Source: an uncultured Pelagibacteraceae bacterium
GTDB lineage: Bacteria > Pseudomonadota > Alphaproteobacteria > Pelagibacterales > Pelagibacteraceae
DNA length: 64,000 nt
Reading direction: 5' to 3'
Assembly: GCA_902619835.1 (NCBI GenBank)
Contig: CACNFS010000001.1
Location: 62,001 to 126,000 of the forward strand
A model generated the notes under the pieces. That model was not told where the DNA came from and made no database searches. It saw only the letters and a list, made by a program, of their open reading frames with translations. Position 1 is the first letter of the stretch. The number at the start of each line of letters is the position of its first letter. Shown piece after piece: positions 1 to 64,000 of the stretch. The position numbers were made by a program, and so were the translations under genes.

Positions 1-657
1 ATGCTGTTTTTCAACAATGGATTGTAAGTCATTTTTAGAATTTACTAAAAGATTTATGAAATTGTTTCTGGAAGCTAAGATTCTATTTATAGGTTTTTTA
101 AGTTTTGAGTAATTTTTAACCTTAGAATACACTTTTTTTGTTGAGCTTCTTTTCATAGGAAAGATCAATAAAAAATGAAGCTTATGTTTTTTTTTTAACT
201 TAAATACAGATTTCAAATTTTTTTGATATCCTTGATTATGAAAAAAAAGCCTTAAATCTGAACCAATTTCTTTTGTAATTTTGCTTAAAATCTTTTTGTT
301 TAAGCTTTTTTTTGTAAAATACTTTAATAGTGTTGCGGCATTACTTGACCCTCCACCAAAGCCAGCAAAGACTGGGATTTTTTTATTTACTTTTACAGAA
401 TAATAATCATTAATGATTTTATTTTTTCTCATCACATTTAAGACATTTTTGATTGAATTATTAGATTTGCTAATATCTTTCAAGAATGGACCGGCAAAAG
501 AAACTTGATCAAAATTTTTATTTTTTATTTTTTTTAAAGATATTTTGTCATGTAGATCAATAAGGCAATAAATTGACTGAATAGAATGTAGTCCACTTTT
601 TAGTTTTTTATTGACAGATAAAGTTAAATTTATTTTTGCGTAAGAGTTTAAGACCAT
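1..657 (-). CDS. ispE: 4-diphosphocytidyl-2-C-methyl-D-erythritol kinase, C-terminus cut by window edge
   Basis: Own translation from ATG at 657: MVLNSYAKINLTLSVNKK...VFAGFGGGSSNAATL; GHMP kinase motif, IspE N-terminus. Not in ORF track (runs off the edge). Confidence 0.88.
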   Translation of the reverse strand, partial: MVLNSYAKINLTLSVNKKLKSGLHSIQSIYCLIDLHDKISLKKIKNKNFDQVSFAGPFLKDISKSNNSIKNVLNVMRKNKIINDYYSVKVNKKIPVFAGFGGGSSNAATLLKYFTKKSLNKKILSKITKEIGSDLRLFFHNQGYQKNLKSVFKLKKKHKLHFLLIFPMKRSSTKKVYSKVKNYSKLKKPINRILASRNNFINLLVNSKNDLQSIVEKQH

Positions 658-661
658 ACTT

Positions 662-2383
662 TTAAAGGCCTTTTATTAATTTTTGTTCAATTTTTTCTTT
701 TAAATCCTTTTCAGCTTCATCGAGGTTTAGAACATAGTTCCAATAATATCTTGCTTGTATTTCGTCTCCATTTTTCCAAAGAACATCTCCATAATGATCA
801 TTAACAATTGGATCTGCGGGCATCAATTGTAATGCGAGTTGAAGGTATTCTTTAGACTCTTCATACCTTTTAAGCTTGAATAATGCCCAACCCAGTGAGT
901 CAATTATATACGGATCATTAGATTTCAGCTTATTTGCTTTTTCAAGCATGCTAAGAGACTTTTCAATTTTAATACCTTGCTCTATCCATGAATAAGCTAA
1001 ATAATTTATTACATAGGCTTGGTTTGGGCTTACTTCCAAAGAGTTTAAGAAATCTTTCTCGGCTTTCTCCCATTCTCCAGATCTTTCATAAGCTATACCT
1101 CTGCCATCAGTAGCTTCGGGGTATAGTGGATGATCTTTATTAATTCTGTTTAAAATATTTGAATAGTACTCGATTGAACTTTCAAATTTTTCATTATTTT
1201 TTAAAAATTCTGCATAATCAAAGATTTCGTAAAGTCCCTTTATATATAATTCTTTAAAAGTTTTTTTTAAAAGATTTAAAGATTTTTCTTTATTCTTCTC
1301 CTGTATCAAAATTCTACAAATTTGTTTTGTAGAATGCCATTTAAAAGCTATTCCTTTTTTTGTTAATTTTTCATAAATTTTTTTTGAATTATCGAAATCA
1401 TTTATTTTATAAAAATTCTCTGCTAACAAAATATCAAAAGCGTGAAAATTTTGATTAAGATGTTTTGATAAGTTTAAATAAAAATTTGAAACTTGGTAAA
1501 TTGATTGTGAAGAGAATGCATTAGCATTTATATAAAGCAACTCTGCCACGATATGTTGTTTATTTTTACAATTAAATTCAAAACTGTTTTTGGATAATTC
1601 TAAGTCAATTTTATACTGATTTAAAAGAAGATTTCTTGGGTTTTTTTTTAATGATTTAGAAATAATTTTTTTTGCTTTAATAGTTTCACCTTTGTTTTCT
1701 AAGTATTTACCATAAAAGAAATTATATCTTGAAAAATCAGTTTTTTTATCAGAGGTTAAATTTCTAAAAGACTCCTCAGTTTGACTATCATCAAAATAAC
1801 AACTCAAAAAAACTTTTTGTATCTTTTTTAAATTTTGGAATCTTTCATCTATTTGGCTCAAATTAAATAAAGCTCTTTCTGGATCATTCATAACTAAATC
1901 AGACCAAATGTATAATGATTCAGCAATATAATTATCTAGTAAAGATACAGATTTTCTTTTTTTTGCTTTTTGAAAAAACTTTTTAGAAAGATGATATTTA
2001 CTATTTTTAAAATAATAAACTCCGATTATTATATCGCTCTCAAAACTATCCTTTTTTTCTTTTTCAAGTTTTTTTGAAAAGTTAAAAGCATAGTTAAGAT
2101 TTCCTGAATTAACTAAAGAATATAAGTAATTTTTTGAGTAATTTTTATGAATTTTTTCAAGGCCATCTAGTTTTTTAAGATAATTAAAAGAGTCTTGATA
2201 TTTGCTTTGATTTAATAACAATATCCCAGAGAAATAATTAGAAATACTATCAGCATTATTGAATTTATCTAAATTTTTTGCATTTAATGTGGAAAAAGAT
2301 ATAAAAACAATGACAAATAAAATTTGTGTTGTAATCTTAGTTAATTTTTTAAAAAAATTCATTAATGCACAAAAATAAATCAA
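662..2383 (-). CDS. TPR-repeat protein with N-terminal signal/TM segment
   Basis: 573 aa; TPR-like repeats near C-terminus (AYVINYLAYSWIEQG..., DPYIIDSLGWALFKLKRYEESKEYLQLALQL). Confidence 0.8.
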   Translation of the reverse strand: MIYFCALMNFFKKLTKITTQILFVIVFISFSTLNAKNLDKFNNADSISNYFSGILLLNQSKYQDSFNYLKKLDGLEKIHKNYSKNYLYSLVNSGNLNYAFNFSKKLEKEKKDSFESDIIIGVYYFKNSKYHLSKKFFQKAKKRKSVSLLDNYIAESLYIWSDLVMNDPERALFNLSQIDERFQNLKKIQKVFLSCYFDDSQTEESFRNLTSDKKTDFSRYNFFYGKYLENKGETIKAKKIISKSLKKNPRNLLLNQYKIDLELSKNSFEFNCKNKQHIVAELLYINANAFSSQSIYQVSNFYLNLSKHLNQNFHAFDILLAENFYKINDFDNSKKIYEKLTKKGIAFKWHSTKQICRILIQEKNKEKSLNLLKKTFKELYIKGLYEIFDYAEFLKNNEKFESSIEYYSNILNRINKDHPLYPEATDGRGIAYERSGEWEKAEKDFLNSLEVSPNQAYVINYLAYSWIEQGIKIEKSLSMLEKANKLKSNDPYIIDSLGWALFKLKRYEESKEYLQLALQLMPADPIVNDHYGDVLWKNGDEIQARYYWNYVLNLDEAEKDLKEKIEQKLIKGL

Positions 2384-3060
2384 TTAAATTAATAAAATAT
2401 TATAGCTTTATAAATTATAATTTAATTTACAATAATAAGGCAATCAATAGATATAAAAAGGACAATTTTGGAATAACAGAGGATATTTCTAATAACTTAG
2501 AATTATTGAAAAAATCAATAATTAGCCAAAAAAATTGTGATTTAAAAAAAAAAGCAAAAAATATTGTATTTAGTGATGGTAATCCAAAGTCAAAAATTAT
2601 GCTAATAGGTGAAGCTCCAGGTGCAAGTGAAGATGAGGAAGGATTACCTTTTGTTGGAAGAGCAGGAATATTGCTTGATAAAATGTTATCAGCTATTAAT
2701 TTAGATAGAAAAAATGTTTATATTTCAAATATAATAAACTATCGCCCTCCTGAAAACCGAAAACCTACAGAGGAAGAAATCAAGAGATATTTGCCATTTA
2801 TCACAAAACACATTGCAATAATTAGGCCTAAAATTCTTGTGCTGCTTGGGAGCACTGCTATGAACGCTCTAATTGGAAGTGAGGTAGTAATATCTAAAAT
2901 GAGGGGTAAATGGATTGAGAAAAAATTTGGAAACAGTAAAACATCGGTGATTGTAACATTTCATCCCGCCTTTTTAATGAGGCAACCAGCTCAAAAAAAA
3001 TTGGCATGGATTGATTTAAAAATGATAAGAGATAAAAAAAATAACCTTAATATTAATTGA
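2365..3060 (+). CDS. Uracil-DNA glycosylase, family 4-like
   Basis: IMLIGEAPGASEDEEGLPFVGRAGILLDKML, NYRPPENRKPT, VTFHPAFLMR motifs. Confidence 0.85.
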   Translation: MHKNKSIKLIKYYSFINYNLIYNNKAINRYKKDNFGITEDISNNLELLKKSIISQKNCDLKKKAKNIVFSDGNPKSKIMLIGEAPGASEDEEGLPFVGRAGILLDKMLSAINLDRKNVYISNIINYRPPENRKPTEEEIKRYLPFITKHIAIIRPKILVLLGSTAMNALIGSEVVISKMRGKWIEKKFGNSKTSVIVTFHPAFLMRQPAQKKLAWIDLKMIRDKKNNLNIN

Positions 3061-3635
3061 GAGAGTTAACAACAGCAGGAGTTGATGAAGTAGGTAGAGG
3101 GTGTTTGGCAGGGCCCGTGGTCTCTGCCGCAGTAATATTAAAAAAAAATATAGACCTCAAACTTTTGAAAGACTCAAAGAAAATAACATTTAATAAACGT
3201 GAAAAAATCGCGGAACACATTAAAAATAACTCCTTTTTCTCAATTGGTATTGCATCTGTGAATGAAATATTAACTCTGAACATTTTGCAAGCATCTTTGC
3301 TTTCAATGAGAAGAGCAATTAATCAACTGCCAGTAAAGCCAGGTATAATTTTAATAGATGGAAACTTTGCGCCCAAAGGACTACAAAATTATAAAACAAT
3401 AATTAACGGAGATGAAAAAATCAAAGTTATAAGTGCAGCTTCCATAGTTGCAAAAGTTTACAGGGATAGATTTATGATAAAGTTATCAAAAAAATTTTCT
3501 AATTATGCTTGGGAGACTAATTTTGGATACGGTACCAAGGCTCATCTTGAAGGCTTGAAAAGACACGGAGTTACTTCACACCACAGGAGGGCTTTTAAGC
3601 CGGTATACAAGATATTGTCTAGTTTAGAATCGTAA
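3057..3635 (+). CDS. rnhB: Ribonuclease HII (TTG start)
   Basis: AGVDEVGRGCLAGPVVSAAVIL, DSKKIT, ASIVAKVYRDR; TTG at 3057 overlaps upstream TGA. Confidence 0.93.
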   Translation: MRELTTAGVDEVGRGCLAGPVVSAAVILKKNIDLKLLKDSKKITFNKREKIAEHIKNNSFFSIGIASVNEILTLNILQASLLSMRRAINQLPVKPGIILIDGNFAPKGLQNYKTIINGDEKIKVISAASIVAKVYRDRFMIKLSKKFSNYAWETNFGYGTKAHLEGLKRHGVTSHHRRAFKPVYKILSSLES

Positions 3636-3702
3636 GCACTAAAATTACAATTTTTTTTTAAAAAGATTTGACCCTTGATTCAATTTAAGGTTGAATCTTC
3701 GA

Positions 3703-4776
3703 ATGTTAAATTTACAAAACAAAATTCTCAATGGTGATTGTTTGGAAGAATTGAAAAAAATTCCAAGTAAAACTTTTAATTTAGTTTTTGCAGATCCTCC
3801 ATACAATATGCAAATTGGTGAAAATTTAACTCGCCCCGATTCAAGTAAAGTTTACGGAGTTAATGATGAGTGGGATCAGTTTAAAAGTTTTAAGGATTAT
3901 GACGATTTTTGTAAGGCTTGGTTGACTGAGTGTAAGAGAATATTAAAAGATAATGGAAGTATATGGGTTATAGGCTCTTATCATAATATTTTTCGTCTAG
4001 GTTATCACTTACAAAATTTAGGATATTGGTTATTAAATGACATCATATGGAACAAAAATAATCCAATGCCAAATTTTAAAGGAACTAGATTTACTAATGC
4101 TCACGAAACATTAATTTGGGCTTCAAAATATAAAAAAGCGAAATATACTTTTAATTATCAATCTTTAAAATGTTTTAATGATGACCTGCAAATGAGGTCG
4201 GACTGGACTTTACCAATTTGCAGCGGGAAAGAAAGGTTAAGAAAGAATGGAAAGAAAGTTCACTCTACCCAAAAGCCTGAGGCATTACTACACAGAATCA
4301 TTCTAGCCACAACAAATAAGGGGGATAGTATATTTGATCCATTCTTGGGCACTGGTACAACTGCTGTTGTTTCCAAGAAATTGGGTAGAAATTATTATGG
4401 TATTGAGAAAAATAAAAGATATTTTAGAGCAGCTTTAGAAAGAATAGCCAAGACTAAAAAAATAGAAGATACTTATCTTGATACAATTGAAAACAATAAA
4501 TCTAAACCAAGAGTCCCTTTTGGTTCACTTGTTGAGCTTGGAATAATCAAGCCTGGAGCATCATTAATAGATCCTAAGAAAAAAATTATTGCAAAAATTA
4601 GAGCTGATGGAAGCATAAAATATGGAAATTCAGCAGGTTCTATTCATAAAATTGCAGCTAAAATTATGGGAACAGAAAGTTATAATGGTTGGACATACTG
4701 GCATTACAATTTTAATGGATCAACTGTTTTAATTGATAGTCTTAGACAAAAATTTTATTCTGATAAAAGAGTTTAG
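3703..4776 (+). CDS. ccrM: Adenine DNA methyltransferase CcrM (GANTC)
   Basis: DPPYNMQIGE (DPPY) and FDPFLGTGTT motifs plus C-terminal RADGSIKYGN...GWTYWHY domain; ATG at 3703 preferred over TTG at 3691. Confidence 0.93.
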   Translation: MLNLQNKILNGDCLEELKKIPSKTFNLVFADPPYNMQIGENLTRPDSSKVYGVNDEWDQFKSFKDYDDFCKAWLTECKRILKDNGSIWVIGSYHNIFRLGYHLQNLGYWLLNDIIWNKNNPMPNFKGTRFTNAHETLIWASKYKKAKYTFNYQSLKCFNDDLQMRSDWTLPICSGKERLRKNGKKVHSTQKPEALLHRIILATTNKGDSIFDPFLGTGTTAVVSKKLGRNYYGIEKNKRYFRAALERIAKTKKIEDTYLDTIENNKSKPRVPFGSLVELGIIKPGASLIDPKKKIIAKIRADGSIKYGNSAGSIHKIAAKIMGTESYNGWTYWHYNFNGSTVLIDSLRQKFYSDKRV

Positions 4777-5903
4777 TTTTTATATACTATTTTGAGGTAT
4801 GCGCTTACAAAACTCTTTCTCTTGATAAGGATTTTCATAAAAAAATTCCTAATAGCTTGTAAAATTGAGCTCGAAAAATGGAAGGCGATAAAATTAAAAT
4901 TTGATCTTTTTCTAATTATTTTTGCTCTTTTTAATCTTTCCTGATAGTAAGACTTTTGAATATCATTTTTTTGACTTCTTAAAAGGTTAAATAACTCATA
5001 CGCGCTTTCTATTGATTGTCCAGCACCTTGAGCTAAGGTTGGTAAAAAACCATTAAAAGCGTCACCAATATAAAATACTTTGCTATTAGTCGAAGGTAAT
5101 ATTTCGGTAGTTGAATATAATGGCCATACTTTTAAATCATTAGCAAATATCTTTTCCATCTTTGGATTTTGAGTAAGAACATTTTCGACTATAGATTTGA
5201 TATTATCAGGTTCGTATTTTTTTTGTCTAATAATGCTAACAACGTTAAGTTCTTTATTTTTGTTAACAGGATATATTACAATATGACAATTTTTACCCAT
5301 CAGTAGAGAAATTTTCTGTTCATCAATATCTAATTCCGATTTAGATTTAAGGATTGCTCTAACTGCTACAGCTTTTTTGAATTTTGGTTCATTCTTTTTC
5401 TTTTCAAAAAAAGATCTGGTGTTAGAAAAAATACCGTCTGCTCCTACTACAATGTCTACGAGATCGTTTGTATTGTCATCAAATTTAATAAGTATTTTAC
5501 CCTTTAATTCAGAAACTTCTTTAATTTTTTTACCAAATCTTAAATGTTGTGTGTAGATATCATCTTTTAAAAACTCAATCAAAGTTGATCGTTGTAAAGT
5601 TGTATATTTATTTTCTTCTGTATTAAACTGAGTGAGATCTAGATCGCAAATTTTTTTATTTTGAATGTCATAAAAATCTACTCCTTTTGGATTAAATATT
5701 TTTTCAATATTAATTTTATTAAATCCTATTTTATTAAGAATCTTTATACTATTAACTCCTAGTTGAATTCCATATCCTTCCTCAAGGGATAAACTCTCTT
5801 GTTTTTCATATAACATAAATACATGCTCGGAATTTTGTTTAATTAAATTAGCAAGAGTTAATCCTGCTATTCCTGCACCGATAATTGCTATTTTTTTTTT
5901 CAT
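4773..5903 (-). CDS. FAD-dependent monooxygenase (UbiH/salicylate hydroxylase-like)
   Basis: IAIIGAGIAGLTLANLI and YIGDAFNGFLPTLAQGAGQSIESA motifs. Confidence 0.8.
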   Translation of the reverse strand: MKKKIAIIGAGIAGLTLANLIKQNSEHVFMLYEKQESLSLEEGYGIQLGVNSIKILNKIGFNKINIEKIFNPKGVDFYDIQNKKICDLDLTQFNTEENKYTTLQRSTLIEFLKDDIYTQHLRFGKKIKEVSELKGKILIKFDDNTNDLVDIVVGADGIFSNTRSFFEKKKNEPKFKKAVAVRAILKSKSELDIDEQKISLLMGKNCHIVIYPVNKNKELNVVSIIRQKKYEPDNIKSIVENVLTQNPKMEKIFANDLKVWPLYSTTEILPSTNSKVFYIGDAFNGFLPTLAQGAGQSIESAYELFNLLRSQKNDIQKSYYQERLKRAKIIRKRSNFNFIAFHFSSSILQAIRNFFMKILIKRKSFVSAYLKIVYKN

Positions 5904-6904
5904 TAAAATAAATTTAAAAGTTGTTTAAATATTTTTTTTGTAAAACTTGGCATAAATTCTTTATTTCTCTCAAGAGAGTACCAACCGTAAGGTGAAGGGA
6001 TTTTTCTTGAGAACTTATAATATAAATTTATATTAAGTTTCAGGTTTGAAATAGAATTTTTATAATTTTTTAGAAATTTCCAATTTTTATTAATAGGTAA
6101 AATATTTGAGTCCTTAATGATGGGTAAATGAAAATTTTTCAAAAAACTAATATTTGTGTTTCTCGCTAAGGCAACTTGTTTTTTTTTATTGATAAGGCAA
6201 AAAATATCATAATTTTTAGTTTTAATCATTTTTTTTTTAATAATCTTAATTTTATTCCTAGATTTAAAATACTTACAAGTTTTATTCAAACAACAAGTAA
6301 TACAATTTGGGTTTTTTGGTTTACAAATAAGTGCGCCAAATTCCATAATACCCTCAACAAAATCAGAATTACGATTTGTATTAAATAGTTTTTTTTTATT
6401 TTTTAAAATTAATTTCTCAAAATTAATTTTATTATCTTCCTTGTTAAATAATCGCGAAAACACTCTTTTTACATTCCCATCCACAGCAATAGTAGGTTTA
6501 TTATAAATTAAACCTAATAATGCGTTTCCAGTATAATTACCTACGCCTGGGAGTGTTTTTATTTCTTCGAGAGTCTCTGGTAATTTTGAATTATAATTTT
6601 TAACTAAAGTTTTAGAGCACGCCAAAAGGTTTTTTGCCCTTCTGTAATAGCCAAGCCCTTCCCATAGTTTTAAAACATCAATTTCTCTGGTATCTGCTAA
6701 AGCCTCGAGTGTTTTATATTTTCTGATAAATTTATTAAAATAAGGAATCACTGTTTTAACTTGTGTCTGTTGCAACATAAATTCACTCAAAAGTCTATAA
6801 TACAGCTTTTTAGGAGACTTTTTGCTAACACGCCAAGGGAGATTCCTTCTGCTATTATCGTACCAAGCTAAAATTTTTTTTGATAAAGTCGGACTTATAT
6901 GCAT
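5903..6904 (-). CDS. mutY: A/G-specific adenine glycosylase
   Basis: LPWR, SEFMLQQTQVKTVIPYF, LPGVGNYT HhH, CX6CX2CX5C Fe-S loop (CKPKNPNCITCCLNKTC). Start trimmed to MHISPTL. Confidence 0.92.
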   Translation of the reverse strand: MHISPTLSKKILAWYDNSRRNLPWRVSKKSPKKLYYRLLSEFMLQQTQVKTVIPYFNKFIRKYKTLEALADTREIDVLKLWEGLGYYRRAKNLLACSKTLVKNYNSKLPETLEEIKTLPGVGNYTGNALLGLIYNKPTIAVDGNVKRVFSRLFNKEDNKINFEKLILKNKKKLFNTNRNSDFVEGIMEFGALICKPKNPNCITCCLNKTCKYFKSRNKIKIIKKKMIKTKNYDIFCLINKKKQVALARNTNISFLKNFHLPIIKDSNILPINKNWKFLKNYKNSISNLKLNINLYYKFSRKIPSPYGWYSLERNKEFMPSFTKKIFKQLLNLF

Positions 6905-6922
6905 AACAAAAATAATAATAAA

Positions 6923-7381
6923 ATGAGAACGTACATACAAGGACTTCGTCCATTTTCAACTTCTATTCCTAAAACTTTGAAGAAATATTTGAAAAAAGGC
7001 GGATACTATTATTCCAATATAATTGATAATTGGACAAAAATTGTAAGCAAAAACGTTTACGACTCTTGTTATCCTATCAAAATAAAAATGGGTAAAGATA
7101 TGAAAGATGGAATTTTGGTGCTTAATGTAATTCACGGAAAAGAAGTGGAAATAGAGTATAAAAAAAATGAAATAATAGATAAGATAAATTGTTTTTTTGG
7201 ATACAATTGTATTAAAAGTATTATATTAAAAATAGTTCAAGACAAAATTAATGTACAAGATAAAACTTTTCCAAATATTAAGAATTTAAAACAAATTGAA
7301 GAAAAAATGGAAAAAATAAATAATGAACAGCTTAAAACCTCTTTAAATAATTTTTTAAAAGCTTATTATGACAAATATTAA
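6923..7381 (+). CDS. DUF721 (DciA-like) protein
   Basis: Small basic protein between mutY and dsbA/smc; NWTKIVSKNVYDSCYPIKI...LVLNVIHGKEVEIEYKKNEIIDKINCFFGYNCI. Alternative start at 6899. Confidence 0.7.
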   Translation: MRTYIQGLRPFSTSIPKTLKKYLKKGGYYYSNIIDNWTKIVSKNVYDSCYPIKIKMGKDMKDGILVLNVIHGKEVEIEYKKNEIIDKINCFFGYNCIKSIILKIVQDKINVQDKTFPNIKNLKQIEEKMEKINNEQLKTSLNNFLKAYYDKY

Positions 7382-7982
7382 TAAAATATTTTTAAAAGCG
7401 ATAATAGTATTTCTAATTTTATTTTCTGTAAAAGCTGAAAGTAATATTGTTAGCGTTGGTAAAACAGACGCAAAAGTTACGGTAAAAGTATTTTCATCAT
7501 TAACTTGTCCTGCTTGTGCAAGTTGGCATTCAAAAATATTTTACAAAATGAAAAAAGATTTTATAGATGAGGGTCTTGTAAAATTTGAGCATCACGCCTT
7601 CCCTTTAGATATGGCGGCATTAAACGCTGAGATTATTTTACGATGCACTGTCGATAACAATAAAAGGTTTAAACTTTTAGGAAAGATTTACGAAAAACAG
7701 AGTGTATGGGCGGTTGGATCAGACATTAATAAGATTAATGAGTCTATAAAAAAGATTGGATTAGAAGTTGATTTAAAAAAAGATGATATGGATAAATGTT
7801 TAAAAAATGGTAAATTTCAAGATGAAATTTTAAATCAGAGAATTGATGCTCAAAAAAAATATAAGGTCGGAGCAACACCAACTATAATAATAAATGAAAA
7901 AAAATATTCTGGAAAAAATGAATATTTAAAATTTAGAAAAGAAATAGAAAAAAATTTGGTAAAATATGGTTTATTAAAATGA
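7368..7982 (+). CDS. DsbA-family thiol:disulfide oxidoreductase
   Basis: Signal-like N-terminus, VFSSLTCPACASWH (CPAC active site), GATPTIIIN cis-Pro motif. Confidence 0.87.
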   Translation: MTNINKIFLKAIIVFLILFSVKAESNIVSVGKTDAKVTVKVFSSLTCPACASWHSKIFYKMKKDFIDEGLVKFEHHAFPLDMAALNAEIILRCTVDNNKRFKLLGKIYEKQSVWAVGSDINKINESIKKIGLEVDLKKDDMDKCLKNGKFQDEILNQRIDAQKKYKVGATPTIIINEKKYSGKNEYLKFRKEIEKNLVKYGLLK

Positions 7983-10423
7983 AATTTAAAAATTTAGAAA
8001 TGACAGGTTTTAAGTCTTTTTCTGAAAAGACCACCGTGATGATTGAAAAAGGTCTTACAGGGATAGTTGGGCCTAATGGTTGCGGCAAATCTAATATTGT
8101 AGAAGCGCTTAGATGGTGTATGGGTGAAAATTCAGCAAAAAGTATGAGAGGCTCTGGAATGGAGGATGTAATTTTTTCTGGTACTTCTAATCGTGCTTCA
8201 AAAAATATTTCTGAAGTAGCTTTGTTATTAGATAATTTGGAAAAAACTGGTCCAGTTCAATACAAAGACTTCGATGAAATTTCTATTAAAAGAAAAATTG
8301 AAAAAGATAAAGGTTCAAAATATTTTATAAATGATAAAGAAGTAAGAGCAAGGGATGTTCAAACTTTTTTTGCGGATCTTTCAACTGGTGCTCACTCCCC
8401 CTCGCTAATAAGCCAAGGAAGAATTGGCCAATTAGTTATTGCTAAACCAATTGAAAGAAAATCTATTCTTGAAGAAGCTGCTGGCATCTCAGGTATTCAT
8501 TCAAGAAGACAAGAAGCAGAAAATAGACTTAATGCTGCTGAAAATAACCTTAAAAGGGCTGATGAATTAAAGCGACAACAACAAAAACAGCTCGATAATT
8601 TAAAAAAACAAGCTGAGGAGGCTACAAGATATAAAGAAATTTCAAGAAATATCAAAAAAATAGAAGCTGGATTATATTTTTTAAAAATAAAAGAAATTGA
8701 AAAAGATAAAAAACAAATTTTAGAAAAATTGAGTGAAATTGAAGATGAAATAAGTGCAATAAATATTGATTATAATCACAACAATACTTTGCTGGATGAA
8801 GAAAATAAAAAACTTGCGCCTTTAAGAGATAAACAAATGGAAAGCGCCGCTACACTTCAAAAACTAAATTTAGATATGTCGAATCTTGTGGAGGAGGAAG
8901 CTAGAGTGAAATCATTACAAGAGAAGCTTGAAAAATCCATTAAAACCATCGTTTCTGATTTAGAGAGAGAAAAAAGTATTTCGTTAGATGCTGATCTAAA
9001 TGAAAAAAGAATTTCAAAAGAAAAGGAGGATCTACTAAATACTGAAAATAAATTATTAGATGTTGAAAATAGTTCCACCAAGGAACTTCAGGCATCGAAA
9101 GCTGAATTAGATAACCTTTTAAATCTCTTAGATTTAACTCTAAATAAAATTGAGAAAGATATAGATGAAGACAAAAAACTTTCTAAAAATTTGTTCAAAG
9201 AATTAAGACAACTTGTAAATAAAATTACTGCTTCTCAAGAAGAGTATGCAGAAAAATACGGAAAAAATAAATCAATCGAAAGTGATTCGATCAAAAGAAA
9301 AGAAAGAATCAAAAATATTGATATAGAACTAGAAAATTGGAGAAATTTGAAAACAAATTCAGAGAAAATGATTTCTGAACTTAACAATCGGAAAAACAAA
9401 ATTGAACTTGAAATAAATGAAAATCAAAAAAATCCGGAAAGAATTGCAACCTCTAAAGGTCAAAATTTACAAAACCTTGAAAATATAAAAAAAAGAAACG
9501 AAGAAATTCAAAATGAATTGATTGAGGCTGAAAAAAAATATAATGCAATCAATAAAAATCTTAAAGAAGTTCAATCAAAACTTTCAGATCTAAAAGAAAA
9601 TAAAGCGAGAAATGAGGCGACTATTGAAGGAATAGAAAATAGAAAAAAAGACATACTTTATTCAGTTAAAAACGAACTTAATATTGAAAGCGAAACATCA
9701 ATATTACCTCAGTCAGATTTAAGTGGTATTGAAGAAGTAAATTATCCTAGTATTGAAGAACAAACTGAAAAAATTGAAAAAACGAAAAAACAAAGGGATT
9801 CTTTGGGATCAGTAAATTTAAGAGCAGATGAGGAAACTAAAAAGTATGAAACAGATATAAAGAAGATGGAAGATGATAGAGCGGATCTTTATTCGGCCAT
9901 TGTAAAGCTTAAAACGAGTATTGATGAACTAAACCAGAAAGGTAGAGAAAGATTGCTGGAAGCTTACACAAAAGTAAATAGAAAGTTTAACGAAGTGTAC
10001 ACAAAACTTTTTAATGGGGGCACTGCAAAAATTGAATTGGTTGACTCAGATGACCCGCTTGAAGCAGGTTTAGAAATGTTTGTTTCTCCTCCTGGAAAAA
10101 GACTTCAATCTATTACTTTACTATCAGGTGGTGAACAAGCTCTAACAGCTCTTTCCTTAATATTTGCGGTATTCTTAGTAAATCCCTCTCCAATATGTGT
10201 CTTAGATGAGGTTGATGCACCTTTAGATGATGCAAATGTAACACGATTTTGTAGTTTATTAGATGAGCTTACTAAAATTACAAACACTAAATTTATTATA
10301 ATTACCCACCATGCTTTAACGATGTCCAGAATGGACAGGCTCTACGGTGTGACAATGGCCGAGCAAGGAGTAAGTCAGCTGGTTTCGGTGGATCTTCAAA
10401 AAGCTGAAGAGTTGGTTGCTTAG
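7979..10423 (+). CDS. smc: Chromosome segregation ATPase SMC, short form
   Basis: Walker A GPNGCGKSNIVEALRWCMGE; signature LLSGGEQALTALSLIFA; Walker B ICVLDEVDAPLDDANV; 814 aa, no recognisable hinge. Confidence 0.93.
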   Translation: MKFKNLEMTGFKSFSEKTTVMIEKGLTGIVGPNGCGKSNIVEALRWCMGENSAKSMRGSGMEDVIFSGTSNRASKNISEVALLLDNLEKTGPVQYKDFDEISIKRKIEKDKGSKYFINDKEVRARDVQTFFADLSTGAHSPSLISQGRIGQLVIAKPIERKSILEEAAGISGIHSRRQEAENRLNAAENNLKRADELKRQQQKQLDNLKKQAEEATRYKEISRNIKKIEAGLYFLKIKEIEKDKKQILEKLSEIEDEISAINIDYNHNNTLLDEENKKLAPLRDKQMESAATLQKLNLDMSNLVEEEARVKSLQEKLEKSIKTIVSDLEREKSISLDADLNEKRISKEKEDLLNTENKLLDVENSSTKELQASKAELDNLLNLLDLTLNKIEKDIDEDKKLSKNLFKELRQLVNKITASQEEYAEKYGKNKSIESDSIKRKERIKNIDIELENWRNLKTNSEKMISELNNRKNKIELEINENQKNPERIATSKGQNLQNLENIKKRNEEIQNELIEAEKKYNAINKNLKEVQSKLSDLKENKARNEATIEGIENRKKDILYSVKNELNIESETSILPQSDLSGIEEVNYPSIEEQTEKIEKTKKQRDSLGSVNLRADEETKKYETDIKKMEDDRADLYSAIVKLKTSIDELNQKGRERLLEAYTKVNRKFNEVYTKLFNGGTAKIELVDSDDPLEAGLEMFVSPPGKRLQSITLLSGGEQALTALSLIFAVFLVNPSPICVLDEVDAPLDDANVTRFCSLLDELTKITNTKFIIITHHALTMSRMDRLYGVTMAEQGVSQLVSVDLQKAEELVA

Positions 10424-10430
10424 TTTTAAT

Positions 10431-10715
10431 ATGACTGTTCCAGATGATTTTAAAACTCGCCTTAAAATTGCAAAATCCAAAATAAAAACACAACTTCAAA
10501 ATGATAATGAAAAAAAAGGATCATTTATGGGAAACGCCTTTAAATTAGGCACTGAACTTGTAGCTTCAGTGGCAGTTGGGACAATTATTGGGTTTATTTT
10601 AGATAATTGGTTTGATACTAAACCTTGGTTAATAATAATTTTCTTTTTTTTGGGAGCAGCAGCAGGCATGTTAAATGTGATTAGGGCAGCTAACAAAATG
10701 CAGAGAGAGGACTAA
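10431..10715 (+). CDS. atpI: F0F1 ATP synthase AtpI/AtpZ-like protein
   Basis: Two TM segments, located just before atpB; start trimmed to MTVPDDF. Confidence 0.8.
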   Translation: MTVPDDFKTRLKIAKSKIKTQLQNDNEKKGSFMGNAFKLGTELVASVAVGTIIGFILDNWFDTKPWLIIIFFFLGAAAGMLNVIRAANKMQRED

Positions 10716-10723
10716 GAATAAAC

Positions 10724-11458
10724 ATGGCAAGCAATCCAATGCAACAATTTACAGTCCACAGAATTGGACCTGAAATAAAAATTGCAGGTATTGATTTATC
10801 TTTTACCAATGCAAGCCTATTCATGGTCATAAGTGCGTCAATTGTTTTGTTATTTTTGTTTTTAGGTTCGAAGGAAAAAAAAATTATTCCAAGTAAAATT
10901 CAATATGTTGCTGAGTTATTTTATACTTTTGTAGCAAAGATGATAAGTGATACTGCTGGATCAAAAGCTAAACCATACTTCCCATTTATATTTAGTTTAT
11001 TTATGTTCGTACTTTTATGTAATATGGTTGGGATGATTCCTTACTCATTTACAGTAACTAGCCACATTATAGTTACTTTAATTATGGCTTTATTTATTTT
11101 TATAGCTGTAACGATCATCGGTTTCTTTAAACATGGTTTAAAATACTTAAGTATCTTTGTGCCAAGTGGTGTGCCGAAGGTACTTTTGCCTTTAATCACC
11201 ATAATTGAAATAATTTCTTATTTGAGCAGACCCGTTAGCTTATCAGTTCGTTTATTTGCAAATATGATGGCAGGTCATACTATGTTAAAAGTTTTTGGAG
11301 GTTTTGTAGTAAGTTTAGGTATACTAGGTGGTTGGTTGCCACTTAGTTTTTCAGTTGCACTAACAGGCTTAGAAATTTTAGTAGCGTTTTTACAAGCTTA
11401 TGTTTTTGCAATTTTAACCTGTATCTATTTAAATGATGCATTAAATTTACACCATTAA
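10724..11458 (+). CDS. atpB: ATP synthase F0 subunit a
   Basis: SVRLFANMMAGH and ILVAFLQAYVFAILTCIYLNDA motifs. Confidence 0.95.
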   Translation: MASNPMQQFTVHRIGPEIKIAGIDLSFTNASLFMVISASIVLLFLFLGSKEKKIIPSKIQYVAELFYTFVAKMISDTAGSKAKPYFPFIFSLFMFVLLCNMVGMIPYSFTVTSHIIVTLIMALFIFIAVTIIGFFKHGLKYLSIFVPSGVPKVLLPLITIIEIISYLSRPVSLSVRLFANMMAGHTMLKVFGGFVVSLGILGGWLPLSFSVALTGLEILVAFLQAYVFAILTCIYLNDALNLHH

Positions 11459-11475
11459 TTAATAAAGGAGGAAAA

Positions 11476-11703
11476 ATGGAGTTAGAAGCGGCAAAAATGA
11501 TTGGGGCGGGTCTCGCTGCAATCGCATTAGCTGGTGCAGGAGTAGGTATCGGAATTATTTTCGGTAACTACCTTTCTGGAGCAATGAGAAATCCGTCTGC
11601 TGCGCAAAAACAATTCCCAAACTTGTTATTGGGTTTTGCTCTAGCAGAAGCAACTGGACTATTCGGCCTTGTAGTAGCTTTAATTATTTTATTTGCATTT
11701 TAG
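11476..11703 (+). CDS. atpE: ATP synthase F0 subunit c
   Basis: 75 aa; GAGVGIGIIFGNYLSGAMRNPSA and FALAEATGLFGLVVALIILF. Confidence 0.95.
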   Translation: MELEAAKMIGAGLAAIALAGAGVGIGIIFGNYLSGAMRNPSAAQKQFPNLLLGFALAEATGLFGLVVALIILFAF

Positions 11704-11713
11704 TAAATTAAAT

Positions 11714-12289
11714 ATGAAAAGTTTATTAGGATTATTAATAGTTCTTGCGCCCATCAATATTGAATTGAATGCAGCTGAGGCTGGTATGCCTCAGCTGGAT
11801 CCAACGTATTGGGCATCTCAAGCGTTTTGGCTAATACTAGTATTTTCAATTCTTTACATCTCAATCTCAAAATTTTACTTACCTAAGATTAAGGATAACT
11901 TAGACAATCGAGAAAATAAGATTAAAGAAGATTTAGAAAATGCTAATAAATATAAAGAAGAATCAGAATTAAAACTTAAAGAATACGAGTCCATTCTCGT
12001 AAATGCTAAAAAGGAAGTTTCTAAAATATATTTTGACTCAAAAAATATTTTAGATAAAGATATTCAGTCAAAAAAAGAGTCGGTAGAAAAAGAAATTGAA
12101 AAAGAAATACTTAAAGCACAAAAAGAAATTACAGAGTTAAAAAAAAATTCTTTAACATCTATTCAAAATATTTCACAAAATATTGCATCAAATATAATTG
12201 AAAAATTAACTGGTGATAAATTAAATGATAGCAGTATTAGGGCAGCTGTAGAAGAAACCTCAAAAAAAAGTCTTAGTAAATATTTATGA
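11714..12289 (+). CDS. ATP synthase F0 subunit b'
   Basis: N-terminal hydrophobic segment plus charged coiled coil, between atpE and second b subunit. Confidence 0.85.
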   Translation: MKSLLGLLIVLAPINIELNAAEAGMPQLDPTYWASQAFWLILVFSILYISISKFYLPKIKDNLDNRENKIKEDLENANKYKEESELKLKEYESILVNAKKEVSKIYFDSKNILDKDIQSKKESVEKEIEKEILKAQKEITELKKNSLTSIQNISQNIASNIIEKLTGDKLNDSSIRAAVEETSKKSLSKYL

Positions 12290-12783
12290 TATTAGATGCA
12301 ACTTTTTGGGTAACTGTTTCTTTTTTTATTTTTATTGGAATACTTGTGTATTTCAAAATTCCTCAAAAAATAAAGACAACACTTGATCAAAGTATCTTAA
12401 ACATAAAAGACCAAATTCTTGAAGCAGAGAAACTTAAAGAAGATGCAAAAAATATTTTAATTGAACATGAAAAAAGGATTTCAAATTCAAGAAATGAAGT
12501 AAAAAAAATGATAGATAAAGCTCATGAGGAAGCAGAAAAAAATGTATTAAAAGCTAATAAGGAATTTCATATTTTGATGGAAAACAGGAAAGTCAATGCA
12601 GAGGCCAGAGTAAAGCAGCTAAAAAATCAAGCAATTAAAGATATCAAAAACGCTTCTGTTAAAATAGCAGTGGAGACAGTGGAAAAATTGATCAAAAACT
12701 CCTTAGATAAAAGCAAATTAGATAAAATTTACATTTCTAGTATAGAAGAAACAAAATTAGCACTTAAGAAAAAATCCAGTTAG
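12286..12783 (+). CDS. atpF: ATP synthase F0 subunit b
   Basis: ATFWVTVSFFIFIGILVYFKIPQKI TM plus coiled coil; overlaps b' by 4 nt. Confidence 0.88.
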   Translation: MILDATFWVTVSFFIFIGILVYFKIPQKIKTTLDQSILNIKDQILEAEKLKEDAKNILIEHEKRISNSRNEVKKMIDKAHEEAEKNVLKANKEFHILMENRKVNAEARVKQLKNQAIKDIKNASVKIAVETVEKLIKNSLDKSKLDKIYISSIEETKLALKKKSS

Positions 12784-12798
12784 TATAGGCCATAAAAA

Positions 12799-14274
12799 AT
12801 GGCAAAAAAAACAATTGTTATTGGTTCAGGATTTGGAGGTCTAGCTGCTGCGCTTAGATTAAAAGCAAAAGGCCATAAAGTCACTTTAGTAGAAAAACAC
12901 CCTGATCTTGGTGGTCGAGCAAGAGTTTTTAAAAAAGATCAGTTTATTTACGACGGTGGTCCTACAGTAATAACTGCCCCATATCTTTTTGAAGAATTAT
13001 TTTCACTTTTTAATAAAAATATTTCTGACTACGTCGAAATAGTACCATTAGATCTATGGTACAGATTTGTATTTAGTAATGGTGATACATTCGACTACAA
13101 CGGTGATGATAAATCTATGGAGGAACAAGTTAAAAAGTTTAACCCCTCTGATTATAACGGATATAAAAATTTGGTAAGTTTTACTGAAAAAATTTTTGAT
13201 AAAGGTTTTACGGATTTGTCTGATAAGCCTTTTAATAATTTATTCTTTATGATTAAGCAAGTTCCATCTTTATTAAAATTAAAAAGTTATAAGTCTGTTT
13301 ATGGTTTAGTTTCAAACTACATAACCAATGAAAAATTAAGAAGAGTATTTAGTATGCACCCTCTTTTAGTAGGTGGCAATCCTTTCAGTACTACTTCGAT
13401 ATATACGCTAATTTTATTTTTAGAGAAAAAATGGGGGATTCACTACTCAATGGGAGGAACAGGAAGTGTTGTTAAAGCTTTAGAAAAACTAATGGTTGAA
13501 GAAAATATCAAAATTATCAAAAACGCTGAAGTTACTGAAATACTTACAAAAAACAAAAAGGTTAAGGGTGTTAAAATAAATAATTCAAAAATAATAAATA
13601 GCGATTATGTAATTTGTAATTCTGATCCCCCTAATGTTTACAACAACTTGATAAAATCAAAAGAAGATTACGATTTTTTATTTAAACAAAAAATGAAAAG
13701 AATGGATTATTCAATGGGATTATTTGTTTATTATTTTGGCTCTAAAAAAAAATACAGCGATGTTGCTCATCATACGATTTATTTTGGAGAAGCTTATGAA
13801 AAACATCTTGATAAAATCTTTGAGAAGAAAATACTATCTGATGACATTAGCTATTATTTACATCGACCATCAGCAACAGATCCTAATATGGCTCCAAAGG
13901 GCCAGGATGCTTTTTATGTATTGGTTCCAGTGCCAAATAATTTGTCCAAAGTAAATTGGATTGAGGAAGGTAATAAATTTAAAGATTTAGTTTTAGATAA
14001 AATGGATAAAACTGTTCTACCTGGTATTAAAGATAATTTGGTAAGTGATTTTTATTTAACACCTGATTACTTTGAAATAGATCTAGCAACTCTTTATGGA
14101 TCTGGTTTTTCAATTCAGCCAAAATTTTCTCAGTCAGCTTATTTTAGATTTCATAATCAATCTGAAATATATAATAACTTATACTTTGTTGGTGCAGGAA
14201 CACACCCAGGTGCAGGAATGCCCGGTGTCCTTTCTTCAGCAAAAGTCTTAGACAAATTATTTAATGAAAAGTAA
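12799..14274 (+). CDS. crtI: Phytoene desaturase
   Basis: TIVIGSGFGGLAAALRLKAKGHKVTLVEKHPDLGGRA; YFVGAGTHPGAGMPGVLSSAK. Confidence 0.95.
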   Translation: MAKKTIVIGSGFGGLAAALRLKAKGHKVTLVEKHPDLGGRARVFKKDQFIYDGGPTVITAPYLFEELFSLFNKNISDYVEIVPLDLWYRFVFSNGDTFDYNGDDKSMEEQVKKFNPSDYNGYKNLVSFTEKIFDKGFTDLSDKPFNNLFFMIKQVPSLLKLKSYKSVYGLVSNYITNEKLRRVFSMHPLLVGGNPFSTTSIYTLILFLEKKWGIHYSMGGTGSVVKALEKLMVEENIKIIKNAEVTEILTKNKKVKGVKINNSKIINSDYVICNSDPPNVYNNLIKSKEDYDFLFKQKMKRMDYSMGLFVYYFGSKKKYSDVAHHTIYFGEAYEKHLDKIFEKKILSDDISYYLHRPSATDPNMAPKGQDAFYVLVPVPNNLSKVNWIEEGNKFKDLVLDKMDKTVLPGIKDNLVSDFYLTPDYFEIDLATLYGSGFSIQPKFSQSAYFRFHNQSEIYNNLYFVGAGTHPGAGMPGVLSSAKVLDKLFNEK

Positions 14275-15112
14275 TTTATTAAAAAAACACGCTAAATCTT
14301 TTTATTGGGCAAGTTTTTTTCTATCAAATAAAACTTTGGATAAATGCTCATCTTTATATAATTTCTGTAGAACCTTAGACGATATAGTTGATGATAGTAA
14401 CTATCTAAATATAAAGAAAGAAATTTTCTTAAGCTTTAAAAAAGATTTTGAAAATAAAAATCTAGATAACCAAATTATAAAAGATATGTGGTCAATTATT
14501 GATAGTGAAAATATTTCTAAACGAATAATAATAGATTTATTTGATGGAGTTGAAACAGACTTAAAGGAGAAAGTAGTGATTAATTCCAAGAAAGATTTAC
14601 TTGTTTACTCTTATAGAGTGGCAGGAACAGTTGGATTAATGATGTCAAAGATATTGAAAGTTAAAAATAAAGAATCTCTAAAAGGCGCAATTGATCTAGG
14701 GATAGCTATGCAACTCACAAATATTGCCCGAGATGTTTGTGAAGATAAAACGCGTAATAGACAATATATTAATCACGATTTTTCGTCAATTCGAGCTATT
14801 ATAAATGAGTCTCAAACATTTTACGAAAAGTCATTTAAATCTATTAGCAGTATACCAATTAAATCTAGATTTGCAGTTATTGTTGCAAGACGAGTTTATA
14901 GAAAAATTAATGACTACATTCTTAAACAAAAAAACATAGATAATTATAATAAAGCTGGCAAAATATATGTGCCGGTATTTGAAAAGGTAGTTCAGACTTT
15001 TTTATCTATTTTTGATTTTATTAAGTTATTATTCATAAAAAATTTAAATTATGACAATCAATTAAATCATAATATTTTAGAACAAGATATTAATTTGAAT
15101 GAGAGAATTTGA
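14264..15112 (+). CDS. crtB: Phytoene synthase
   Basis: FCRTLDDIVDDS and LGIAMQLTNIARDVCEDKTRNRQYI motifs. Confidence 0.93.
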   Translation: MKSNLLKKHAKSFYWASFFLSNKTLDKCSSLYNFCRTLDDIVDDSNYLNIKKEIFLSFKKDFENKNLDNQIIKDMWSIIDSENISKRIIIDLFDGVETDLKEKVVINSKKDLLVYSYRVAGTVGLMMSKILKVKNKESLKGAIDLGIAMQLTNIARDVCEDKTRNRQYINHDFSSIRAIINESQTFYEKSFKSISSIPIKSRFAVIVARRVYRKINDYILKQKNIDNYNKAGKIYVPVFEKVVQTFLSIFDFIKLLFIKNLNYDNQLNHNILEQDINLNERI

Positions 15113-16166
15113 TTATATTATTGTTGGAGGTGGATGTGCAGGTTTATCCTTGGCATATGAGCTTGAAACAAATGATAAGTTAAAAGAGAAAACTTTAGCA
15201 ATAATTGAAACCCGTGAAGAGTATAAAAGAGACAAAACTTGGTCATTCTGGAAAGTATTTGATCATAATTTTGAGGATTGTGTAATTAAAAGTTGGAATA
15301 ATTTTACAATTAATACTTCTGAAAGCACTAATGAATTATCAAACAAAAAATTTCCTTACCAAAGTATCGATAGTGGAAAATTTTATAAAAAAATAAATTC
15401 TAGACTTTCCACAAATTCCAATATCAGATTTTTTAAAAATCTAAACGAGATAAATTCAGAAAATTCAATAATTTTTAATAGTATTTTTGAAAAAGAACTT
15501 GATAAATCTGAGCTATGGCAACACTTTCAAGGTATCGAGATCGAGACACCTAAAAACATTTTTGATGAGGAAATAATAAACTTAATGGATTTTAATTGTG
15601 ATCAGAGAAATGATGTGCATTTTTTCTACACATTGCCATTCAGCAAAAACAAAGCTTTGATTGAAACTACTTGGTTATCAGCTTTAGAGGATCAAAGCCT
15701 CAGAGATTATGACCTCCAGTTAAAAAATTATATTGAGAATAATCTGGGTATAAAAAACTATAAAATAAATTTTACTGAAAAAGGAGCTATACCACTCTTT
15801 TCTCCTTCATTGAGAAATAGTAAAAAAATAATTAATATTGGATCAGCTGGAGGGATGACTCGGTTAAGTACAGGTTACACTTTTTTAAATATTCAAGAAC
15901 ATAGCCGTTATATTGTAAAAAACATTGACGATATTTATAAAGCAAAAATATTTTCCTTGGGGAAAAAATATCAATTTTTGGATAAAATATTTCTAAAAGT
16001 ATTAGAAAAATATCCCGAAAAAATGCCTAAAATTTTTTTTAATATGTTTAAAACTTCTTCAAATACGATTATAAAATTTTTATCTAATAAAAGTAATATT
16101 TTTGAAGACATAAGTATTATCATCAAAATGCCGAAATTAATTTTTTTAAAAGCATTGTTTAATTAA
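15099..16166 (+). CDS. crtY: Lycopene beta-cyclase
   Basis: DYIIVGGGCAGLSLAYEL; KTWSFW; IGSAGGMTRLSTGYTFLNIQ; within crt cluster. Confidence 0.92.
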   Translation: MREFDYIIVGGGCAGLSLAYELETNDKLKEKTLAIIETREEYKRDKTWSFWKVFDHNFEDCVIKSWNNFTINTSESTNELSNKKFPYQSIDSGKFYKKINSRLSTNSNIRFFKNLNEINSENSIIFNSIFEKELDKSELWQHFQGIEIETPKNIFDEEIINLMDFNCDQRNDVHFFYTLPFSKNKALIETTWLSALEDQSLRDYDLQLKNYIENNLGIKNYKINFTEKGAIPLFSPSLRNSKKIINIGSAGGMTRLSTGYTFLNIQEHSRYIVKNIDDIYKAKIFSLGKKYQFLDKIFLKVLEKYPEKMPKIFFNMFKTSSNTIIKFLSNKSNIFEDISIIIKMPKLIFLKALFN

Positions 16167-17071
16167 TGGAAAATATTAACTTTAAGCACTCAATCATATT
16201 TTTTAATTTTTGTATTTTGATTAGCCCTTTTTATCTAATGCTCAATTTTGAGCCAGTTATATTTTGCTTATTTTTAATTTTAATTTTGGGAATTTCTCAC
16301 GGTGCATTAGATAATATCAAAGGAAAAAAGCTTTTAAAATTATTTGGATACAAACAAACTGTATCCTTTTATCTTGCCTATGTATTGATTTCATCTTTGA
16401 TAATAATATTCTGGCTGATGATTCCTAATACAATTTTATTACTATTTTTGATTGTGGCTGCCTATCATTTTGGAAAAGAAGATACAGTATTTTTTTTTAG
16501 GAAAAAGTTTTTCATATCTGAGTGTTTATTTTTCTTAAAAGGATCAGCTGTAATTATGGCTCCATTATTATTAAAGAGGGAAGAAACTAATGAAATATTT
16601 AGGACTCTAAATTTTAAAGTTTTTGAAGCAGGATTTTTTAGTAATGAATTTTTAATTGGAATGTTATGTCTTAGTTTTTTATCATCTATGTATATTTCAA
16701 AAAAAGAAAACACAAATCTAAAGGGTATCATGATCATGGACTTCTTTTCTTTAATCATACTAAATCTTTTTTTGTCGCCTATTTTAGCTTTCACTCTTTA
16801 TTTTTGTTTTCTTCACTCAATGAGGCATTCGATTACTCTTATTTTTGAACTGGATAGATCTTTCAAGCCAGGACTTAAAAAATTTATAATTAAAGCGATC
16901 CCGTTAACTTTTGTAACTGCAATAATATTTTTATTTGCAATATATTTTTTAAATAATTTTTATAAGATTGATGAGGCTATTTACAAGGTAATATTTATTG
17001 GTTTGGCGTCACTTACTTTTCCGCATATATTGTTAGAATATCTTTTAGAAAAAAATGAAAAAAGAACTTAA
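16166..17071 (+). CDS. blh: Brp/Blh beta-carotene 15,15'-dioxygenase (retinal synthesis)
   Basis: Polytopic; ISHGALDNIKGKK and AAYHFGKEDT motifs; directly after crtY. Confidence 0.9.
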   Translation: MENINFKHSIIFFNFCILISPFYLMLNFEPVIFCLFLILILGISHGALDNIKGKKLLKLFGYKQTVSFYLAYVLISSLIIIFWLMIPNTILLLFLIVAAYHFGKEDTVFFFRKKFFISECLFFLKGSAVIMAPLLLKREETNEIFRTLNFKVFEAGFFSNEFLIGMLCLSFLSSMYISKKENTNLKGIMIMDFFSLIILNLFLSPILAFTLYFCFLHSMRHSITLIFELDRSFKPGLKKFIIKAIPLTFVTAIIFLFAIYFLNNFYKIDEAIYKVIFIGLASLTFPHILLEYLLEKNEKRT

Positions 17072-17999
17072 AATTTATTTAGCATCACCAAGAGGATTTT
17101 GTGCTGGTGTTAAAAGAGCAATTGAAATAGTTGAAAAATCTATTAGCAAGTTTGGAGCTCCGGTATATGTTCGTCATGAAATAGTGCATAATAAGCAGGT
17201 TGTTGAAGAGTTAAAAGAAAAAGGTGCAATTTTCGTTGATGAATTATCTGACGTACAGGATGCAAGCAGACCTGTAATTTTCTCAGCTCATGGAGTACCA
17301 AAGTCAGTCCCAGAAGAGGCTAAATTAAAAAATTTATCCTTTGTAGATGCAACTTGTCCATTAGTTTCAAAAGTTCACAGAGAATCGGAACAATTAAATA
17401 AAAATGGTTTCGATATATTATTAATCGGACATAAAAATCACCCTGAAGTTATTGGCACAATGGGTCAACTTCCAAAAGGATCAATTAAACTAATCGAGAC
17501 AAAAAATGATGTTGATCTGCTAAAAGAAAGTGATTTCAAAAAACCTCTTGCATATATTACTCAAACAACTCTGTCCGTAGATGACACAGCTGAAATAATT
17601 GAAGCTCTTAAAAATAAGTTTCCAAAAATTAAAGGCCCTATTAAAGAGGATATATGTTACGCAACTACTAACAGACAGTCCGCAGTAAAAGAGATAGCTT
17701 CCAAGTGTGATATGTTTTTTGTAGTTGGTAGTCGTAACTCTTCTAATTCTGTCAGATTAGTTGAAGTTGCAAAAAAAGCTGGTTGTAATAATTCTCATTT
17801 AATGCATTCCGAAAAAGAAATTCCTTTTAACGAAATAGAAAATTCTGAAACCATTGGTATATCTTCTGGGGCGTCTGCACCAGAAAAGCTTGTTCAAAAT
17901 TTATTGGATAATATAAAAAAAGATAGAAAGGTTTCTATCGAAGAAGTAATAGTTGCAGAGGAAAAAGTTATATTTAAATTGCCGAAAGAACTCAATTAA
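17055..17999 (+). CDS. ispH: 4-hydroxy-3-methylbut-2-enyl diphosphate reductase
   Basis: LASPRGFCAGVKRAIEIVE, SAHGVPKSV, DATCPLVSKVH, SGASAPEKLV. Confidence 0.96.
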   Translation: MKKELKIYLASPRGFCAGVKRAIEIVEKSISKFGAPVYVRHEIVHNKQVVEELKEKGAIFVDELSDVQDASRPVIFSAHGVPKSVPEEAKLKNLSFVDATCPLVSKVHRESEQLNKNGFDILLIGHKNHPEVIGTMGQLPKGSIKLIETKNDVDLLKESDFKKPLAYITQTTLSVDDTAEIIEALKNKFPKIKGPIKEDICYATTNRQSAVKEIASKCDMFFVVGSRNSSNSVRLVEVAKKAGCNNSHLMHSEKEIPFNEIENSETIGISSGASAPEKLVQNLLDNIKKDRKVSIEEVIVAEEKVIFKLPKELN

Positions 18000-18967
18000 T
18001 GGCTGTCTATACAAAGTTAAATCAAAATAAAATTGAGGAAATTTTATCTAATTATAGTTTAGGTAAGTTAGACTCATTTAAAGGAATTGAAGAAGGTATT
18101 GAAAATACAAACTATTTTTTATCGATTAATAAAAAAAAATTTATATTAACTATTTACGAAAAAAGAGTTAAATCTGCTGATCTACCTTTTTTTTCTGATC
18201 TAATGTCATCTTTAAATCAAGCTAACTTTAAATGCCCTGCACCTATTTCTAATAATAATAATGAAACTATAACAAATTTTGGGGGGAAAAAATTAATGAT
18301 TGTTTCATTTCTTGAGGGCAAGGCAAAACAAAATTTGTCTCCAGCCAATTGTAAATCAATCGGATCTGAAATAGCTAAAATGCATGATCTTACAAAGAAT
18401 TTAAAATTAAAACGACAAAATGACCTATCCGTAAATTCATGGAGAAAATTATTTAATTCAGTCAAAGATAAGTGTGAAAATATACATAAAGATTTGCCAA
18501 GATTAATTGAGGAAAATCTTAATGATGTTGAAAAAAATTGGCCAAAAAATCTGCCAAAAGGAATAATCCATGCAGATTTATTTCACGACAATATTTTTTT
18601 TATTCAAGATAAATTTAATGGGGTGATAGACTTTTATTTTTCATGTGAAGATTTTTTTGCCTTTGAAATCGCTATTTGCTTTAACGCTTTGTGTTTTGAT
18701 GGTCTAAAAAGTAATTTAAGTTTTAACGTTACTAAAGCAAAAAACTTTATAGACGGATATACTTCTATAAGAAAATTAACTGATGAAGAATTAAGAAATA
18801 TTAAGGTTTTATCTCAAGGCGCTGCTTTGAGATTCTTGTTAACTCGAGTGTTCGATGCATTAAATAAAGTTGAAGGAGCGATTGTTAAAGTTAAAGATCC
18901 AATGGAGTATTTAAAAAGATTAGAATTTCACAAGAATGCAAAAAATCATGAGGATTATTTCTTTTAA
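17999..18967 (+). CDS. thrB: Homoserine kinase type II
   Basis: GIENTNYFL, GIIHADLFHDNIFF kinase motif. Confidence 0.9.
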   Translation: MAVYTKLNQNKIEEILSNYSLGKLDSFKGIEEGIENTNYFLSINKKKFILTIYEKRVKSADLPFFSDLMSSLNQANFKCPAPISNNNNETITNFGGKKLMIVSFLEGKAKQNLSPANCKSIGSEIAKMHDLTKNLKLKRQNDLSVNSWRKLFNSVKDKCENIHKDLPRLIEENLNDVEKNWPKNLPKGIIHADLFHDNIFFIQDKFNGVIDFYFSCEDFFAFEIAICFNALCFDGLKSNLSFNVTKAKNFIDGYTSIRKLTDEELRNIKVLSQGAALRFLLTRVFDALNKVEGAIVKVKDPMEYLKRLEFHKNAKNHEDYFF

Positions 18968-19389
18968 TGAAATTAAAAATTTATACTGATGGTGCTTGCT
19001 CTGGAAATCCTGGGAAAGGAGGTTGGGCAGCAATTATATTAGATGACTCTAATCAATCTAATATTTCTGGAAGTGAAAATAATACAACTAATAATAGGAT
19101 GGAATTGATGGCTCCAATTATGGCATTAAAAAAAATAAAAAAGAAATCAGAGATTACAATTTTTACCGATTCAAAATATGTGAAAGATGGAATAACTGAT
19201 TGGATTAAGAAGTGGAAAGTTAATAATTGGAAAAGTTCAAACAAGAAACCAGTTAAAAATAAAGATCTTTGGATTAAATTGGATAATGCTTGTCTAAAAC
19301 ATAAAGTTACTTGGAAATGGGTTAAGGCACACGCTGGTAATAAATATAATAATCTTGTTGATGAGTTAGCAGTTTCGAACACTAAATAG
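18967..19389 (+). CDS. rnhA: Ribonuclease HI
   Basis: IYTDGACSGNPGKGGWA, TNNRMELMA, FTDSKYV, WKWVKAHAGNKYNN. Confidence 0.96.
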   Translation: MKLKIYTDGACSGNPGKGGWAAIILDDSNQSNISGSENNTTNNRMELMAPIMALKKIKKKSEITIFTDSKYVKDGITDWIKKWKVNNWKSSNKKPVKNKDLWIKLDNACLKHKVTWKWVKAHAGNKYNNLVDELAVSNTK

Positions 19390-19867
19390 ATTTTAAAAAG
19401 CTTTCGGCTGAAGATAATTCACAAGTAGCTGTTTCTTTTTCTTCCTCTACTTTTTTAACTTCGCCTTTGTCCACAAGCATAGTGTATCTATTTGATCTAA
19501 TTCCTAATCCTTTTTCGGATTTATCTACTTCTGCTCCAATAGCTTTTGTAAATTTAAGAAAGGGATCGCCAGCCATAAAAATTTTACTGCCAGCATTTTG
19601 GTTTTCACCCCAAGCCTTCATAACATTGGGATCATTTACAGCGATGCATATAATTTTTGTAATTCCTTTTTGAGTAGCTAAGTCGTAATTTTTTATATAC
19701 CCAGGAAGATGAAGAGCCGAACAAGTTTTAGTAAATGCTCCAGGCATACCTAAAATAATAGTCTTACCTTTACAAAGATCTAAAATATCAATTTTTTTTA
19801 CATCATTATTTTGGTCAAGATAAAATAACTCCGAGTTAGGTAGTTTGTCTCCTATTTTTATTCTCAT
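19382..19867 (-). CDS. Peroxiredoxin (Prx5/AhpC-TSA)
   Basis: MPGAFTKTCSALHLPGYI active-site motif. Confidence 0.92.
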   Translation of the reverse strand: MRIKIGDKLPNSELFYLDQNNDVKKIDILDLCKGKTIILGMPGAFTKTCSALHLPGYIKNYDLATQKGITKIICIAVNDPNVMKAWGENQNAGSKIFMAGDPFLKFTKAIGAEVDKSEKGLGIRSNRYTMLVDKGEVKKVEEEKETATCELSSAESFLKSI

Positions 19868-21240
19868 TGAATTTTACCCAAAATATAATTTTTTACTTCT
19901 GAATTTGAATTCCTGATAATATCAAATGTTTCCTTTTTATCTATATTCAATTTTAAATGCTCAGGTGAGTCTAAATTTTTTCCTATAGCTTTTTTTATAG
20001 TATCGTTAAACTTGTAAGGATGAGCTGTGCCAAGAACAACTATGTCTCCTAAATTTTGAAATTTTTTGGCTGCTCCTACTCCAGTAGCAGTATGAGGATC
20101 AATTATAAATTGATGCTCTTTATAAATTTCATTAATTATAAATACTGTCTCTTCATCTGTAACTTTTACTGCTTCAAAATCCTTTTTGATTTTATCGATT
20201 TCTTTTTTGTCTAAAATGAATGAACTTTTTGACGACAGATCATTCATTAATGACCCTACCTTACTATCACTTTCATCTAATATATAATAAAGCAGCCTTT
20301 CAAAATTACTGGCAACTTGTATATCCATACTTGGTGTGAAGGTCGCTTTCACTTTTTCAGGTTTATATTCACCTGTATTAATAACTCTTTGTAAAATATC
20401 ATTTTTATTTGTAGCAACTATAAGTTTATTAATTGGTAAACCCATTTTTTTTGCAACGTATCCTGCATAGATATCTCCAAAATTACCAGTTGGCACTGAA
20501 AAGCTTATATTGTTTTTTTTTAATCTAAAGAAAGAATAAAAATAATAAACAATTTGACAAACAATTCTCGCCCAATTGATAGAATTTACGCCTGACATAT
20601 TTATTTTTGATCTAAAACTATTTTCATTAAAAAGCTCTTTTACAATTTTTTGACAATCATCAAATGAACCCTCGATAGCTATATTATAAATATTAGCTCC
20701 ACCAATTGTTGTCATTATTTTTCTTTGAATATTTGAAATCTTATTATGTGGATGTAGTACAAAAAGATTTATATTTTTTCTATTGCTTAAAGCAGCTATA
20801 GCCGCTGAACCAGTATCTCCTGATGTAGCAACTATGACATTTACAGTTTTATCTTTAGCGACTTCTAAATGGTCATACATATTGCCAATTACCTGCATTG
20901 CAATGTCTTTAAAAGCTAAAGTGGGTCCATGATAAAGTTCGAGAAGATTTATATTTCCAATTTTTTTTATATTTACGACTTCTTTATCTTTAAAACTACT
21001 ATAAGATTTTTGTATCAGTGAGCTAAGTTCGTCCTTTTTAATTTCACCTGAACAGAAATTAAAGATAATTTCTGTAGCAAGTTCGTTATAATTTAGTTGA
21101 CTTAAATTATTAAGTTCTTCTTGACTATACTTTTTGATTTCAGCAGGCAAAAATAACCCTCCGCCTGGTGCAAGTCCTCTTAAGAAAATATCTTTAAAAC
21201 TAAATTCTAAAGATTTATTTCTAGTGCTAAAATAATTCAT
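19864..21240 (-). CDS. thrC: Threonine synthase
   Basis: LYHGPTLAFKDIAMQ, VIVATSGDTGSAAIAAL, SVPTGNFGDIYAGYVAKKMGLP. Confidence 0.95.
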   Translation of the reverse strand: MNYFSTRNKSLEFSFKDIFLRGLAPGGGLFLPAEIKKYSQEELNNLSQLNYNELATEIIFNFCSGEIKKDELSSLIQKSYSSFKDKEVVNIKKIGNINLLELYHGPTLAFKDIAMQVIGNMYDHLEVAKDKTVNVIVATSGDTGSAAIAALSNRKNINLFVLHPHNKISNIQRKIMTTIGGANIYNIAIEGSFDDCQKIVKELFNENSFRSKINMSGVNSINWARIVCQIVYYFYSFFRLKKNNISFSVPTGNFGDIYAGYVAKKMGLPINKLIVATNKNDILQRVINTGEYKPEKVKATFTPSMDIQVASNFERLLYYILDESDSKVGSLMNDLSSKSSFILDKKEIDKIKKDFEAVKVTDEETVFIINEIYKEHQFIIDPHTATGVGAAKKFQNLGDIVVLGTAHPYKFNDTIKKAIGKNLDSPEHLKLNIDKKETFDIIRNSNSEVKNYILGKIQ

Positions 21241-21935
21241 TTTTTTCTTCTAAAATATAAATAATAAAAAATTATCGAGATTGATATTGCATACCATGTT
21301 ATAGCATATTTAAGGTGATTATTTGGCACATCTATACTTATCTTTTTAGGAAGTGGTGTCTTGGCTTTACTATCCTCCAAAAAAATTACAAACTCATTAA
21401 ATTGCTCTCCCGTAGCTTCTTTTAAATCTTCTAAATTTAATGAAAACCAAATATTATTTGAAATATCATTGTCTGGTTTAAATATACTTGGTTTGTAAAT
21501 TTCTCTTAAAAGACCAATTATTTCACTATCGGTCTCTGTTTTGAAATTAATGCTTGGACTATCTTTTAATTCTTTTTTAATCCACCCTCTATTTATTAAA
21601 ACATTTTGATTTTTATCCGTCCTAAAAGGAGTGACTACATCATATCCAGGTTTTCCACTTTCATTCAAGCTATAAAGATAAATTTGCTTATCAAAATTAA
21701 ATTTTCCTTTAGCGCTTACTCTCTGATAATTTTTTTTAATTGAATTTGAGTATTTTATTGGTTTAGAGTCTAATCCAAAAGTTATTTCACTTATAAGCTC
21801 TAGCTTCCATTGCAATCTATAAAGTTGCCAAGTTCCTAAAGCACAAAATACCGTAACAAAAAAAATTACGAATAGTTGAAATAAAAATGCTCTTTTCAAT
21901 TTGAGATTAGCTTCCCCAAATATAGATCGCAGCAA
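21237..21935 (-). CDS. SURF1-family cytochrome oxidase assembly protein
   Basis: N-terminal TM, ALGTWQLYRLQWKLELI, VLINRGWI, NNHLKYAITWYAISI; in cox operon. Confidence 0.88.
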   Translation of the reverse strand: MLRSIFGEANLKLKRAFLFQLFVIFFVTVFCALGTWQLYRLQWKLELISEITFGLDSKPIKYSNSIKKNYQRVSAKGKFNFDKQIYLYSLNESGKPGYDVVTPFRTDKNQNVLINRGWIKKELKDSPSINFKTETDSEIIGLLREIYKPSIFKPDNDISNNIWFSLNLEDLKEATGEQFNEFVIFLEDSKAKTPLPKKISIDVPNNHLKYAITWYAISISIIFYYLYFRRKK

Positions 21936-22698
21936 ATAAGAATAACCAAACTACGTCAACAAAATGCCAGTACCAGGCTGCTGCTTCAAATCCAAAATGG
22001 TGTTGAGGCGTCGAGTGTCCCCTCATTGATCTAAACAAACAAACTGCAAGAAAAACTGTTCCGACAATTACATGAAAGCCATGAAAACCAGTCGACATAT
22101 AAAATGTAGAACCATAAATTCCACCATCTAAAGTAAATGTTGCATGATGATATTCGTAAGCTTGAAAACAAGAGAATATAAATCCTAAAAATACTGTTGC
22201 GATCAAACCATTTACTAATCCTTTTCTGTCATTTTCTAACATTGCATGATGCGCCCAAGTGACAGTAGTTCCTGATAACAATAAAATTAGAGTATTAATT
22301 AATGGTATATCCCAAGGATCAAAAGTTTTAATATCTGCTGGAGGCCATATACCTCCTATAGAGTCTGGCGGGAATAAACTTGCATTAAAAAAAGCCCAGA
22401 ACCAGGCAACAAAAAACATCACTTCAGATGCAATAAATAATGTCATACCGTATCTATGTCCAATTTGAACTACAGGCGTATGATGACCTTGATGTTCTGC
22501 TTCTTCTATAACATCTCTCCACCACATAAATGCACCATAAACAACTAGAGCAAAACCAATCAATAATAACCAAAGGGCTTTAGAGTGAAAGTAATAAACT
22601 GCTCCAAAAGCTAAGACTAAAGTTGCAAATGAAACATAGATCGGCCAAGGACTTGGGTCAACTAAATGGTAATCGTGTTTCGGTTTTTCTGCTGACAT
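21907..22698 (-). CDS. ctaE: Cytochrome c oxidase subunit III
   Basis: HDYHLVDPSPWPIYVSFATL, FIASEVMFFVAWFWAFFNASL, HFGFEAAAWYWHFVDVVWLFLF. Confidence 0.96.
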   Translation of the reverse strand: MSAEKPKHDYHLVDPSPWPIYVSFATLVLAFGAVYYFHSKALWLLLIGFALVVYGAFMWWRDVIEEAEHQGHHTPVVQIGHRYGMTLFIASEVMFFVAWFWAFFNASLFPPDSIGGIWPPADIKTFDPWDIPLINTLILLLSGTTVTWAHHAMLENDRKGLVNGLIATVFLGFIFSCFQAYEYHHATFTLDGGIYGSTFYMSTGFHGFHVIVGTVFLAVCLFRSMRGHSTPQHHFGFEAAAWYWHFVDVVWLFLFAAIYIWGS

Positions 22699-23249
22699 TA
22701 TGTGTTACTCTTTTCGTAAAAGCCTGATGAAAAAAAAGTAAAAGACAAAGTTACATCAGACATATTTTTAGTTTTATTATCATCAACAACTTTAGGATCC
22801 AAGAAAAATGTTAATACAAACTCTTTTTTTTCACCTGGTTGTAAAGTTTGTTTTTCAAAACAAAAACAACCTATCTTATTCAGATAAATACCAAATGGTG
22901 ATGGAGATACATTAAATGTTGCTGACCCTGAAGAAATTTGATTACTAGGATTTTCAACATTAAATTTAACTGTATGAACTTCACCTGGTTTTAAGTTTAA
23001 AGTATTCATCTCAGGATAAAATTTCCAATCTAAAGTACTATTAATGTTCGTATCAAATCTCATTTTATAGTCCTGGTTTACTATTATTTTTGGAATTTCT
23101 TTGTCAGAAGCGTTTTGAGTAGTTCCACCGAATCCTGTTACTCTGCAAAACAAATCATATAAAGGAACTGCTGCAAAAGATAATCCAAGCATTAGTAAAA
23201 ATATCGATACTAAAGCGATAGGTGTTAAGTTTTTTTTGCTTATATTCAT
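22698..23249 (-). CDS. ctaG: Cytochrome c oxidase assembly protein CtaG/Cox11
   Basis: VPLYDLFCRVTGFGGTTQ and CFCFEKQTLQPGEKKE...FFLDP. Confidence 0.95.
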   Translation of the reverse strand: MNISKKNLTPIALVSIFLLMLGLSFAAVPLYDLFCRVTGFGGTTQNASDKEIPKIIVNQDYKMRFDTNINSTLDWKFYPEMNTLNLKPGEVHTVKFNVENPSNQISSGSATFNVSPSPFGIYLNKIGCFCFEKQTLQPGEKKEFVLTFFLDPKVVDDNKTKNMSDVTLSFTFFSSGFYEKSNT

Positions 23250-23362
23250 TATATTTCCCGATTATAAATTCCAATATTATAGAAAGTTAATACAAATAAA
23301 AAAATCATAAATAAGATTAATATTAAAGCTGTTATTAGGTTTTTTTTCTTTTTGTTCATCAT
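23249..23362 (-). CDS. Small single-TM protein (37 aa) between ctaB and ctaG
   Basis: Own translation: MMNKKKKNLITALILILFMIFLFVLTFYNIGIYNREI*; overlaps the ctaB stop (ATGATG) and the ctaG start (TAATG). Confidence 0.7.
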   Translation of the reverse strand: MMNKKKKNLITALILILFMIFLFVLTFYNIGIYNREI

Positions 23363-24279
23363 GTTATTTTTAAAAAATTATCAATTAATAAAATTAAGAA
23401 AATAAAAAACAAATAAAAAATTGAGTATATGAAAATTTTTCTCGCTATTTTATTTGAAATACTTGCTATTTTAGACCTATATAATCTTAAACATAAATGA
23501 ACATAGTAAGCAGACATCATAGAAGATGTGGCTAGATAAAATACACTAGCAAAATTTAAAAAGTAAGGTGCAATTATTGCAGGTAGCATCATTAAAGCAT
23601 AAAAAAGTATATTCACTTTTGTTGTTTTTGTTCCAGAAATTATAGGGAGCATTGGAATTTTCGCTTTTTTATAATCACTTGATTTATATAAACTTAACGC
23701 CCAAAAATGTGACGGTGTCCATAGAAAAATAATTAAAAATAAAATTAGTGGCTCAACAGAGATACTTCCGGTTGCAATTGTCCATCCAATAACGGGTGGT
23801 AATGCCCCAGCTGCACCACCTATAACAATATTTTGTGGAGTTTTCCTTTTCAACCAAATTGTGTAAACAAAAAAATAAAAAGCAATTGTTGATGCTAGTA
23901 AAATTGCAGAAATTAAATTAGCTGAAAAATAAATAATGCTAACTGACAAAGCTGATAAAATAATACCGAAGTATAAGGCTTGATTTTTTTTTATCTTTCC
24001 AGTTGGGATAGGTCTTAAGCAGGTTCTGCTCATTAAAGCATCTAAATCGGACTCGTACCACATGTTAAGTGTTCCAGCAGCTCCAGATCCTATAGCTACC
24101 GCTAAAAGAGAAATACAAGAGGAAGTAAAATCTACATCAACTGGAGCAATTAATAAACCAACCAAACAAGTAAATAAAACTAAAGACATTACTCTTGGTT
24201 TCATTAAATTAAAAAATGAACTTAAGTCTATTGCTAGACCAAGTTTAGAGTTTTTAGTTTTAATACTTATCTGGCTCAA
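23359..24279 (-). CDS. ctaB: Protoheme IX farnesyltransferase
   Basis: LMKPRVMSLVLFTCLVGL, NMWYESDLDALMSRTCLRPIPTGKI. Confidence 0.95.
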   Translation of the reverse strand: MSQISIKTKNSKLGLAIDLSSFFNLMKPRVMSLVLFTCLVGLLIAPVDVDFTSSCISLLAVAIGSGAAGTLNMWYESDLDALMSRTCLRPIPTGKIKKNQALYFGIILSALSVSIIYFSANLISAILLASTIAFYFFVYTIWLKRKTPQNIVIGGAAGALPPVIGWTIATGSISVEPLILFLIIFLWTPSHFWALSLYKSSDYKKAKIPMLPIISGTKTTKVNILFYALMMLPAIIAPYFLNFASVFYLATSSMMSAYYVHLCLRLYRSKIASISNKIARKIFIYSIFYLFFIFLILLIDNFLKIT

Positions 24280-24280
24280 T

Positions 24281-26706
<2,426 letters not shown>

Positions 26707-26757
26707 GAGTTTTTATACATTTTTTAGATGATTTAACAATTTCAATTAATGCGACAA

Positions 26758-27468
26758 TTAATTAAAGTTATTGATAAAATTTACCAGTGAAATCGCGCTT
26801 ATTACAGCAGTATCTGACCTTAAAATGTGTCTAGATAACGTAAAAGGTTTCACGGCTCTATTTTGAAGGATGTTCTCACGCTCTGCCGGAGAAAAATCAC
26901 CCTCAGGACCAATAAGTATGCAGAGGGATTTAAAGTTTTTAAGATCCTCATTTTTTAAATAGTCTTTTGAATTAACATCAGCAAATAAAAGTTTTGAATT
27001 TTCATCAAAGTTTTTTAAAAAATCTTTTAATTTAATTATATCCGTAATTTTTGGAGGAACAAGTTGATTGGATTGCTCAGTTGCCTCAATCACAATTTTT
27101 TTTGCTCTATCAATATTCAATTCTTTTACTTCTGTTCTCTCAGAAACTATTGGAATAATTTTGCTAATCCCAAGCTCGGTAGCTTTTTGTAGAATAGTGT
27201 CCATCGGATTTTTTTTTACCAAACAAATTGCTATTTCAGTTTTAGATAAATTAACAGCTTCTTTAATTTTTTCTAAAAACCTAACCTCTACTCTATCTTT
27301 ATTTAAAAAAATTATTTCGCTTTTCCATTCTCCATTTTTATTAAAAAAATTTAATTTTGAGCCTCTTTTAAGTCGCATAACGTTGACAACATAATGAGTG
27401 TGTTCTTTGCTTAGCAAACTTGTATTATTTTCTAGTATACTGTCTGGATGATATAATCTAATATTCAT
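26758..27468 (-). CDS. rsmE: 16S rRNA m3U1498 methyltransferase
   Basis: KATELGISKIIPIVSERTEV; LIGPEGDFSPAERE; ILRSDTAVISAISLV. Confidence 0.93.
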   Translation of the reverse strand: MNIRLYHPDSILENNTSLLSKEHTHYVVNVMRLKRGSKLNFFNKNGEWKSEIIFLNKDRVEVRFLEKIKEAVNLSKTEIAICLVKKNPMDTILQKATELGISKIIPIVSERTEVKELNIDRAKKIVIEATEQSNQLVPPKITDIIKLKDFLKNFDENSKLLFADVNSKDYLKNEDLKNFKSLCILIGPEGDFSPAERENILQNRAVKPFTLSRHILRSDTAVISAISLVNFINNFN

Positions 27469-27514
27469 TAGTAATTATAATATAAATAAATTTCGAAGAT
27501 ATAAAGGAGCTTTA

Positions 27515-27754
27515 ATGAAAAAAGGTAAAAGAGCTGGAAACTCCCCAATAGGTATTAATGTATTAGAAGGAAAATCTTATTTTTGGTGCACTTGTGGAAT
27601 TAGCTCTAAACAACCTTTTTGTGATGGTTCGCATAGAGGAAGTGAGTTTACTCCTTTAAAATACTTATCTGATCAATCAAAAAAAGTTTTTTTCTGCTCA
27701 TGTAAACAAACAAATGATCAACCATTATGTGATGGCTCACATAACATTAGGTAA
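27515..27754 (+). CDS. Double CDGSH iron-sulfur protein
   Basis: Two motifs: CTCGISSKQPFCDGSH and CSCKQTNDQPLCDGSH. Confidence 0.92.
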   Translation: MKKGKRAGNSPIGINVLEGKSYFWCTCGISSKQPFCDGSHRGSEFTPLKYLSDQSKKVFFCSCKQTNDQPLCDGSHNIR

Positions 27755-28417
27755 ATGATGAAAACAAAAGCAGTAGTGTTTGATGCTTACGGTACATTGT
27801 TCGATGTAAATTCAGCTGCTGAAAGATGTAAAGATAAAATTGGAACTAAGTGGGAGGCATTTGCAAATTTTTGGAGAACTACTCAGCTTGAATACACCTG
27901 GCTTAGAAGTTTAATGAAAAGGCATAAAAATTTTTGGGAAATCACGGAAGACAGTTTGGATAAATCTATGAAAGTATTTAATATCAATAATAGTATGAAA
28001 AATGAATTATTAAATCTTTATAAAATCTTATCCCCTTATCCTGAAGTCAGAGCAGTCTTAGAAGATTTAAAAAAGAGAAACTTCAAACTTGCTGTGCTTT
28101 CTAATGGAACCCCTTCTCTTCTAAATGAATTAGTTGCTAGTAATAAGTTAAATAATTTATTTGATGATCTTTTTTCTATTGAGGAAGTAAAAGTTTATAA
28201 ACCCGACTCGAGAGTTTATGAAATACCTGTAAAAAAATATAATATTAAAGCCAATGAAATTACTTTTTTAAGTGCAAATACGTGGGATGTTTCAGGAGGT
28301 GGAAACTTTGGATATGATTCCATCTGGGTTAATAGAAACAACTTAGCATTCGATATCCTTGATTTTCAGCCAAAAAATGAAATCAGCAACTTAACGCAAC
28401 TACTTGATATAGTTTAA
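27755..28417 (+). CDS. Haloacid dehalogenase type II-like HAD hydrolase
   Basis: VFDAYGTLFDVNSAAERC; LSNGTPSLL; SANTWDVSGGGNFGYDSIWVNR. Confidence 0.87.
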   Translation: MMKTKAVVFDAYGTLFDVNSAAERCKDKIGTKWEAFANFWRTTQLEYTWLRSLMKRHKNFWEITEDSLDKSMKVFNINNSMKNELLNLYKILSPYPEVRAVLEDLKKRNFKLAVLSNGTPSLLNELVASNKLNNLFDDLFSIEEVKVYKPDSRVYEIPVKKYNIKANEITFLSANTWDVSGGGNFGYDSIWVNRNNLAFDILDFQPKNEISNLTQLLDIV

Positions 28418-28438
28418 ACTTTCATTATAAATATTACT

Positions 28439-29281
28439 ATGTCTCAAATTGAAGTAAAAAAAATTATTAAAGCACTTAACGCTTCAGATGGAGCAGGCGT
28501 TAAATTAAAAAGAAGTATCGGAACTCCGGAAGCAGATTATATTGATCCATTCTTAATGCTTGATGAATTTGGTTCTGAAAATAAAGATGATTATGTCGCT
28601 GGTTTTCCTCCTCATCCTCACAGAGGAATAGAAACAGTAACTTACATGTTAAATGGTGAATTTGAGCATCAAGATAGTACGGGGGCTAAAGGGATAATGG
28701 CCTCAGGTGATGTTCAATGGATGAAAACTGGAAGAGGAATTATTCACTCTGAAATGCCTGCAATGAAAGAGGGTAAATTATTAGGCTTTCAGCTTTGGAT
28801 AAATATGCCAGCCAAGTTTAAAAAGAATAAGCCAGAATACCTTTATATAAAGGGAAATGAACTCGGAGAGCACAAAGATAGTGAGAAAATTGTAAAAGTA
28901 ATCGCAGGTAAATACGAAAAAGCCGAAGGCCCTGAGCAAAACCACAATGTTGAGCCCATTTATTTTCATATAATTCTTAACGAGGAAAAAGAATTTAACT
29001 GTGCTGTTCCTGATGGACATAATGCTTTTATATATTTACTGAGTGGAGAATTAAAAATTGGACAGAGAGACCATAACAGAACTTCAAACTCAAACTTAAT
29101 TTTGTTAGAACGAGGTACTAAGCTCAAAGTTATGGCGAGCAAAAAATCTGAGTTCCTATTCATAGCTGGTAAGCCAATTGGTGAACCAATTGCTAGAGGC
29201 GGGCCTTTTGTGATGAACACAAAAGCTGAAATACTTGAAGCTATTCAAGATTATAATAATGGAACATTTGCTAAATACTAA
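28439..29281 (+). CDS. Pirin-family protein
   Basis: DPFLMLDEFG, GFPPHPHRGIETVTYMLNGEFEHQDSTG, GRGIIHSEMP. Confidence 0.93.
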   Translation: MSQIEVKKIIKALNASDGAGVKLKRSIGTPEADYIDPFLMLDEFGSENKDDYVAGFPPHPHRGIETVTYMLNGEFEHQDSTGAKGIMASGDVQWMKTGRGIIHSEMPAMKEGKLLGFQLWINMPAKFKKNKPEYLYIKGNELGEHKDSEKIVKVIAGKYEKAEGPEQNHNVEPIYFHIILNEEKEFNCAVPDGHNAFIYLLSGELKIGQRDHNRTSNSNLILLERGTKLKVMASKKSEFLFIAGKPIGEPIARGGPFVMNTKAEILEAIQDYNNGTFAKY

Positions 29282-29307
29282 AAGTTTAAGTACGTTTCCT
29301 TAAAAAA

Positions 29308-30282
29308 ATGCCAAAATCTATAATTATTAATAATAATGGGGGACCTGAAGTATTAAAGCTTCAAGATATAAATATTGGACCTCCTGGACCAGATGAAATT
29401 AAAGTAACTAATCATGCAATTGGATTAAATTATATTGATACTTATCATAGATCAGGTTTATATCCTGTCAAATTGCCAAGTGGGATTGGTTTAGAAGCTG
29501 CTGGAAAAATAGATGAAGTTGGATCAAATGTAAAAGAGTTTAATAAAGGTGATAACATCGCTTATGCATCCGTACCTCTTGGAGCTTATGCACAACAAAG
29601 AAATATTCCTGCTAAAATTGCTGTGAAAATTCCTGATGGAATTTCTTTTGAACTAGCTGCAACTTTAATGACAAAAGGTTTAACTACAAATTATCTTCTT
29701 ACAAAAACTTATAAGCTTAAAGCTGGAGAAACAGTTTTATTTCACGCGGCAGCTGGTGGTGTAGGTCAAATTTTTGCACAATGGGCTAATAGCATTGGAG
29801 CGAAAGTGATTGGAACAGTTGGATCTGACGAGAAGATAAAAATTGCTGAGGAAAATGGTTATTCGCATGTAATTAATTACACAAAAGATGATTTCTCAAA
29901 AGAAGTTTTGAAAATTACTAATAATGAAGGAGTGCCTGCGGTCTTCGATGGCGTAGGAAAAAAAACATTTATTAGGTCATTAGCATGTTTAAAGATAAGG
30001 GGTATGATGATTAGTTTTGGTAATGCGTCAGGGCCCTTGGATCCTGTTAACGTTCCTAAAGATATTCAGCCAAAAGGTTTGTACCTTACAAGACCTTCGA
30101 TTGGACAATATTTTTCAACTCGTAAAGAACTTCAAATCGGAGCTGATCAAATATTTGAAAAAATAAAATTTGGGAAAATTAAAGTTAAAATTTTTAAAAA
30201 ATATAAGCTAGCTGACGCTGAGCAAGCTCATGCAGATCTAGAGTCGAGAAAATTGAATGGACCAGTAATTCTTATTCCTTGA
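29308..30282 (+). CDS. NADPH:quinone oxidoreductase (zeta-crystallin type)
   Basis: GLNYIDTYHRSGLYP; HAAAGGVGQIFAQWANSIGAKVIGTVGSDEK. Confidence 0.93.
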   Translation: MPKSIIINNNGGPEVLKLQDINIGPPGPDEIKVTNHAIGLNYIDTYHRSGLYPVKLPSGIGLEAAGKIDEVGSNVKEFNKGDNIAYASVPLGAYAQQRNIPAKIAVKIPDGISFELAATLMTKGLTTNYLLTKTYKLKAGETVLFHAAAGGVGQIFAQWANSIGAKVIGTVGSDEKIKIAEENGYSHVINYTKDDFSKEVLKITNNEGVPAVFDGVGKKTFIRSLACLKIRGMMISFGNASGPLDPVNVPKDIQPKGLYLTRPSIGQYFSTRKELQIGADQIFEKIKFGKIKVKIFKKYKLADAEQAHADLESRKLNGPVILIP

Positions 30283-30545
30283 TGAGTAATAAAATAGTTT
30301 CACCTTGCATAAGTATTTGTAAAACTGACCCTATTACAGGTTTTTGTTATGGATGTGCAAGAACTGAGGATGAAAAAAAATTATGGAAAGATGAAAATAC
30401 ACCTGATAACTGGAAAAAAAAAAATTTAGAGACTATCCTTGAAAGGATGAAAGGCTGGCAAGCTGAGACTTTCAAAGAGTCTTATGAAAATAAGATTAAA
30501 GAAGGAGTCTCGATTTATAAAAAACACTTGTTGAAAAAAAATTAA
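30279..30545 (+). CDS. DUF1289 protein
   Basis: SPCISICKTDPITGFCYGCARTEDEKKLW, Cys-rich DUF1289 signature. Confidence 0.85.
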   Translation: MMSNKIVSPCISICKTDPITGFCYGCARTEDEKKLWKDENTPDNWKKKNLETILERMKGWQAETFKESYENKIKEGVSIYKKHLLKKN

Positions 30546-30956
30546 TTACAAATCTTTTTTCATAGAATCCATATCGCTTAAATGAAATTTAAGTGCTTCA
30601 TTAGATAGTCTGATTTCTTGTAAAAACAGAAAGATAGAAAGAATCATACAAATACAGCAGGAAGCAAAACTTAATCTGGCATAGAAAACCAAATCTAAGT
30701 AAAGTAGTAAAACTGTGAGCATATTGAATAAAAATCCAAATGCCGAAAACCCCATCACAAACTTTAAATAATTTGTTCGTTTATTAAGAACATGAAGTTG
30801 ATTTTCCAACTCTGGTGGAGCTTTTTTTTCAAAAGTATATTGATCATGAATTCGTCTTATTAGAGCGCTTAGTGTATGAAATCGATTACTATACATTGTC
30901 ATCATCAAGGGAATGGCAGGAAACATTAAAGCAGCAACTGTGTAATCTATGTCCAT
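30546..30956 (-). CDS. DUF2721-like membrane protein
   Basis: PAIPLMMTMYSNRFHTLSALIRRIHDQY and two later TM segments. Confidence 0.7.
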   Translation of the reverse strand: MDIDYTVAALMFPAIPLMMTMYSNRFHTLSALIRRIHDQYTFEKKAPPELENQLHVLNKRTNYLKFVMGFSAFGFLFNMLTVLLLYLDLVFYARLSFASCCICMILSIFLFLQEIRLSNEALKFHLSDMDSMKKDL

Positions 30957-31006
30957 ATCGAATCAAATTGATTATGAAGATAGTGTTTGATATTTACAAG
31001 TAATAT

Positions 31007-31867
31007 TTGATGAAGCATTTTAAAATTTTCATAGAACTAACAAGATTAAATAAACCTATAGGTTTTATGCTTTTATTTTGGCCATGTTCATGGGGGCTCG
31101 CTTATAGTTATAGTTTTGATCAGAAGACAGATTTATTTGTTTTATATTTAATACTATTTTTTTTTGGAGCGGTATTAATGAGAAGTGCTGGCTGTATATT
31201 TAATGATATTATTGATAAAGATTTTGATAAACAAGTTAAGAGAACAAAAAAAAGACCTTTGGCTTCAAATAAAATTTCAGTAAGACAAGCTTTCATGTAC
31301 GTCGTTATTTTATGTTTATTAGCTTTCTTAATATTAATACAATTCAATTCTAAGACTATAATTTTAGGTTTAGGATCTATGCTTCTTGCTTTCTCTTATC
31401 CATTTATGAAAAGATTTACTTATTGGCCTCAGCTATTTTTAGGTCTTACGTTCAACTGGGGATTAATAATGGCATGGACAGCAATGAATAATCAGATTTC
31501 ATTTGAAATTTTGCTGTTTTACGTCTCGGCCATATTTTGGACATTGGGATATGACACGATTTATGGAACTCAAGATATGTCAGACGATGAAATAATTGGA
31601 CTGAAGTCAACTTCAATTAAATTTAAGAACCATATAAAACTATTTATCTTCATAAGTTATTTATTAAGTTCACTTTTTTTAATTTTTTTATTCAGAAATT
31701 TTTTTTCTATTAATTTATTTACTATCTTTTTTTTTCTATTTGTTTTTACACTTTTATATCAGGTAATTAAATTTAACAAAAAAAAATCAAAACTTTGCTT
31801 GCGATTATTTAAGATAAATAATTATTCAGGATTGTTATTATTTTTAGGAATTTTTTTAATTAGTTAG
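31007..31867 (+). CDS. ubiA: 4-hydroxybenzoate polyprenyltransferase
   Basis: RLNKPIGFMLLFWPCSWGL, CIFNDIIDKDFDKQVKRTKKRPLAS, GYDTIYGTQDMSDDEIIGLKSTSI. Confidence 0.93.
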   Translation: MMKHFKIFIELTRLNKPIGFMLLFWPCSWGLAYSYSFDQKTDLFVLYLILFFFGAVLMRSAGCIFNDIIDKDFDKQVKRTKKRPLASNKISVRQAFMYVVILCLLAFLILIQFNSKTIILGLGSMLLAFSYPFMKRFTYWPQLFLGLTFNWGLIMAWTAMNNQISFEILLFYVSAIFWTLGYDTIYGTQDMSDDEIIGLKSTSIKFKNHIKLFIFISYLLSSLFLIFLFRNFFSINLFTIFFFLFVFTLLYQVIKFNKKKSKLCLRLFKINNYSGLLLFLGIFLIS

Positions 31868-31868
31868 A

Positions 31869-33620
31869 ATGGAATTTAAAGAACTTAAAATTTTATTAAA
31901 AAAACTTTTTAATCAATATGTTAAAAAACATATTAAGAGAATATTAATTGCATTAATTCTATCAATTATAGTTGCTGCTAGCACATCGGGAATAGCATGG
32001 CTACTGGACCCAGCTGTAAAAAAAATATTTATTGAGCAAAACAAAATATTTGCTTGGTCTATTCCGTTATTAATTGTTATTGCGTTTTCAAGTAAAGGTC
32101 TATCACTTTATTTTGCTAGGGTAAATATTATAAGAGTTGGTGAGGAGGTTGCTGGTGAATTACAAAAAAAAGTAGCTACGAATATTTTGCTTTCTGATAT
32201 TCAAACTTTAGATAACCGACACTCCGGAAAATATATATCTAATGTAATGTATGATACTCATCATGTCCAAAACTTAGTAAGCACTGGTGTACTAAATTTA
32301 ATGAAAGACACCTTTTCGGTTTTAGCTTTAGTCTCTCTTATGTTTTACCAAAACTGGAAGTTAGCACTGTTTGCAATTTTAATGATTCCTTTTGCTGGTG
32401 GACTTGCAAAATCACTTGGTAAAAGAATAGGTAAAGCTACATCTAAAGCAGGTGAGTCCTCAGGAGTATTAGCATCTTTTCTCACAGAGATATTTAAAGG
32501 TTCAAAAATGATAAGAATTTACCAAAAAGAAAGTCAAGAAGATATTAAAGCAAAATCAGTAATTGACGATTTGGTGGAAAAAAATATTAAAATCGGCACA
32601 GTAATGATAAGAGCTACACCAATCATGGAAACCTTAACAGGTTTTATGATCGCAGGATTTATAATTTTTTCTGGAAAATTAATAGCTTCAGGAGAGCTAG
32701 GTGTAAATAATTTTTTCTCTTTTCTAGCTGCTATGATGCTAGCCTATCAACCTATAAGGTCGCTAGCTACAATTAATATGGTTGCTTACCAGGGAGCTAC
32801 GGCATTTAAAAGAATTAGCAGAATTATAGATAAAAAGATTTTAATTACCGAAAATGAAAAAAGTCCAAAACTTATTATTAAAAATTCTGACATTAAGTTT
32901 GATAAGGTAGATTTTAAATATAACTCTACAAATGAAAAAGCTGTAAAAGATGTAAGTTTTGATATTAAAGGCAATACAATGGCTGCATTTGTTGGGCATA
33001 GTGGAGCTGGAAAAAGCACTATTATAAATTTGTTGCCCAGATTCTACGATCCTCAAAATGGCTCTATTGAAATAGATAATCAAAATATTAGGGACGTATC
33101 ATTAAAATCTTTGAGAAAAAATATTTCAATGGTAAGCCAAGATGTAATCTTATTCGATGACACAATTAAAAATAATATTGCATATGCTAAAGATGGTGCT
33201 TCTCAAGAAGAAATTGAGAAAGCTTGTGGTTTCGCTGCTGCTGATGAATTTATACAAAAATTACCAAAAGGTTATGAAACTATAATCGGAGAGAATGGTG
33301 TAAGATTATCAGGTGGACAAAAGCAAAGAATTTCAATAGCCAGAGCAATCCTTAAAGAAGCGCCAATAATATTACTTGATGAGGCTACATCATCGCTTGA
33401 TGCAGAGTCGGAGGAAATTGTTCAAAATGCAATTTTAAATTTAACAAAAAATAAAACTACTCTTGTGATCGCACATAGACTTTCCACTATACATAATGCA
33501 AATAAAATTTTCGTTTTAAAAAATGGTCAAATTAAAGATTCTGGTAAACATGATTATTTAATAAAAAATTGCGAAGAATATAAATCCCTTTACGAAAAAC
33601 AATTAAAAAAAATTCAATGA
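31869..33620 (+). CDS. msbA: Lipid A export ABC transporter (TMD-NBD)
   Basis: FVGHSGAGKSTIINLLPRFYDP, RLSGGQKQRISIARAIL, ILLDEATSSLD; upstream of waaA-lpxK. Confidence 0.9.
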   Translation: MEFKELKILLKKLFNQYVKKHIKRILIALILSIIVAASTSGIAWLLDPAVKKIFIEQNKIFAWSIPLLIVIAFSSKGLSLYFARVNIIRVGEEVAGELQKKVATNILLSDIQTLDNRHSGKYISNVMYDTHHVQNLVSTGVLNLMKDTFSVLALVSLMFYQNWKLALFAILMIPFAGGLAKSLGKRIGKATSKAGESSGVLASFLTEIFKGSKMIRIYQKESQEDIKAKSVIDDLVEKNIKIGTVMIRATPIMETLTGFMIAGFIIFSGKLIASGELGVNNFFSFLAAMMLAYQPIRSLATINMVAYQGATAFKRISRIIDKKILITENEKSPKLIIKNSDIKFDKVDFKYNSTNEKAVKDVSFDIKGNTMAAFVGHSGAGKSTIINLLPRFYDPQNGSIEIDNQNIRDVSLKSLRKNISMVSQDVILFDDTIKNNIAYAKDGASQEEIEKACGFAAADEFIQKLPKGYETIIGENGVRLSGGQKQRISIARAILKEAPIILLDEATSSLDAESEEIVQNAILNLTKNKTTLVIAHRLSTIHNANKIFVLKNGQIKDSGKHDYLIKNCEEYKSLYEKQLKKIQ

Positions 33621-34885
33621 TTTTTTTATATAGGATAATTACATTATTATTTTATCCAATTTTTGTAATCATAATATTTTATAGAAAAATAGTAAAAAAA
33701 GAAGACAAAAACCGATTTAAAGAAAAAATTTTTACATCTAGCTTTAATATCAAAAGAAAAGATAACACAAAATTAATTTGGTTCCATGCCTCTAGTATTG
33801 GAGAGTTTAAAAGTGTCCTGCCTCTTATTAGTGAACTTAATAAAATTGAAAAAAATTTGGAATTTCTTATTACTACAGCAACATTAAGCTCTGGAAACTT
33901 AGCAACAGAAGAATTGAAAAAATTTAGTAATGTGTATCATAGATTTTTTCCATTTGATGTTGGATTTTTAATTAATAAATTTTTAACTAAATGGAAACCT
34001 AGTTCAATTTTTTTAGTAGATTCTGAAATTTGGCCAAATTTAATCTCTTATGCAAGTAAGAAAAAAATAAATATATCTTTAATAAATGCAAGAATTACTA
34101 GAAAAAGTTTTTTAAGATGGAAACTATTGCCTGGATTTAATAAATCAGTATTCGGCAAGTTTAATTTTTGTCTGACTTCAAACCTTGAAACATCAAACTT
34201 TTTAGGAGAATTAGGTGCAAAAAATATTTCTTATATCGGTAATTTAAAATTCGTTCATAAAGTAGAAACCGATTATAAAAATGATTTAAATAATGATTTT
34301 TTTAAAAAAAAAAATTTTTGGTTTGCAGCAAGCACTCATGAGGGTGAAGAATCTTTCTGTATAGAGACACACTTAAAGATAAAAAAAAATATAGAAAAAA
34401 TTATTACTATCATAGCTCCAAGACATATTAATAGATCAAATGCGATTAAAAATATTTGTAATGATTTTAAACTCAATACTCAAATATTAAACAAAGATGA
34501 GGTTATACAGGATGATATGGAAATCATCATTATAAATTCCTTTGGAAAACTTTCTAATTTTTTTAGGTACGCTAAAAGTGTTTTTATTGGAAAGTCACTA
34601 ATAAAAAAGTTGCAAAAAGATGCAGGTCAGAGCCCAATAGATGCGGCTAATCTAGGATGTAAAGTATACCATGGACCATATGTTTATAATTTTAGAGAGG
34701 TTTACGAAACTTTAAAGGAAAACAATATTTCACAGGAAATAACTAGTCAGGAAGAACTAGCTAATTATTTGATTAAAGATTTAAGTCATAAAGACAAAGA
34801 AATTAGCAAGTATTCAGAAGTTATGAAAAATCTAAGTAAAAAAATATTAAATGATTATATGACAATATTAAAAAATACAATTTAA
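33617..34885 (+). CDS. waaA: KDO transferase
   Basis: WFHASSIGEFKSVLPLI, FLVDSEIWPNLI, AASTHEGEE. Confidence 0.9.
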   Translation: MIFLYRIITLLFYPIFVIIIFYRKIVKKEDKNRFKEKIFTSSFNIKRKDNTKLIWFHASSIGEFKSVLPLISELNKIEKNLEFLITTATLSSGNLATEELKKFSNVYHRFFPFDVGFLINKFLTKWKPSSIFLVDSEIWPNLISYASKKKINISLINARITRKSFLRWKLLPGFNKSVFGKFNFCLTSNLETSNFLGELGAKNISYIGNLKFVHKVETDYKNDLNNDFFKKKNFWFAASTHEGEESFCIETHLKIKKNIEKIITIIAPRHINRSNAIKNICNDFKLNTQILNKDEVIQDDMEIIIINSFGKLSNFFRYAKSVFIGKSLIKKLQKDAGQSPIDAANLGCKVYHGPYVYNFREVYETLKENNISQEITSQEELANYLIKDLSHKDKEISKYSEVMKNLSKKILNDYMTILKNTI

Positions 34886-35814
34886 TGAAATTAATGAAAC
34901 CTAAATTTTGGGAAAATATAAGTTTCTTCTCAATAATTTTATTGCCTATAACTTTTATTGTAGAAATCGGAATTATTATAAGAAAGAAATTAGTAAAAAA
35001 AAGAAAATTTGATTTACCTATTATCTGTATTGGAAATATTTATATTGGAGGGACTGGTAAAACTCCTCTTGCTGTTTTTTTAGGGAATGAGTTATCAAAA
35101 TATGGGAGAAATCCAGCTATAATTAGAAAATTCTACAAAAGTCACTTAGATGAGCACAAATTAATAAAAGATAAATTTAAGTATTTATATTTAAATAAAT
35201 ATAGACAAAAAGCTATTATTGAAGCGCAAAAAAATAATCACGATAGTATTATTTTAGATGATGGATTTCAGGATTACAGCATTCAAAAAGACTTAAATAT
35301 AATTTGCTTCAATCAAAATCAACTTATCGGAAACGGATTAGTATTTCCCTCGGGTCCGCTTAGAGAAAGATTAATGTCATTAAGAAATTCTGACATTGTT
35401 ATTATAAACGGTAAAAAAGATGAAAGTTTCGAGAAAAAAATAATTTATATAAATAAAAATATAAAAATTTTTTACTCTAGATATAAACCAGTTAACATTG
35501 AAAGCTTTAAAAATAAAAAACTTACAGCTTTGGCTGGTATTGGAAGTCCAAATAATTTTTTTAGTTTATTATCAGAGTACAATTTAAATGTGATTGAAAA
35601 ATTAAGTTTTCCTGACCATTATCAATTTAAAAAAATTGAAATAGAAAAAATCGTTAAAAAAGCTGAAAATAATAATTCTAAGGTAATTATAACTGAAAAA
35701 GATTATTTTAAGATAAAAGATTTTCATTTAAATAATATAGAGTGCTTGAAAGTAGATTTAGCTATTGATAACCAAGACATGTTTATTAAACAAGTTTTAA
35801 AAGTATATGATTAA
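34885..35814 (+). CDS. lpxK: Tetraacyldisaccharide 4'-kinase
   Basis: ICIGNIYIGGTGKTPLAVFLG; ILDDGFQDYSIQKDLNII; FPSGPLRE. Confidence 0.94.
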   Translation: MKLMKPKFWENISFFSIILLPITFIVEIGIIIRKKLVKKRKFDLPIICIGNIYIGGTGKTPLAVFLGNELSKYGRNPAIIRKFYKSHLDEHKLIKDKFKYLYLNKYRQKAIIEAQKNNHDSIILDDGFQDYSIQKDLNIICFNQNQLIGNGLVFPSGPLRERLMSLRNSDIVIINGKKDESFEKKIIYINKNIKIFYSRYKPVNIESFKNKKLTALAGIGSPNNFFSLLSEYNLNVIEKLSFPDHYQFKKIEIEKIVKKAENNNSKVIITEKDYFKIKDFHLNNIECLKVDLAIDNQDMFIKQVLKVYD

Positions 35815-36661
35815 AGTTATTAATTATTTTGTTCAGTCAATATTGATTTATTTATTTTTTATTTTTGGAAGAATAATGGGATTAAATTTAGCTAGAAATT
35901 TTTTTTCGTATTTATTTGAGAAAATTGGTCCTATTTTTAAATCAAAAAAAATTATTTTAGATAATCTACAAAAAATTAGTAATTTTAAAAAAGTTGATAA
36001 TGATAAAATTATTTCAAGTATGTGGAAAAATTATGGGATGACTTTTATAGAATATATTTTTTTAGATATTTTTGTAAAAAATAGTAATCATATAGAAATT
36101 ATTGGAGAAACTAATTTGAATAAAATTATTGAGATTAATAAACCAGTAATATTTGTTTCTGGCCATTTTGCAAATTATGAATTAATGTCAATGGAAATCA
36201 CAAAAAAAAAAATCAAATTAGCAACTATATATAGGCCATTAAATAATTTTTTTCTAAATCCTTTTATGGAATTCCTAAGGAAAAAATTTGTATGTAAAAA
36301 TCAAATAAGAAAAGGCCTTAATGGTGTAAGGGACTCAATCAAGTTCATTAAAAAAGGTTATAGTGTAGCTTTAATGATAGATCAGAGAGTAAGCGAAGGT
36401 GAGAAAATTGATTTTTTTGGAGATCCCGCTTTTACAACAACTCTTCCAGCTCAACTTGCAATAAAACATAATTTATTTATCGTTCCAGTTTTCATAGAAA
36501 GGATAGATAAAAATAAATTCAAAATTGAATTTAAAGATTTTGTAGATCCATCAAAATATAATAATAAAATACAACTAAGCAAAAAATTAAATCAAATACT
36601 TGAGCAAATGATAATAAATAATCCTAATCAGTGGATCTGGACTCATAATAGATGGAAATAA
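35807..36661 (+). CDS. Lipid A lauroyl acyltransferase family
   Basis: FVSGHFANYELM (H-X4-type), MIDQRVSEGEKIDFFGDPAFTTTLPA, QWIWTHNRWK. Confidence 0.9.
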   Translation: MIKVINYFVQSILIYLFFIFGRIMGLNLARNFFSYLFEKIGPIFKSKKIILDNLQKISNFKKVDNDKIISSMWKNYGMTFIEYIFLDIFVKNSNHIEIIGETNLNKIIEINKPVIFVSGHFANYELMSMEITKKKIKLATIYRPLNNFFLNPFMEFLRKKFVCKNQIRKGLNGVRDSIKFIKKGYSVALMIDQRVSEGEKIDFFGDPAFTTTLPAQLAIKHNLFIVPVFIERIDKNKFKIEFKDFVDPSKYNNKIQLSKKLNQILEQMIINNPNQWIWTHNRWK

Positions 36662-36664
36662 ATT

Positions 36665-36859
36665 TTATTTTTCCAGACTTTGGTAGCGCTCATCAGCTTC
36701 CTTTGCCGAATAATAAGCCTCTTGAAGTTCTACATTCCAATAACTTAAATCTTTAAGCTTAATTTCTTTTCCTGATATAGCGCAGAGAACAAAATCTCCA
36801 TCCTCTATAATGTCAAAAGAATTGTGTTTAAAAATAAGTTTCGCTTTTTTTTTATCCAT
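36665..36859 (-). CDS. DUF2093-like small protein
   Basis: CAISGKEIKLKDLSYWNVELQEAYYSAKEA; start trimmed to MDKKKAKL. Confidence 0.7.
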   Translation of the reverse strand: MDKKKAKLIFKHNSFDIIEDGDFVLCAISGKEIKLKDLSYWNVELQEAYYSAKEADERYQSLEK

Positions 36860-36887
36860 CAATAAATTATACAATAATTTAGTTAAC

Positions 36888-38153
36888 ATGAATATTGGAT
36901 TAATAGGAAGCGGAGGCAGAGAGCATGCAATATGCCAAAAGATTTATGAATCAAAGCTTTCTAAAAAAATATTTTGTTTTCCAGGAAATGCTGGTACCGC
37001 ACAAATAGGTAAAAATATACCAGTTGATATTTTAGATTTTAAAAAAATTTTAAAATATATAAAAGCTTATAAAATTGATCTTGTAATTGTAGGTCCAGAA
37101 GAACCATTAGTTAAAGGTTTAGCAGATTATTTAAGAAAATATAAAATCAAAGTTTTTGGTCCCAGTAAATTTGCCTCAAAATTAGAGGGATCAAAAGCAT
37201 TTATGAAAAAATTATGTAAAACTAATAACATTCCTACTGCTCAATTTAAAATTTGTACGAACAAAACACACATAAGTAAATTTCTCAAAAAAAGTGAGAT
37301 GCCAATTGTAGTAAAAGCAGACGGTCTTGCTGCTGGCAAAGGAGTTGCAATATGTAAAACAAAAAAACAAGTTTTTAAAATATCAAATGAAATATTTAAT
37401 GGAAAATTTAAATCTTCAAAAAAAATTGTTTTGGAAGAGTTTTTAAAAGGAGAAGAAGCAAGCTATTTTATAATAGTTGATAAAAAAAATTTTAAATTTT
37501 TTGGAACCGCACAGGATCATAAAAAAGTTGGAGAAAATGATACAGGACCAAACACTGGTGGAATGGGTGCGTATTCACCAGCTAAAATAATTGATAAAAC
37601 AATTGAAAGAAAAATAATTAATAAAATCATTAAACCGACACTAAATGCCTTAAAAAAGAAAAAAAAATATTATTCGGGTTTTCTTTATGTTGGTTTAATG
37701 ATTAAAAAAGGAGAACCGTTTTTAATTGAATACAATATAAGAATGGGAGATCCAGAGTGCCAGGTTATTTTGCCAAGGTTAAAATCAGATTTTCTTAAAA
37801 TTATAGTAAATGCAGTTAATAATAATTTAAATCAAAGTGTTATAAATTGGAAGAAAGAAAAAAGTATGACTATAGTTTTGTGTTCAAAAGGATATCCGGG
37901 TAATTATAAAAAATATCGATTAATTAAAAATATTCAAAAACTTAAAAAAACAAAAAATCAAATTATATTTCATGCAGGAACGAAAAATTTAAATGGAAAT
38001 ATATTTTCAAATGGAGGAAGGGTATTAAATTTTACTAGTTTAGGGTTAAATTTTTCAAATATTCGAGATCAAATTATCAAACAAATTAAAATATTAAATT
38101 GGAAAGATGGTTTTTTTAGAAGCGATATAGGTTGGAGAGTCATTAAAAAATAA
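36888..38153 (+). CDS. purD: Phosphoribosylamine-glycine ligase
   Basis: MNIGLIGSGGREHAICQKI, VVKADGLAAGKGVAIC, GPNTGGMGAYSPA; ATG at 36888. Confidence 0.95.
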   Translation: MNIGLIGSGGREHAICQKIYESKLSKKIFCFPGNAGTAQIGKNIPVDILDFKKILKYIKAYKIDLVIVGPEEPLVKGLADYLRKYKIKVFGPSKFASKLEGSKAFMKKLCKTNNIPTAQFKICTNKTHISKFLKKSEMPIVVKADGLAAGKGVAICKTKKQVFKISNEIFNGKFKSSKKIVLEEFLKGEEASYFIIVDKKNFKFFGTAQDHKKVGENDTGPNTGGMGAYSPAKIIDKTIERKIINKIIKPTLNALKKKKKYYSGFLYVGLMIKKGEPFLIEYNIRMGDPECQVILPRLKSDFLKIIVNAVNNNLNQSVINWKKEKSMTIVLCSKGYPGNYKKYRLIKNIQKLKKTKNQIIFHAGTKNLNGNIFSNGGRVLNFTSLGLNFSNIRDQIIKQIKILNWKDGFFRSDIGWRVIKK

Positions 38154-38711
38154 ATGAGAATTATTAGTGGAAAATTCAAAGGAAAGAATATTGAATTTAT
38201 AAAGTCTTCAATTACTAGGCCTTTAAAGGATGCGGTGAAGGAAAATATTTTTAATAAGTTAATACATTCTAATAATTTTAAAGTTCAGCTTGGCCTTGCA
38301 AACATCCTTGACTTATACTCAGGAGTCGGTTCTTTTGGCCTTGAATGCATCTCTCGAGGAGCTAGAAAAGTTACTTTTTTAGAAAGAGATAAAAATGCTC
38401 AAGATATTTTAAAAAGAAATCTAATTAAATTATCTATAATTAATCAGGCTAAAATTATTACAAACATTAAATATTTATTCAAGAATGATTTAAATGAAAA
38501 ATATCATATCTTTTTTTTAGATCCCCCCTTTTTAGACAATTTATTTGTAGAAAATTTAAAGCTTATCAAAGATAAAAAAATTTTTTATCAGGATCATATT
38601 GTAATAATTCATAGAGAGAAAAACTCTAAAGATGAATTAAATAAATTTTTGAAAATTGTTGAGGAAAAGAATTACGGCCGTTCAAAAATAATTTTCGCTA
38701 CTTTTAACTGA
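38154..38711 (+). CDS. rsmD: 16S rRNA m2G966 methyltransferase
   Basis: MRIISGKFKGKNI, TRPLKDAVKENIFN, LDLYSGVGSFGLECISRGA, FLDPPF. Confidence 0.93.
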   Translation: MRIISGKFKGKNIEFIKSSITRPLKDAVKENIFNKLIHSNNFKVQLGLANILDLYSGVGSFGLECISRGARKVTFLERDKNAQDILKRNLIKLSIINQAKIITNIKYLFKNDLNEKYHIFFLDPPFLDNLFVENLKLIKDKKIFYQDHIVIIHREKNSKDELNKFLKIVEEKNYGRSKIIFATFN

Positions 38712-39918
38712 GTATTTTTTTTGTCGAAATCTTCACCTGTTCTACTGCTGGTTGATTGAACGGGTTTATATCAATCAGCCTTCCAACAAAGATTGTTTCT
38801 AATATAAAATAAGAAAATAGTTCACCTAATGTTTCCTCGTTTAATTCTTTAAGAATTATCTCTCTATAAGGAATTTTATTTTTTTTGAAAATTTGAGTAA
38901 TTGCTTTTTTTTGGGCAATTTTAATTTGATGAATGCTTTTGTTATTTAGAAACTTCATTTGATTAGAGATTTTATTAATTTTAATTTTTGTCTTTACTTT
39001 TTCTTTTGAACTAAAAATGTGAAATAATTTATCTTTTGGTCCATCCAAATAAAGCTGTAAGAGACTATGATGATCTTTCGGAGCATTAGAAATTATAGGT
39101 AAAAAACCGTGCCTTTTTTTACCAAGACTCTCGGCTATTAACTGCTGACACCAATAAAGAAATTTTTCAAGTTCAGGAGCGTAATTTAGAAAAATTAGAT
39201 TTTTATATTTTCTGTATTTTAATAAATTAGCCAACTTTAATGCGCTTTCTTTTAAAAAGTTTTTTGCTTTTCCATCAAGATATTTTTTAGTATTGAGTCT
39301 CAATTTTTTTATATTTACTCCCATTAAAAAGGCTGGAACAATTCCTACCTCAGAAAGCACAGAATATCGACCACCTATGTTTTTATTATGCTCAATGTAA
39401 AATAAGTTATATTTTTTCACTAAGGAATATAAAAAGTTATTTTTTTTTTCAGAAATAATAATTATATTCTTTGAGTTCTTTTTAATTATTTTTAGAAAAA
39501 TTAGATTAGAGATTGTCTCTATAGTATTACCTGATTTCGATATAATTAAAAAAAGAGTCGCTTTTGATTTAATTTTTTTTTTCGCATTATAAATTTTATA
39601 ATCATTTAAATCATCAAAAAATAAAAATTCTTTTTTAATTTTATTTAAAAGAAATTCATAAATAGTTTCAGCTCCTAGAATTGATCCACCCATGCCAATT
39701 ACGATTATTTTTTTATAATTCTTGAACCTACTTAGTTCTGAGAAATTAAAATTAAATTTGTAATTCTTATTTAGGACATTTAAAATATTATCTATTTTAG
39801 ATATATCCTTAGATATTAGACTAATTAATTTATCAAATTTCTTATTAAAGTTTTTTTGAGTGCGTTTATCAAGATATTTAGACTGGATAGAGTTTTTAAA
39901 ATAAAAATTATTTCTCAT
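38704..39918 (-). CDS. pgi: Glucose-6-phosphate isomerase, short form
   Basis: IVIGMGGSILGAETIYEF, SKSGNTIETISN, GRYSVLSEVG, INPFNQPAVEQVK. Confidence 0.88.
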   Translation of the reverse strand: MRNNFYFKNSIQSKYLDKRTQKNFNKKFDKLISLISKDISKIDNILNVLNKNYKFNFNFSELSRFKNYKKIIVIGMGGSILGAETIYEFLLNKIKKEFLFFDDLNDYKIYNAKKKIKSKATLFLIISKSGNTIETISNLIFLKIIKKNSKNIIIISEKKNNFLYSLVKKYNLFYIEHNKNIGGRYSVLSEVGIVPAFLMGVNIKKLRLNTKKYLDGKAKNFLKESALKLANLLKYRKYKNLIFLNYAPELEKFLYWCQQLIAESLGKKRHGFLPIISNAPKDHHSLLQLYLDGPKDKLFHIFSSKEKVKTKIKINKISNQMKFLNNKSIHQIKIAQKKAITQIFKKNKIPYREIILKELNEETLGELFSYFILETIFVGRLIDINPFNQPAVEQVKISTKKILS

Positions 39919-40226
39919 TATTTACGTATTTTTTCTAAAATCGACTCCTCTGCTGATGATTTTTTTTTATTAGTGTCGACTTCTTCTCTAGGAAAATTCA
40001 GAATTTCTTGAATTTTTTTTTCATCTTTTTCATTAGCTCCAGCTTTAGTCCCTGGCTCAGGAAGTTTATTAAAGTCTGGTGGTAAGACTAAAGGTTTTCT
40101 CTTTTGAATTAAAAATTCATCTGTAGTGGTAATTTTTTCATTTCTCAAAACTTTGCCAGCATCTTTAAAACTTTGGCAAGATGTAAAGATTAAAGTAAAA
40201 AAAAGAAACAAAATAGTTCTACTCAT
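39918..40226 (-). CDS. Small lipoprotein (DUF3035-like)
   Basis: Lipobox LIFTSC; FLIQKRKPLVLPPDFNKLPEPG; adjacent to lspA. Confidence 0.72.
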   Translation of the reverse strand: MSRTILFLFFTLIFTSCQSFKDAGKVLRNEKITTTDEFLIQKRKPLVLPPDFNKLPEPGTKAGANEKDEKKIQEILNFPREEVDTNKKKSSAEESILEKIRK

Positions 40227-40719
40227 TTTTAGTAAAAAAACCTTTCAAAATATAAATTAATATTCCGATTGTTATAAAAATATCTGCTACATTAAAGGTA
40301 AACCAATGAAAATTGCCATAGTGTAAATCTATAAAATCTGGAACACCTTTAAATACTATTCTATCATAAAAATTTCCTATTGCTCCACCAATAATTACAG
40401 AAAAAATAATTTTATCTGAGGTTTCTGACTTTAAACCAATATAAATCAAAAAACCAATTACTGCAGCTATCATCAATGAAGTGACGTTATAAGCTAAATT
40501 GTTTGATGTCGTGAGTAAACCAAATCCTATTCCTGTATTCCAAACTAAATCTAGATTGAGAAAATCATTAAGATAATAAGTATTGTCTGTAAAATTATCT
40601 AAAATTAAAACTTTTGTCAGTCTATCTAGAGAGAATAAAAAAAATATAAATATTATTAAATAAAAATTTTCTTTTTTGAGATAAATTTTTTTATTTTCAG
40701 AAAATTTTAAATTTATCAT
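40219..40719 (-). CDS. lspA: Lipoprotein signal peptidase
   Basis: SLDRLTKVLIL, VIGGAIGNFYDRIVFKGVPDFIDLHYGNFHWFTFNVADIFITIG. Confidence 0.95.
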   Translation of the reverse strand: MINLKFSENKKIYLKKENFYLIIFIFFLFSLDRLTKVLILDNFTDNTYYLNDFLNLDLVWNTGIGFGLLTTSNNLAYNVTSLMIAAVIGFLIYIGLKSETSDKIIFSVIIGGAIGNFYDRIVFKGVPDFIDLHYGNFHWFTFNVADIFITIGILIYILKGFFTKNE

Positions 40720-40724
40720 TATTT

Positions 40725-43448
40725 TTAAACTTCAGAACATCTTTTACAATCGATTTCTAATATTTTCCAACATCGAGGGCATTTTTTTCCTGAAGCCTTT
40801 TTTACCTGGATTTTTAGTTCGGCTCCGTTGGATGACTTACTTTTAGTTGCTTTAGAAGTGATAAAGTACTCTGCAAGATTCAAGCCCTCTAAGATTTTAA
40901 AATTACTTGCATTTACTGTTATTGATAGATCTGCCTCTAAGCTTGAACCAATCGTTTTGTTTGCTCTTTTTTCCTCAATAGCTATGTTTACCTCTTGCTT
41001 AATTCTATAAAGTTTTTTCCATTTGTCATTAAGCTCGTTATTTTTCCAATTTTTAGGAATTGACGGAAATTGATGCTCATGAATGCTTTCTTCAGATTTA
41101 TCAATTAAGCTATGAATTTCATCTGTAGTAAAAACTAAAATTGGTGCGAACCATTTTAACAAACAATCTAAAATTATATTTAAAACTATAATACAATTTT
41201 TTCGTTTTTTTGAGTTAAGACTATCGCAATATAAAACATCTTTTCTAATATCAAAATAAAACGATGATAATTCTAAAGTGCAAAAATTTAGTAGCTCTTT
41301 GTACAATTTATGAAAATTATAATTTTTCAAATTTTCTTTTAACGATCGATCTATTAAGAATAGTTTATGGAGGATATACTGTTCGAGTTCATCAAAATTT
41401 TTAAAATCAACTTTCTCTAAATTTTGTTTTTCATGTCTATCCTTTAAATTGCCTAAAAGATATCTGAATGTATTTCTTATTTTTCGATATGACTCTGCGT
41501 GTTGTGATAGGATAGTTTTATCTATCCTGATGTCTTCTGAATAATCAGATGCAGCAACCCATGCTCTTAAAATGTCTGCACCGTAGTTTTTAAGAATGTC
41601 ATCTGGAGAAATAACATTCCCTAAGGATTTTGACATTTTGACTCCTTTACCGTCTACAACAAATCCATGAGACAAAATACTTTCAAAAGGTGCTTTTCCT
41701 CTTGTTCCGCATGATTCCAAAAGTGAAGAATGAAACCAACCTCTATGCTGATCGGAACCTTCTAGATACATATCTGCTGGCCATTTTAAATCTTTTCTTT
41801 TCTCTAGTACAAAACTGTGTGTTGAGCCACTATCGAACCATACTTCAACAATATCATTAAGTTTTTCATAATCTTTGGCATCATAGTCATCACCTAAAAA
41901 AATTTTTGCATCATCTGCAAACCAACAATCAGAGCCTTGTTTCTCATAAAGTGAGGCAATTCTATCTATAATTTTTTGATCCCTTAATGGCTCTTTTGAT
42001 TTTTTATTAATAAAAATTGGCAGTGGCACTCCCCAAACTCGTTGTCTTGATACACACCAATCAGGTCTTCCTTCAATCATTGACAGAAGTCTGTCCTTAC
42101 CTTTATTTGGGTAAAAAATGGTTTCATTTATTGCTTTTACTGCTTTATCTCTCAATTTATTTTTTTGCATAGATATAAACCATTGAGGTGTTGCTCTGTA
42201 AATTAATGGAGCCTTAGATCTCCATGAATGAGGATAACTATGATTAAGTTTATCATTTTTGAGTAATTGTTTTTGCTCTTTTAATTTATCTATGACAATT
42301 GGGTCGGCCTTAAATACATGTGTATTAGTAAAAAAAGGCACTTCTTTAGTATAAACACCTGAATTATCAACCGTATAAAGCGATGGTATATTATTTTTAA
42401 GACACAAATTAAAATCATCTGGACCGTGGCTTGGAGCACAATGAACAATCCCCGTTCCCTGCTCTAAATTAACAAATTGAGCATCTAGCATCGGTACATC
42501 ATAGTCAAAATCTAGTTTGAGAAATGGATGACTGCATATTGTTTCCTTAAATTCAGAACCCTTAAAAATTTTTATTTTTTTATAGTTTTTAATTTCACAC
42601 TCTTTAGTAATCGACTCAATTAAATTTTTTGCAACCACTATTCTCTTGTTTTTAAAATGCTCAAGCTGGTCAATTTCCAAAACTGCATATTCAATATTGC
42701 TGTTAAAAGCTAATGCTTTATTAGCTGGTATAGTCCAGGGTGTAGTGGTCCAAATTATAATACTTGTGTCTTTTAAAAATTCCTTATTAGTTTTCTTAAC
42801 TTTAAATGCAACATAAATTGTATTTGAGGTATGATCTAAATATTCTACTTCTGCATCAGCTAAAGCAGTTTTTTCAACCGTTGACCAAAGAACTGGTTTA
42901 AATCCTTGATATAAACTTCCATCTAATAGAAATTTGCCTAACTCTCTTACAATTTGAGCTTCTGCCTCGTAACTCATCGTTGAATAATAATTTTCAAAAT
43001 CTCCAACAACTCCTAATCGCTTAAACTCTTTGATATGAATATCAATCCAACTTTTTGCAAATTCCCTGCATTCTTGTCTAAAGTCTTTAATTGGTACTTC
43101 ATCTTTATTCTTTTTCTTTTTTTTGTATTGTTCTTCTATCTTCCATTCTATTGGTAGACCATGACAATCCCAGCCTGGAACGTAAACTGAGTCTTTTCCA
43201 CTCATCTGGTGAAAACGAATAATCATATCTTTTAAAATTTTATTTAACGCAGTGCCCATATGTATATGACCATTCGCATAGGGCGGGCCATCATGAAGAA
43301 TAAATTTCTTTTTTCCATTAGACTTTTTTCTAAGCTTTTCAAAGATTTTATTTTTTTCCCATTTCTTCAAAATTTCAGGCTCTTTGAGCGGTAAACTGGC
43401 TTTCATCGAAAAAGCCGTCTTGGGAAGTTGCAAGGTATCTTTTGACAT
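40725..43448 (-). CDS. ileS: Isoleucyl-tRNA synthetase
   Basis: HDGPPYANGHIHMGTALNKILKDMI, GWDCHGLPIE, KMSKSLGN, C-terminal Zn CPRCW. Confidence 0.97.
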   Translation of the reverse strand: MSKDTLQLPKTAFSMKASLPLKEPEILKKWEKNKIFEKLRKKSNGKKKFILHDGPPYANGHIHMGTALNKILKDMIIRFHQMSGKDSVYVPGWDCHGLPIEWKIEEQYKKKKKNKDEVPIKDFRQECREFAKSWIDIHIKEFKRLGVVGDFENYYSTMSYEAEAQIVRELGKFLLDGSLYQGFKPVLWSTVEKTALADAEVEYLDHTSNTIYVAFKVKKTNKEFLKDTSIIIWTTTPWTIPANKALAFNSNIEYAVLEIDQLEHFKNKRIVVAKNLIESITKECEIKNYKKIKIFKGSEFKETICSHPFLKLDFDYDVPMLDAQFVNLEQGTGIVHCAPSHGPDDFNLCLKNNIPSLYTVDNSGVYTKEVPFFTNTHVFKADPIVIDKLKEQKQLLKNDKLNHSYPHSWRSKAPLIYRATPQWFISMQKNKLRDKAVKAINETIFYPNKGKDRLLSMIEGRPDWCVSRQRVWGVPLPIFINKKSKEPLRDQKIIDRIASLYEKQGSDCWFADDAKIFLGDDYDAKDYEKLNDIVEVWFDSGSTHSFVLEKRKDLKWPADMYLEGSDQHRGWFHSSLLESCGTRGKAPFESILSHGFVVDGKGVKMSKSLGNVISPDDILKNYGADILRAWVAASDYSEDIRIDKTILSQHAESYRKIRNTFRYLLGNLKDRHEKQNLEKVDFKNFDELEQYILHKLFLIDRSLKENLKNYNFHKLYKELLNFCTLELSSFYFDIRKDVLYCDSLNSKKRKNCIIVLNIILDCLLKWFAPILVFTTDEIHSLIDKSEESIHEHQFPSIPKNWKNNELNDKWKKLYRIKQEVNIAIEEKRANKTIGSSLEADLSITVNASNFKILEGLNLAEYFITSKATKSKSSNGAELKIQVKKASGKKCPRCWKILEIDCKRCSEV

Positions 43449-44356
43449 TATTTTTTTGCCTCTTTTATATCAAGTTTGATTTGTTCTTTTAAATGTTTCA
43501 AATTCTTAAATTTTTTCTCTGGTCTTATAAATTTTTTAAAGTAAATACTAATTACTTTATTATATAAGTTTTTATTAATTCCAAAGATATTTGTTTCTAA
43601 TAACAAATTTTTTCCTTTGAATGTTGGCCTATAACCTATATTTGCAATGCCGTTTTTATAAAAATTCTTACTTTTAACTTTAACAGCGTAAACTCCAAGC
43701 TTAGGTACAACATAATCATTCAATTTTAAATTACATGTTGGAAAACCAATTTTACGCCCTCTATTTTGTCCTTTTATCACTTTGCCATTAATACTCCAAT
43801 CACGTTTTAATAGTTTATTTACTTCTTCTATTTTGCCTAATCTTATTTTCTTTCTTAAAAATGTGGATGATATTATTTTATTACGTTTTTTGTAAGGCTT
43901 AGTAACAATATTTTTAAAATTATATTTTTTCTCAAATTTTTTAAGTGTTTTTATATTTCCTTGTCTATTGAAACCAAACTTAAAATTTTTGCTTACATAC
44001 AAATATTTACATTTTGTTTTTTTGGAAATTATTCTTTTTATAAACTCTTCTGCTGATTGGATTGAGAAATTAGTATTAAATTTAATTATAATTAAAAAAT
44101 CTAATTTAAATTTTTTTAATTGAGTTTTTTTTTGTTCTAAGGAATTAATTCTATGATTCTTGATTTTTTTATTAAAAAACATTACTGGTACAGGTTCAAA
44201 AGTCATAACACCAAAAGGAATCTTGTTTTTTTTAGCTCTTTGTTTTGCCTCTTGGATAACTTTTTGATGACCTAAATGTAGTCCATCAAAATTTCCTATA
44301 GCTATGGCACCATTACAATGTTTTTTAGCTAAATTTGGAGTATTGTAAATTTTCAT
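43448..44356 (-). CDS. ribF: Bifunctional riboflavin kinase/FMN adenylyltransferase
   Basis: IAIGNFDGLHLGHQKVI, STFLRKKIRLGKIEEVNKLL, VIKGQNRGRKIGFPTCNLKL. Confidence 0.94.
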   Translation of the reverse strand: MKIYNTPNLAKKHCNGAIAIGNFDGLHLGHQKVIQEAKQRAKKNKIPFGVMTFEPVPVMFFNKKIKNHRINSLEQKKTQLKKFKLDFLIIIKFNTNFSIQSAEEFIKRIISKKTKCKYLYVSKNFKFGFNRQGNIKTLKKFEKKYNFKNIVTKPYKKRNKIISSTFLRKKIRLGKIEEVNKLLKRDWSINGKVIKGQNRGRKIGFPTCNLKLNDYVVPKLGVYAVKVKSKNFYKNGIANIGYRPTFKGKNLLLETNIFGINKNLYNKVISIYFKKFIRPEKKFKNLKHLKEQIKLDIKEAKK

Positions 44357-44357
44357 T

Positions 44358-45164
44358 TTACCATTTTAATTCTTTTTGAAAAAAATTTGCCTTAACATCA
44401 TATTTTTCTAAAAGTTTGTTAAATTCTGAAAAGTTATTAAATTCTTTCCTGTGCACACCTTCAGATATAAATATACAATCTATTTTTAAATTATTTGCTC
44501 CTTTAATGTCTGTTCTTAAATTATCACCAATAGCTAAAGCTTTTTCGTTGGAACCAATACACATATCATAAACTTCTCTATATGGTTTACCAAAATAAAC
44601 AACTTCTCCTCCAAGATCCTCAAAAACTTTCGCTACCGAACCGGCACATAATTCTTCAACCTTGCCCCTATGAACTATTAAATCTGGATTGGTGCAAATT
44701 AATTTTTTTGAAACATGTTTCAATAAAAAATCTTTATAATAATCCAAATCATTATCATAATCATCAAATAATCCAGTACATAAAATAAAATCACAGCTCT
44801 GAAGACTCGTTCTATAATCTTTTACTTTTTCAAATACAGAGGTATCTCTTGCTGGTCCAAGATGATAAAATTTTTTTCCGAATTTTTTTTGGTTTATTGC
44901 ATGCATAGCAGCTTCGCCTGAGGTCATCACATTTTCTAGATATTTTTTGTCCATTTTCATTTTCACCAAAAAATTAATTACTTTAGAACTGGGTCTAGGG
45001 GCATTAGATAAAAAAACTATTTTTTTTGAATTTTTTTTCAGTTTGTCCACTGCTTCTAAAGCGCTAGGATTAAGAGTAACTCCATTATGCATTACTCCCC
45101 ATAAGTCTATAATAAACGTATCATAGTTTTGGAATATATCTGCGAGGTGGTTTAGTTCTTTCAA
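44358..45164 (-). CDS. HAD-superfamily hydrolase (TIGR01459-like)
   Basis: FIIDLWGVMHNGV, VFLSNAPRPS, YFGKPYREVYDMC, AIGDNLRTDIKGA. Confidence 0.85.
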   Translation of the reverse strand: MKELNHLADIFQNYDTFIIDLWGVMHNGVTLNPSALEAVDKLKKNSKKIVFLSNAPRPSSKVINFLVKMKMDKKYLENVMTSGEAAMHAINQKKFGKKFYHLGPARDTSVFEKVKDYRTSLQSCDFILCTGLFDDYDNDLDYYKDFLLKHVSKKLICTNPDLIVHRGKVEELCAGSVAKVFEDLGGEVVYFGKPYREVYDMCIGSNEKALAIGDNLRTDIKGANNLKIDCIFISEGVHRKEFNNFSEFNKLLEKYDVKANFFQKELKW

Positions 45165-45234
45165 TTTGCTCTTCTTTCTCTCCTTTTAATACCTATTAAT
45201 ATAGTATTTAATGGTTTTTTAATGATTTTTGCCT

Positions 45235-45262
45235 CTTGAAATATGATTAAAACATACCATAT
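45235..45262 (+). promoter_or_regulatory. RpoH (sigma-32)-type heat-shock promoter upstream of groES
   Basis: CTTGAAA-N13-TACCATAT about 36 nt upstream of groES ATG; CTTGAA and CCATAT fit the alphaproteobacterial RpoH consensus. Confidence 0.65.
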
Positions 45263-45297
45263 CAACACTAAGTAAAAATTTATAGGAGAAAATACAT

Positions 45298-45594
45298 ATG
45301 AAATTTAGACCTCTGCACGATCGTGTGCTTATCAAAGTGCTAGACAGTGAGGAAAAAACTGCTGGTGGAATTATCATACCAGACACTGCTAAAGAAAAAC
45401 CTCAAGAAGGCGAAGTAGTAGCTGTGGGACCAGGTGCCAAAAACGAAGATGGTAAAGTTTCTGCAATGGACGTAAAGGTTGGAGATATAGTTCTTTTTGG
45501 AAAATGGTCTGGAACTGAAGTTAAAATTGACGGTAAAGAATACAGCATTATGAAAGAGTCAGACATAATGGGAATTTCAAAAAGTAAAAAATAA
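45298..45594 (+). CDS. groES: Co-chaperonin GroES
   Basis: [35 protein letters not shown]. Confidence 0.98.
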
Positions 45595-45603
45595 CTTTTA
45601 TAG

Positions 45604-47271
<1,668 letters not shown>

Positions 47272-47277
47272 TTTCAC

Positions 47278-47955
47278 CTACCCAAAAGATTTTAAAAAAG
47301 GCTGCAATTTTGTAGCCTTTTTTTTTGCAATAAATAAACACGCATTTGAACTTAGTATCAAACCATCCTTAAGAACTCTTAAATTATTATCAGCCAAAGT
47401 TTTGCCTGTAGAAGTTATATCTGAAATGATTTCAGAAGAGCCTATAAATGGATAAGTTTCAGTAGCACCAAGACTAGGAATTAATTTATATTGGGTTACT
47501 CCTTTAGAAATCAAAAAATCATTAGTAAGGTTAGGATATTTAGTAGCCACTCTTAGTCTGGTATTTCTTTTGGATCTTATATCAAATGATACCTCTTCAA
47601 GATCAGCAATAGTCTGAACATCTATCCAATCATTAGGCACTGCGATAACTAGGTTGGCATTACCAAAATCAAGTTTTTTCTGAATATTTATTTTTCTCTG
47701 TAAATTTTTATCAGACTCTTTTAAGAGATCTAATCCAGATATACCTAAGTCTAAAGTGCCGTCTCCTAATCTTTGAATAATTTCTTTGGCGTGAAGAAAA
47801 ATAATTTTGATCTTGGATTCATTTTCAATAGTCCCAAAATAATTTCTTTCTTTTTCACTTTGCAGAATCTTATGTCCTGTATCATTAAAAAATGATATTG
47901 CTTTATCTTTCAATCGTCCTTTACTTGGAATACCTATTGTAATTAAGTCTTTCAT
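47278..47955 (-). CDS. hisG: ATP phosphoribosyltransferase, short form
   Basis: ITIGIPSKGRLKDKA, GDGTLDLGISGLDLL, DITSTGKTLADNNLRVL; next to hisZ. Confidence 0.95.
   Translation of the reverse strand: MKDLITIGIPSKGRLKDKAISFFNDTGHKILQSEKERNYFGTIENESKIKIIFLHAKEIIQRLGDGTLDLGISGLDLLKESDKNLQRKINIQKKLDFGNANLVIAVPNDWIDVQTIADLEEVSFDIRSKRNTRLRVATKYPNLTNDFLISKGVTQYKLIPSLGATETYPFIGSSEIISDITSTGKTLADNNLRVLKDGLILSSNACLFIAKKKATKLQPFLKSFG
47294..47328. terminator. Bidirectional intrinsic terminator between groEL and hisG, overlapping hisG 3' coding end
   Basis: AAGGCTGCAA-TT-TTGTAGCCTT stem followed by T9 on + strand; T6 run on - strand side. Confidence 0.8.
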
Positions 47956-48989
47956 ATATTTTTTAAATTGATTGCAGCTCCAACAGCCGGGGTATTCTTT
48001 TTAGCTCCTAAACTTTTAAGTAAATCATCATAACGACCTCCTCTAGCAATTTCTTCTTTATCTGATAATACTTCAAACACAATTCCAGTATAATATTCTA
48101 CATCTCTTCCAAAATTAGCAATGAATATTATATCTTGATTAAGTTTTTTTAAATTTAAAATGGATTTAAATTCTTTGAATACATTTTTTTTGAGATTATT
48201 TTTTTTAGCAAAATCTAACAATCTTTTGTCAAGTTCTGAAAGTTTACAGTTTATTTTTAAAAAGGATTTAATAATTTTAACAATTTTCTTCCCATCGGCA
48301 AAAGATCTTGGATCTTGGATCTTTTTATCAAATCTTTTTAATATTTCTGAAACTGATCTGCCAGCTATTATTTCATTTTGATTTTTTTTTTTCATTTCAT
48401 AAAATCTTTTTTTATCAGCATCAAAAGTTATTGCGTCAATATCGGTATTTTTTTCCAATCTTTTCAAAAGCTCCTCGAAATAACTTGGTCTCCAAAAATG
48501 TCTAATAAGTCTTAATTTCCATCTTTCAGGCATATCCAAAGCATTAACTAAACTTTTAAATAAACCAATATCACTAACCTTGATTAAAATTTTTTTTCTT
48601 TTTATCTTCTTTGCTGAACTTAAAATTGTACTTATTACTTTAAAATCATCCTGAATTTGATTTTTTGAACCCAGAATTTCAATCCCCAATTGGTCATAGA
48701 TAACATTTGTGCCTTTATTGCCTGATCTTCTATATGCTTGTCCAGTATAATAAATTTTTGAGGCAGATTTTTTTTGTAAGAAACTTATACATGAAGCTAC
48801 AGTTAAATCTGGTCTTAAACACATTGTTTTTCCATCTTCTCCGTCAAAAGTAAGCATTGAACTTCTAAACTTTTCTCCTGATCTCTCAATAATATAATCT
48901 GAGTCTAAAAGCGTATCGGGTTCCGATAAAACAAAACCATTACTTTTAAAATTTTTTATTATAGTTTCAGATAATTTTTTTGATTTCAT
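47952..48989 (-). CDS. hisZ: ATP phosphoribosyltransferase regulatory subunit (HisRS paralogue)
   Basis: LRPDLTVASCISFL, IYYTGQAYRRS, YYTGIVFEV, ARGGRYDDLLKSLG; no complete HisRS catalytic set; next to hisG. Confidence 0.88.
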   Translation of the reverse strand: MKSKKLSETIIKNFKSNGFVLSEPDTLLDSDYIIERSGEKFRSSMLTFDGEDGKTMCLRPDLTVASCISFLQKKSASKIYYTGQAYRRSGNKGTNVIYDQLGIEILGSKNQIQDDFKVISTILSSAKKIKRKKILIKVSDIGLFKSLVNALDMPERWKLRLIRHFWRPSYFEELLKRLEKNTDIDAITFDADKKRFYEMKKKNQNEIIAGRSVSEILKRFDKKIQDPRSFADGKKIVKIIKSFLKINCKLSELDKRLLDFAKKNNLKKNVFKEFKSILNLKKLNQDIIFIANFGRDVEYYTGIVFEVLSDKEEIARGGRYDDLLKSLGAKKNTPAVGAAINLKNI

Positions 48990-50301
48990 TTACTAATTCA
49001 TTTACTTCAATTGATAGTTCTTTACCGCTACTTAAATTTCTTAAGGTTGGTTTGCCTGATTTAATCTCATCCTCACCATACAAAATAACAGCTGGAGATT
49101 TTATTTTGTTCGCATATTCCATCTGTTTTTTTAATTTACTCTCTCCTGGATAGATTTCTGCGCTGATACCAGCTTTTCTTAATATCGTTTGTACTTTTAT
49201 GTACTCTTTCATGGAATTTTTATCAAATACACAAATCACAATTGGTTTTGATTGTTTTATTTTAAACTCCTTTTTTTGCATCAATGCATAAACCAATCGA
49301 TCTAATCCTATTGATATACCTGTGGCAGGAGCATCAAATTTGCCAAAATTATTTACTAAATTATCGTATCTACCTCCACCGCCTATAGAGCCAAATTGAA
49401 TTACTTGCCCTTTATTATTTTTTATATCAAACTTTAAATTTACTTCGAAAATTACTCCAGTGTAATATTCCAGACCTCTTATAATTGACGGATCAAATTC
49501 AAAATTACTGAAATTATAATTTTTAAAAATTGTTAATATCTCTAATAGATCTTCTGTCTCGGGTGATTTTTTCTTAAGTGTTTCCTCTATTATTTCAATA
49601 TCCTTAGATTTTAAATTAGCACCTTTTGTAAAATCTCCAGATTTATCTTTTCTACCAGCGCCTAGCAGTTCTTTTACTCCATTCCAGCCTAGCCTATCAA
49701 TTTTATCTAAAGCTCTTAAGGCAGTAAGTTTTTGCTGATTTTCATTTACATTTATTTTTTTAAATAATTCTTCAGTTATTTTTCGAGATGAAATCTTTAT
49801 TATGTATTCTGATTTAGTGAGGTTACATTTTTCAAGAATTTCTGAAATCATAACACATAGCTCAGCATCTGCTTGTAAACTTTTTGTTCCAACAAAATCA
49901 GCATCGAATTGTAAAAATTCTCTGAATCTACCAGGTCCTGGTTTTTCGTTTCTCCAAACAGTTCCAAGTTGATATCTTTTAAATGGCTTTGGAATTTCTA
50001 AGTAATTTTTTGCTACATACCTAGCTAGAGGTGCTGTAAGATCGTATCGTAAGGATAACCATTTATTTTCATCTTTAAATGAAAAAACACCTTCATCTGG
50101 TCTTTCCTTATCTGGTAAAAATTTTCCTATACTATCTGAATACTCAAAGCTTGGTGTTTCAAGGTATTGAAAACCATACTTGATCATAACTTCTTTAATA
50201 TTAGAAATTATAAAATCACGCACGAGTAATTCTTTTTCTTGCCTATCTACAAACCCTAATGGAAGTTCTTTAGAAGGGTTATTCTTTTTTTCTTTTGTCA
50301 T
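48967..50301 (-). CDS. hisS: Histidyl-tRNA synthetase
   Basis: RYDLTAPLARYVA, motif 2 RYQLGTVWRNEKPGPGRFREFLQFDAD, GGGGRYDNLV. Start set to ATG 50301 (MTKEKKNNP), because the track's N-terminus is antisense-free tRNA sequence. Confidence 0.94.
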   Translation of the reverse strand: MTKEKKNNPSKELPLGFVDRQEKELLVRDFIISNIKEVMIKYGFQYLETPSFEYSDSIGKFLPDKERPDEGVFSFKDENKWLSLRYDLTAPLARYVAKNYLEIPKPFKRYQLGTVWRNEKPGPGRFREFLQFDADFVGTKSLQADAELCVMISEILEKCNLTKSEYIIKISSRKITEELFKKINVNENQQKLTALRALDKIDRLGWNGVKELLGAGRKDKSGDFTKGANLKSKDIEIIEETLKKKSPETEDLLEILTIFKNYNFSNFEFDPSIIRGLEYYTGVIFEVNLKFDIKNNKGQVIQFGSIGGGGRYDNLVNNFGKFDAPATGISIGLDRLVYALMQKKEFKIKQSKPIVICVFDKNSMKEYIKVQTILRKAGISAEIYPGESKLKKQMEYANKIKSPAVILYGEDEIKSGKPTLRNLSSGKELSIEVNELVNEIKKII

Positions 50302-50305
50302 TTTT

Positions 50306-50382
50306 TGGTACAGCAGGGTGGATTCGAACCACCGACCCCTAGTTCCACAAACTAGTGCTCTAACCAACTGAGCTACTGCTGC
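50306..50382 (-). tRNA. tRNA-His (GTG), CCA encoded
   Basis: Full cloverleaf: GCAGCAG-TA-GCTC..GAGC-A-CTAGT-TTGTGGA-ACTAG-GGGTC-GGTGG-TTCGAAT-CCACC-CTGCTGT-A-CCA. Confidence 0.97.
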
Positions 50383-50429
50383 ATCCCTGTTATTTTTATC
50401 TTAATTTTAATTAAATTTATATATTTTTG

Positions 50430-50472
50430 ATTATAAGCTAAGCAATAGCCTAGCGTGCATTCTGTGCGAATG
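50430..50472 (-). promoter_or_regulatory. Putative promoter/dyad or small structured element upstream of tRNA-His
   Basis: TATAAT (50430-50435, - strand) preceded by imperfect dyad GCTAGGC-TATT-GCTTAGC and hairpin CATTC-GCACA-GAATG. Confidence 0.35.
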
Positions 50473-50622
50473 TGATCTGATTGTTGAATTGATTCTATAT
50501 AATCTAACCATAATAACTTTTTAGAAAAAAAATGTGACTTTTTCAAGGTGAATTAACGGGACAATAAAAATAGATTAGACTAAAGTTAATGTCCCGATAA
50601 TCAGTGATTTTGGAAATTTAGA

Positions 50623-50835
50623 TTAAGATGTTTTCTGCAGTTTTACTGCTGAAGGACCTTTTTCTGTGCTCTCCACTTCAAACGTTAACTCATCACCCTC
50701 GTTTAAATATTTTAAACCAGCTTCTCTAACCGCAGAAGAATGGACGAACACGTCTTTTTCTTTGTCTTCTCTTTCAATGAAACCATATCCTTTAGTTCCG
50801 TTGAACCACTTTACTTTTCCTTTTAGTGTACTCAT
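50623..50835 (-). CDS. Cold-shock domain protein
   Basis: [31 protein letters not shown]. Confidence 0.96.
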
Positions 50836-50966
50836 ATTTACTTTTTCCTTATTATTATTAACTTTAACTAACCATTAGTTAGTCTTGTTCACCTTAAATA
50901 GATTTGCTTGAGAAAAGTCAATAGAAGAATCATATTATTTGACGCAATTGTTTTCGTGCAACAATA

Positions 50967-52073
50967 CTAAAATAACGCAGTAATTAAGCCGACTATTGCC
51001 ACGAGTCCCAACCCCAAATAAAGATATTTATTTTTATGAAAATGAGATTTGAGTTTTACTATACCTCTTTGTTTATAGCTCAAGCTTCCATCAACCAAAT
51101 TTGAAGATTTGCTAAAACCTTGATCTCTTCCAATTTGTAAAAATTTCAATTTTCTATGATCATAGATTTCCTCTTTTGAAAAAGATTCAAAACTTTTTAA
51201 ATTTTTAATTATTGAATACTTGATATCCTCTGCAATACTCTCTGGATCTCTATGGGCCCCACCGAGTGGTTCAGGAATTACTTCATCAATAATTTTTAGT
51301 TTTAACAAATCTTTTGCTGTCAATTTCATTGCCTCTGCTGCTTGTAAAGATTTACTTGGATCGCGCCACAAAATTGAAGCGCAACCCTCTGGAGATATAA
51401 CAGAGTAAATTGAATTTTCTAACATTATTACTTTGTTTGAGGACGCTAAAGCAATTGCTCCTCCAGATCCACCTTCTCCAATTATAATAGAAATATTTGG
51501 CACAGATAATGACATACAACACTCAATAGAGTTAGCAATTGCAGAGGCTTGCCCTCTATGCTCTGCGCCTATTCCAGGATACGCACCAGGTGTATCAATA
51601 AAACTAATTACCGGAATTTGAAATCTATCAGCAAGCTTCATTAATCTTATACATTTTCTATATCCTTCAGGTCTCATCATTCCAAAATTTCTTTCAATTC
51701 TACTATTTAAATCTTCTCCTTTTTCCTGACCTATTATTAAAACAGATTTATTACCTATTAAACCAAATCCAGCTATTACAGACTTATCATCACCAAAATA
51801 TCTATCTCCTGATAGAAGAGTAAACTGTGAAAATATTTTTTTTATATAAAAATTTGCCTTAGGGCGATCTTCATGTCTTGCAACTTGAGTACGCTGCCAA
51901 TTATTTAAGTTCGAATAAATTTCTTGTAATTTTTGATTAATTTCTTGTTGGGTATTTTTTATCTTATCTGTATCAACTTCTGAAATTCCTTCAGACCCAA
52001 AAGGGCTTTTTAAGCCATCAACTTCTTGTTCTAGCGCTTTAATCTCTTTTTCAAAATCTAAATAATTTTTCAT
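50967..52073 (-). CDS. accA: Acetyl-CoA carboxylase carboxyltransferase subunit alpha, with C-terminal TM extension
   Basis: YLDFEKEIKALEQEVDGL, GYRKCIRLMKLADRFQIPVISFIDTPGAYPGIGAEHRGQ; ends HKNKYLYLGLGLVAIVGLITALF. Confidence 0.94.
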   Translation of the reverse strand: MKNYLDFEKEIKALEQEVDGLKSPFGSEGISEVDTDKIKNTQQEINQKLQEIYSNLNNWQRTQVARHEDRPKANFYIKKIFSQFTLLSGDRYFGDDKSVIAGFGLIGNKSVLIIGQEKGEDLNSRIERNFGMMRPEGYRKCIRLMKLADRFQIPVISFIDTPGAYPGIGAEHRGQASAIANSIECCMSLSVPNISIIIGEGGSGGAIALASSNKVIMLENSIYSVISPEGCASILWRDPSKSLQAAEAMKLTAKDLLKLKIIDEVIPEPLGGAHRDPESIAEDIKYSIIKNLKSFESFSKEEIYDHRKLKFLQIGRDQGFSKSSNLVDGSLSYKQRGIVKLKSHFHKNKYLYLGLGLVAIVGLITALF

Positions 52074-52135
52074 ATAAAATGGTACAATTATAATAGTATT
52101 ATTATATTATAAAATATTGTAAAGATCAGCTCATA

Positions 52136-54280
52136 ATGGAAATGATTGCTAAAAATGGCCTAAAAGTTAGTTCAACTTTATTGGAGTTTATTAACAAAGA
52201 GGTAATTCCTGGTACTAATATTGATATTGAAAAGTTTTGGAGTAAATTTTCAAGTATCGTCCATGAACTATCTCCAATTAATAAAGCTTTGATTTTTAAA
52301 AGAGAAACAATCCAAAAGAAAATAGATGATTGGCATGTATCTAATAAAGGCAAAGATTTCAATAAAAATGAATATATGAATTTTTTAAAATCTATTGAAT
52401 ACCTTATTGAGAAAGAAAATGACTTTAAAATAGAAACTACCCGCGTTGATGAAGAAATATCATCTATAGCTGGCCCGCAACTTGTAGTTCCAGTGGACAA
52501 TGCAAGATATGCTCTTAATGCAGCAAACGCAAGGTGGGGAAGTTTATATAATGCTTTATATGGAACGGATGTAATCTCTGGGGAAGTTGGCGAAATCTGG
52601 AATCAGGAAAGAGCAATTAAAGTGATAAATTTTGTAAGGGATTTTTTAGACGAAAATTTTCCTTTGTTAAAAACAAGCTGGAGAGAAATATCAAAAATTC
52701 AAGTATTAGAAAAAAAATTGGTTTTAGTCTCGGGATCAAATAAAGATTATTTAAAAGACGATGGTCAATTCATTGGTTTTAATGGTATTGAAGATAAGCC
52801 AGACTCAATTTTAATTAAAAATAATAATTTACATATAGACATTCTAATTGACTCGAATACACCTGTAGGAAAAATTGATAAGGCAAATATATCTGATGTA
52901 TTTACAGAGTCAGCTCTATCTACAATAGTTGATAACGAAGACTCTGTTGCAGCAGTTGATGCGGAAGATAAGGTAAGATGCTATCGGAATTGGCTTGGGC
53001 TTATGAAAGGAGATTTAACATCTATATTTGAGAAAAATGGAAAAAGAATTGTTAGAAAGCTAAATCCTGACAGAACTTATATCTCAAAAGAAGGAGAAAA
53101 AATTAATCTACATGGTAGAGCATTACTGCTAAATAGGAATGTGGGTCATTTAATGACAAATCCGAGTATTTTATTAAAAGATGGATCAGAGATACCTGAA
53201 GGTATTATGGATGCATTTATATCTACTTTGTGTGCTTTACATGATTTTAAAAATAAAAAGAACTCAAGAACTGGCTCGGTTTATATTGTGAAACCAAAAA
53301 TGCATGGGCCTGAAGAAGTTGCGTTTACAAATACTTTATTTGAAAAAGTAGAGGAAACACTAGGTATAGAAAAATATTCTATAAAGGTTGGAATAATGGA
53401 TGAAGAAAGAAGAACAACAGTAAATTTAAAAGAATGTATTCGGCAAGTTAAAAATAGAATAGTTTTTATAAATACAGGATTTTTAGATAGAACTGGAGAT
53501 GAAATGCATACTTCATTTGAGTCAGGTCCAATGATTTTTAAAGGTGATATGAAAAAATCAAAATGGCTTAACTCTTATGAAAATTGGAATGTTGATATAG
53601 GTTTAAGTTGTGGTTTTTCAGGCAAAGCTCAAATTGGAAAAGGAATGTGGGCTATGCCTGATCAGATGGCAAATATGATGGAGCAGAAAATCGGACATCC
53701 AAAATCTGGTGCAAATTGTGCTTGGGTGCCATCTCCAACTGCAGCAACTTTACATTCTCTTCACTATCATAAAGTAAATGTTTTTGATGAACAAAAAAAA
53801 ATCAAATCAAGAGATAAAGCATTAGTAGAAAATATATTGGAGATTCCAAAAGCTGACAGACCTAACTGGTCGATTGAAGACATTACTCGCGAATTAGAAA
53901 ATAATGCGCAAGGTATTTTAGGTTATGTCGTGCGATGGGTTGACCAAGGTGTAGGATGTTCAAAAGTACCAGATATAAATAATGTCGGGCTTATGGAAGA
54001 TAGAGCAACTCTTAGAATATCATCTCAACACATTGCTAACTGGCTTCATCACAAAATTTGCAGCAAAGAGCAAGTGATGCAAATAATGAAAAAAATGGCA
54101 AGAATTGTTGATGAACAAAACAAAAGCGACCCTAAGTATAAAAAAATGTCAGATAATTTTGATAAATCAATAGCTTTTTCAGCTGCTTGCGACCTTGTAT
54201 TTAAAGGCAGGAAACAACCATCAGGCTACACTGAGCCGCTATTGCATGAAAAAAGATTGGAAAAAAAGGCTTCTAATTAA
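52136..54280 (+). CDS. glcB: Malate synthase G
   Basis: [61 protein letters not shown]. Confidence 0.96.
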
Positions 54281-54882
54281 CTATCAGTTACTGGAATTCT
54301 ATTTTTAAAAGCGGAAAGTAGAGTACCATCATCAAGCTGCTCTATTTCACCACCTACCGGCAACCCTTGGGCTAATTTTGTAATTTTAATTTTATCATTT
54401 CTAATAGTATCTTCTATGTAATGAGCAGTAGTTTGCCCTTCAACTGTAGCACTTGTAGCAATGATAACCTCTTTAAGGTTATTTTTTTTAATTCTTTTTA
54501 CTAAAGAATCAATTAATAAATTCTTTTGCTCATAATTTTCGTTTGAATTTAAAGTTCCTCCCAAAATATGATAATGACCCTTATAAATATTAGCTGAGTC
54601 GATAACCCACATGTCTGCTAAATTTTCTACAACACAAATTTTATCATAAGAATTATCCGAGGAACAAATACAAATCTTATCTATAATTTTTAAATTTCCA
54701 CAATCGACACAGCGAACTACTTTTTTATAAACTTGGGCTAATGATTTAGCCAAAGGTTTTACCATGTTGTCTTTGTTATTAATTAATTTTAATATTATCC
54801 TTTTCGCTGATTTGGGCCCAAGACCTGGCAGCTTTGAAAATTGTTGAATTAGATCATTTATTTCAGGTATGTCGTTATCCAT
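54277..54882 (-). CDS. recR: Recombination protein RecR
   Basis: [21 protein letters not shown]2C zinc finger, TARGLPVGG-type [22 protein letters not shown]. Confidence 0.95.
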
Positions 54883-55202
54883 TAAAAAGGTAGTTTAAAA
54901 TCTAGTGGAAGATTTAACCCCCCTGTAATTTTAGAAATTTCTTCTGCTGATTTTTTTTTCAAATTTTCTTTAGCGTTATTAAATGCAGCAATAATTAAAT
55001 CATTTATTATTTCTTGACTCTCTTTTTTTGCTGCATCTGAAATAATTATTGATTTTAACTCATAATCACCACTCAATACTACTTTTACTAAGTTTCCACC
55101 TGACATTCCCTCGACTTCGATCTTTTTTATTTGATCTTGAGCTTCTTTCATTTTTTCTTGCATTGCTTTTGCTTTTGATAACATATCAGAAAAATTAGTC
55201 AT
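54882..55202 (-). CDS. YbaB/EbfC nucleoid-associated protein
   Basis: LSKAKAMQEKMKEAQDQIKKIEVEGMSGGNLVKVVLSG; between dnaX and recR. Confidence 0.93.
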   Translation of the reverse strand: MTNFSDMLSKAKAMQEKMKEAQDQIKKIEVEGMSGGNLVKVVLSGDYELKSIIISDAAKKESQEIINDLIIAAFNNAKENLKKKSAEEISKITGGLNLPLDFKLPF

Positions 55203-56873
55203 TTATTCCTTCCTTTTTACATCAATTAATTTAGCATCAGGAAAAGCTGATTCTATATCTTTTGCAATATCACTATCTTTAAAATCTTTGAGTTGATTTT
55301 TTTGGCTCTCTAATTTTTTTTCATAAATACTTTTTGCCTCCAAATTTTTACTTAAAGAAATTATCCATCTTTCTTCAGTCCATTGATGTAATTTTTCAGT
55401 TAGATTTTTGATAAAATTTTTATTTAATTTCTCATTGAAGGAGATATCAATTTTTCCTTTATTAAAACTCACCAGCTTTACGTTTCTTTCTAAGTCATAT
55501 TTAAGTTCGATTTCTTTCTCTTCATTTGCGTGATCAATCAAATCTTGAAAGCTTAAGATTTCCACTTTTGATTTTTTTTTTTCAATTGTTGAGCTTTTAA
55601 CAGGACTGGTTTTTATTTGATCAGTATTTTTTAACTGATTTTTAACTTGGTTAGGTAAACTTTTTTCTGAACTACTATCGTTTTTTTGAATTTCAGTAAA
55701 ATTTTCTTGATTATTGACAGATTTATCGTTTTGATTGTCGGAGTCTTTCAATAAATCAAGATTTTTTAAATGTACCAATTGCATTAAATACATTTCTAAG
55801 GTCAAGTTTTCGTTTCCAACTATTCTAAGATCATCGATTGTTTTTATAGTAAGTTGCCAAAATAATCCTATATCTTGCATATCTATATTAGAGGAATACT
55901 GATTAATCATTTCTAGCTCCGTTTCAGAGATGGAAGAGTCTTTTTCTACAGTCCCTAAATTTATTCTTCTGCTAAAAAGATATATAACTTCTAAAATATC
56001 ATTTAGAAAATTTTTGGCATCCAAACCATCATTCAATAAATCTTTGAGGTTTTTCAAAGCTTGTTTCTCATTTCCACTCAATACTTCTTTGAATAATGAA
56101 ATGACTTTGGATTTGTCAGCAAGACCGAGCATTTCCCTAACATTATGTTCCTCAATAATATTATTTTCATTGATTGATTGTGAAATTAAAGCTCTGTCAA
56201 GCAGCGATACCGAGTCTCGTACAGAGCCCTCGGAAGTCCTTGCAATTAATTTGATGGCGTCATCTGTAATACTTCCTTTTTCTTTATCAGCTATTTTCTT
56301 TAAATGCTTGCAAAGTAATTCAATGCTGACTCTTTTAAGATCAAATCTTTGGCATCTTGATAAAATAGTAACAGGAATCTTTCTTACCTCTGTTGTAGCT
56401 AAAATAAATTTTAAACTGGGTGGAGGCTCCTCTAATGTTTTCAGTAATCCATTGAACGCTTGTTTTGATAACATATGAACTTCATCAATTATAAATATTT
56501 TGTATTTAGCACTTGTAGGGCTATATTTTGAATTTTCAATAAGCTCTCTTATATCGTCTATACCTGTTTTTGATGCAGCGTCCATTTCTAAGATATCTAT
56601 ATGATTTGAATTAATTATTTCTTGACAAGTTGTACAAAAATTTTTTTCAAAGCATTTTTTATTTGGATCTTTATTCTTTTCACAATTCAATGCTTTTGCA
56701 ATTAGTCTAGCGGTTGTAGTTTTTCCGACACCTCTTATACCTGTTAAAAGGTAAGCATTAGGAGTTTTTTCTAACTTAATTGCATTTGTGATAGTTTGTA
56801 CCATCACCTCTTGACCAATTAAATCTTTAAACTCTTGTGGCCTGTATTTTAAAGCTAAAATTTTATTCTTCAT
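55203..56873 (-). CDS. dnaX: DNA polymerase III subunit gamma/tau
   Basis: ALKYRPQEFKDLIGQEVMVQT, LLTGIRGVGKTTTARLIAKALNC, IDEVHMLSKQAFNGLLKTLEEPP. Confidence 0.96.
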   Translation of the reverse strand: MKNKILALKYRPQEFKDLIGQEVMVQTITNAIKLEKTPNAYLLTGIRGVGKTTTARLIAKALNCEKNKDPNKKCFEKNFCTTCQEIINSNHIDILEMDAASKTGIDDIRELIENSKYSPTSAKYKIFIIDEVHMLSKQAFNGLLKTLEEPPPSLKFILATTEVRKIPVTILSRCQRFDLKRVSIELLCKHLKKIADKEKGSITDDAIKLIARTSEGSVRDSVSLLDRALISQSINENNIIEEHNVREMLGLADKSKVISLFKEVLSGNEKQALKNLKDLLNDGLDAKNFLNDILEVIYLFSRRINLGTVEKDSSISETELEMINQYSSNIDMQDIGLFWQLTIKTIDDLRIVGNENLTLEMYLMQLVHLKNLDLLKDSDNQNDKSVNNQENFTEIQKNDSSSEKSLPNQVKNQLKNTDQIKTSPVKSSTIEKKKSKVEILSFQDLIDHANEEKEIELKYDLERNVKLVSFNKGKIDISFNEKLNKNFIKNLTEKLHQWTEERWIISLSKNLEAKSIYEKKLESQKNQLKDFKDSDIAKDIESAFPDAKLIDVKRKE

Positions 56874-56879
56874 TTTTTT

Positions 56880-56976
56880 AAGAGGCAGGCAACAACCTGA
56901 ATAATTTTCACTACGGCTGCTTCTTTTCAGACCTGACCGGGTTTATGAAACATCCACCTGATGCCAACCTCAATAT
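56880..56976 (-). ncRNA. ffs: Signal recognition particle RNA (4.5S, bacterial small type)
   Basis: - strand GGTCAGGTCTGAAAAGAAGCAGCC matches the SRP helix 8 core (consensus GGTCAGGTCCGGAAGGAAGCAGCC); terminal GAGG..CCTC pairing; ffs-dnaX-ybaB-recR synteny. Confidence 0.92.
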
Positions 56977-56977
56977 G

Positions 56978-57007
56978 AGTATATCAACATCAATTTGAAT
57001 ACTACAA
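56978..57007 (-). promoter_or_regulatory. Sigma-70-like promoter for SRP RNA/dnaX
   Basis: - strand TTGTAG-N18-TATACT ending a few nt before the inferred SRP RNA 5' end. Confidence 0.5.
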
Positions 57008-57029
57008 TAGTAGAATTGAAATTTGTGGA

Positions 57030-57872
57030 CTATTTTTGCCTAAATGCTGATGCTTCATAAACTCCCAAAATGTCAAGAGTTTCAGTATGAAATCCAAGTT
57101 CCTCTAGTGCCTTTTTTACTCCAGGTTGTTCTATATGACCTTCAAGATCCAAATAAAAATTTGCTTGTTCAAAAGTATTCTTTACAGAAAAACTCTCAAG
57201 CTTTGTTAAATTAACTTGATTAGTTGCAAAACCACCAAGACATTTATAAAGCGCCGAAGGTTCACTTTTAACTCTAAAAATACAACTAGTAATAAATTTT
57301 TTTTCTTTTATAAAATCGGGTTGTTCAATATTTTTTCCCATTATTAAAAAACGAGTGACATTACCTTTTTCATCCTCAATATTTTTCTCTAGGATTTTCA
57401 AATTATATATTTTTGCAGAAAGTTCTGACGCTATAGCAGCTATTGTTTTATCATTTCCATCAGCTAATTCTTTTGCAGATCCTGCAGTATCTGCTGAGAT
57501 TATTGATTTAAATTTTTTTTTTGTTATTATATTTTGACATTGGCCAATCGCTTGTGCGTGACTTCTTACAAATTTGATATCATTCAAACTAGCCTCTGGT
57601 TTACATAATAGGTTGTGTTCAACTACCTGAAAATGTTCTCCATGAATTTGCAATTTATATTTTGGAAGAAGATAGTGTATATCGGCAACTCTTCCTGCAA
57701 GAGAATTTTCTATTGGTATTACTATTTTATAATCAGGATCGTTATAAGCCTGTTTAAAAGTTTCCTCAAAAGTTGCACAAGTTTTTATCACTGCATCTTT
57801 ATAAAGATTTTCAACTGCGATATGTGAGTATGCTCCAAGTTCACCTTGGATAGCAATTTTTTTTTTACTCAT
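57030..57872 (-). CDS. pheA: Prephenate dehydratase
   Basis: IAIQGELGAYSHIAVENLY, VIPIENSLAGRVADIHYLL, C-terminal ACT-like NLTKLESFSVKNTFEQANFYLDLEGH. Confidence 0.94.
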   Translation of the reverse strand: MSKKKIAIQGELGAYSHIAVENLYKDAVIKTCATFEETFKQAYNDPDYKIVIPIENSLAGRVADIHYLLPKYKLQIHGEHFQVVEHNLLCKPEASLNDIKFVRSHAQAIGQCQNIITKKKFKSIISADTAGSAKELADGNDKTIAAIASELSAKIYNLKILEKNIEDEKGNVTRFLIMGKNIEQPDFIKEKKFITSCIFRVKSEPSALYKCLGGFATNQVNLTKLESFSVKNTFEQANFYLDLEGHIEQPGVKKALEELGFHTETLDILGVYEASAFRQK

Positions 57873-58626
57873 TTGTTTCCATTATTTTTTGGATTTCATC
57901 AAAATCTTTTTCAGTATCTACACTTAAAGGTTTTGAATTTACAAAACCAACATGAATCTTCATCTTATTTTCAAACGCTCTCATTTGTTCTAAATTTCTT
58001 TCTAACTCTAGCTTACTTCTTTTAAGATTTACATACTTTATTAATGCCTCTCTAGTAAATCCATAGATCCCTATATGGTGGTAGGCATAATCATTATGAC
58101 CTGTAGTAATACTTCTATCAAAATCTGAGACTGGAGAAAAAGTTGAATTTTTTATTGCTTCTTCGATCTTATTATTAGGCACATGACTCGTAAACACTTT
58201 GACTACGTTAATATCATAAACTTCGTCAACTAGTAAAGCAGAAGCTAAGGTTCCAATTTCACATTTACCATTCCACATATAATCGATTAATTGTTTAATT
58301 GACTCAGGGTTAATATTTGGCATATCACCTTGAAGATTTACAATTATTTTTGGTTTTTCTTGTAATGTTTTTTTAAAAACCTCAAAAACTCTATCAGTTC
58401 CAGTACGATGTTTTTGTGAGGTTAGTATTGCATTTCCGCCATAACTTTTCACTTTATCTATTATTTGCTGATCGGGAGTGGCCACATAAACTTCTCCAGC
58501 TTTAGATTTCTTTGCGGCGTCATAAACATGAAGAATCATCTCTTTATTATTTATAAGTTTAAGAGGTTTATTGGGTAATCGCTGAGCGCTCAGTCTTGAT
58601 GGTATTATTATTGCAGTTTTATTCAT
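57865..58626 (-). CDS. kdsB: CMP-KDO synthetase
   Basis: IIPSRLSAQRLPNKPL, IIVNLQGDMPNINPESI, YAYHHIGIYGFTREALIKY. Confidence 0.94.
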   Translation of the reverse strand: MNKTAIIIPSRLSAQRLPNKPLKLINNKEMILHVYDAAKKSKAGEVYVATPDQQIIDKVKSYGGNAILTSQKHRTGTDRVFEVFKKTLQEKPKIIVNLQGDMPNINPESIKQLIDYMWNGKCEIGTLASALLVDEVYDINVVKVFTSHVPNNKIEEAIKNSTFSPVSDFDRSITTGHNDYAYHHIGIYGFTREALIKYVNLKRSKLELERNLEQMRAFENKMKIHVGFVNSKPLSVDTEKDFDEIQKIMETNE

Positions 58627-58687
58627 AAATTATGCGTCCTAGAGACGCAAAAAAATTTGGTAATTTTAAGTTTTTTTTTAAAAACTC

Positions 58688-59266
58688 ATGTTATACGTCT
58701 TTAAAGTATTTACCAAAATTATGGATAGTTTTGAAATAAATAAAATAATAGCTGCAGTTCTTTTGACGGCCTTAATTGTTATTGGAATTGGAAAGTTTAC
58801 AGACATATTATTTCACGTAGAGAAACCAGAACAATCAGCCTATAAAGTGGATGGGCTAGAAGTTGCCTCAGCCAATAACGTAACTGAAGCATCCGATAAG
58901 CCTCCAGAGATAGTAGATATTAAAGCCCTACTAGCTATGGGAGACTTAGCTCATGGAGAAAAAGTTTTTAAAAAATGTAGCGCTTGTCATATGATTGCAG
59001 CAGATGGAAAAAATATGATAGGCCCAAATTTATGGAATGTAATTGGAAGAACAGCTGGCTCAGTAAGTGATTATAAATATTCTAAGGCAATGGTTGCCTA
59101 TGCCAAAGAATGGTCTTTTGAAGAAATGAATAGTTATTTAATCAAACCACAGGCTTATATTAAAGGAACGAAAATGGCTTTTGCAGGACTTAGAAAAGAA
59201 AAAGATAGAGCATCAGTTATTTTATATATGAATTCAAAAGGTGACAATCCTAAACCTTTACCTTAA
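58688..59266 (+). CDS. Membrane-anchored class I cytochrome c
   Basis: N-terminal TM; CSACHM haem motif; GPNLWNVIGRTAGSVSDYKYS; distal Met (KMAFAGL). Confidence 0.92.
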   Translation: MLYVFKVFTKIMDSFEINKIIAAVLLTALIVIGIGKFTDILFHVEKPEQSAYKVDGLEVASANNVTEASDKPPEIVDIKALLAMGDLAHGEKVFKKCSACHMIAADGKNMIGPNLWNVIGRTAGSVSDYKYSKAMVAYAKEWSFEEMNSYLIKPQAYIKGTKMAFAGLRKEKDRASVILYMNSKGDNPKPLP

Positions 59267-60189
59267 TCAAGACACCATTTAATTATGCTTTTTTGAGCGT
59301 GCACCCTGTTTAACGCTTGTCTCCAAACTACTGATTGCTTTCCATCTATTACTTCATCCGTAACTTCTTCTCCTCTACCTACTGGAAGACAATGCATAAA
59401 AATAGCATCTGAATTAGCCTTGCTCATTAATTTCTTATTTACTTGGTAGGGTTTTAAAGTTTTCTTTTTAAAAACTTTGTTTACTTTATCATTCATTGAG
59501 ATCCATTTGTCAGTCATTATACAGTCAGCGCCGATAGCTGCTTCTAGAGGTTTAGGAGTTATTGTTAATTTCACTTTCTCTTTTTTGGCTAACTTTAATA
59601 TATTTTTGTTAGGAGAATATTTTTTTGGACAACCAATATTGAGCTTGAAATTGAATTTGCTAGCAGCTTCAATTAAAGAATTTGACATATTATTATTTCC
59701 ATCTCCAATCCAGGAAACAGTTTTGCCCTCAATAGAACCATTGCTTTCCTCATAAGTAAGAATATCAGACATAATTTGACATGGGTGACTGACATCAGAA
59801 AGGCCATTAATAATTGGAATATCTAAATGCTTTCCAAACTCCTCTAAATTTTTGTGAGATGAGGTTCTCAACATAACAATATCTACATACTCAGATAAAA
59901 CCTTTGCAGTATCTTTTAAGCTCTCATCTCCCTTTCCGTAATGTATTCCATCTGGATTTAAAATAATTGATGATCCACCTAATTGCTTTACAGCAATATC
60001 AAATGACATTCTTGTTCTTGTTGAGGGTTTCTCAAAAATCATAGCCATCGACTTACCTTCAAAGGGCTTATCTTCATCAGGCGCAGATTTGTTTAATCCA
60101 GATCTATTTTGTTTTCTCTTCTTTGCTTCTTCAATAATCGCTCTAAGCTCTACTGAAGAACAGTCAGAGATATTTATAAAGTTTTTCAT
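59263..60189 (-). CDS. argF: Ornithine carbamoyltransferase
   Basis: MIFEKPSTRTRMSFDIAVKQLGG, HPCQIMSDILTYEE, FMHCLPVGRGEEVTDEV. Confidence 0.96.
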   Translation of the reverse strand: MKNFINISDCSSVELRAIIEEAKKRKQNRSGLNKSAPDEDKPFEGKSMAMIFEKPSTRTRMSFDIAVKQLGGSSIILNPDGIHYGKGDESLKDTAKVLSEYVDIVMLRTSSHKNLEEFGKHLDIPIINGLSDVSHPCQIMSDILTYEESNGSIEGKTVSWIGDGNNNMSNSLIEAASKFNFKLNIGCPKKYSPNKNILKLAKKEKVKLTITPKPLEAAIGADCIMTDKWISMNDKVNKVFKKKTLKPYQVNKKLMSKANSDAIFMHCLPVGRGEEVTDEVIDGKQSVVWRQALNRVHAQKSIIKWCLD

Positions 60190-61353
60190 TTAAAATTTTT
60201 TGCAAACTTTCTCTATTATTTTTAAACCTAAGTTTATTTCGTTCTTTGTTACATTTAAAGGAGGCAAAAGTCTGACAACATTTTCAGCAGCTCTCACAGT
60301 CAATAAATTATTATCTAAAAGTTTTTGAATAAATTTAGCTTGATTTACATGAAGACAAAGTCCAATGAGCAGTCCTTTACCTCTTACTTCTTTAATAACT
60401 TTAGGATACTTATTTTTAATTTTATCAAGTTGATTTATAAAATATTTTCCATTTTTGCTAACATTGTTTAAGAAGCCTTTTTTAAACATTACATCCATCA
60501 CCGCGTTTCCAGCACTCATTGCTAATGGGTTTCCTCCAAATGTTGATCCGTGAGTCCCTGGCTTCATGCCTGATGCTACTTTTTTATTAACTAAAACTGC
60601 ACCTATAGGAAAGCCACCGCCAATCCCTTTTGCTATTGGAACAATATCAGGTTTAATTTTTGCATATTCAAAAGCAAAAAATTTACCACTTCTTCCAATT
60701 CCACATTGCACCTCATCAAGAATTAATAAAATCTTTTTCTTATCACATAATTTTCTTAAGCCTTTGAGGCAAAAATCTGGAATAACTTTAATGCCTCCTT
60801 CTCCCATTATTGTCTCCACCATAATAGCTGCTGTTCTACTAGTTATAGCCTTTTCTAAACCTTTATGATCACCAAAGTTAAAATGATCAAAACCATCAAC
60901 TTTAGGTTTAAAACCTTCAATAGCTTTTTTACTATTACTTGCAAAAATTGCAGCGATAGTTCTCCCATGAAAACTATTATTTATACAAAGCACTCTATTT
61001 TTTCTTGGTTGACCTTTTGAATAAAAATATCTTCTAGCAAATTTTATAGCTGCCTCAGTTGCTTCAGCACCAGAATTTTGAAAAGTTACATAATCTGCAA
61101 ATGTTTTTTGGGCTAATCTTTTTGCCAATCTCTCTTGCTCAGGTATAGTAAAAACGTTTGAAACGTGCCATAATTTTTTCGATTGTTTATTGATAGATCT
61201 AATTAAATAGTCGTTAGCATGACCAAGGCAATTTACAGCAATTCCTTGAACGAAATCTAAATATTTCTTTCCATTCGTTGTATATAAGAAACTTCCTTTT
61301 CCTTTGGAAAAAGAGATTTTCTTTCTGTTATAAGTATTTAAAATTTTACTCAT
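60190..61353 (-). CDS. argD: Acetylornithine aminotransferase
   Basis: YLDFVQGIAVNCLGHAND, ILDEVQCGIGRSGKFFAFE, AKGIGGGFPIGAVL, GTHGSTFGGNPLA. Confidence 0.95.
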   Translation of the reverse strand: MSKILNTYNRKKISFSKGKGSFLYTTNGKKYLDFVQGIAVNCLGHANDYLIRSINKQSKKLWHVSNVFTIPEQERLAKRLAQKTFADYVTFQNSGAEATEAAIKFARRYFYSKGQPRKNRVLCINNSFHGRTIAAIFASNSKKAIEGFKPKVDGFDHFNFGDHKGLEKAITSRTAAIMVETIMGEGGIKVIPDFCLKGLRKLCDKKKILLILDEVQCGIGRSGKFFAFEYAKIKPDIVPIAKGIGGGFPIGAVLVNKKVASGMKPGTHGSTFGGNPLAMSAGNAVMDVMFKKGFLNNVSKNGKYFINQLDKIKNKYPKVIKEVRGKGLLIGLCLHVNQAKFIQKLLDNNLLTVRAAENVVRLLPPLNVTKNEINLGLKIIEKVCKKF

Positions 61354-62162
61354 GATTTTATTTTATAGCCTTTTTTATACAATAAATAACAAACAAGCCA
61401 GCTAACAAAGCTTAGGGCAGTTAAATATACTAAACCAACAGAGATTGAACCGTCTGAAGTGCCAATAAAACTATATCTAAAACCATCAATCATATAAAAA
61501 AATGGATTTACTTTACTTACTGCTTGCAAAAAGTCAGGGAGTCTCTCTATTGAATAAAAAGTACCTGATAAGAAAGATAATGGAACTATTACAAAATTAG
61601 TAACTGTCGCCATGTGATCAAATTTTTCAGCCCATAGCCCAGCAATTATTCCAATATTTCCTAAGATAAATGAAGAAAGTAAGGTGAACGCTATTAGCAT
61701 TAAGTAATTTTTTATTTCAATATCAATAATTATATGAAATACAATAATTGAGACTAATCCGATTACTACGCTTCTTGTTACAGCCGCAAGAGAAACTGAG
61801 ATCGTAACTTCTCCAGCAGATAGAGGAGCAAATAATAAATCGACTATAGTTCCATCAATTTTTTTAATCATAAAAGATGAAGAAGAATGAGAAAAAGATT
61901 GTTGAATTACCTGCATAGAAATCAACCCTGGCGCTAAAAAAGTTATAAAAGGCACTCCAAGAACATCGCCTCTATCTGCTCCAATAGCTAAAGATAAGAC
62001 AAGTAAAAAGAGTAAAGATGAAACTAGTGGAGAAAAGATAGTTTGTATCCACACAATTAAGAATCTTAGAACTTCTTTTTTATACAAAGTCCATGTTCCG
62101 TACCAATTAATTAATCCAAATCTTCTTTTTCCAATTTTATATTTTTTCGAAATTTCAACCAT
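61350..62162 (-). CDS. ABC-2 type transporter permease
   Basis: Six hydrophobic segments; FLAPGLISMQVIQQSFSHSSSSFM; FVIVPLSFLSGTFYSIERLPDFLQAVSKVNPFFYMIDGFRY. Confidence 0.88.
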   Translation of the reverse strand: MVEISKKYKIGKRRFGLINWYGTWTLYKKEVLRFLIVWIQTIFSPLVSSLLFLLVLSLAIGADRGDVLGVPFITFLAPGLISMQVIQQSFSHSSSSFMIKKIDGTIVDLLFAPLSAGEVTISVSLAAVTRSVVIGLVSIIVFHIIIDIEIKNYLMLIAFTLLSSFILGNIGIIAGLWAEKFDHMATVTNFVIVPLSFLSGTFYSIERLPDFLQAVSKVNPFFYMIDGFRYSFIGTSDGSISVGLVYLTALSFVSWLVCYLLYKKGYKIKS

Positions 62163-62298
62163 TGATAGTCTTATAACCTGTTATTAAAAAAACTGTGCAA
62201 AACTAAATCTACTCACAGCTTTGATGCGTTTTAATGTTTTAAACCCCAATATTATGCCCTAAGTTTTTAATAATTACTAAATATTGTAATTATATACT

Positions 62299-62793
62299 AT
62301 GAGTTGGACAGAAGAAAAAGTCGCTAAATTAAAAGAACTCTGGTCTAAAGGGCATACTGCAAGTCAGATAGCCGAAGCATTAGGTGAAACCACTAGAAAC
62401 GCAGTAATCGGTAAAGCTAATAGGTTAAATTTAGAAGCTAGAGCCCCTTCAAAGCAATCTAATTCACCTAGAACCAATGATAATAAACAGATTAGAAGAG
62501 GACCAGCACCAACATCAAGAAAAGCTAAATTTCAATCAATTTTATTAGATAAAAACTTCGAGCCAGAAAACCCTAAATCTCTTGAAGAACTTACAGACGA
62601 AACGTGCAAGTGGCCTATAGGTCATCCTAATGAGGAAAAGTTCTATTTTTGCGGTAGAAAACCTGAAGGAGATTTTCCTTATTGCAAACTTCATGTTTTG
62701 TATGCCTTTCAACCTAAAAATCAAAAAGACGATGATCTTGGTGATGAGATACCAGAATTTATCGAGAAAAAAGTTAAAGCCTCGTCTGGTTAA
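62299..62793 (+). CDS. gcrA: GcrA cell-cycle regulator
   Basis: MSWTEEKVAKLKELWSKGHTASQIAEALGETTRNAVIGKANRLNL; C-terminal CKWPIGHP...FCGRKPEGDFPYCKLH. Confidence 0.95.
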   Translation: MSWTEEKVAKLKELWSKGHTASQIAEALGETTRNAVIGKANRLNLEARAPSKQSNSPRTNDNKQIRRGPAPTSRKAKFQSILLDKNFEPENPKSLEELTDETCKWPIGHPNEEKFYFCGRKPEGDFPYCKLHVLYAFQPKNQKDDDLGDEIPEFIEKKVKASSG

Positions 62794-62820
62794 CAAAACT
62801 TTAACATTACAATCATATAA

Positions 62821-63054
62821 TTGATTATGAAGTTTATTAAAAAATACCTTAAATGGTTAAGTACTTTTTTAGTTCTTACAGGTATTTTATTAACAAATTT
62901 GAATATGTATCCAGTAAATATAATGTTTCATGGAGCGGGAGTTGTTGGATGGACTATTGCAGGTTTTATTTCTAAGGATAAAGCAATATTAACCAATTTT
63001 GGGTTGCAGATTCCATTATTTATTATTGGTTTTTATCAAATTTTGGTTCCGTAA
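62821..63054 (+). CDS. Small membrane protein, unknown function
   Basis: 77 aa with three hydrophobic segments; ORF fills gap between gcrA and arsC-like gene. Confidence 0.6.
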   Translation: MIMKFIKKYLKWLSTFLVLTGILLTNLNMYPVNIMFHGAGVVGWTIAGFISKDKAILTNFGLQIPLFIIGFYQILVP

Positions 63055-63080
63055 GTTCGGGACACTTCAATACATTTTTT

Positions 63081-63524
63081 ATGAGGAAAATAAAAACAAT
63101 ATTATTTGTTTGTACTGGAAACTCTGCGAGAAGCATAATAGCGGAAAGTATTGTAAACAATAATTTCCGAAATCAATTCATCGCATTTAGCGCTGGAAGT
63201 AATCCTTCAGGAAAAATCAATCCCTACATTAAAGAGTATCTTGAAGGAAAAAAATTTAATTTAGCCACGTATTATTCGAAAAATTTTGATGAATTTTTAA
63301 AAAATGATATTGATATTGATTACGTGATTACAGTTTGTAATAACGCCAATAAAGAAGTTTGTCCTGTATGGCCCAAAAAAAAGACCATTACGCACTGGGA
63401 CATCGCGGACCCTGTTGAAAAAATTAAAAAAACTAAAAATAAAGATAAAATAAATTTAATAGCTGAAGAAACTTATAATATAATTAATGAAAAAATTAAA
63501 CATTGGGTAAAAAATGAAAAGTAA
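63081..63524 (+). CDS. arsC: Low-molecular-weight phosphatase/arsenate reductase (ArsC-type)
   Basis: ILFVCTGNSARSIIAESI P-loop, FSAGSNPSGKINP, VITVCNNANKEVCPVWP, HWDIADP. Confidence 0.88.
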   Translation: MRKIKTILFVCTGNSARSIIAESIVNNNFRNQFIAFSAGSNPSGKINPYIKEYLEGKKFNLATYYSKNFDEFLKNDIDIDYVITVCNNANKEVCPVWPKKKTITHWDIADPVEKIKKTKNKDKINLIAEETYNIINEKIKHWVKNEK

Positions 63525-64000
63525 AAAGATATTTATTGGTGAATTTATAGGAAGTTGTTTTTTAGTCATGATTATTGTTGGTTCAGGTATTATGGCTCAA
63601 AATCTAACTGATGATATCGCTGTAATGTTAATAGCGAATACTTTAGCTACAGGTGCAGGATTATTTGTTCTGATTACTTCAATCGGTGATATCTCCGGCG
63701 CACATTTCAATCCTGTCGTTACTTTAGCAATGTATTTTACCAACAAGATTAAAAAAAATTTAATTATCACTTATATCTCTGCTCAAATCTTAGGTTGCAT
63801 GTTAGGGGTAATGTTAGCAAATTTTATGTTTGATCTTCCTTTGTTACAGCTTTCACAGAAGATAAGACCTGGAATAAATATTTTTACAGCTGAGATCATT
63901 GCAACTTTTGGATTAATTTTTGTGATATTTGGATCTTTAAAGAGCGGCAAACTTGCGGTCGCTTCATCAGTAGCTACTTTTATAACAGCGGGGTATTGGT
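63514..64000 (+). CDS. Aquaporin/aquaglyceroporin (MIP family), cut by window edge
   Basis: Own translation: MKSKKIFIGEFIGSCFLVMIIVGSGIMAQ...DISGAHFNPVVTLAMYF; overlaps arsC by 11 nt. Not in ORF track. Confidence 0.88.
   Translation, partial: MKSKKIFIGEFIGSCFLVMIIVGSGIMAQNLTDDIAVMLIANTLATGAGLFVLITSIGDISGAHFNPVVTLAMYFTNKIKKNLIITYISAQILGCMLGVMLANFMFDLPLLQLSQKIRPGINIFTAEIIATFGLIFVIFGSLKSGKLAVASSVATFITAGYW

Follow-up and report, generated by a model that had tools for sequence, protein, structure and literature searches.

How is a gene translated when the folded body of a tRNA ends only a few nucleotides before its start codon? The question is raised by a window of 64,000 nucleotides from an uncultured Pelagibacteraceae bacterium (assembly GCA_902619835.1, contig CACNFS010000001.1, positions 62,001 to 126,000), in which the gene of tRNA-His is directly followed by hisS, encoding the enzyme that charges this tRNA. 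From the letters of the window alone it had been proposed that the tRNA is used as the 5' leader of hisS, and that its maturation could be coupled with the expression of the histidine genes. Both parts of this proposal were examined regarding the locus itself, its relatives and the other tRNA genes of the genome.

Organization of the locus

The following features were assigned, all of them on the minus strand (positions are those of the window).

50391..50400 (-): weak -10-like stretch GATAAAAATA, just 5' of tRNA-His (sequence)
50306..50382 (-): tRNA-His, anticodon GTG, 77 nt (ARAGORN; Rfam RF00005, 71.9 bits)
50306-50308 (-): encoded CCA of tRNA-His (sequence)
50302..50305 (-): AAAA spacer, the entire gap between CCA and start codon (sequence)
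48967..50301 (-): hisS, histidine--tRNA ligase, 444 aa, start ATG 50301
47952..48989 (-): hisZ, ATP phosphoribosyltransferase regulatory subunit (profile matches and position)
47278..47955 (-): hisG, ATP phosphoribosyltransferase (TIGR00070, 178.6 bits, cut-off 75.75)

On the minus strand the junction reads CTGCTGTACCA-AAAA-ATGACAAAAG. Only AAAA separates the encoded CCA from the ATG at 50301, as the sequence-only reading had described. The adjacency of both genes therefore stands, whereas the distance of 5 nt given in its title was an off-by-one error; the true gap is 4 nt. The downstream position of hisZ and hisG was likewise confirmed, with frames overlapping by 23 nt (3' end of hisS and 5' end of hisZ) and by 4 nt (hisZ and hisG). 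In the profile search hisS matched TIGR00442 with 371 bits (cut-off 286.75), the alignment beginning at residue 14. For hisZ, 280.6 bits were obtained with NF008953 and 118.8 bits with TIGR00443, both below the respective cut-offs.

The tRNA has the pair G1.U72, A73 (at 50309) and no templated G-1 (50383 is a T); by A73 and the lack of a templated G-1 it falls into the RRCH alphaproteobacterial type. Among the 28 tRNAs found in this roughly 80%-complete genome it is the sole tRNA for histidine. It is also, as had been assumed, the sole RNA detected upstream of the hisS start. A T-box leader was not found at hisS, and Rfam at gathering threshold gave only tRNA and SRP RNA within the window. The latter, a bacterial small SRP RNA, is located at 56878-56972 (-) (RF00169, 55.5 bits).

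Scanning of the window revealed neither a terminator nor a convincing promoter between tRNA-His and hisS. We tentatively take GATAAAAATA as the promoter of a tRNA-hisS transcript; the consensus promoter scan did not pick it up 5' of the tRNA. A TATAAA hexamer 10-13 nt 5' of tRNA-His is present in 24 of 52 sampled relatives, while the window has a weaker form only. Because of this upstream hexamer and the lack of signals between the genes, a single tRNA-hisS transcript would be the natural reading. Further upstream, between a cold-shock-like gene and the promoter region of the tRNA, an inverted repeat with a long loop (CGGGACA...TGTCCCG, 50556-50596) was observed.

Start codon and Shine-Dalgarno use

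Downstream of ATG 50301, a start-like codon next occurs in frame at codon 27 (GTG), and then at codon 39 (ATG). Both were rejected, as either would truncate the conserved N-terminus of HisRS. Upstream, the frame stays open across tRNA-His up to TTG 50367. This codon inside the tRNA was rejected too: with a gap of 3, 4 or 5 nt in the relatives, the frame through the tRNA is not conserved. Since the downstream codons would shorten the protein, ATG 50301 is the only credible start and is taken as that of hisS, in agreement with the earlier assignment. Like the spacing, this start codon is conserved in the relatives.

No Shine-Dalgarno (SD) core was found 4-16 nt before this codon, in CTGCTGTACCAAAAA. 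The absence itself had been correctly recognized, but it is no sign of a special coupling. SD cores precede only 8 of the 63 predicted genes in the window, compared with a background of 7%, and initiation without SD is the norm in this genome. The genes groES and groEL are among these eight.

Conservation of the spacing

Searching 397 genomes of the order yielded a hisS match in 361. The region 5' of hisS was read in 112 genomes of the same family, spanning nine genera, and about 250 matched genomes were left unread. The 112 were picked by HisRS similarity, together with a divergent set, and include many incomplete assemblies from single cells or metagenomes. In 107 of these 112 genomes, which are kin and not independent of each other, the gap is 3-5 nt long. 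Conservation of the spacing across SAR11, suggested earlier as a check, was thus found. In detail, gaps of 3 nt (three genomes), 4 nt (82), 5 nt (22), 23 nt (two), 29 nt (two) and 60 nt (one) were counted. The short gaps of the 107 genomes consist of A to 91%; a few read AACA, GAAA, AATTA or AAACA. The short gap is kept across eight types of tRNA-His body and with HisRS down to about 42% identity. In a second collection all 80 named records had 4 nt (77) or 3 nt (three); they are all near relatives of the window's genome, and some of them are also among the 112. The nearest named ones are uncultured Pelagibacteraceae single-cell genomes and 'Candidatus Pelagibacter ubique HIMB058'.

Could such spacing be a product of gene packing only, in which intergenic DNA was lost and tRNA and mRNA lie side by side without functional coupling? 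Genes are generally packed in this genome, and similar junctions occur before unrelated genes (see below). However, passive loss permits any length of zero or more, and larger gaps are tolerated in five genomes; even so, 107 of the 112 remain at 3-5 nt with 91% A. The narrow distribution suggests a constraint on the junction, an argument weakened by the shared ancestry of the sampled genomes. We consider packing by itself unlikely.

All five exceptions belong to one genus (g3) and contain a small hairpin in the gap. In four of them, with gaps of 23-29 nt (L167, L168, L169 and L170), a hairpin of 7-8 bp directly follows the CCA, and the 23-nt version contains GGAGG. The hairpin-bearing gaps of 23-29 nt are possibly an alternative leader design.

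The short tRNA-His/hisS junction was absent from the eight genomes of the sister family f2. There, the nearest ACCA 5' of hisS, at 17-398 nt, is not a tRNA end; where tRNA-His could be located, it lies about 1.4-2.5 kb 5' of hisS, the two being separated by a gene of some 400 codons on the other strand. Because of this gene between tRNA-His and hisS in f2, the loss of intervening DNA would be the simplest origin of the abutment in SAR11. Among 288 genomes of the class, SAR11 included, tRNA-His is located near an ATG in 33, counting any ATG and not specifically that of hisS; by our estimate this is no more than expected by chance for 13 ATG positions.

Diversity of tRNA-His and exchange of hisS

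In contrast to the constant junction, the tRNA in front of it is hypervariable in genus g3 (hisS loci L153-L172), with bodies of 74-77 nt and eukaryote-like D arms. Among them are types of 75 nt having a D arm such as GTGTAATGGTTAGCAC; a type of 74 nt, which was missed by ARAGORN, has the T loop AGCGTAA. G1.U72 is common to all types. A73 was found in all types of family f1 except that of G101, which has G73 and reads GCCA. The one type with G73 (L171) also has a reduced D arm.

Compared with all tRNAs of five other genomes, the odd types reach no more than 57-64% identity, and for this reason an origin by remoulding of the cell's own tRNAs was rejected. In contrast, the remaining tRNAs of G003, a g3 genome, share a median of about 86% identity with the same isoacceptor in G001. 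A phage origin was set aside, as type F gave no match in viral contigs or phages and type C only weak, partial matches of 77% to phage tRNA-Gln. A search by pattern detected no conventional tRNA-His in twelve g3 genomes with odd types, although the pattern can miss variants, such as that of G001. The odd type is thus probably the only His tRNA of these twelve genomes.

In a tree of HisZ and HisG, g3 forms one clade. In the HisRS tree it is split into several lineages, one of which includes the genus of the window, and hisS has been exchanged between SAR11 genera. The sister genomes G003 and G048 share 83% nucleotide identity in hisS, whereas their tRNAs are unrelated (58%); both have the AAAA gap. 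Conversely, the type B tRNA precedes, with 100% identity, three HisRS types whose proteins differ by half. Co-transfer of tRNA and hisS as a locked cassette was rejected on these grounds. It follows from these mismatches that tRNA body and hisS were each replaced while the junction survived; tRNA-His bodies and hisS alleles have been exchanged independently within one genus, with the junction fixed.

The junction at other tRNA genes

Is the junction peculiar to histidine? Nine of the 28 tRNAs in the genome of the window have, within 10 nt of their end, the ATG of a frame with 60 codons or more:

tRNA-Gly: pterin-4a-carbinolamine dehydratase
tRNA-His: hisS
tRNA-Pro: NDUS4
tRNA-Arg: epimerase
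tRNA-Met: TypA-like GTPase, at 2 nt
tRNA-Gln: polyA-polymerase/CCA-adding-type enzyme
tRNA-Glu: 2-hydroxyacid dehydrogenase
tRNA-Leu: NAD kinase
second tRNA-Leu: AMP-binding enzyme

Two complete genomes of other SAR11 genera have 7 such junctions at 31 tRNAs (G003, tRNA-His counted) and 8 at 30, giving 24 of 89 tRNAs for the three genomes pooled (loci L129, L133, L135, L138, L140, L146, L147 and L151 in the genome of the window, L213-L272 in G003 and G001). Outside SAR11, three of 27 tRNAs were found in the sister family, all with 9 nt, and none of 30 in an alphaproteobacterium of 4.2 Mb. From a random point of the window, the ATG of a frame with 60 or more codons is reached within 0-10 nt in 3.4% of cases. 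Compared with this rate, nine of 28 corresponds to P of about 2e-7; together with the spacing at hisS (107 of 112 and 80 of 80) this excludes chance as the reason for the frequency of the junction.

The short tRNA/ATG junction is consequently not specific to histidine. The special coupling of tRNA-His maturation to the histidine genes, as proposed in the sequence-only reading, was not borne out, since about a quarter of the tRNAs share a junction of 1-10 nt before unrelated genes. This genome-wide class weakens the case for a histidine-specific circuit, and a dedicated histidine-regulatory loop is unsupported.

A related possibility is a feedback operator, where HisRS would bind the uncleaved tRNA-His on its own mRNA and block translation. 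In E. coli, threonyl-tRNA synthetase blocks translation at the thrS leader. At hisS the encoded enzyme would indeed have its own substrate as leader, and the cognate adjacency is retained across nine genera. Against this, the same junction precedes many genes that do not encode synthetases, and the tRNA-His/hisS case thus requires no regulatory explanation. Such feedback is regarded as very unlikely.

Proposed processing of the transcript

We consider it rather likely that the locus is a streamlined tRNA-hisS-hisZ-hisG operon, in which 3' processing of the tRNA by RNase E releases a near-leaderless hisS mRNA. Genome streamlining would have deleted the DNA once parting tRNA-His from hisS. The four genes would be transcribed as a single unit from a promoter just 5' of the tRNA, and the hisS mRNA would be bounded upstream by the 3' end of the tRNA. 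On the transcript the folded tRNA would end 8 nt from the AUG (ACCA and 4 nt), which should hinder normal loading of the 30S subunit. The A-rich spacer would be cleaved by an endonuclease, most probably RNase E. One and the same cut would mature the tRNA and expose a near-leaderless, A-rich start with a leader of 0-4 nt, translated without SD. This cut would be needed before hisS could be translated. The same design would be realized at about a quarter of the SAR11 tRNA genes, the histidine case being one member.

The model is favoured by the constant short gap before changing tRNA bodies and HisRS, by the similar junctions at other tRNA genes, by the rarity of SD cores in the window and by the SD-like motif seen where the gap is long (tRNA-Gly to tuf). 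Folding of the window sequence is consistent with this course: the cloverleaf forms, the AUG is unpaired, and ACCA and 4 nt lie between acceptor stem and AUG. In six of seven folded examples the tRNA folds and the AUG is mostly unpaired; in one the AUG is paired. A member of the RNase E family was detected above cut-off in all 12 SAR11 genomes searched with profiles. RNase Z was above its curated cut-off in none of the 12; only weak metallo-hydrolase matches below the cut-off were obtained, which could be real enzymes. RNase E of E. coli gains direct access to tRNA precursors where single-stranded RNA flanks the folded tRNA (PMC3985628). For tRNAs with an encoded CCA in P. acnes, cleavage takes place a few nucleotides downstream (PMC3848588). 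By analogy with these two cases, the A-rich spacer is a plausible RNase E site. For recruitment by an SD, a leader of less than 10 nt is regarded as insufficient (PMC3848588). It is plausible that tRNA processing leaves an essentially leaderless hisS mRNA. Besides the fold with a paired AUG and the RNase Z-like matches below cut-off, two further points count against the processing model: RNase E could also cut A-rich codons near the AUG and destroy the message, and the presumed promoter of the window is a poor fit to the consensus.

Alternatively, hisS could be translated on a transcript that has not been processed. The tRNA would then serve as a structured 5' leader, melted or tolerated by the ribosome, and each transcript would give either tRNA or mRNA. 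The lack of a recognizable separate promoter would agree with this, and so would the loading of 30S subunits at A-rich starts without SD, which is common in this genome. The mRNA channel of the ribosome, however, requires single-stranded RNA near the AUG, and only about 8 nt lie between the acceptor stem and this codon; RNase P and RNase E should, moreover, rapidly process such precursors. As the 30S subunit should not easily fit the folded stem, cleavage after CCA probably precedes translation, and translation of the intact precursor seems quite improbable.

A promoter within the tRNA gene could instead drive a separate leaderless hisS mRNA starting at or near 50301. Some bacteria make widespread use of leaderless transcription (PMC3848588), but at hisS the distance of a -10 element falls into the DNA of the acceptor stem, which varies by tRNA type with only about GTACCA in common, and a sigma-70 scan gave no site there. 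With no conserved site, the internal promoter was rejected and is given hardly any probability.

Extending the preferred model of tRNA processing to SAR11 as a whole is more tentative. RNase E cuts in A-rich spacers of 3-8 nt would then mature tRNAs and license translation without SD, with selection holding tRNA-His and hisS at 3-5 nt despite foreign tRNA bodies and synthetases. This generalization is possible, and we hold it at less than even confidence.

Comparison with known systems

The closest parallel comes from animal mitochondria, in the tRNA punctuation model (Ojala, Montoya and Attardi 1981, as cited in PMC10941002). As in mitochondria, SAR11 tRNA genes abut coding sequences without SD, tRNA-His at a distance of 4 nt in the window and of 3-5 nt in 107 of the 112 genomes, and tRNA excision would set the 5' ends of almost leaderless mRNAs. 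In contrast to mitochondria, only about a quarter of the SAR11 tRNAs are concerned, and a spacer of a few A-rich nucleotides is present. RNase Z, which cuts the tRNA 3' end in mitochondria, was above cut-off in none of the 12 SAR11 genomes, whereas RNase E is present. For this reason the tRNA-His/hisS junction would work like mitochondrial punctuation but is not classed with it.

Joint transcripts of tRNA and mRNA are known from bacteria, for example E. coli secG-leuU and operons of the tRNA-tufB type. They also carry both RNAs on one transcript, and SAR11 tRNA-Gly followed by tuf, with a long gap of 31-40 nt and an SD-like GAGG/GAGAGG, resembles them. As a rule their leaders are longer and include an SD, whereas hisS has 4 nt and none. 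Actinobacterial leaderless mRNAs (PMC3848588, PMC4681348) share with hisS the lack of an SD and a start codon less than 10 nt from the 5' end, which the 4 nt between CCA and ATG would allow. Their 5' ends are transcription starts, while that of hisS would result from tRNA processing.

With A73 and no templated G-1, the SAR11 tRNA-His resembles that of the alphaproteobacterial A73 tRNA-His/HisRS pair. The identity rules of this pair are reportedly described by Wang 2007 and by Ardell and Andersson 2006. At the loop presumed to correspond to the published site, the window sequence is RNEKPGPGRFREF. The A73 trait was already known for SAR11 (Amrine 2014, PMC3937112); in contrast to the present analysis, the searched part of that text concerns identity rules and contains neither the gene junction nor the diversity of tRNA bodies. 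A literature search limited to open-licence papers found none describing a class of SAR11 tRNA/CDS junctions.

Implications

Few bacterial groups are as abundant as SAR11. The fixed junction before very different tRNA-His bodies provides a natural series for studies of tRNA identity. If the proposed processing is true, the SAR11 junctions would make it testable how an SD-poor cell starts translation. If excision indeed sets the mRNA starts at a quarter of the tRNA genes, it would be a bacterial counterpart of the mitochondrial rule.
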